IMG/VR virus record: IMGVR_UViG_3300010368_004331
Span: 1 to 25,932 of that record
Length of the DNA stretch: 25,932 nt
Origin: a virus
Direction: 5' to 3' (one strand)
The notes beneath the pieces are model-generated. The model was not told the DNA's origin, ran no database searches, and saw only the letters and a list, made by a program, of their open reading frames with translations. A program made the translations under genes and the position numbers. Below, piece after piece: positions 1 through 25,932 of the stretch. Within the stretch, counting starts at the first letter, position 1. Each line of letters begins with the position of its first letter.

Positions 1-1
1 A

Positions 2-175
2 AGCCAAACAACAACAGGCAACACAGGACGTGGTATGAGTATTTCGTTATTGTATTGTTTAGATGGTGATACTACTAAGGTTAAAGTTAGAAATAAAAAT
101 ACACTTGTTGAAGAAGAATTAACATTAGCAGAATTGTACAGTAAACTTACTGGTGCTGCTAAAATAATCGTGTGA
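2..175 (+). CDS. 17: Terminase large subunit (TerL/gp17), N-terminal fragment ending in split-intein N half (partial, cut by window edge)
   Basis: This is the reading frame open at the left edge and ending at TGA 173-175. It encodes 18 visible residues of TerL (ending GRGMSISLLY), then 39 residues starting CLDGDTTKVK. The first part matches the strand leading into the Walker B of T4-type gp17. Joined to residue 113 of the ORF at 1076, it gives SLLY-CDEFAF, the expected Walker B (hydrophobic strand plus DE). The Cys at base 56 begins an intein block A (C-L-D-G-D-T). TerL is the packaging motor ATPase/nuclease and is non-functional if broken here, so protein trans-splicing with the downstream ORF is inferred. 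The Walker A and most of the ATPase lie left of the window. Confidence 0.85.
   Translation, partial: SQTTTGNTGRGMSISLLYCLDGDTTKVKVRNKNTLVEEELTLAELYSKLTGAAKIIV
56..172 (+). other. Split intein, N-terminal half (IntN, 39 aa)
   Basis: Cys1 (codon 56-58) is the expected nucleophile, followed by LDGDT, a typical block A. The fragment stops after 39 residues, before any block B (TxxH). Block B instead lies in the downstream partner. This is the rare, atypically split arrangement, with the break just after block A, known from metagenomic TerL inteins such as AceL-TerL. Canonical split inteins such as DnaE break close to the C-terminus instead. The tail of IntN (LAELYSKL) resembles the helix/strand seen after block A in that group. 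Confidence 0.85.
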
Positions 176-1101
176 CAAGTTTGCATTTGTATAAATATTG
201 TATGAACAAAAAAATAGAACAGTTTAAAAAACGCAATCAAAAACGTAACGCACATCTCTATCAAACAGATAAAATAGAGGGTTTTGACTATATAGTATGT
301 CCCGTTTCGCAGGAGAGAGTTTCGATGGTTAAAACGTCGTATATTGAACGGGTATTAAGTATGACTGTAGACGAATATGACGCTTTGTATCCAGGTGTCA
401 GAGGTGTTAGTGAAGCAAGAAAGCAGAATATTAAAAAAGGGTTGCATCAAGTAGATCCTATAACAGGAAAAACCAAGTACGAGTTAAGTCAAGAAAAGGC
501 TAGAAAGGTATTATCAGAAGCTGACGAAAACGGCGTTTCTGGATATAAAAGAAAAGGCCAAACGACTCGCGAGACACATATGAAAAATATTGATGAGTTC
601 GGCCGAAATGGTTATTCACAACTTGCCTCAAAAGCTATTATAAAAGGAAACGCAACAAAGGCAAAAAAGGGATTAATATTAGAGCCTAGTTTTCGTAACG
701 AATATTACAGATACAAATCTGTGGTTTTATATGTTACAGAACAATTTAGAGCTGAAATAACAACAGGCTATAAAACTGGATTAGCTGGAACACCAGGTGC
801 ATATCATATTGATCATATGTTTTCGATAATGAACGGATACAAGAATCAAGTTAGTCCGATACTTATAGGAAGTAAATATAACTTAAAAATGATTCCTTGG
901 AAGGATAATTTATCAAAACATAGCTGTAGTAGTATTTCTTTAAATAAGCTACTGACTATCTCAATATATACCGAGAAGCAATCTAGACAAGAATACTTTT
1001 ATTTCTTAAATCTAATTGATCTAGATATAAAAAATAAAACATTTGTCTCCGGTGCCCATTTAATGGAAAGATTTTATGAATCAAAACTATATACCGAATG
1101 A
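172..1101 (+). CDS. Free-standing HNH-type homing endonuclease between the two split-intein genes
   Basis: This 309-residue protein (GTG start) is predicted to make double-strand cuts that spread the fractured intein locus. Residues 211-215 (YHIDH) and 234-251 (SKYNLKMIPWKDNLSKHS) form an HNH-like motif: H212/D214/H215, an Asn near 237 and a final N246/K249. Residues 38-74 (FDYIVCPVSQ..., then MTVDEYDALYP) look like the MUCR/zinc-ribbon-like DNA-binding segment common in phage homing endonucleases, although only one Cys remains. The basic, Gly/Lys-rich middle (105-165) fits a DNA-binding linker. The GTG at 172 overlaps the upstream stop (GTGTGA). An in-frame ATG at 202 is an alternative start directly behind a late-promoter box. 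The 3' end overlaps the next ORF by 26 bases. Function is inferred from motif and position. Confidence 0.8.
   Translation: MTSLHLYKYCMNKKIEQFKKRNQKRNAHLYQTDKIEGFDYIVCPVSQERVSMVKTSYIERVLSMTVDEYDALYPGVRGVSEARKQNIKKGLHQVDPITGKTKYELSQEKARKVLSEADENGVSGYKRKGQTTRETHMKNIDEFGRNGYSQLASKAIIKGNATKAKKGLILEPSFRNEYYRYKSVVLYVTEQFRAEITTGYKTGLAGTPGAYHIDHMFSIMNGYKNQVSPILIGSKYNLKMIPWKDNLSKHSCSSISLNKLLTISIYTEKQSRQEYFYFLNLIDLDIKNKTFVSGAHLMERFYESKLYTE
190..197 (+). promoter_or_regulatory. T4-type late promoter box TATAAATA
   Basis: An exact match to the T4 gp55-dependent late promoter consensus. It lies inside the first codons of the GTG-started endonuclease ORF and 4 bases before the in-frame ATG at 202. The predicted +1 is near 203, so a transcript would be leaderless for the ATG-202 start or would begin just inside it. 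No -35 is required for this class. Confidence 0.5.
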
Positions 1102-1411
1102 TGAATACGAAATACTAACACCCAACGGGTGGGAAGATTTTGAAGGAGTAATATTTAACGAAAATGCAAATAAGCATTCTCGCAAAATTTATTTTGACGA
1201 TAACAGTTTTGTAACAGCAACCAACGATCATAGATTTTTTTCTAATAAAAAAGAAATAAAAGTAATTGACTTAAAGGTAGGAGATACATTAGATTCCCAT
1301 AATACCGTTAAAAAAATAATCAAACTTGAAGATATAGTATTAGAGAATACATATGAAATTTTTAATGCCGAGAATCATGTAATAATAGCAAACGAAATTA
1401 ATTCACATCAA
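1076..1411 (+). other. Split intein, C-terminal half (IntC, 112 aa, terminal Gln)
   Basis: The segment contains block B (residues 45-55, FVTATNDHRFF, with T and H in TxxH position), block F (residues 92-103, TYEIFNAENHVI) and block G ending INSHQ followed by Cys+1 of the extein. The penultimate His111 is present, but the last residue is Gln112 rather than the usual Asn. Gln-ending inteins are known but are a minority. The N-terminal YEILTPNGWEDFEG region resembles the start of IntC in the atypically split TerL inteins. The total intein (39 + 112 = 151 aa) has mini-intein size, with no endonuclease domain inside. Confidence 0.85.
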
Positions 1412-2473
1412 TGTGACGAATTTGCATTTGTGCCACCAAACATTGCAGAGGAGTTTTGGACTTCAATATCACCTACACTGGCAACAGGTGGACGTGCAAT
1501 TATTACAAGCACGCCCAACAGTGATGAAGATACTTTTGCTTCTATTTGGAAAGATGCAGACAAGAAGTTTGATGATCATGGCAATGAGAGTGAACTGGGT
1601 GTAAATGGTTTTCATAACTTTACTGCACACTGGAGTGAACACCCTGATCGTGATGAAGAATGGAAATCTGTTGAAATTGGCAGAATTGGTGAAGAGAAAT
1701 TCCGTCGTGAATATGGATGTGAATTCCTAGTATTCGATGAAACACTTATAAACAGCATCAAACTTGCTGAGATGGAAGGCAGTCTGCCATTGCTTAATAT
1801 GGGCCAAACCAGGTGGTACAAGCAGCCTTCTCCAGAATATACATATGTTGTTGCACTTGATCCCAGCATGGGTACAGGAGGGGATTATTCAGCTATACAG
1901 GTTATAGAACTCCCTTCATATGAACAAGTTGCAGAGTGGCAACATAATACAACAGCAATTCCAGGACAGGTTCGAGTTCTTAGGGACATATGTTCTTATA
2001 TTTCTGAAACCGTTGGTTCAGCAGCAAGCATATATTGGAGTGTGGAAAACAATGGAATCGGAGAAGCATGTTTGTTAGTTATTAACGATTTTGGAGAAGA
2101 AAACATTCCAGGATTGTTTATAAGTGAACCAATAAGAAAAGGTCATGTTAGGAAGTTTCGTAAAGGATTCAACACAACTCATGGCAGCAAAATTACAGCA
2201 TGTAGTAGATTAAAAACAATGGTTGAAACTGGAAAATTAACAATTAAGTCAAGGCCATTGCTGTCAGAACTTAAAAATTTTGTTGCAACTGGTAGTAGTT
2301 TTCAAGCAAAATCAGGAACAACTGATGATTTGGTAAGTGCAATGCTGCTATCATTAAGAATGATGGCAATATTAAAAGATTGGGATCCTAGGATATACAA
2401 TACATTTACTCAAGTAGAAGCTGATGTAGACTATGAACCACCCATGCCAATCTTTATTAGTAACAATTTTTAA
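1076..2473 (+). CDS. 17: Split-intein C half fused to terminase large subunit C-terminal part (gp17)
   Basis: This is a 465-residue protein. Residues 1-112 are IntC and residues 113-465 are the rest of TerL, beginning CDEFAFVPPNIAEEFW (end of Walker B). The ATPase coupling motif STPNSDEDTF follows. The C-terminal RNase H-like nuclease shows D262 (VALDPSMGTGGDYS), E324 (WSVENNGIGEA) and D417/D418 (GTTDDLVSAMLL). Their spacing is close to T4 gp17 D401/E458/D542. The 353 TerL residues match the length T4 gp17 has after its Walker B. Splicing to the fragment ending at 175 would restore full TerL, which cuts and packages concatemeric DNA. The ATG overlaps the endonuclease end by 26 bases, and no clear Shine-Dalgarno is seen, so translational coupling is likely. 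Confidence 0.92.
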   Translation: MNQNYIPNDEYEILTPNGWEDFEGVIFNENANKHSRKIYFDDNSFVTATNDHRFFSNKKEIKVIDLKVGDTLDSHNTVKKIIKLEDIVLENTYEIFNAENHVIIANEINSHQCDEFAFVPPNIAEEFWTSISPTLATGGRAIITSTPNSDEDTFASIWKDADKKFDDHGNESELGVNGFHNFTAHWSEHPDRDEEWKSVEIGRIGEEKFRREYGCEFLVFDETLINSIKLAEMEGSLPLLNMGQTRWYKQPSPEYTYVVALDPSMGTGGDYSAIQVIELPSYEQVAEWQHNTTAIPGQVRVLRDICSYISETVGSAASIYWSVENNGIGEACLLVINDFGEENIPGLFISEPIRKGHVRKFRKGFNTTHGSKITACSRLKTMVETGKLTIKSRPLLSELKNFVATGSSFQAKSGTTDDLVSAMLLSLRMMAILKDWDPRIYNTFTQVEADVDYEPPMPIFISNNF

Positions 2474-2480
2474 ATAAATA
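2473..2480 (+). promoter_or_regulatory. T4-type late promoter box AATAAATA
   Basis: This matches NATAAATA, seven of eight to TATAAATA. It overlaps the last base of the terminase stop codon and ends 5 bases before the ATG at 2486. The predicted +1 coincides with that ATG. No Shine-Dalgarno is seen, so a leaderless late transcript is suggested. Confidence 0.5.
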
Positions 2481-2485
2481 ACAAT

Positions 2486-4612
2486 ATGAAAAACTTAAAC
2501 AAAATAGGCGAAGAGCTGTTTAACAAAATAAGAGGTCGTTTTCCAGAAGTCACAATTGGTGATGAAGAAGGAAATGTAACCAATACTCCATCTGATGCAC
2601 GATTTTTTGATTTTGATTATAATGAATCTGGACGTGATTTGGGAAAAGTAAGTGTGTCTATATCTGAAAAAGATGGACTTACTATAATATACTCAAAAGA
2701 CTTTATACAAAACGAAGATGAAACCACACAATCTAATTGGTATAATTTTTTAAAAGAATTAAGAGTATTTTCAAAAAAACGCCTATTAAATTTTGATGTA
2801 AGAGATATAAACAAATCAAATCTCAACAAACGAGATTACAAATTTTTAGCTACCAATCTTGGAGACAATACGATGACAGAATCGAAACTTTATGGGACTT
2901 CACGAATAAGTTACCAAAACATTGATAACGCAAGACTGGTTATCAAACACACTGAAAGTGTAAATCAAGAGTTGGCAGGTGGCCGAACTCGTAGCATTGG
3001 TATCATATATGTTGAAAGTGCAGACGGTGAAAGATTTAAATATCCATATCGCCACCTAACAGGCGCTAGGGCAATGGCCAGACATGTTAGCGAAGGTGGC
3101 AAGCCATACGACGATTTCGGCGGTCATATTACTGGACTAAGTGAAGAAATGTCCAATCTTCGCAAGTTTAGAAACTACATGGGTCGCAGCAGTGTAATGG
3201 CTGAAAGTCTAAGTGAATACATGGATGTTGTAAGAGAAAGAATATCCACTGTAAAAAAGACCATTGAGAGTTTACAAAAGCCTAATTATTATGCTGAAGC
3301 CATCTCTAGTTTTGTAAAGCCAGTGTTTGAAGATGTTCCAGATGATGTAAAAGACAATTGGGTAGATCAGCTTACAATCCGCCAGTTTAATGAAGAACTT
3401 CAGGATGTGTTTCCATACATTTATCGACTGGTAAGTGAGCACAAAAAAGCCAAAACACTGGGTCCAGTAGACATTGTTGCTGAAGCCGACGATCCTTGTT
3501 GGAAAGATTACAAGCAAGTTGGTATGAAGGAAAAAAACGGCAAGCAAGTTCCCAATTGTGTGCCAGAAGAAGAACAATTGGAACAAGGCTTTGAAGAGAT
3601 GATGGGCCAATTTGCAGAAGAAAAAGAGTGTAGTGATTGCGGTTCCATACCATGTGAATGCAGTACTAATGAAGCAGAGCCAAAATCTAAAACTAGTTAT
3701 GGTAACTTGTATGTAAAATTTGCAGCAAAAACCACAGCTGGCACAAGCACTGGCGGCGCCAAGCCATACTTGGTGGCTTATGCTGGATTTGTTCAAGACC
3801 CCACTGACTTAAAGTTTGCAGATGCATTGCGTACATACACTGCACTAACATCCAAGGATATTATCGCAAAAACAATTAAAAAGTTAATGACAGAAAAAGT
3901 ATTTGTTAATGCAGATAAAATCATTTTGTACAAAGAACCAGGAGTGGTTAACAAGTTCCCACAATTGTCTGAATTCTTTGATTGGATGAGTTCCTACAAG
4001 GGTAATAAACTTGGAATTGAAAATGCACCTGAAAGAGAGGTAGACCCAGACAGCAAAGGTTCTGGAAAGAAAAGACTTCCAAAAGGACATTTTGCAGCCA
4101 ACCCCAAGGACTATGAAGTTCCTGAAAAGAAAATGACAAGATACTTTACCATTGATAATGCTAGGGTCATGCAATTTTTGAGACAGCAACAGCCAGATTT
4201 TATGCAACGATTCTTCCGTCCAGCGTTCAAAGGATTCTTGATGAAAGATAAAGATTTCCAACAATTTGCTAAATTCTTGAAATCAGAAAAAGTTGTAGAC
4301 AACTATGGACCAACAAATATTAATATTGACCATGAAAAGAGTTTTAGTGAAGATGAGCAAACATCAACTAATAATACACCACTGAGTGAATTTATTTTAA
4401 GTTATTTCGACAGAGAAAATGGACAATTTCCCAAAGGTGAAACTGCAATACTCACTATGGTAGAAAAAGAATATGGTGATGAATATATTGATCCAGCAAA
4501 GCACTTCATCGAACGTGTAAATCAAACATTTGAACAACATCAAATGAATCAACAACCAATAGCAGATGAAACTGAATACCAAAGAATGCGTGAGCTTGCT
4601 GGACTGAGATAA
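2486..4612 (+). CDS. Unknown large T4-like marine phage protein
   Basis: This is a 708-residue protein with no recognised enzymatic domain. Residues 138-240 contain a well-ordered segment (RTRSIGIIYVESADGERF, GARAMARHVSEGG) that reads like a folded core. Residues 338-362 hold a Cys-x20+-Cys motif starting CWKDYKQVGMK, a pattern recurring in uncultured marine phage virion or internal proteins. It is followed by a Cys cluster C382/C385/C390/C392 (CSDCGSIPCEC), which could bind zinc. The C-terminus ends YQRMRELAGLR. The gene lies between terminase and gp32 behind a late box, so a virion or internal structural role is plausible but inferred. The start is ATG 2486, because it is the first codon after the late box. 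Confidence 0.75.
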   Translation: MKNLNKIGEELFNKIRGRFPEVTIGDEEGNVTNTPSDARFFDFDYNESGRDLGKVSVSISEKDGLTIIYSKDFIQNEDETTQSNWYNFLKELRVFSKKRLLNFDVRDINKSNLNKRDYKFLATNLGDNTMTESKLYGTSRISYQNIDNARLVIKHTESVNQELAGGRTRSIGIIYVESADGERFKYPYRHLTGARAMARHVSEGGKPYDDFGGHITGLSEEMSNLRKFRNYMGRSSVMAESLSEYMDVVRERISTVKKTIESLQKPNYYAEAISSFVKPVFEDVPDDVKDNWVDQLTIRQFNEELQDVFPYIYRLVSEHKKAKTLGPVDIVAEADDPCWKDYKQVGMKEKNGKQVPNCVPEEEQLEQGFEEMMGQFAEEKECSDCGSIPCECSTNEAEPKSKTSYGNLYVKFAAKTTAGTSTGGAKPYLVAYAGFVQDPTDLKFADALRTYTALTSKDIIAKTIKKLMTEKVFVNADKIILYKEPGVVNKFPQLSEFFDWMSSYKGNKLGIENAPEREVDPDSKGSGKKRLPKGHFAANPKDYEVPEKKMTRYFTIDNARVMQFLRQQQPDFMQRFFRPAFKGFLMKDKDFQQFAKFLKSEKVVDNYGPTNINIDHEKSFSEDEQTSTNNTPLSEFILSYFDRENGQFPKGETAILTMVEKEYGDEYIDPAKHFIERVNQTFEQHQMNQQPIADETEYQRMRELAGLR

Positions 4613-4644
4613 TACCAGCAAATCACATTTTTACAAAAAAACCA

Positions 4645-4673
4645 TTGACAAGATAAATAATATTGTGTAGTAT
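4645..4673 (+). promoter_or_regulatory. Sigma-70-like promoter upstream of gene 32
   Basis: TTGACA at 4645-4650, a 17-base spacer and TAGTAT at 4668-4673. The -35 is perfect and the -10 matches four of six. The predicted +1 is near 4680, giving a leader of about 64 bases before the gene 32 ATG. Confidence 0.6.
4652..4659 (+). promoter_or_regulatory. Late-promoter-like box GATAAATA upstream of gene 32
   Basis: This is seven of eight to TATAAATA and lies inside the spacer of the sigma-70-like promoter. Gene 32 of T4 is expressed both early/middle and late, so overlapping promoters would fit. The predicted +1 is near 4665. Confidence 0.35.
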
Positions 4674-4695
4674 GTAATAGTGCTACACAATATTA
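4658..4695 (+). repeat. Perfect 13-bp inverted repeat in the gene 32 upstream region
   Basis: The left arm 4658-4670 pairs perfectly with 4683-4695 around a 12-base loop. The arm sequence contains ATATTGTGTAG and its complement. The left arm overlaps the -10 hexamer. It could be a DNA operator, an mRNA hairpin used when transcription starts upstream, or a terminator for the upstream gene. There is no T-tract after it, so a terminator is less likely. T4 gene 32 mRNA is autoregulated through a folded leader, so an equivalent role is possible. Confidence 0.55.
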
Positions 4696-4743
4696 AGGCA
4701 CAAATTTTACAGCACATAGGCAATTTTATAGGAGGCATCAACT

Positions 4744-5751
4744 ATGGCATCATTAGCAGAAATTAGAGCAAAACTCAAAGAACAAGAAACACGTTCTACA
4801 GGTGGCAACACCGGCGGCGGCGATAACGCAATTTACCCATTTTGGAATATACAAGAAGGACAGGTAGCAACTATCCGTTTCCTTCCTGATGGGAACACAG
4901 CAAACGACTTCTTCTGGGCAGAACGTTTGATGATCAAACTACCATTTGCAGGCATAAAAGGTGAAACTGATTCACGTCCTGTGCAAGTACAAGTTCCATG
5001 TATGGAAATGTACGGCGAGGCATGTCCAATTCTTGGAGAAGTACGTGCATGGTTCAAGGATCCAAGCCTTGAAGATATGGGCCGCAAGTATTGGAAAAAG
5101 CGTAGCTACATTATGCAAGGGTTTGTTACAGATAATCCTTTGAAAGAAGATTCTTCTCCAGAAAATCCAATTCGTAGATTCATTATTGGGCCACAGATTT
5201 TCCAAATCATTAAAGCAAGCTTGCTTGATCCTGACATGGATGATTTGCCTACTGATTACACAGCAGGTATTGACTTCCGTCTTAACAAAGGTTCAAAAGG
5301 TGGTTATGCTGATTATGGTACCAGCAACTGGGCACGTCGTGAACGCCCTCTTACTGATAGTGAAATGAGTGCAATTAATACACATGGACTATTCAACTTG
5401 GGTGACTTCCTTCCAAAGAAGCCTACTGAAGTTGAGGTACGGGTTCTCAAAGAGATGTTTGAGGCAAGTGTAGATGGTGAAGCATACGACGCAGATCGTT
5501 GGGGACAATACTTCCGTCCAGCTGGAATGGCTGCTCGCACTGGCGATCCCACTAAGGCATCTAGCCCAAATGCAACGGCAACCAGCCAAAGCGCTCCTGC
5601 TGATACACGTGAAACATCATCACCAGTGGTACAAGCGCCAGTGGTACAAGCACCAGTACAACAAGAAGCAGAAGCAGAAGCAGCACCTGCTACTACTTCA
5701 GGCGGAGCGCAAGACATTCTTGCAATGATCCGCGCACGTCAGAATACATAA
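4744..5751 (+). CDS. 32: Single-stranded DNA-binding protein gp32
   Basis: This 335-residue protein coats single-stranded DNA in replication, recombination and repair, and recruits UvsX/UvsY and replisome proteins. The N-terminal basic segment (MASLAEIRAKLKEQE) fits the cooperativity domain. The OB-fold core includes YPFWNIQEGQVATIRFLPDG (31-50), PCMEMYGEACPI (85-96) and the RYWKK/YIMQGFV strand. The C-terminus is low-complexity Ala/Gln/Pro-rich with acidic residues, ending GGAQDILAMIRARQNT. Only two Cys (86, 94) are seen around the T4 zinc-site region, and CPVC is replaced by CPIL, so zinc binding is doubtful. Shine-Dalgarno AGGAGG at 4730-4735 supports the ATG at 4744. Gene 32 followed by uvsX suggests a recombination cluster. 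Confidence 0.92.
   Translation: MASLAEIRAKLKEQETRSTGGNTGGGDNAIYPFWNIQEGQVATIRFLPDGNTANDFFWAERLMIKLPFAGIKGETDSRPVQVQVPCMEMYGEACPILGEVRAWFKDPSLEDMGRKYWKKRSYIMQGFVTDNPLKEDSSPENPIRRFIIGPQIFQIIKASLLDPDMDDLPTDYTAGIDFRLNKGSKGGYADYGTSNWARRERPLTDSEMSAINTHGLFNLGDFLPKKPTEVEVRVLKEMFEASVDGEAYDADRWGQYFRPAGMAARTGDPTKASSPNATATSQSAPADTRETSSPVVQAPVVQAPVQQEAEAEAAPATTSGGAQDILAMIRARQNT
5623..5652 (+). repeat. 15-bp tandem repeat in the gene 32 tail
   Basis: Two near-identical 15-base units (CCAGTGGTACAAGCG/A) encode VVQAP twice in the flexible C-terminal linker of gp32, with a degenerate third copy after them. It is probably replication slippage in a low-constraint linker. Confidence 0.7.
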
Positions 5752-5761
5752 TGACTTAAAT

Positions 5762-5790
5762 GTAGGGGTATAAGTGGTTTATACCCCTAC
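5762..5790 (+). terminator. Hairpin terminator between gene 32 and uvsX
   Basis: A perfect 12-bp stem, GTAGGGGTATAA (5762-5773) with its complement at 5779-5790, and a 5-base loop, 10 bases after the gene 32 stop. The following AACTTTATTA is only weakly T-rich, so it may attenuate transcription, or stabilise the 3' end of gene 32 mRNA, rather than stop all of it. Confidence 0.65.
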
Positions 5791-5820
5791 AACTTTATTA
5801 AAATTTAATAGGAGAATTTG

Positions 5821-6918
5821 ATGGCTAAGTCATTTGATGTTAGCAAGTTCCGCAAGGATCTGACTAAAAGTATCTCAGGAATGAGTGCTGGATTTAACGA
5901 TCCAACTGACTGGGTCAGTACTGGCAGTTTTGCACTAAACTACTTAATTAGTGGAGATTTCCACAAAGGTGTTCCACTTGGAAAAGTTACAGTATTTGCA
6001 GGTGAATCAGGAGCAGGCAAATCATACTTCTGTTCTGGAAACATTGTAAAACACGCACAGGATCAAGGCATCTTTGTAGTATTAATTGACTCAGAGAACG
6101 CACTTGATGAAAGCTGGTTACATGCATTGGGTGTGGAAACTGGCGAGGACAAACTGCTTAAACTTAATATGTCAATGATTGATGATGTAGCAAAAACTAT
6201 TTCAACATTTATTAACGATTACAAGGCAATGGATGCAGAAGATCGTCCCAAAGTATTATTCGTAATTGACAGCTTGGGCATGTTGCTTACACCAACTGAT
6301 GTTGACCAGTTTAATAAAGGCGACATGAAGGGTGATATGGGTCGCAAACCCAAAGCATTAACTTCGCTTGTTCGCAACACGGTTAACATGATTGGATCGT
6401 TGAACGTTGGACTAATTTGTACCAACCACACATATGCTTCACAGGATATGTTTGACCCAGATGATAAAATTTCAGGTGGTTCAGGCTTCATATATGCTAG
6501 TTCAATTGTGGTTGCAATGAAGAAAATGAAGCTCAAAGAAGATGAAAACGGAAACAAAATATCAGACGTTATGGGCATCCGTGCTGGTTGTAAAGTAATG
6601 AAGACTCGCTATGCAAAACCATTTGAAGGCGTGCAAGTTAAAATTCCTTACGAAACTGGTATGAACCCATACAGTGGACTGGTTGAATTATTTGAAAAGA
6701 AAGGCTTGTTGGTCAAACAAGGAAATCGACTCAAGTATATCGATTTAGCAGGTACAGAACACCTGGACTATCGCAAGCAATGGGACGGTCCAAAACTTGA
6801 TATAATTATGAATGAATTTGCAGAAAGAACAGCCAAAGTAGTAAATAACACAGATACTGCGGATGCTGATGTTGCAGATGTAGATGATTATACTGAGGAA
6901 ACCTACACAGATGAATGA
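5821..6918 (+). CDS. uvsX: RecA-like recombinase UvsX
   Basis: This 365-residue protein is the phage strand-exchange recombinase acting with gp32 and UvsY in recombination-dependent replication. The Walker A is GESGAGKS (61-68). The Walker B strand is KVLFVIDSLGMLL. The LICTNHTYASQDMFDP segment and KISGGSGF DNA-binding loop are typical of UvsX. The length is near T4 UvsX (391 aa) with an acidic C-terminal tail. The ATG at 5821 is preceded by AGGAG at 5810-5814; a TTG just before it is not needed. The 3' end overlaps the next gene by 8 bases. Confidence 0.95.
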   Translation: MAKSFDVSKFRKDLTKSISGMSAGFNDPTDWVSTGSFALNYLISGDFHKGVPLGKVTVFAGESGAGKSYFCSGNIVKHAQDQGIFVVLIDSENALDESWLHALGVETGEDKLLKLNMSMIDDVAKTISTFINDYKAMDAEDRPKVLFVIDSLGMLLTPTDVDQFNKGDMKGDMGRKPKALTSLVRNTVNMIGSLNVGLICTNHTYASQDMFDPDDKISGGSGFIYASSIVVAMKKMKLKEDENGNKISDVMGIRAGCKVMKTRYAKPFEGVQVKIPYETGMNPYSGLVELFEKKGLLVKQGNRLKYIDLAGTEHLDYRKQWDGPKLDIIMNEFAERTAKVVNNTDTADADVADVDDYTEETYTDE

Positions 6919-7141
6919 AGAAAATATTGTTGAAATTTGGACTCTTTTTAGGGAATATTTAGACAAGAAGCAAATTGAAGTTATTGCAGAAAAGTATGTA
7001 GACATACTAGCTGACTACGGAGTGTCAGACCAGGTATTCAAAGAATCACTGGGATCTGATGTTCAACTGGATAATGCAATTCAATATTATCTAGAACTTG
7101 ATACTGACATAAACTATGATGACGAGGATTGGGACGATTAA
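6911..7141 (+). CDS. Small acidic protein of the uvsX operon, unknown
   Basis: This is a 76-residue acidic protein beginning MNEENIVEIWTLFREYLDKK and ending DINYDDEDWDD. The ATG at 6911 lies inside the end of uvsX, an 8-base overlap, and the stop shares one base with the ATG of the next gene (TAATG). No domain is recognised. The helical N-terminal half (about 5-60) plus the acidic tail suggests a partner-binding protein. Tight coupling to uvsX suggests a role in recombination, but this is inference. Confidence 0.7.
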   Translation: MNEENIVEIWTLFREYLDKKQIEVIAEKYVDILADYGVSDQVFKESLGSDVQLDNAIQYYLELDTDINYDDEDWDD

Positions 7142-7596
7142 TGGGTTGGTATTCAGAAATATCACGTGATATATCACGTATACCTGATGCTATAACTTTT
7201 TTTGAACGAGAACTTATTGATGCTCGAACAGAAGTAAAACTCAAAGGAAATGTTGAACGTGCCGCAGCAGAAATGCCAGGGTTAGTTGAACATAGATTTA
7301 ACCAACTTCAAGAAATTGAAGCAATACTTGAATACTTAAACATTGAACTGCGTAGGTTACGCAGTTCTTTTTTTAAAAAATATCTTGAAAATTATCAACG
7401 AGCTCTTAGCAGCAGAGATGTTGAAAAGTATGTTGATGGTGAAGCAGATGTCGTTGATTATGAAAAAGTAATCAACGAGTTTGCACTTATGAGAAACAAG
7501 TGGTTGGGAGTGTTAAAAGCATTAGACCAAAAGCAATGGCAGATTACAAATATTGTTAAACTTAGAGTTGCAGGTATGGAAGACGCAAGTCTTTAA
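7141..7596 (+). CDS. UvsY-like recombination mediator (putative)
   Basis: This 151-residue helical protein is close to T4 UvsY length (137 aa). The C-terminal half follows a UvsY-like layout: a Tyr/basic helix (FFKKYLENYQRALSSRD), then DVEKYVDGEADVVDYEKVI, then WLGVLKALDQKQWQITNIVK and a short tail. UvsY loads UvsX on gp32-coated DNA, and the position two genes after uvsX fits. Similarity is by pattern only, so the function is tentative. The ATG at 7141 overlaps the upstream stop by one base. The ORF contains a terminator-like hairpin (7345-7374). Confidence 0.6.
   Translation: MGWYSEISRDISRIPDAITFFERELIDARTEVKLKGNVERAAAEMPGLVEHRFNQLQEIEAILEYLNIELRRLRSSFFKKYLENYQRALSSRDVEKYVDGEADVVDYEKVINEFALMRNKWLGVLKALDQKQWQITNIVKLRVAGMEDASL
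7159..7179 (+). repeat. Palindrome and overlapping direct repeat at the start of the UvsY-like gene
   Basis: ATATCACGTGATAT (7159-7172) is a perfect 14-base palindrome, and ATATCACGT recurs at 7171-7179. It encodes the repeated ISRD-ISR peptide. It could be an operator or simply a coding repeat. Confidence 0.6.
7345..7374 (+). terminator. Intrinsic-terminator-like hairpin inside the UvsY-like gene
   Basis: A 10-bp stem, GAACTGCGTA (7345-7354) with its complement at 7358-7367, a 3-base loop, and seven T directly after (7368-7374). This is a textbook intrinsic terminator shape, yet it lies in frame at codons 69-78 of the ORF. Translating ribosomes would probably suppress it, so it may act as a polarity or attenuation device. 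Confidence 0.55.
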
Positions 7597-7604
7597 TATT
7601 TTTA

Positions 7605-7633
7605 TAGACAAAATATAAAAAGTAAATTATAAT
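7605..7633 (+). promoter_or_regulatory. Sigma-70-like promoter for the glycan island
   Basis: TAGACA (7605-7610), a 17-base spacer and a perfect TATAAT (7628-7633). The predicted +1 is near 7640, with Shine-Dalgarno AGGAG at 7643-7647 before the ATG at 7654. Confidence 0.7.
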
Positions 7634-7653
7634 AAAAACTATAGGAGAATCAT

Positions 7654-8424
7654 ATGGAAAATAAAATAGTATTAGTAACTGGTGGATTTGATCCTCTCCA
7701 TAGTGGACATATTGCATACTTTAAAGAAGCAAAAAAACTAGGCAACAAGCTAGTAGTGGGTCTTAACAGTGATGAATGGTTAACTAGAAAAAAAGGCAAG
7801 CCATTCATGCCTTTTGTAGAAAGAGCATCAATTATTCAAGAACTTGCATGTGTTGATCAGGTAATTGGATTTAATGATGGTGACAATAGTGCATGCCAAG
7901 CAATTGGGGCTGTCCTTGCCACTAGCACTGGCACTGTGGTTTTTGCAAATGGTGGAGACAGAACCAATACAACAACTCCAGAACTCATTACATATGGCAA
8001 ATCCACTGATGTAGAATTTGCCTGGGGGGTTGGTGGCGAGGACAAAAAGAATTCGAGTAGTTGGATTCTAGAAGAATGGAAGACTCAAAAAACAGTACGT
8101 CCTTGGGGCTGGTACAGAGTACTTGATAAAGGTGAAAATTGGGCAGTGAAAGAGCTCACTATTATGCCTGGTAAGTCTCTATCTGATCAACGCCACATGC
8201 ACCGTTCAGAGCATTGGCATGTGGTATCTGGAGAAGTTACTTGTGATTTAGAAATGGATGGCTGGGCACCGCATACAAAAGTCGTTGGCCCTAAGCAAAG
8301 TATGGATATCGAAAAACTAATGTGGCACCGTCCATACAACGCTGGAACTGAACCTGCTAAAATTATTGAAACATGGTTTGGTGATATTTTGGCAGAAACA
8401 GATATTGAAAGACGAGAAGTATGA
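7654..8424 (+). CDS. Cytidylyltransferase-like / cupin (mannose-6-phosphate isomerase type II-like) fusion
   Basis: The protein has 256 residues. Residues 5-137 are a nucleotidyltransferase of the RfaE/glycerol-3-phosphate cytidylyltransferase type. They include GGFDPLHSGH (10-19, an HxGH motif), VGLNSDEWLTRKKG and a terminal Ser-rich NSSSW motif (133-137) in place of the usual ISTT-like signature. Residues 148-245 are a cupin resembling the ManC/AlgA isomerase domain: RPWGWYRVL, then RHMHRSEHWHVVSGE (180-194) with the metal-ligand His/Glu cluster. Activation of a sugar or alcohol phosphate plus sugar isomerisation is inferred; the substrate cannot be read from sequence. It heads the glycan island, and its stop overlaps the next ATG (ATGA). 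Confidence 0.8.
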   Translation: MENKIVLVTGGFDPLHSGHIAYFKEAKKLGNKLVVGLNSDEWLTRKKGKPFMPFVERASIIQELACVDQVIGFNDGDNSACQAIGAVLATSTGTVVFANGGDRTNTTTPELITYGKSTDVEFAWGVGGEDKKNSSSWILEEWKTQKTVRPWGWYRVLDKGENWAVKELTIMPGKSLSDQRHMHRSEHWHVVSGEVTCDLEMDGWAPHTKVVGPKQSMDIEKLMWHRPYNAGTEPAKIIETWFGDILAETDIERREV

Positions 8425-9110
8425 AAGTATTTGTAGGATGGGACAGCCGAGAAGATATAGCCTACCAAGTGTGTAAACACAGTATACTTACTAGAACTCC
8501 AGATGCAGAAGTAATTCCAATAAAACAGGATGAAATGAGAAAGCGTGGGTTATATACTCGTCCAGTGGACAAACTAGCATCAACTGAGTTTACGTTTACT
8601 AGATTTTTAATTCCTGAATTATGTAATTATACTGGATGGGCGTTGTTTATTGATTGTGATATAATACTAACAACGGATATTGCAGAATTATTTGCGCAGG
8701 CTGATGACAGGTATGCTGTGATGTGTGTCCATCATGATTATACTCCCAAAGAAGGAGTTAAGATGGACGGACAAAAACAGACAGTTTATCCCAGAAAAAA
8801 CTGGAGCAGTGTGATGTTAATCAACTGTGGGCATCCTGATAACCAGGCACTTACAGCTGATGCAGTTAATAATCCAGAATTAACTGGAGCACACTTTCAT
8901 AGATTTAGTTGGCTTGAAGACGACAAAATTGGAGGAATCAGTCATGAATGGAATTGGCTGGTTGGCGTTTATTCAGAACCTGAAGATGGGTCACCCAAGC
9001 TTATACACTATACTGAAGGCGGCCCTTGGTTTGAAAATTATGCCGACTGTGGATATGCTGATCTTTGGAATACTGAACACCAGCAAATGATAAATGATTT
9101 GTCTAAGTAA
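8421..9110 (+). CDS. Glycosyltransferase, GT-A fold (family 8-like)
   Basis: This is a 229-residue protein. The N-terminus MKVFVGWDSREDIAYQVCK and the FIDCDIILTTD motif (D78 and D80 as DxD, binding the metal and nucleotide sugar) fit a GT8/glycogenin-like transferase. Further residues such as INCGHPDN and HYTEGGPWFENY match conserved later motifs. It would transfer a sugar from a nucleotide donor to a surface glycan; donor and acceptor are unknown. It overlaps its upstream neighbour by 4 bases and its downstream one by 17. Confidence 0.78.
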   Translation: MKVFVGWDSREDIAYQVCKHSILTRTPDAEVIPIKQDEMRKRGLYTRPVDKLASTEFTFTRFLIPELCNYTGWALFIDCDIILTTDIAELFAQADDRYAVMCVHHDYTPKEGVKMDGQKQTVYPRKNWSSVMLINCGHPDNQALTADAVNNPELTGAHFHRFSWLEDDKIGGISHEWNWLVGVYSEPEDGSPKLIHYTEGGPWFENYADCGYADLWNTEHQQMINDLSK

Positions 9111-9867
9111 AAATTTAACCGACGAATATGTTAATATGTTTGCACAGGGAGCCAACCTTCCTGTGCAGGACTATAATACTGATTTTCGTGATAACCCAAT
9201 TTTAATACGCAGTATGGGGAAAAGAAAACTCATACAGTGGTGTTGGGAAAACAGCCATGATTTTTACTACATGGACAGTGGCTATATAGGAAACTATAAA
9301 AGTAATATCAACCCAAACGGGTGGAAATCATTTCACAGAATAGTTAAAAACGATGTGCAACACAGTATTATTATTGAACGTCCTGACGACAGATGGAAAC
9401 AATTAGAGTTTCCAATACAACCTCGCAAGACTGGATCACATATACTATTAGTAATACCATCAGAAAAGCCTTGCAAGTTTTATAACATTGAGTTAAATGC
9501 CTGGAAAACTGAAACTATAAATGTGATTAAACAATATACTGGCCGCCCAATTATTATAAGAGATAAGGCTGCTAGGCAAACTAGATTATCCAATACAATT
9601 TTTCATGATTTAAACAATGCCCATGCACTGGTTACATTTAATAGTATTGCAGCCGTTGAAAGTGTAGTATATGGTGTTCCAGCATTTACACTTGCACCCA
9701 CGGCTGCAGATCCTGTGTGTGATAAAAATCTTAGTAATATAGAAAATCCAACTATATACGATATGGATTATTTAAATAGTTGGGCAAATCATATTGCTTA
9801 TGGACAATTTCATATAGATGAATTCAAGGACGGATCAGCATGGAGAATATTAAATGAACGTTGTTAG
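9094..9867 (+). CDS. Capsule-polysaccharide-type glycosyltransferase-like protein (paralogue 1)
   Basis: This is a 257-residue protein resembling the C-terminal half of capsular polysaccharide (KpsS/KpsC-like) or GT-B transferases. Diagnostic parts are RPIIIRDKAARQT (about 150-165) and NAHALVTFNSIAAVESVVYGVPAF, the latter being the usual donor-site pattern where a polysaccharide enzyme warns of missing sites and selects GVP. It shares this layout with the genes at 9854 and 13500. The ATG at 9094 overlaps the upstream gene by 17 bases with no strong Shine-Dalgarno, suggesting coupling. The reaction is not determined. Confidence 0.6.
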   Translation: MICLSKNLTDEYVNMFAQGANLPVQDYNTDFRDNPILIRSMGKRKLIQWCWENSHDFYYMDSGYIGNYKSNINPNGWKSFHRIVKNDVQHSIIIERPDDRWKQLEFPIQPRKTGSHILLVIPSEKPCKFYNIELNAWKTETINVIKQYTGRPIIIRDKAARQTRLSNTIFHDLNNAHALVTFNSIAAVESVVYGVPAFTLAPTAADPVCDKNLSNIENPTIYDMDYLNSWANHIAYGQFHIDEFKDGSAWRILNERC

Positions 9868-10786
9868 TTACTTTAAGGCTGTTCCAAAAAATAATACAAA
9901 GAGTGAAAAAACAGATATGCTTCTGAATTTTATTCAAGGAGTTAATGCTGTTGGTGACAATGGTCGTGTTTATTATGGATCAGAAATTATTGACAATGAT
10001 GTTGCAATCATTCAAGGCTGGCAACATGAATTTGGAAAAAGTAGCGAGCATCTATTATTAAGAAAAGCTATAATAGATTCTCAGTTAAAAAATAACAAAT
10101 ATGTGATAACTGCTGATAGCAATTTATTTTTATATGCATCACCAAAAAACACTCCACATCATTATTTGCGATATAGTATTAATGGTGTATTTCCAGATAC
10201 TGGAAATTATTGTGATACAGAAGTAGACACCAGTCGCTGGCAACAAATCAGTAAAGATTTAAACATCAAGTTGGGTGCTACCAATTATACTGGAAAAAAT
10301 ATTGTATTGTGTTTGCAGAGAAATGGTGGATGGAGTATGGGAAAATACGATGTTCAAGATTGGATTATTAATACTGTGACTAAAATTAGAAAACACAGTG
10401 ACAGGCCAATAATAATCAGAGCACACCCTGGAGACAAAAATGCATTGCAGTATTTAAATGAAAAGAATAATAGAATAAGTCACTTGCGCAATCTATACAT
10501 ATCGCCCTTTGGTAGAGCTTTAAATGAAGATCTAATGGATGCATGGGCAGTTGTCAATCATAACAGCAGTAGTATCGTTGGACCGCTGATACAAGGGTAT
10601 CATGGATTTGTAACTGAACCATTAAAAAGCCAGTGCAGTGAAGTAACTCATACTAATTTTTGCGACATTGAAACTCCCAAAGAGTTTGATAGGCAATCAT
10701 GGTTAGAACGAATAAGTATGTTCCATTGGAATTTTAAAGAATTAGAAAATGGAGATTGCTGGAAACACATGAGGAAATATATATGA
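9854..10786 (+). CDS. Capsule-polysaccharide-type glycosyltransferase-like protein (paralogue 2)
   Basis: A 310-residue protein with the same core as its neighbours: NIVLCLQRNGGWSMGK, then RPIIIRAHPGDK, then DAWAVVNHNSSSIVGPLIQG and a terminal NGDCWKHMRKYI. The His-Pro and Asn-Ser-Ser residues sit where the other two paralogues have DKAAR/HPRCP and FNSIAAV/NWSSNPG. It overlaps the previous gene by 14 bases and the next by 4. Role in surface-glycan synthesis is inferred from family and context. Confidence 0.6.
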   Translation: MNVVSYFKAVPKNNTKSEKTDMLLNFIQGVNAVGDNGRVYYGSEIIDNDVAIIQGWQHEFGKSSEHLLLRKAIIDSQLKNNKYVITADSNLFLYASPKNTPHHYLRYSINGVFPDTGNYCDTEVDTSRWQQISKDLNIKLGATNYTGKNIVLCLQRNGGWSMGKYDVQDWIINTVTKIRKHSDRPIIIRAHPGDKNALQYLNEKNNRISHLRNLYISPFGRALNEDLMDAWAVVNHNSSSIVGPLIQGYHGFVTEPLKSQCSEVTHTNFCDIETPKEFDRQSWLERISMFHWNFKELENGDCWKHMRKYI

Positions 10787-11460
10787 AAGCATTTATAATC
10801 TGCTTGAGCAAAATAGAACCAAGTTATAAATCTGGAATAAGATTACAGAAAGAGTTAACCAGTTTTGGTATAAATGCACAACTGTTCGAAGGTTCATATG
10901 GAAACGTAATCAAAGACGTTTACATAAAAAATAAAAGAATGCATCATCCTTGGACATTCAAGGGTCCAGAAAAGCCAGTAAGTGAAGAATGGAAATTGGA
11001 ACAAAGTACACCAGGTGTAATTGGATGTTTTGATAGCCATTATAGACTGTGGGAAAAGTGTGTGGAATTAGACGAGCCCATAATGATTTTTGAAGATGAT
11101 GCACGGGTTATCAGAGAATATATGCCGGTTGAATTTGATGATGTTCTTTCTCTTGTTTTTAGCCATGAAAAGAAAATGCGTCAATATATACATTTGTTGG
11201 ACAGCCCATCAGGTGTACCAGAAGCATTGCCATATAAGCCAGCAAGTATGCCAGGTGCTGCTGGATATATTATTAAACCCCATGCTGCAAAAATTATTGT
11301 TGATGAGTTCTATAATTCGTTCTTACCAGCAGATAATGCCATAAATCAACATTTAATTAAAATTCAAATACATAGTTATATGATGGGAAAAGCAATAGAC
11401 CGTGATAAAACGGATAACAAGTCCTCTTTGATTAGAACACAATACTGGAACAAATTATGA
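10783..11460 (+). CDS. Glycosyltransferase family 25 (LPS biosynthesis type)
   Basis: The protein has 225 residues. MKAFIICLSK at the start and GVIGCFDSHYRLWEKCVE followed by IMIFEDDARV (E104/D105/D106) are the family signatures: a Ser-His loop, then the EDD metal site. PGAAGYIIKPHAAKI (about 163-177) is the usual later motif. GT25 enzymes add galactose or related sugars to lipooligosaccharide in bacteria. The ATG at 10783 is chosen over earlier in-frame codons because GAGG lies 9 bases upstream, and it gives the ATGA overlap. Confidence 0.82.
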   Translation: MKAFIICLSKIEPSYKSGIRLQKELTSFGINAQLFEGSYGNVIKDVYIKNKRMHHPWTFKGPEKPVSEEWKLEQSTPGVIGCFDSHYRLWEKCVELDEPIMIFEDDARVIREYMPVEFDDVLSLVFSHEKKMRQYIHLLDSPSGVPEALPYKPASMPGAAGYIIKPHAAKIIVDEFYNSFLPADNAINQHLIKIQIHSYMMGKAIDRDKTDNKSSLIRTQYWNKL

Positions 11461-12023
11461 AACATTTTTACGAAGAAATTGAAGGGTTTATGACCGAACG
11501 AAATTTAAATTTATTTAATATGGTTATTGACTCAGCTTATGAAAACTTTACCTGGGTAGAATTAGGATCATGGACTGGAAAAAGTGTTGCATATTGTGTC
11601 GTAGAATTACTCAATAAACCGTTGGAAAACTTTAAATTCTATTCAGTTGATACCTGGAAAGGTGCTGCTGAACATCAAGAATACGACATGGTAAAGCAGG
11701 ACACACTATATGACGTTTTTTTAGAAAATACAAAACCTGTTAAACAATACATAACTCCGTTGAGAGAATTTTCCCATGAAGCTGCAAATAATTTTGACGA
11801 TAACAGTGTTGATTTTTGTTATGTAGATGCGGATCACAGTTATGCGGGCGTAACCAAGGACTTGGAAGCCTGGTGGCCAAAAATTAAGCCAGGATGTTAC
11901 TTTGGTGGAGATGATTACACAAAAGGCTGGCCCGGAGTGCAGCAGGCTGTGAATGATTTTTTTAGTAATAAAAAAATAAAAGTAAAACGGATTGGAAGAT
12001 GTTGGCTGGTGATTAAAAATTAG
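11457..12023 (+). CDS. Class I SAM-dependent methyltransferase
   Basis: The protein has 188 residues. WVELGSWTGKSV (33-44) is the Gly-rich SAM-binding motif I, FYSVDTW follows, and VDFCYVDADHSYAGVTKDL is the post-II/metal-binding segment typical of Methyltransf_24/CmcI-type enzymes. The substrate is probably a sugar or other glycan unit, judging by neighbours. ATGA overlap upstream; the 3' end overlaps the convergent sulfotransferase by 4 bases. Confidence 0.8.
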   Translation: MKHFYEEIEGFMTERNLNLFNMVIDSAYENFTWVELGSWTGKSVAYCVVELLNKPLENFKFYSVDTWKGAAEHQEYDMVKQDTLYDVFLENTKPVKQYITPLREFSHEAANNFDDNSVDFCYVDADHSYAGVTKDLEAWWPKIKPGCYFGGDDYTKGWPGVQQAVNDFFSNKKIKVKRIGRCWLVIKN

Positions 12024-12616
12024 TATTGTTCAAATTTTAAAATATTAAAATCATCAGCGTATCGTGCATGTATTATATCCTTTTGTTGATCAGTAAGCAC
12101 AAGATTTTTCTTTTTACTTTTGTTTGCCGTTATAGTCTTTACCCCTAATTGACCAAAAAATAAATCAATATCAGACAAATTTAAGAGGTTATGTACCATA
12201 ATGTTTTTATTCATATCGGAAATAAAATAAATTTGTTGCCTGGCATGGTAGTTACACGTATTATCGTCATTAAAATCTTTGCAAATAAACTCTAAAAAAG
12301 CGTCAATGCTAATACTATTGGATTTTACATTTAACTCAGGAAACGGTTCCAATAATCCAAAATGCTTGTATAAGCTTAAAAAACGTTCATACGGATGCCT
12401 AATACATGTAAAATTTTGATATCCATTTTGCAGTGCTGTATCAAATGATATTTCAGGATTATTCCATTCTTTGTGAACCCATTTTACTTGTTTGTAAGGA
12501 TTGCTATTCTTTTTTCCAATTAATGACGCTTTGATTGTTGTGTTTGCACATTTGGGAATAGCCCAATAATTTAGCTTATAATTATTATATGACGTTATAA
12601 TATGTCTTCTATCCAT
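12020..12616 (-). CDS. Sulfotransferase family 2-like protein
   Basis: The protein has 198 residues. PKCANTTIKASL (21-32) fits the 5'-phosphosulfate-binding loop, and FTCIRHPYERFLSLY (69-83) the 3'-phosphate-binding motif (R..P..R..S.Y) of PAPS-dependent carbohydrate sulfotransferases. It would transfer sulfate from PAPS to a glycan. It overlaps the upstream minus-strand glycosyltransferase by 8 bases. The C-terminal half is poorly conserved by eye. Phage-borne sulfotransferases are uncommon, so it is worth checking. Confidence 0.75.
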   Translation of the reverse strand: MDRRHIITSYNNYKLNYWAIPKCANTTIKASLIGKKNSNPYKQVKWVHKEWNNPEISFDTALQNGYQNFTCIRHPYERFLSLYKHFGLLEPFPELNVKSNSISIDAFLEFICKDFNDDNTCNYHARQQIYFISDMNKNIMVHNLLNLSDIDLFFGQLGVKTITANKSKKKNLVLTDQQKDIIHARYADDFNILKFEQY

Positions 12617-13457
12617 GACTCCAATAGCTTTCTGACCTATTCACTATTATGTCACTGGGGTTAGATTTTCCAGTGTTTTTCCTATCGCCCTTCATGTGGT
12701 CAATCCATTTGCCCAATACTCCGTTGATCAATGGATGCCCACCTCCACCAGATTTGGCTTCACGTAGATACATTTCAGCACTGTAATCCAGTACATTTGG
12801 TGCAGTTCTTTTCATGTTGTTTACTATGTGTCCAAATACATAACTATCATGCCATTCATCTAATAAAAATATTCCATTTTCGGCATCAGTGTACATGCGT
12901 TCAAACTCTTGCAAGAATTCCTGACAAACTATATTATTCAAATTTAATCCATAAAAGCCACACTCGGGCCAGGTCTGTGATCCTTTGCCGCGACCAACAT
13001 ACGTAATCCAACTAGTTTTTGGCAATAGGTCCAAGAACTCTTCATAACTCCATGCATTGTGTACATACGTGTCAGCATCCATCCAAACACACCAATCTTT
13101 GGATCTTTCACAAGCATCAAATACTGCATAAACTTTGTTGGCAAATCTAACAGCATCCCATTTAAAAGTCTTGTTGCTGTCTTTGCGCTTGCTCAACGCT
13201 GGATCTTTGCTGATGTCACCATTGGCCTTTGGTACATCTTTCCACTTATCCTTGAATTCATTTAATTTTGGCAACGCTGTTCTTGCATCTAAAATTTTAA
13301 TACGACTGGGGTCAGGATTAGTTGGTTTACAATCTTCAGCATACACTATTAATTTAATACGTTTGTCTACTCGTCTAGCAAAGCTGTCTAAAAATCGTTG
13401 GCCATATAAAGTTAAACCACTTGGATGAAATGTTGTAACCACAGTTATTGCTGGCAT
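12609..13457 (-). CDS. Glycosyltransferase, GT-A type with DxD
   Basis: A 282-residue protein starting MPAITVVTTFHPSGLTLYGQ. DWCVWMDADTYV (121-132) gives the DxD at D127/D129. FKWDAVRFANKVY and the SGGGGHPLI/HMKGDRK segment near the C-terminus are further conserved-looking parts. It would transfer a sugar in the same pathway as its neighbours; substrates are unknown. The start is ATG at 13455-13457 with an AAAGGA Shine-Dalgarno upstream on the minus strand. It is divergent from the gene at 13500. Confidence 0.75.
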   Translation of the reverse strand: MPAITVVTTFHPSGLTLYGQRFLDSFARRVDKRIKLIVYAEDCKPTNPDPSRIKILDARTALPKLNEFKDKWKDVPKANGDISKDPALSKRKDSNKTFKWDAVRFANKVYAVFDACERSKDWCVWMDADTYVHNAWSYEEFLDLLPKTSWITYVGRGKGSQTWPECGFYGLNLNNIVCQEFLQEFERMYTDAENGIFLLDEWHDSYVFGHIVNNMKRTAPNVLDYSAEMYLREAKSGGGGHPLINGVLGKWIDHMKGDRKNTGKSNPSDIIVNRSESYWSHG

Positions 13458-13468
13458 AGTTTGTCCTT

Positions 13469-13476
13469 TGTAAATA
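13469..13476 (+). promoter_or_regulatory. Late-promoter-like box TGTAAATA
   Basis: Seven of eight to TATAAATA in the divergent intergenic gap, with predicted +1 near 13482 and AGAGG (13485-13489) then an ATG at 13500. On the minus strand the same gap holds TATAAT (13485-13480) without a good -35. Confidence 0.35.
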
Positions 13477-13499
13477 GTAATTATAGAGGTATTTAACAG

Positions 13500-14351
13500 A
13501 TGAAATTTAGTCTATGGACACAATATGGCGCAAACAATTCCAAATCAGTATTTGATGCATTTGCTGGTAGTTTGCGTGATGCTGGGCATGAAGTCAGTTT
13601 TAATGACATGGATTCAGACGTTGCAGTTATATGGAGTGTGTTATGGCATGGTAGAATGGCCGGTAATAAAAAAGTATGGGACCATTTTAGAAGTAAAAAC
13701 AAACCAGTAATTGTTTTGGAAGTTGGTGGTATCAAGCGAGGAATTACTTGGAAGGTGGCTCTTAATGGCATAAATCGAGATGCATTTTTTACTGAACCCG
13801 GCAACACTTCTGACAGGGCAACAGCAATGGGTTTAAATCCGCTTCCATGGAAGTCGAATGGCGAATTTATTTTAATTTGTACACAGCACACCAAGAGTCT
13901 ACAGTGGGCACGTCAACCAGATATTAATAAATGGTTGAATACCATTATTACTGACATAAGAAAATATTCAAAAAGACCTATCCTTGTGCGTCCTCATCCT
14001 AGGTGTCCAATAAAGGACATCAACGGAATGTACAAACATGTGTATCATCAAAATCCAGTTTTAATTAAAAATAGTTATGACGATTATGATATTAATTTTG
14101 ATAATATACATGCTATAATAAATTGGAGCAGTAACCCAGGACCACAAGCAGTGATGGCAGGAGTGCCTGCATTTGTGAGCACTTCATCAATTGCATATGA
14201 AGTGGGAAATGACATTGATTTTGTGCATGATATTGACTCTCCATTACTGCCTGACAGGACGCAATGGATCAACGATTATGCATGGACTGAATACACTGTA
14301 GATGAAATATCCAATGGCCTACCACTGAATAACTTGACAACAAACTTATAG
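13500..14351 (+). CDS. Capsule-polysaccharide-type glycosyltransferase-like protein (paralogue 3)
   Basis: This is a 283-residue protein. It shares with the genes at 9094 and 9854 a C-terminal core: RPILVRPHPRCP, then HAIINWSSNPGPQAVMAGVPAF. Its N-terminal half differs (MKFSLWTQYGANNSKSVFDA, with LEVGGIKRGITWKVA). The HPR motif is the best preserved of the three. AGAGG at 13485-13489 supports the ATG. Its 3' end carries the promoter of the next gene (14334-14362). Confidence 0.65.
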   Translation: MKFSLWTQYGANNSKSVFDAFAGSLRDAGHEVSFNDMDSDVAVIWSVLWHGRMAGNKKVWDHFRSKNKPVIVLEVGGIKRGITWKVALNGINRDAFFTEPGNTSDRATAMGLNPLPWKSNGEFILICTQHTKSLQWARQPDINKWLNTIITDIRKYSKRPILVRPHPRCPIKDINGMYKHVYHQNPVLIKNSYDDYDINFDNIHAIINWSSNPGPQAVMAGVPAFVSTSSIAYEVGNDIDFVHDIDSPLLPDRTQWINDYAWTEYTVDEISNGLPLNNLTTNL

Positions 14352-14362
14352 TTTGCTATAGT
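14334..14362 (+). promoter_or_regulatory. Sigma-70-like promoter of the 14369/uvsW operon
   Basis: TTGACA (14334-14339), 17-base spacer, TATAGT (14357-14362) with TGC in front (extended -10). It lies over the stop of the upstream gene. The predicted +1 is base 14369, which is the A of the ATG, so the message would be leaderless. Confidence 0.75.
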
Positions 14363-14368
14363 TGATCT

Positions 14369-15607
14369 ATGAAACAGAATAGTCACACCTTGGAAGATAT
14401 GTTGGAAGCTCTGACTGGAGTTTATTCCTCAACCGCAACCTTTAACTTGGACCCAGCTGATGCTATTGTATTAGTTAGTATGGCAAGGCAAACTGCCAGG
14501 AAAATTGCTCTGACAGACAGGCAACATGCTCTTGCAAAGCAAAAGTTATTGCCCTATCAGCAGCAGTTTGAAAAAAACAACTGGATAAATTTTTATGAGG
14601 CTTTGGACAATCTTCGGATGCCTTTACGCAGTATTGACCGTTCCAAAACAATCTCAATTAACACTGTGCCATTCGAAACAAAAACTGGTTTTAGGACTAT
14701 TACAGTTGATACACCACACATTCAGATAAGGTTTCCGTTTAGCAAGAAAAATATCATTGCTATTGAATCAGTTGCAGCATTGCACAAGAAGAAATACTGG
14801 CATGAAAAGGGAACACCTGTTCATAGGTTTGAAATTAGTGAACAAATTGTATATGATTTGATCAGTGCATTCAAAGATAGAAACTTTAAAATTGATGACG
14901 ATCTGATGGATGCTTACAAGCAAATTTTAGAAATAAAGTCTTCACCTGAAAAGTATATTCCTGGCATCTACAACGGTGAACTAAAGAATATCCATCCGTC
15001 TGCCAAACTTGATATGACTGAGGAGTTGGGCGAGTTAAACACCACCAACCTGCTAGCATACATTGACCGCAAACGTCGGTATGGAATTTCACATATTGAT
15101 GTTGCAATCTCTCCAGTGTCGTTAACTGAAAAAATTGCAACCAGAGAAACTCCTGACATGCTTATTAAGCCAAGTGAGTACACTCTACAAACAATCTTTC
15201 ACAGTTTGCATGAATTGGACAGATTTCCTTTGATTGTGTTATTGGATGAAACTCATGCTGAAAAGCAAATTTACGATGTTTACAATGAAGTTAGCAATTT
15301 TGTCAGTGCAAGTGAACAAAGTGTTCTGTTTAGATTGGACGGAGAAAATGAGTTCAATAATTTCGTTAAATTAAAATCCTTAAATAATTGGGTTGACGAA
15401 AATACTAAAATAGTGTATATTAATAGTACAAAGCTTCCTAAATTAGCAATTAGTGCTGATTGGAAGCCAATTGCAGCATTAGCATTTGGTAGCAAAGTAA
15501 ACAAAGTTGTTGATACCTATGTGCAAAATTACTGCGACCTTATTATATACAATGATGAGGAATTAAGCCTATTTAGAAAGCACTCAAATTACTATGGGAA
15601 CATGTAA
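14369..15607 (+). CDS. Unknown protein upstream of UvsW, possible HARP-like segment
   Basis: This is a 412-residue protein. Residues 115-188 (IQIRFPFSKKNIIAIESV, then KKYWHEKGTPVHRFEIS, then FKDRNFKIDDDLMDAY) resemble the beta-helix layout of HARP domains, which annealing helicases such as SMARCAL1 use to recognise branched DNA. The remaining halves (1-110, and 200-412 with repeated Asp/Ser/Thr-rich segments) are not recognised. The stop overlaps the UvsW start by 14 bases, suggesting the two proteins act together on replication forks. This is an inference from pattern and position; no Shine-Dalgarno is seen. Confidence 0.6.
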   Translation: MKQNSHTLEDMLEALTGVYSSTATFNLDPADAIVLVSMARQTARKIALTDRQHALAKQKLLPYQQQFEKNNWINFYEALDNLRMPLRSIDRSKTISINTVPFETKTGFRTITVDTPHIQIRFPFSKKNIIAIESVAALHKKKYWHEKGTPVHRFEISEQIVYDLISAFKDRNFKIDDDLMDAYKQILEIKSSPEKYIPGIYNGELKNIHPSAKLDMTEELGELNTTNLLAYIDRKRRYGISHIDVAISPVSLTEKIATRETPDMLIKPSEYTLQTIFHSLHELDRFPLIVLLDETHAEKQIYDVYNEVSNFVSASEQSVLFRLDGENEFNNFVKLKSLNNWVDENTKIVYINSTKLPKLAISADWKPIAALAFGSKVNKVVDTYVQNYCDLIIYNDEELSLFRKHSNYYGNM

Positions 15608-17057
15608 ATTAATTATTGAAGATGAAGTAAACATCAAGTTTGAAGGATTAGATGTAGATGTTCGCCGTAAGATATCAAATGCATTAAAATATGAAATACC
15701 TTATGCAAAACATATGCCACAGTACAAGCTTGGTAGATGGGATGGTAAAGTTGCATTTTTTGGTATTGGTGGCACTGGGTATATCAATCACTTGGATATT
15801 ATAACAGATATATTGGACAAAAACAAAATCAATATATCAGAAATAGTGGACAGGAGAATTCCTGTCCAACTTAGCTTTGATCCTGTTACTGAAAATTATT
15901 GGGCTGATCAAGATGTTAGATGGCCCAAAGGTCATCCTGCAGAAGGTGAACTGATAATACTACGTGATTATCAGGTTACCGCTATCAACAACTTCTTGGC
16001 TAACCCCCAGAGCCTGCAACAAATTGCCACTGGTGCAGGTAAAACAATTACAACAGCAACATTGAGTAAATGCATCGAGCCCTACGGCAGGAGTATTGTG
16101 ATTGTACCAAACAAGAGCTTGGTGGAACAAACTGAAGAAGATTACATCAACTGTGGACTTGATGTGGGGGTTTATTTTGGTGATAGGAAAATGCTGGGCA
16201 AAACTCACACCATTTGTACTTGGCAAAGTCTTAACATATTAGACAAAAAGCACAAAGATGGATCTGCTGTTTTGAGCCTTGCAGAATTTCTTGATGGGGT
16301 AAGTGCTGTAATTGTTGATGAAGTACATCAAGCCAAAGCGGAAGTTCTCAAAAATTTACTTACTAGAAATTTAAAAAACGCTCCGATTCGCTGGGGGTTA
16401 ACTGGAACGGTTCCCAAAGAGAAATATGAATTTGAAAGTATTCATGCAAGTTTGGGCCCAGTGATTGGTCAGATAAGTGCAAAAGAATTACAAGACAAGG
16501 GAGTGTTGTCAAACTGTCATGTTAATATATGCCAGTTACTTGATACAGTTGCACATAGAAACTATCAAGAAGAACTAAAGTATTTGGTCACTAACAAAGA
16601 CAGAATAATTTATATTGCAAAGATGATGAACAACATCAAGCAAACAGGAAACACTCTGATACTGGTTGACAGGATTAGTGCAGGCGAAGAATTACAAAAA
16701 CTTATACCAGGCAGTACATTTGTCAATGGCGCAGTCAAAGTTAAAGACAGGAAAAAAACCTATGATACAATCCGTGAAGGGACGAATGAAGTCATTATTG
16801 CAACATACGGAGTTGCAGCGGTTGGCCTTAATATTCCTCGTATCTTTAATCTTGTTCTCCTTGAGCCTGGCAAGTCTTTCGTTCGTGTTATTCAAAGCAT
16901 CGGCCGCGGTGTAAGAAAAGCAAAAGACAAAGACTTCGTACAAATATGGGACATCACTAGTAGCTGCAAGTATGCAAAGAGACACTTAACACAGCGTAAG
17001 AAGTTTTATGCAGAAGCACAATATCCCTTTACTATAGAAAAAATTGATTGGAATTAA
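15594..17057 (+). CDS. uvsW: DNA/RNA helicase UvsW
   Basis: A 487-residue superfamily 2 helicase. Residues 40-60 (MPQYKLGRWDGKVAFFGIGG) match the UvsW N-terminal DNA-binding domain. Motif I is ATGAGKT (145-151), motif II is DEVH (242-245), motif III is GLTGTV, and motif VI is IQSIGRGVRKA. UvsW unwinds R-loops and branched DNA and moves the phage from origin to recombination-dependent replication. The ATG at 15594 overlaps the previous gene by 14 bases. Confidence 0.92.
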   Translation: MGTCKLIIEDEVNIKFEGLDVDVRRKISNALKYEIPYAKHMPQYKLGRWDGKVAFFGIGGTGYINHLDIITDILDKNKINISEIVDRRIPVQLSFDPVTENYWADQDVRWPKGHPAEGELIILRDYQVTAINNFLANPQSLQQIATGAGKTITTATLSKCIEPYGRSIVIVPNKSLVEQTEEDYINCGLDVGVYFGDRKMLGKTHTICTWQSLNILDKKHKDGSAVLSLAEFLDGVSAVIVDEVHQAKAEVLKNLLTRNLKNAPIRWGLTGTVPKEKYEFESIHASLGPVIGQISAKELQDKGVLSNCHVNICQLLDTVAHRNYQEELKYLVTNKDRIIYIAKMMNNIKQTGNTLILVDRISAGEELQKLIPGSTFVNGAVKVKDRKKTYDTIREGTNEVIIATYGVAAVGLNIPRIFNLVLLEPGKSFVRVIQSIGRGVRKAKDKDFVQIWDITSSCKYAKRHLTQRKKFYAEAQYPFTIEKIDWN

Positions 17058-17059
17058 CA

Positions 17060-17563
17060 ATGCGAATCTTGACATTAGAAAACAAATGTTTTGAATTAGA
17101 CAATTTACCAGAACAAATAGACGATATTAGATTTAGTGTATTGGATAATTCCAATCCTGAAGAACCCGACTTCTTTTTTATACCACTGATATTTTTAGAA
17201 AGTTTTAATGCACCGGCAATGGTTATCGAAATTAACGGGCATCAAATAACAATGCCAGTTGATTGGAGTATAGCAGTTGGGTGCAGTGAAAGCGGTAATG
17301 ATTTAGAAGTATTACCATTAACAAGTATTAATGATAGAGGATTTGAAGCATTTTTATTTAATCCCTTATCAAGTTTTAAAACAGAGTTTGGTATCATTAA
17401 CATCGTAAACTTTTACACGGATGTAAAATGGTACTTTCCAAAAATGAAAAACGGTCAATTACTCAGTGTTCCATTGACTGATGGCGACGACCCCATGTGT
17501 GCTTTTTTTGTAAAAGACATTAGCAGACAATGTGAAGTTATTGAGTACAGCAAATTATTATAG
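17060..17563 (+). CDS. Conserved T4-like marine phage protein, unknown
   Basis: A 168-residue protein with a well-preserved core: FLESFNAPAMVIEINGHQI, MPVDWSIAVG, LPLTSINDRGFEAFLFNPLSS and a C-terminal SRQCEVIEYSKLL. I recognise this as a widespread but unnamed marine phage protein. It sits 2 bases after the UvsW stop. The ATG at 17060 is preferred over the upstream TTG at 17048. No function can be read from sequence. Confidence 0.7.
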   Translation: MRILTLENKCFELDNLPEQIDDIRFSVLDNSNPEEPDFFFIPLIFLESFNAPAMVIEINGHQITMPVDWSIAVGCSESGNDLEVLPLTSINDRGFEAFLFNPLSSFKTEFGIINIVNFYTDVKWYFPKMKNGQLLSVPLTDGDDPMCAFFVKDISRQCEVIEYSKLL

Positions 17564-17576
17564 GACAAAGGCAAAA

Positions 17577-18335
17577 ATGATTAAGGCAGCAGAGTATACT
17601 AGAAGAGTAAATCACAATACACAAGTATTACAGGACGTAATTGATGATTCAGGTAATATCACTGATACATTATCAATGTTATATACATTTGATAATGAAC
17701 CAGGTGATTTGCATTTCACATTATTATTTCCCAAATGGGCAGATATTATACCTGCAGCATTTATGGGACATCTAGCTATTAGTGGTGAGAATAACGGGGC
17801 AGATGGTTACCGTTTGTGTAGTAAAAATCAAAACTACATTGAAACAGAATATAAGATTGCAACTATTAGAAGTTCATTAATTGGTGTAGGCACCAAAGGT
17901 GGGCTAAGTATTTCATATCCTGGTCAAACAACGAAGGCTACAGGTATAACTAGTGCCGTCTCAGCGCCATACTCTATACATTCAGATAGTAATCTACAAA
18001 CAAAAAATAGAGAAACTTATCTTTGTATATCAGATGTTGACGGTGATTGTTATGATTTTATAGACTTTTTCAAACTTTCTGGAGAAAAGGCATTAGCAGC
18101 ACTAGCAGAATCAGACAAGAAAAAGCGTACAATATCACTAGCTAAGTTTTTAAGTGGCGGAGTGCCAGTGGAATCTATTGCCAGTAAACTTGGTTGGGAA
18201 ATTTTTGTTTCGATGATTAAAAAAGATAAACACCCTGATCCATATCAGCGTTCCTATTTTAAAGAACAATATGTAAGATTAATCGAGGCAACATGTGATT
18301 ATCCCGACGCTAAGTGGATTAACACGCTTGAATGA
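17577..18335 (+). CDS. Unknown phage protein
   Basis: A 252-residue protein beginning MIKAAEYTRRVNHNTQVLQD, with a middle segment DLHFTLLFPKWADIIPAAFMG and a C-terminal half rich in Lys (KKKRTISLAKFLSGG, KKDKHPDPYQRSYF). No recognised motif. The ATG at 17577 follows AGGA/AAGG at 17562-17571, 13 bases after the previous stop, so it is in the same operon. Confidence 0.65.
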   Translation: MIKAAEYTRRVNHNTQVLQDVIDDSGNITDTLSMLYTFDNEPGDLHFTLLFPKWADIIPAAFMGHLAISGENNGADGYRLCSKNQNYIETEYKIATIRSSLIGVGTKGGLSISYPGQTTKATGITSAVSAPYSIHSDSNLQTKNRETYLCISDVDGDCYDFIDFFKLSGEKALAALAESDKKKRTISLAKFLSGGVPVESIASKLGWEIFVSMIKKDKHPDPYQRSYFKEQYVRLIEATCDYPDAKWINTLE

Positions 18336-18350
18336 CATGCCGGTGGACCC

Positions 18351-18388
18351 TGCAATGAGATTAAATACATACAAAAGATCTCATTGCA
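18351..18388 (+). repeat. Perfect 11-bp inverted repeat in an intergenic gap
   Basis: TGCAATGAGAT (18351-18361) and its exact complement (18378-18388) flank a 16-base A-rich loop. It lies 16 bases after the stop at 18335 and has no T-tract, so it may be an operator or RNA leader element rather than a terminator. Confidence 0.55.
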
Positions 18389-18415
18389 TCATCTAATCCA
18401 GCATTGAAAAGACAG

Positions 18416-18433
18416 ATCGACAAACTTGTTGAT
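18416..18433 (+). repeat. Near-palindrome before the gene at 18464
   Basis: ATCGACAA-AC-TTGTTGAT, an 8-bp inverted repeat with one G-T mismatch. It ends 30 bases before the ATG at 18464 and just upstream of the Shine-Dalgarno, so it may be a regulator site. Weak on its own. Confidence 0.4.
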
Positions 18434-18463
18434 TTGTATTATATATTAAAGAGGAAAATAACA

Positions 18464-18931
18464 ATGGCAAATAAAGAACTTGATCTTTTTAAAGTGTTAA
18501 TTCCAGCAATTGACAATAACATAAAAGAATTGTATGATGCAGCTGGCGAAGATGGTAAAAAAGATATTTCCAATGATCTATGGAATTTAAACAGATACAT
18601 CAGTAGTATCAAAAGTTCTAGAGAAAAACAAGAACTTGCAGTATTCAAAACAAATGAATACTACAATAAGAACTGGGCAGTATTGGGATCAAAGCATCCT
18701 AAACTACAATGGCAACTACTTTGTGTTTCTGGCAATACTGGTAAATCTGAGTTTCATCCCTGGATAGCGCTCAAGCAGAGGAAGTCGTCAAACAACAAAG
18801 TGATTAAATTTTTAGAATCTATTTACCCAGAAATGAAATATGATGAGTTGGAAGTCCTTGCAGCCATCAGTACAAAAAAGGAATTAAAGGAACTTGCTGA
18901 AGAAAATGGTATTGAAAACTTCAAACTCTGA
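18464..18931 (+). CDS. Unknown protein, possibly clamp-loader small subunit-like (gp62-like)
   Basis: A 155-residue protein. The segment LWNLNRYISS, then KTNEYYNKNW, then HPKLQWQLLCVSG and FHPWIALKQRKSSNNKVIKF resembles gp62 of marine T4-like phages in order (Asn-Arg ... Lys-Leu-Gln ... Trp-Ile-Lys) but is too divergent to call. The clamp loader would load gp45. AAGAGG at 18449-18454 supports the ATG at 18464 over earlier in-frame TTG codons. It overlaps the next gene by 26 bases. Confidence 0.6.
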   Translation: MANKELDLFKVLIPAIDNNIKELYDAAGEDGKKDISNDLWNLNRYISSIKSSREKQELAVFKTNEYYNKNWAVLGSKHPKLQWQLLCVSGNTGKSEFHPWIALKQRKSSNNKVIKFLESIYPEMKYDELEVLAAISTKKELKELAEENGIENFKL

Positions 18932-19607
18932 AAAGCCTTATGTATGTGAATATTGTAAGACTGGGTATACTAAAGAAAAGACACTGATGGTTCACATGTG
19001 TGAACAAAAACGCAGACATTTACAAAAAGATGAAAAGCGTGTAAGGTATGGATTTTTGGCATTTAACCGTTTTTACAAACTAAGTGCAGGGTTACAACGA
19101 GACAAAACATATGATGAATTTTGTAAAAGTTCTTATTATAACGCATTTGTAAAATTTGGAAGTTTTGTGAGTAATGTTAAACCGTTATATCCTGAAAAAT
19201 ACATAGACCATGTTGTTACAAGTGGAGTAAAATTAGATCATTGGTGCAAGGATGAAATGTATGAAGCCTATGCTGTGGAATTAATATTGCGTGAAGATGT
19301 TACAACAGCATTAGAACGTAGTGTAACAACTATGATAGAATGGGCAGAAGAAAACAAAAGTGTATGGAACCATTACTTTAATTACGTGAGTACAAACAGA
19401 GCAGTTTGGCAAATTAAAGACGGTAAAATATCTCCTTGGTTGATACTGAATTGTAAGTCAGGAAAAGATATGCTAAGTAGGTTTAACGACGAACAATTGG
19501 GTATGATTTATCATATTGTGAACCCAGAACATTGGGCAAAAAGATTCAAGAGATCGGTTGCGGATCTTGAAATAGTAAAACAAGTAGTAAAAGAAAGTAA
19601 ATTATGA
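18906..19607 (+). CDS. Conserved marine phage protein with a C2HC/C2H2-like zinc finger, unknown
   Basis: A 233-residue protein. Its N-terminal KPYVCEYCKTGYTKEKT then LMVHMCEQKRRH is a zinc finger (C-x2-C ... H-x1-C / H). The remainder (SYYNAFVKFGSFVSNVKPLY, YIDHVVTSGVKLDHWC, WNHYFNYVSTNRAVWQIKDG) is highly ordered and I recognise it as a widely conserved T4-like cyanophage/marine phage protein without a name. It may bind DNA or RNA. The ATG at 18906 is used; an earlier TTG is less likely. It overlaps the previous gene by 26 bases and the next by 4. Confidence 0.7.
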   Translation: MVLKTSNSEKPYVCEYCKTGYTKEKTLMVHMCEQKRRHLQKDEKRVRYGFLAFNRFYKLSAGLQRDKTYDEFCKSSYYNAFVKFGSFVSNVKPLYPEKYIDHVVTSGVKLDHWCKDEMYEAYAVELILREDVTTALERSVTTMIEWAEENKSVWNHYFNYVSTNRAVWQIKDGKISPWLILNCKSGKDMLSRFNDEQLGMIYHIVNPEHWAKRFKRSVADLEIVKQVVKESKL

Positions 19608-20092
19608 AACTATTATTCCATCCAAATAAATTTTTAGATAATGAAGTTAAAGATGTTGATCTTGAAAATCCTGGTTTTGAACCAAAAGAATTAAAATCTG
19701 AAATGGTGGATTTTATGTTAAGTAATAACGGAATTGGGTTGGCAGCAAATCAAATTGAATTAGACGCCAAGCTCTTTGTTATGGGCGACAGCATCAAAAA
19801 TTCAAATATATGCATTAATCCAACCGTATTACAATTCACAACGGCCTCTCAAACTGATGCTGAAGGGTGTTTGAGTTTTCCTGGTATGTTTTTAAAAATT
19901 AAACGTCCCAACGAAATATTGGTAAAATACTATGATGAAAACTTAGAAGAGCAAATAACAACAATTTCCGGTTACAGTGCAAAGTGTTATCTTCATGAAC
20001 TTGATCACTTGCTGGGCATTACGATGAAAGACCGGGTATCAAAACTCAAATGGAATATGGCAAATAAGAAAGCATCCAAGTTAATTAAATGA
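19604..20092 (+). CDS. def: Peptide deformylase
   Basis: A 162-residue protein with all three deformylase motifs: GIGLAANQ (43-50), EGCLS (87-91) and HELDH (131-135), whose Cys and two His residues hold the catalytic metal and whose Glu is the base. It removes formyl groups from nascent proteins. The length fits compact phage enzymes, which are known in marine phages and are thought to process host or phage proteins during infection. ATGA overlap at both ends places it in an operon. Confidence 0.92.
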   Translation: MKLLFHPNKFLDNEVKDVDLENPGFEPKELKSEMVDFMLSNNGIGLAANQIELDAKLFVMGDSIKNSNICINPTVLQFTTASQTDAEGCLSFPGMFLKIKRPNEILVKYYDENLEEQITTISGYSAKCYLHELDHLLGITMKDRVSKLKWNMANKKASKLIK

Positions 20093-20271
20093 AAACACGT
20101 ATTCTAAAAGATGGAACCTCTGCAACAGAACTTTCCCATGCAATAACCATGGAAGTTTATACACGCTGCCCTGGTAAATACAAATTAGTAGATATGGAAA
20201 CTGGTGAAGAATATATAGGAAATTGGACGGAGACTTCCAGCAAACACTGGAAAAAAATAAACAATGCCTGA
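20089..20271 (+). CDS. Small unknown protein
   Basis: A 60-residue protein, MKTRILKDGTSATELSHA to HWKKINNA, with a GEEYIGNWTE centre. The start overlaps the deformylase stop (ATGA) and the end overlaps the next gene by 8 bases, which supports it as real. No family recognised. Confidence 0.55.
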   Translation: MKTRILKDGTSATELSHAITMEVYTRCPGKYKLVDMETGEEYIGNWTETSSKHWKKINNA

Positions 20272-20836
20272 TATTGACATTGATTTTTCAGACAGAGACA
20301 TTATACTGAGTAAAATTGTTCACAGATCAGCGAGCATAGATCCTGGTACAAAACATAAGACTGGGATTTATGTTACTGAAATTCCACACAATCCGGTGAA
20401 TAATATTTCAACAATTAATTACAAAGATGCTGAACATCGTGGTTATTTTAAATTAGATTTTTTGAATGTTAGCATTTACAAAGACATACGTGATGAAGCC
20501 CACTTGACAGATTTAATCAACACTGAGCCAATGTGGGATCTATTGGAGTCTGATGACTTTGTAAACCAAATATTTCAAATAAACGGGCATGGGTACTTGT
20601 TGAGGAAATTAAAACCTAAAAATTTAGAACAACTTGCATCCTGTTTGGCGATTATTAGACCAGCTAAAAAGCACCTATCTGATTCTGATTGGAGCACCAT
20701 TGAGAATGAAGTTTGGAAAAAACCAGATAATAACGAATATTACTTTAAAAAATCACATGCCTTTTCATATGCAATGGCAGTGATTGTGCATATGAATTTA
20801 ACTGTAGAAAAGTTGATGCAAGAATCTAATCTTTGA
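20264..20836 (+). CDS. Condensed DnaE-like (DNA polymerase III alpha-type) protein
   Basis: A 190-residue protein whose segments follow the order of the DnaE palm and thumb/finger region. PDIDIDF (2-8) matches the catalytic PDFDVDF loop, giving D3 and D5. Next come HKTGIYVTEIP (31-41, like KHAGGVVIAP), KLDFLNV (63-69; D65 is the third Asp), FQINGHGYLLRKLKP (104-118), LASCLAIIRPAKKHL (124-138) and FKKSHAFSYAMAVIVHMNL (161-179). It lacks the PHP domain, the GSGAGS loop, and the C-terminal OB/tau regions. I recognise similar short DnaE-like proteins in marine phages. Whether it polymerises is unknown. It overlaps its neighbours by 8 and 11 bases. Confidence 0.72.
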   Translation: MPDIDIDFSDRDIILSKIVHRSASIDPGTKHKTGIYVTEIPHNPVNNISTINYKDAEHRGYFKLDFLNVSIYKDIRDEAHLTDLINTEPMWDLLESDDFVNQIFQINGHGYLLRKLKPKNLEQLASCLAIIRPAKKHLSDSDWSTIENEVWKKPDNNEYYFKKSHAFSYAMAVIVHMNLTVEKLMQESNL

Positions 20837-21197
20837 TACGCCGTACCAATTGAACATTCCGTCTCTTAACACGTTTTGCTGATAGATTGTTCAAATTTAC
20901 AGTTGGCCCAATTGCAACCGTGACATCTTTGGAATTCATGGTTATGATACTATATTTGAAAGGCACCATTTCTTTTTTTAAGAATATATTAATGGGTAAC
21001 AATCTATTAGATTCCCACCACCATATTTCTCCAAGATTTAAAAAGTCTTTCTTTTCTTCTTCAGATTTAATAGATGTATACACATACATGGATGTAACCC
21101 ATTGGTCCTGATTACTGATAATCCCAATGAATTCGTTTCCACCGTATTGAACCACGCTTAAAAACGGAAAATTATTTTGTATTTCTTTTGTTAACAT
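20826..21197 (-). CDS. Conserved marine phage protein, unknown (minus strand)
   Basis: A 123-residue protein beginning MLTKEIQNNFPFLSVVQYGG and containing EFIGIISNQDQWVTSMYVYT, LGEIWWWESNRLLPINIFL and a basic C-terminus (SAKRVKRRNVQLVRRIKD). The pattern is familiar from T4-like cyanophage genomes but has no name. An alternative longer start at 21224 exists, but ATG 21197 gives the conserved-looking N-terminus. It converges on and overlaps the DnaE-like gene by 11 bases and is divergent from the gene at 21219. Confidence 0.65.
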   Translation of the reverse strand: MLTKEIQNNFPFLSVVQYGGNEFIGIISNQDQWVTSMYVYTSIKSEEEKKDFLNLGEIWWWESNRLLPINIFLKKEMVPFKYSIITMNSKDVTVAIGPTVNLNNLSAKRVKRRNVQLVRRIKD

Positions 21198-21203
21198 TAT
21201 TTT

Positions 21204-21211
21204 TATAAATA
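21204..21211 (+). promoter_or_regulatory. T4-type late promoter box TATAAATA
   Basis: An exact match to the T4 late promoter consensus 7 bases before the ATG at 21219. The predicted +1 (about 21217) is two bases before that ATG, and no Shine-Dalgarno is seen, so the transcript would be essentially leaderless. Confidence 0.6.
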
Positions 21212-21218
21212 CTCTACT

Positions 21219-22001
21219 ATGCAATTATTACCAAGATATTTAGTTAATAACCGAGTCAATATTGTGGCCAATCTGGCCGGTTTCGTTACGGAGTATAAAC
21301 CAGTGTATCAACGACAAATTCAAATCTACAAAGGCATCGATAATATATTGGAATTTAGACTTCTAAACGCCGATCAAAAACCAATTAACACACAGTTATA
21401 TATCCCAAAGTTTGTGGCCTTTGACGAAAATAATATTATGATATTACAATACGACGGAAATATATTGGACGACGGTAGCACAGCAACCAGAGGGCTGTTT
21501 ACGATAACAATTCTAGAAAACGATTTATTGAATATAAAGCAACAATACATCAAATATAATATATCATTAGTTGATGTAGATCAAAATAGAATAATTACAT
21601 ATACTGATACTCATTTTGGTATTAATGGAATTATGAGAGTCAGTGCAGAAGCATTTCCCGGAGCCAAAGCATCAATTGTGATTACAAACTTTTTGGAAAC
21701 CAGTGTTGGATCAGATGAATATATCAGTGATGCGATTGATGCAGAAAACGGAATCAACAATAACGAAGGTTTACACACTGCTGCAATATATACTCAAGGA
21801 TATACTGGAGATGTAGTGGTACAGGCTACGCTGGACAATCAAGTAACTGAGAGTACCAATTGGTCAGATGTTATAACTGTAACACTTGATGGATCTGAAA
21901 CTGACCCAACACCAGTTAACTTCAATGGTATGTTCACTTATATTCGATTCAAGACCAACACAAATCCAGCAACACTAACAAAGATCCTAGTTAGAAATTA
22001 A
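21219..22001 (+). CDS. Virion-associated protein, possible baseplate or fibre component
   Basis: A 260-residue protein. Residues 35-90 (IYKGIDNILEFRLLNADQKP, then YDGNILDDGSTATRGLFTI) look like a beta-sandwich resembling the N-terminal domain of BppU-like baseplate proteins. The C-terminal half (SDVITVTLDGSETDPTPVNF, FTYIRFKTNTNPATLTKI) is also beta-rich, with a galactose-binding or Ig-like feel. It sits directly behind a late box. Receptor recognition or tail structure is inferred, not proven. Confidence 0.65.
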   Translation: MQLLPRYLVNNRVNIVANLAGFVTEYKPVYQRQIQIYKGIDNILEFRLLNADQKPINTQLYIPKFVAFDENNIMILQYDGNILDDGSTATRGLFTITILENDLLNIKQQYIKYNISLVDVDQNRIITYTDTHFGINGIMRVSAEAFPGAKASIVITNFLETSVGSDEYISDAIDAENGINNNEGLHTAAIYTQGYTGDVVVQATLDNQVTESTNWSDVITVTLDGSETDPTPVNFNGMFTYIRFKTNTNPATLTKILVRN

Positions 22002-22030
22002 TTGACTTTCGATTAACAAAATGCTAATAT
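22002..22030 (+). promoter_or_regulatory. Sigma-70-like promoter of the primase/helicase operon
   Basis: TTGACT (22002-22007), 17-base spacer, TAATAT (22025-22030) with TGC in front (extended -10). The predicted +1 is near 22037, on the ATG at 22036, so the primase message would be leaderless. Confidence 0.7.
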
Positions 22031-22035
22031 AGTAT

Positions 22036-23022
22036 ATGAGCATTGTTAGTGACGTATTATTATCATACCTTTCTGGAAAACAAAAGCAAACTCCAAGCGG
22101 GTGGCTTGCAGTCAATGCACCATGTTGTATTCACAATGGTGAGTCTGCTGACACAAGAAATCGTGGAGGCATAATCCAAGAAGGTGATGTTATAAGCTAT
22201 CACTGCTTTAATTGTGGATACAAAGCAAGCTGGCAACCTGGAAGACACATCAGCTACAACTTACGCAAGCTCTTTGAATGGTTTAATGTTCCTGACGATG
22301 TTATCAATAAAGTTGCACTGGAAGTATTAAAAATAAATGAAGGTATTGAAGTTACTGAACGTATTCTAAATATACCTGAATTCTCTTCAGTCCAACTACC
22401 AGAAAATTCTATAGAAATTTTAGACGACCCGTGTGACACTGATCAACACTCACTTGCTGTAAAGGATTATATGGCTGGTAGGAAATTGTGGTTAAACGAC
22501 GGATACAAATATTTTTGGAGTCCCAAGTTTGGGTACAGGGACAGACTTATTATACCATTTTATTATCAAAAAAGAATAGTAGGATGGACTGCTAGGACCA
22601 TAGCCAAGGATAAAAATCCCAAGTATCTAACTGAATCACAACCAGGGTTTGTGTATGGCCTGGATGAACAAGGACATAATAAAGTTTTTGCAATCGTTGT
22701 CGAAGGACCCATTGATGCAATTCATATTGACGGTTGTGCATTACTACGAAGTGAGATAAATGATCAGCAAGCATACCTTTTAAACAAATTAAATAGAGAT
22801 ATCATTGTATTGCCAGATAGAGATCGTGCTGGAAGCAAATTGGTCGAACAAGCTATTGACAGAGGATGGCACGTTAGTATGCCTGAATGGGAACCTGGTA
22901 TCAAAGACGTTAATGATTGTGTTAACAAACACGGAAAACTATATACATTGCATAGTGTGGTGAGTGCGGCTGAAAGCAGTCCACTTAAAATCAGACTAAG
23001 AGCAAAAAAATGGTTTGGTTAA
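22036..23022 (+). CDS. 61: DNA primase gp61
   Basis: A 328-residue protein. The zinc-binding region has C30, C31, H33 and C57/C60 (CFNCGYKASW), and the TOPRIM domain has E223 in VVEGPIDAIHIDG and D261/D263 in VLPDRDRAG. It makes RNA primers for the lagging strand in complex with gp41. There is no Shine-Dalgarno before the ATG. The gp41 gene follows after a 69-base gap. Confidence 0.9.
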   Translation: MSIVSDVLLSYLSGKQKQTPSGWLAVNAPCCIHNGESADTRNRGGIIQEGDVISYHCFNCGYKASWQPGRHISYNLRKLFEWFNVPDDVINKVALEVLKINEGIEVTERILNIPEFSSVQLPENSIEILDDPCDTDQHSLAVKDYMAGRKLWLNDGYKYFWSPKFGYRDRLIIPFYYQKRIVGWTARTIAKDKNPKYLTESQPGFVYGLDEQGHNKVFAIVVEGPIDAIHIDGCALLRSEINDQQAYLLNKLNRDIIVLPDRDRAGSKLVEQAIDRGWHVSMPEWEPGIKDVNDCVNKHGKLYTLHSVVSAAESSPLKIRLRAKKWFG

Positions 23023-23040
23023 AGTATAATTACAAAGTAG

Positions 23041-23061
23041 TCAGCAATTCTTGATTGCTGA
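23041..23061 (+). repeat. Inverted repeat between gene 61 and gene 41
   Basis: TCAGCAAT and ATTGCTGA form an 8-bp stem with a 5-base loop. It is followed by AAAAAC rather than a T-run, so termination is doubtful. A weak extended -10-like TGTTAAATT (23078-23086) lies between it and the ATG at 23092. Confidence 0.45.
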
Positions 23062-23091
23062 TAAAAACTATTGAAAGTGTTAAATTAATTT

Positions 23092-24516
23092 ATGAGTACA
23101 AGACAAAATACAGATTATGGTATTGATATACAAAGGGTATATCTTGAAATGATGCTAACTGACGCTGAGACATTTGTTAGATGTCAGAGCGTTTTTGAAC
23201 CTGAATCGTTTGATCGCAGACTGCAACCAGCGGCAAAGTTTATTAACGACTATGTTGCTGATCACAATGCCATGCCATTGTTTGAAATGGTAAACGCTGC
23301 AACCCATTGCGATTTAAAAGATCCGGGTTCGTTGCAAGAGCAGCATTATGACTGGTTGTTGGCTGAGTTTGAAACCTTTGCCAGACACAAAGCACTTGAA
23401 GCTGCTATTTTGAAAAGTGCAGACTTTCTTGAAAAGGGTGAATATGGTCCTGTTGAAGACCTGATCAAGAAGGCAGTACAGATTGGGTTGCAAAAAGATC
23501 TGGGAACAGATTACTTTAAGAACCCCAGAGAACGCCTGGATGCAATCAAAAGTACAAACGGTCAGGTCAGCACTGGTTGGGCCAGCCTTGATAAAAAACT
23601 GTTTGGTGGATTCAACCGTGGCGAGCTTAACATCTTTGCTGGTGGTTCAGGTGCTGGTAAAAGTTTGTTCTTGGCAAATCTGGGTGTAAACTGGGCACTA
23701 ATGGGCATGAATGTTTTATACTTAACATTCGAACTTAGTGAAAACCTGGTGAGTATGCGTATTGACAGCATGGTTACTGGAATTGGCACCAGGGATGTTT
23801 TCAAGAACATTGATGATGTTGAAATGAAAGTGAAAATGATTGGCAAGAAAAGCGGTGCTTTCCAGGTCAAATACATGCCCAGTGGTAAAACTGCAAATGA
23901 CCTGCGCAGTTACATCAAAGAATATGAAATTAAAAGTGGCAAGAAGTTGGACGTTATCCTGGTGGATTACCTGGATTTGATGATGCCCATGGCTGTAAAA
24001 GTTAGTGCAGAGAATTTGTTTGTTAAAGACAAATATGTAAGTGAAGAACTACGCAACCTATCAATGGAATTGAATACGGTGTTTGTCACAGCCAGCCAGC
24101 TCAACCGTGGTGCTGTTGAAGAAATTGAATACGACCACAGTCACATCAGTGGTGGTATCTCAAAGATCAACACTGCTGATAACTTGTTTGGTATCTTTAC
24201 AAGCAGAGCAATGAGAGAGCGTGGGCGCTATCAGATACAGTTGATGAAGACCAGAAACAGTAGTGGTATCAACAGTAAAATTGATCTAGAGTTTGACATT
24301 GATACACTGCGCATCAGTGATTGTGAACAAGAAGATGACGAGGCACCAACAGCCAGCAGCAACGGTAGCAGCATTGTTAATGCCCTCAAGCGTAACACTG
24401 GGGTAAACACAACACAGCAGACACCTGACGCTGGCAGTGCAGCACCAAAGATTCGTGCAGAAACTGAATCAACAAAGCTGAGACAGTTCCTGAATAACTT
24501 GGGTGGTGACAGTTAA
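23092..24516 (+). CDS. 41: Replicative DNA helicase gp41 (DnaB-like)
   Basis: A 474-residue hexameric helicase that unwinds the fork for the phage polymerase and binds primase. The Walker A is GGSGAGKS (184-191), the Walker B strand is VILVDYLDLM, and FVTASQLNRGAVEE is the conserved motif before the SHISGG arginine/DNA loop. The N-terminal part (1-150) is helical as in DnaB. The C-terminal 60 residues are low-complexity Ser/Thr/Ala with a final KLRQFLNNLGGDS that may be a partner-binding tail. It overlaps the minus-strand gene by 4 bases. Confidence 0.93.
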   Translation: MSTRQNTDYGIDIQRVYLEMMLTDAETFVRCQSVFEPESFDRRLQPAAKFINDYVADHNAMPLFEMVNAATHCDLKDPGSLQEQHYDWLLAEFETFARHKALEAAILKSADFLEKGEYGPVEDLIKKAVQIGLQKDLGTDYFKNPRERLDAIKSTNGQVSTGWASLDKKLFGGFNRGELNIFAGGSGAGKSLFLANLGVNWALMGMNVLYLTFELSENLVSMRIDSMVTGIGTRDVFKNIDDVEMKVKMIGKKSGAFQVKYMPSGKTANDLRSYIKEYEIKSGKKLDVILVDYLDLMMPMAVKVSAENLFVKDKYVSEELRNLSMELNTVFVTASQLNRGAVEEIEYDHSHISGGISKINTADNLFGIFTSRAMRERGRYQIQLMKTRNSSGINSKIDLEFDIDTLRISDCEQEDDEAPTASSNGSSIVNALKRNTGVNTTQQTPDAGSAAPKIRAETESTKLRQFLNNLGGDS

Positions 24517-25932
24517 AAGTCTGGTTTGTCGTAAAGCTGGCTTTGTTTTTTCTTTATGACTTCTGGCTCTTCAACTTTAACACCTGCATTGGCCAAGTAT
24601 TTTCCAGCAACCCAGAATGGGAAGTTAATAGCCTTGGCCAATATACCAAAGCTCTTGGAACTGATATAATTATCAGCAAATGCCTTGTTTAATAATGGCT
24701 CTACAACGGCATCATTTGTGCTCTTGATCATTATCTGTTCCCAGGCATTTTTCTCTTTTGGTGTTAGTACTTGCTGGCCTTTGTAAGGCTTGAAGTCTGG
24801 ACTAGGCGTTGACACGGATCCCTGTTGCTGAGTTGGAGTATCATATTCATCAGCACCTTCAATACTGATGCCCAAATCTTCAAGCATACCAGTTATGTCA
24901 GCAATTGTTTGATCGCTGGTCACATCAGGTGGCATAAGTGCATCCATTTGTGCTTGCGTAACGGTGCCAGTTGCTTTTGCTGCCTTAAGGAATTTATTAA
25001 CCTTGCTTGCACTTGGAGTATATGTCTTCTCAGGTTTCTTAGCTGGAGTAGCAACGTCGTCTGGTTTCCAATCATCAAGATCTTCAAAGTCAGCGTCTAT
25101 AATATCATCATCAACATGTACAAAGGGTGCTTCTTCATCAGCATCCTCAGCTTTTTCAACTACACTAACACCCAGCTCGGATAGCATTTCAATAAAGTCT
25201 TCAATATATTCTGCTTCAGTGCCTGGCGGAAATACTTCGTTAAGATCAGCGTAGGTTACAAACCCTTGCTTTTTACCAAGAGCTGTTAGTTCTTTGACTT
25301 TGATAGCATCCAGTTTTTTATTACCATTATCAGCATTCTTTGTAACATTGTTCAGTAATGTCAGATTAGATTTTTTAAAGTCAAAACCACCCAGGTTTGG
25401 AAGTCCGACATCAACAGTTTTGGAACTGCTCCAGACGTAATCCACAACTCCCACCATTCCCATAAATGGCGAACTGGCATCCAATATAGCAACTTTATCA
25501 CCTTTGGCAAGATCTGTGGTTTCAGCAGTGGGCAACTCAATCTTTTTAACTTGATCTATTGATACGTCACTCAGTGTATCAACATTTGTTTCATCTATAA
25601 TTTTTACAGTTATTGTTTCTGTCCCACCTTCAGAAACCACTCCTATTTTTCCAACGTTGTCACCATCAATAAATTCAACGCCCTGTCCAGCTCTGAACTT
25701 ATTTTTATTTTTCTCTTTGGTTTCATCGCTTTCTTCATAATGCCCATTCAGAAATGCACGAACTTCTGATTCATACTTGGCATTGATTGCATAATAATCA
25801 CCTCTGATTACAACTTCATGTTTGATTTCAATTGCTTTTTCAATATCATTCCAGAAGAATCCCAGATTTTTTACAACATTTTCTGGAGTCATAAGATTGT
25901 TGATGTCTGTAAAAATATCGTATTTCTTATCT
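24513..25932 (-). CDS. Protein with two KOW-like segments and two sigma-70 region 1.1-like domains (partial, open at right edge)
   Basis: The frame stays open to the window edge upstream of the ATG at 25892 (readable as ...YDIFTDINNLM), so the true start is probably outside. Numbering from M25892: residues 66-120 and 127-181 are SH3/KOW-like (FRAGQGVEFIDG; DLAKGDKVAILDA, then MVGVVDYVW). Residues 197-252 (GKKQGFVTYADLNEVFPPG, then YIEDFIEMLSELGVSVVE) are a clear match to RpoD region 1.1 (compare GKEQGYLTYAEVNDHLP...IEDIIQMINDMGIQV in E. coli). An acidic linker (about 249-275) follows. Residues 297-352 (AKATGTVTQAQMDALMPPD, then IADITGMLEDLGISIE) are a second, more divergent copy. No region 2 or 4 is present. 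It may act on host RNA polymerase, or be a virion protein reusing the fold. Confidence 0.75.
   Translation of the reverse strand, partial: DKKYDIFTDINNLMTPENVVKNLGFFWNDIEKAIEIKHEVVIRGDYYAINAKYESEVRAFLNGHYEESDETKEKNKNKFRAGQGVEFIDGDNVGKIGVVSEGGTETITVKIIDETNVDTLSDVSIDQVKKIELPTAETTDLAKGDKVAILDASSPFMGMVGVVDYVWSSSKTVDVGLPNLGGFDFKKSNLTLLNNVTKNADNGNKKLDAIKVKELTALGKKQGFVTYADLNEVFPPGTEAEYIEDFIEMLSELGVSVVEKAEDADEEAPFVHVDDDIIDADFEDLDDWKPDDVATPAKKPEKTYTPSASKVNKFLKAAKATGTVTQAQMDALMPPDVTSDQTIADITGMLEDLGISIEGADEYDTPTQQQGSVSTPSPDFKPYKGQQVLTPKEKNAWEQIMIKSTNDAVVEPLLNKAFADNYISSKSFGILAKAINFPFWVAGKYLANAGVKVEEPEVIKKKQSQLYDKPDF

What the first reader, a model, noticed from the sequence alone, without database searches (positions are those of the whole stretch)
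2..2473. Fractured terminase gene with split intein inside Walker B
The essential large terminase is broken into two ORFs that each carry half an intein. The rejoined extein reads SLLY-CDEFAF, restoring Walker B. The break falls in the most conserved catalytic motif of the ATPase. A free endonuclease gene lies between the halves, so the locus has all parts of a 'fractured gene' homing unit like those described from marine metagenomes, but in TerL at Walker B. The CEFL site (around 1720) that I recall as the AceL-TerL insertion point is intact here, so this is a different insertion site.
Basis: partly seen in the sequence, partly recalled or inferred. Interest (0 to 1): 0.85.

Follow-up and report, generated by a model that had tools for sequence, protein, structure and literature searches.

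The report
Split intein fractures phage packaging motor
A virus of bacteria has its DNA-packaging motor gene cut in two by a mobile element, each half carrying half of a self-splicing protein that should rejoin the motor, and the element appears to spread between viruses and to carry a decoy copy of its own landing site in front of its DNA-cutting gene.

Summary
Confirmed. The large terminase (TerL) is split into two ORFs, each carrying half of an atypically split intein, with an HNH-like endonuclease gene (HEG) between them. The junction (…SLLY|CDEFAF…) lies inside Walker B. It is not unique: about 90 IMG/VR contigs carry an intein here, and so does the cultured Salicola phage SCTP-2, whose TerL exists only as three scattered genes. 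Empty-site alleles are 99.8% identical to the window downstream. Contiguous relatives prove that the halves form one intein, and the element's synonymous divergence is far below that of its flanks, so it is mobile. It is a sister class to AceL/GOS-TerL, at another site.

(1) An 18/20 copy of the homing-site half (DEFAFV DNA) sits on the N-fragment stop codon beside TATAAATA, just before the HEG; it is constrained only while the HEG is present, which resembles the I-TevI autorepressor operator. (2) The block [nuclease domain + IntC] has been swapped repeatedly (HNH with …Q|C, EDxHD-like with …TKN|C) behind a shared [IntN + copy + DNA-binding domain]. (3) Relatives break TerL at up to three sites, giving four pieces. 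Trans-splicing, cleavage and repression are untested.

The parts
2..55 (+). 3' end of TerL N-extein (...GNTGRGMSISLLY), truncated by the contig edge
   Evidence: Identical protein sequence precedes CDEFAF without interruption in L008-L010
56..172 (+). IntN, 39 aa, Cys1, block A CLDGDTT; stop codon TGA 173-175
   Evidence: Aligned in six relatives, contiguous with IntC in L005
171..190 (+). Copy of the first 20 nt of the C-extein (homing-site half mimic / proposed HEG operator), 18/20 identical to 1412-1431; supplies the N-fragment stop codon
   Evidence: 0.02 such matches expected by chance; present at the same place in nearly all HEG-bearing relatives of the core clade
190..197 (+). TATAAATA, T4-late-promoter-like box abutting the copy
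   Evidence: not enriched in the window as such; conserved next to the copy in relatives
202..1101 (+). Homing endonuclease gene: N-terminal DNA-binding region about 202-621, HNH-like nuclease domain about 628-1089 (GAYHIDHMFS...NLKMIPWKDNLSKH); GTG at 172 is an alternative start
   Evidence: AF2 model mean pLDDT 89 with a beta-beta-alpha arrangement at 201-239; fold matches to Cas9 HNH domains not significant
1076..1411 (+). IntC, 112 aa, overlaps the HEG end; block B T..H, penultimate His, terminal Gln
   Evidence: profile match to CatC 6dsl
1412..2473 (+). TerL C-extein starting at C+1: rest of Walker B (CDEFAF), coupling motif, RNase H-like nuclease
1412..1431 (+). Original of the direct repeat: C-extein side of the presumed homing site
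1718..1729 (+). CEFL codons: uninterrupted here; occupied by a second split intein in relatives (L085, L091, L098, L128, L141, L144, L154)

Best explanation
This is a mobile 'fractured gene' element in TerL of a T4-like tailed phage. TerL is made as two proteins. The 39-aa IntN on the N half and the 112-aa IntC on the C half associate, form an intein fold and trans-splice (Cys1, block B Thr/His, penultimate His, terminal Gln, Cys+1), giving an unscarred Walker B (inferred from anatomy and relatives, not shown). The HEG between the halves binds and cuts intein-free TerL DNA at SLLY|CDEFAF, and repair copies the whole element (IntN-HEG-IntC) into the recipient (mobility shown by sequence comparison; cutting inferred). 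A copy of the C-extein half of the homing site, placed on the N-fragment stop codon beside a TATAAATA box and directly before the HEG, is most likely a site the endonuclease binds without cutting. It would let the endonuclease shut down its own promoter, as T4 I-TevI does (inferred). Relatives recombine the element in two modules, [IntN + copy + DNA-binding domain] and [nuclease domain + IntC] (shown).
For: Halves of one intein: contiguous in-frame homologues at the same site in L005, L102 and L114-L116. Catalytic residues in 39/39 relatives: Cys1, TxxH, CDE. Purifying selection on IntN, HEG and IntC: dN/dS 0.05-0.45. Mobility: clean empty alleles L008-L010, 99.2-99.8% identical over 4.9-6.7 kb from exactly nt 1412 but only about 82-86% over the 49-55 nt upstream. 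Element dS of 0-0.3 against flank dS of about 2 (WIN/L004, L006/L109). Functional reconstitution: SCTP-2, an infectious phage (PMC6518143), has TerL only as genes 534, 267 and 224. Operator: 18/20 repeat with 0.02 expected, in the same place across both nuclease types. The copy does not track its own C-extein (14.11 vs 14.08 of 17, p 0.48). Changes in out-of-frame copies by codon position are 5/0/26 with the HEG present, against 4/3/3 where the HEG is lost or truncated. The same design occurs at the CEFL site before unrelated HEGs (L118, L139, L185, L128). T4 I-TevI/II/III have homing-site-like operators overlapping late or middle promoters (PMC2988022).
Against: No splicing, binding, cleavage or transcription was measured. 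The terminal Gln (not Asn) could slow the last step. TATAAATA is not enriched in the window (2 found, 2.8 expected), and the ATG lies only 4-5 nt after it, so a late transcript would be nearly leaderless. Not every HEG has a recognisable copy (L120, L127-L129, L131-L133, L194; MIJ3 PolB also lacks one). Only 55 nt of upstream flank are available for the window. The nuclease assignment rests on motifs; Foldseek and PDB profile searches gave no significant match.
Confidence: 0.85

Rival explanations
1. The C-extein copy before the HEG is only a scar of the event that fractured the gene, kept by descent, with no regulatory role.
For: It sits exactly at the IntN/HEG border and in some relatives (L093, L094, L138, L214) is still read in frame as a DEFAFV tail of the N fragment.
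Against: It diverged freely from the local C-extein (p 0.48) yet keeps codon positions 1-2 while out of frame (5/0/26), and decays when the HEG is lost (4/3/3). It arose again at the CEFL site with other HEG families. Where the target reads CDELAFV, a copy reads DNLAFV (L203).
Confidence: 0.3
2. TerL is inactivated here (pseudogene) and an intact TerL elsewhere does the packaging.
For: The window is a 26-kb fragment, so the rest of its genome is unseen.
Against: All pieces are open and under purifying selection. No intact TerL exists in complete SCTP-2 or in 141/151/79-kb contigs with split TerL.
Confidence: 0.04
3. The two halves work as separate subunits without splicing, as described for a T-even reductase gene split by a HEG (cited in PMC10448857).
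For: HEG-split genes with two functional peptides are known.
Against: The break lies inside the Walker B strand. Both halves carry conserved intein catalytic residues under selection, and contiguous inteins occur at the same site.
Confidence: 0.04
4. The insertion is an RNA-level intron.
For: HEGs of this kind are common in group I introns.
Against: No Rfam match at E<=1 in 1-2600. Intein blocks are in frame with the exteins, and L005 reads through.
Confidence: 0.01
5. Assembly chimera.
For: The window's 55-nt upstream flank differs from its near-identical downstream relatives.
Against: The same order IntN-HEG-IntC recurs in dozens of independent assemblies and the HEG/IntC order in isolate SCTP-2.
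Confidence: 0.02

Closest known systems
AceL-TerL / GOS-TerL / Cat atypically split inteins (CEFL site of TerL)
   Same: Same host protein, short IntN (25-37 aa there, 39 here) and long IntC; IntC profile matches CatC 6dsl
   Different: Different insertion site (Walker B SLLY|CDEF rather than CEFL); terminal Gln; CatC is closer to the CEFL-site inteins found here than to the Walker B class
'Fractured genes' with split inteins and free-standing HEGs (Dassa et al. 2009, cited in PMC6892783; paper itself not held)
   Same: Gene halves + intein halves + HEG between
   Different: HEG here is HNH-like; EDxHD-like versions share its DNA-binding region; homing-site mimic before the HEG not seen described in the papers I could search
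Salicola phage SCTP-2 TerL (MF360958 genes 534, 267, 224, with HEG gene 225)
   Same: Same Walker B break with IntN/IntC, related HEG beside the C part
   Different: N part relocated 39 kb away on the other strand; also a Walker A split intein and a cis intein; longer IntN
MIJ3 PolB split intein with HNH HEG (PMC6892783)
   Same: Jumbo phage, HNH HEG between halves of an essential gene
   Different: Different gene, canonical long IntN / short IntC, no homing-site copy before the HEG
T4 I-TevI / I-TevII / I-TevIII operators (PMC2988022)
   Same: Homing-site-like sequence at a phage promoter just upstream of the HEG (15/20 nt there, 18/20 here)
   Different: Group I introns and GIY-YIG/HNH there; split intein here; binding not tested here
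Mycobacteriophage TerL inteins (PMC5050341)
   Same: TerL inteins cluster in the ATPase domain near P-loop and Walker B
   Different: Those are contiguous inteins; here split with a separate HEG

Membership tests
Fractured gene / naturally split intein | Two ORFs whose exteins rejoin into one conserved protein | tested here: met
   Empty-site alleles L008-L010 read the joined sequence; T4 gp17 alignment
Fractured gene / naturally split intein | Complementary intein halves from one intein | tested here: met
   Contiguous homologues L005, L114-L116
Fractured gene / naturally split intein | Free-standing endonuclease gene between the halves | tested here: met
   HEG 202-1101; 28 HNH-type and 11 EDxHD-like relatives in the same position
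Fractured gene / naturally split intein | Protein trans-splicing | not testable with these tools
   Inferred from residues and from SCTP-2 viability with fragmented TerL only
AceL/GOS-TerL intein allele | Insertion at the CEFL site | tested here: not met
   CEFL uninterrupted at 1718-1729; insertion at Y|CDEF
AceL/GOS/Cat atypically split intein superfamily | Short IntN with block A only; IntC carrying blocks B, F and G; homologous IntC | tested here: met
HNH homing endonuclease | H-N-H catalytic motif in a beta-beta-alpha fold | tested here: inconclusive
   Conserved D204/H205, N227, N236 and predicted beta-beta-alpha, but no significant fold or profile match; 28% identity to a T-even ORF annotated 'homing endonuclease'
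EDxHD homing endonuclease (relatives only) | VSR-like catalytic core | tested here: inconclusive
   Conserved FWDLTIP...EYQS.AWH.DP...DY.KAR motif; no significant fold/profile match
I-TevI-type autorepressor operator | Homing-site-like sequence at the HEG promoter, constrained with the HEG | tested here: met
   promoter activity itself not tested
I-TevI-type autorepressor operator | Endonuclease binds it and represses transcription without efficient cleavage | not testable with these tools
   Needs purified protein and a reporter
Mobile element by homing | Occupied and empty alleles; element younger than flanks | tested here: met

The most novel reading that the evidence does not exclude
A two-module homing system. 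A shared front module (IntN + homing-site mimic + DNA-binding domain) pairs with exchangeable back modules (nuclease domain + IntC), so that nuclease chemistry and half of the intein are traded as one unit. The endonuclease represses its own late promoter, and with it possibly the downstream TerL C-half, by binding a decoy of its own target. This would couple selfish-element control to assembly of an essential packaging motor.
Probability: 0.45. Interest if true: 0.82.

Novelty: new variant of a known kind. Interest (0 to 1): 0.74.

Why it matters
It shows a TerL broken at its catalytic motif in many phages, with a natural collection of split, contiguous, HEG-less and empty alleles, including 99.8%-identical empty/occupied pairs and an isolated phage with a three-gene TerL. 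One IntN is paired in nature with two IntC classes (53% DNA identity in L013/L152), a direct prediction for promiscuous split-intein tools. The homing-site mimic makes the question of how fractured-gene endonucleases are regulated testable with a gel shift and a reporter, and suggests that I-TevI-style self-control evolved repeatedly outside introns.

Tried and rejected
Group I intron: no Rfam hit. Copy refreshed by gene conversion from its own C-extein: rejected (p 0.48). TATAAATA as a common promoter in the window: not enriched. Single-protein PDB search with the contiguous L005 intein gave nothing useful, and the IntN profile found no intein; the IntC profile did. Foldseek on both HEG models: no significant hit. 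MIJ3 PolB as a second example of the copy: negative. CEFL-site HEGs of the DUF7487 type (L085, L098, L144, L194, L214, L215): no copy. Intein family in 84,980 bacterial/archaeal genomes: none confirmed. The Dassa 2009 paper is not held. My first codon-position tally was biased by its search pattern and was redone without it. Searches failed on coordinates or file names and were redone or dropped.
Full report
WHAT IS THERE. The window is a complete IMG/VR record of 25,932 bases. Its first 2.5 kb read: TerL N-extein end (2-55, cut by the contig edge), IntN (56-172, stop 173-175), an endonuclease ORF (ATG 202, stop 1101; an upstream GTG at 172 is possible), IntC (1076-1411, overlapping the endonuclease end) and the TerL C-extein (1412-2473). 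The N half matches TerL family phrog_5989 and the C half phrog_36964, Terminase_6C and T4 gp17. Cys+1 replaces the residue before the DE of Walker B (T4 MIYIDECAF, here LLYCDEFAF). Walker A cannot be seen here, but the closest relative, L004, has it in the same N fragment.

ONE INTEIN IN TWO PARTS. The IntC profile finds solved inteins, CatC (consensus of AceL/GOS-TerL) first, E 5e-9. In L005/L102 and L114-L116 the same intein is contiguous and in frame at the same site. Cys1, block B TxxH and Cys+1 are present in all 39 relatives compared; the last intein residue is Gln in the HNH-associated class and Asn in the other. IntN, HEG and IntC are under purifying selection, dN/dS 0.05-0.45.

MOBILITY. 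L008-L010 are empty alleles: SLLYCDEFAF without a break. The window is 99.8% identical to L008 over 6.7 kb starting exactly at nt 1412, while the 55 nt upstream are 82% identical, consistent with insertion plus co-conversion of the upstream flank (the flank is too short to prove it). A second pair, L011/L014, is 96% identical downstream. Between diverged phages the element is much younger than its surroundings: dS about 0.2-0.3 in the element versus about 2 in the C-extein for window/L004, and 0-0.1 versus about 2 for L006/L109. Among the 80 best TerL loci most sites are empty.

HOW COMMON. An IntC profile scan and an HEG profile scan gave about 90 contigs with an intein at this Walker B site, most of them split with a HEG; some are split without a HEG (L089, L119, L125, L137, L139, L148, L154). 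The family was not found in 84,980 prokaryote genomes.

IS THERE AN INTACT TERL AS WELL? In three large contigs (141, 151 and 79 kb) with split TerL only fragments were found. In the complete 440-kb genome of Salicola phage SCTP-2, TerL exists only as three genes: 534 (ends RQLGK|C...IntN), 267 (IntC|TAVA...SLLY|C...IntN) and 224 (IntC...VSQ|CDEF..., with a further cis intein), spread over about 214 kb. SCTP-2 is an isolate reported to infect two hosts (PMC6518143), so the pieces must be rejoined or work together. None of the SCTP-2-citing papers I opened mentions inteins in its terminase; the MIJ3 paper reports only the PolB intein.

THE SITE. Relatives show three TerL sites for related split inteins: Walker A (GK|TT), Walker B (Y|CDE) and CEFL (|CEFL). 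L128, L141 and L154 use all three, so TerL is in four pieces. CatC is most similar to the CEFL class, and a review describes a +2 Glu in its C-extein (PMC11766414), which fits CEFL.

THE ENDONUCLEASE. It has an N-terminal region shared by all relatives and a C-terminal HNH-like domain (H-I-D-H...N...N...K-H). The AF2 model is confident (mean pLDDT 89) and shows a beta-beta-alpha unit, but fold and profile searches gave no significant hit, so 'HNH' rests on motif and on weak similarity to T-even ORFs between genes 18 and 19, one annotated as homing endonuclease. In 11 relatives the nuclease half is instead an EDxHD/VSR-like domain by motif.

MODULE EXCHANGE. On the IntC tree the nuclease type changes once (support 100/100); on the tree of the DNA-binding region it must change at least six times on supported branches. 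Nuclease type and intein end are perfectly linked: HNH with a final Q (28/28), EDxHD-like with TKN (11/11). The clearest pair is L013/L152: 99.5% identity over 1,652 nt from TerL start through IntN and the copy, continuing to about nt 375-390 of the HEG, then about 35-45% through the nuclease domain and 53% in IntC, then 98.8% over 3,492 nt from C+1. Hence [nuclease + IntC] moves as a block, and one IntN pairs with two IntC classes.

THE HOMING-SITE MIMIC. Window 171-190 (TGTGACAAGTTTGCATTTGT) copies 1412-1431 (TGTGACGAATTTGCATTTGT), 18/20; 0.02 such matches are expected in the window. It supplies the N-fragment stop codon, abuts TATAAATA (190-197) and ends 11 nt before the HEG ATG. It is in the same place in nearly all HEG-bearing core relatives of both nuclease types. 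It does not follow its own C-extein. Among 17 distinct out-of-frame copies, changes by codon position are 5/0/26 although nothing is translated in that frame; in four loci that lost or truncated the HEG they are 4/3/3 (Fisher p 0.003, ignoring relatedness). The simplest reading is a site bound by the HEG's DNA-binding domain, which tolerates the wobble positions of its coding target. At the CEFL site, HEGs of other families (HNH-NUMOD3, GIY-YIG-like by eye) are also preceded by a copy of their own C-extein start, on the M-fragment stop and before a TAAATA-like box (L118 20/27, L185 17/27, L128 16/27, L139 weaker). In L197-L204, where the target reads CDELAFV, the copy reads DN(L/V)AFV. T4 I-TevI, -II and -III have homing-site-like operators on their promoters; I-TevI binds its operator as tightly as its homing site, cuts it about 100-fold less and represses transcription (PMC2988022). 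I therefore favour autorepression; a passive scar is the main rival.

SHOWN AND INFERRED. Shown: anatomy, one intein in two parts, mobility, module exchange, the conserved mimic, absence of intact TerL in SCTP-2. Inferred: trans-splicing, DNA cutting at the empty site, HEG binding to the mimic, promoter function, and any effect on TerL C-half expression.

LIMITS. Contigs are fragments from metagenomes; related loci are not independent; the window's upstream flank is 55 nt; papers of subscription journals, including the original fractured-gene and AceL/GOS-TerL papers, could not be read, so whether a Walker B split TerL intein was listed before is not certain.

Noticed in passing
L002/L003/L224 (MF360958 genes 224, 267, 534): SCTP-2 TerL is encoded by three genes scattered over about 214 kb, with split inteins at Walker A and Walker B plus a cis intein; its Walker B IntN is unusually long (about 96 aa) and seems to overlap the IntC.
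   Followed up: partly
L128, L141/L143, L154/L155: TerL in four pieces: split inteins at Walker A, Walker B and CEFL in one gene.
   Followed up: partly
L006 301-1125 and L007 3614-4438: A second TerL-like ATPase ORF (275 aa, own Walker A/B) directly upstream of the split TerL, ending ...FRKEYECEI* at the CEFL position.
   Followed up: no
L013 3487-5109 and L015 324-1946: The TerL N fragment also holds a large contiguous intein at Walker A (RQMGK|ALSNSTP...THN|TTCA).
   Followed up: no
L118 4837, L139 2535, L185 5609, L128 3552: CEFL-site HEGs of other families are preceded by a copy of the CEFL C-extein start on the upstream stop codon.
   Followed up: partly
L159 4995-5324: Related intein inserted near Walker B but 3 residues upstream (ILSHN|CLVLDEYAH), in one continuous ORF.
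   Followed up: no
window 20264-20836: A 190-aa ORF with a DNA polymerase III alpha-like PDIDIDF motif and a weak finger-domain match (E 6e-4): much shorter than DnaE.
   Followed up: no
window 7654-14351: Sugar-related block: cytidylyltransferase fused to a cupin/mannose-6-phosphate isomerase C-terminal domain, family 8 glycosyltransferase, other glycan-like ORFs and a sulfotransferase-like ORF on the minus strand (12020-12616).
   Followed up: no
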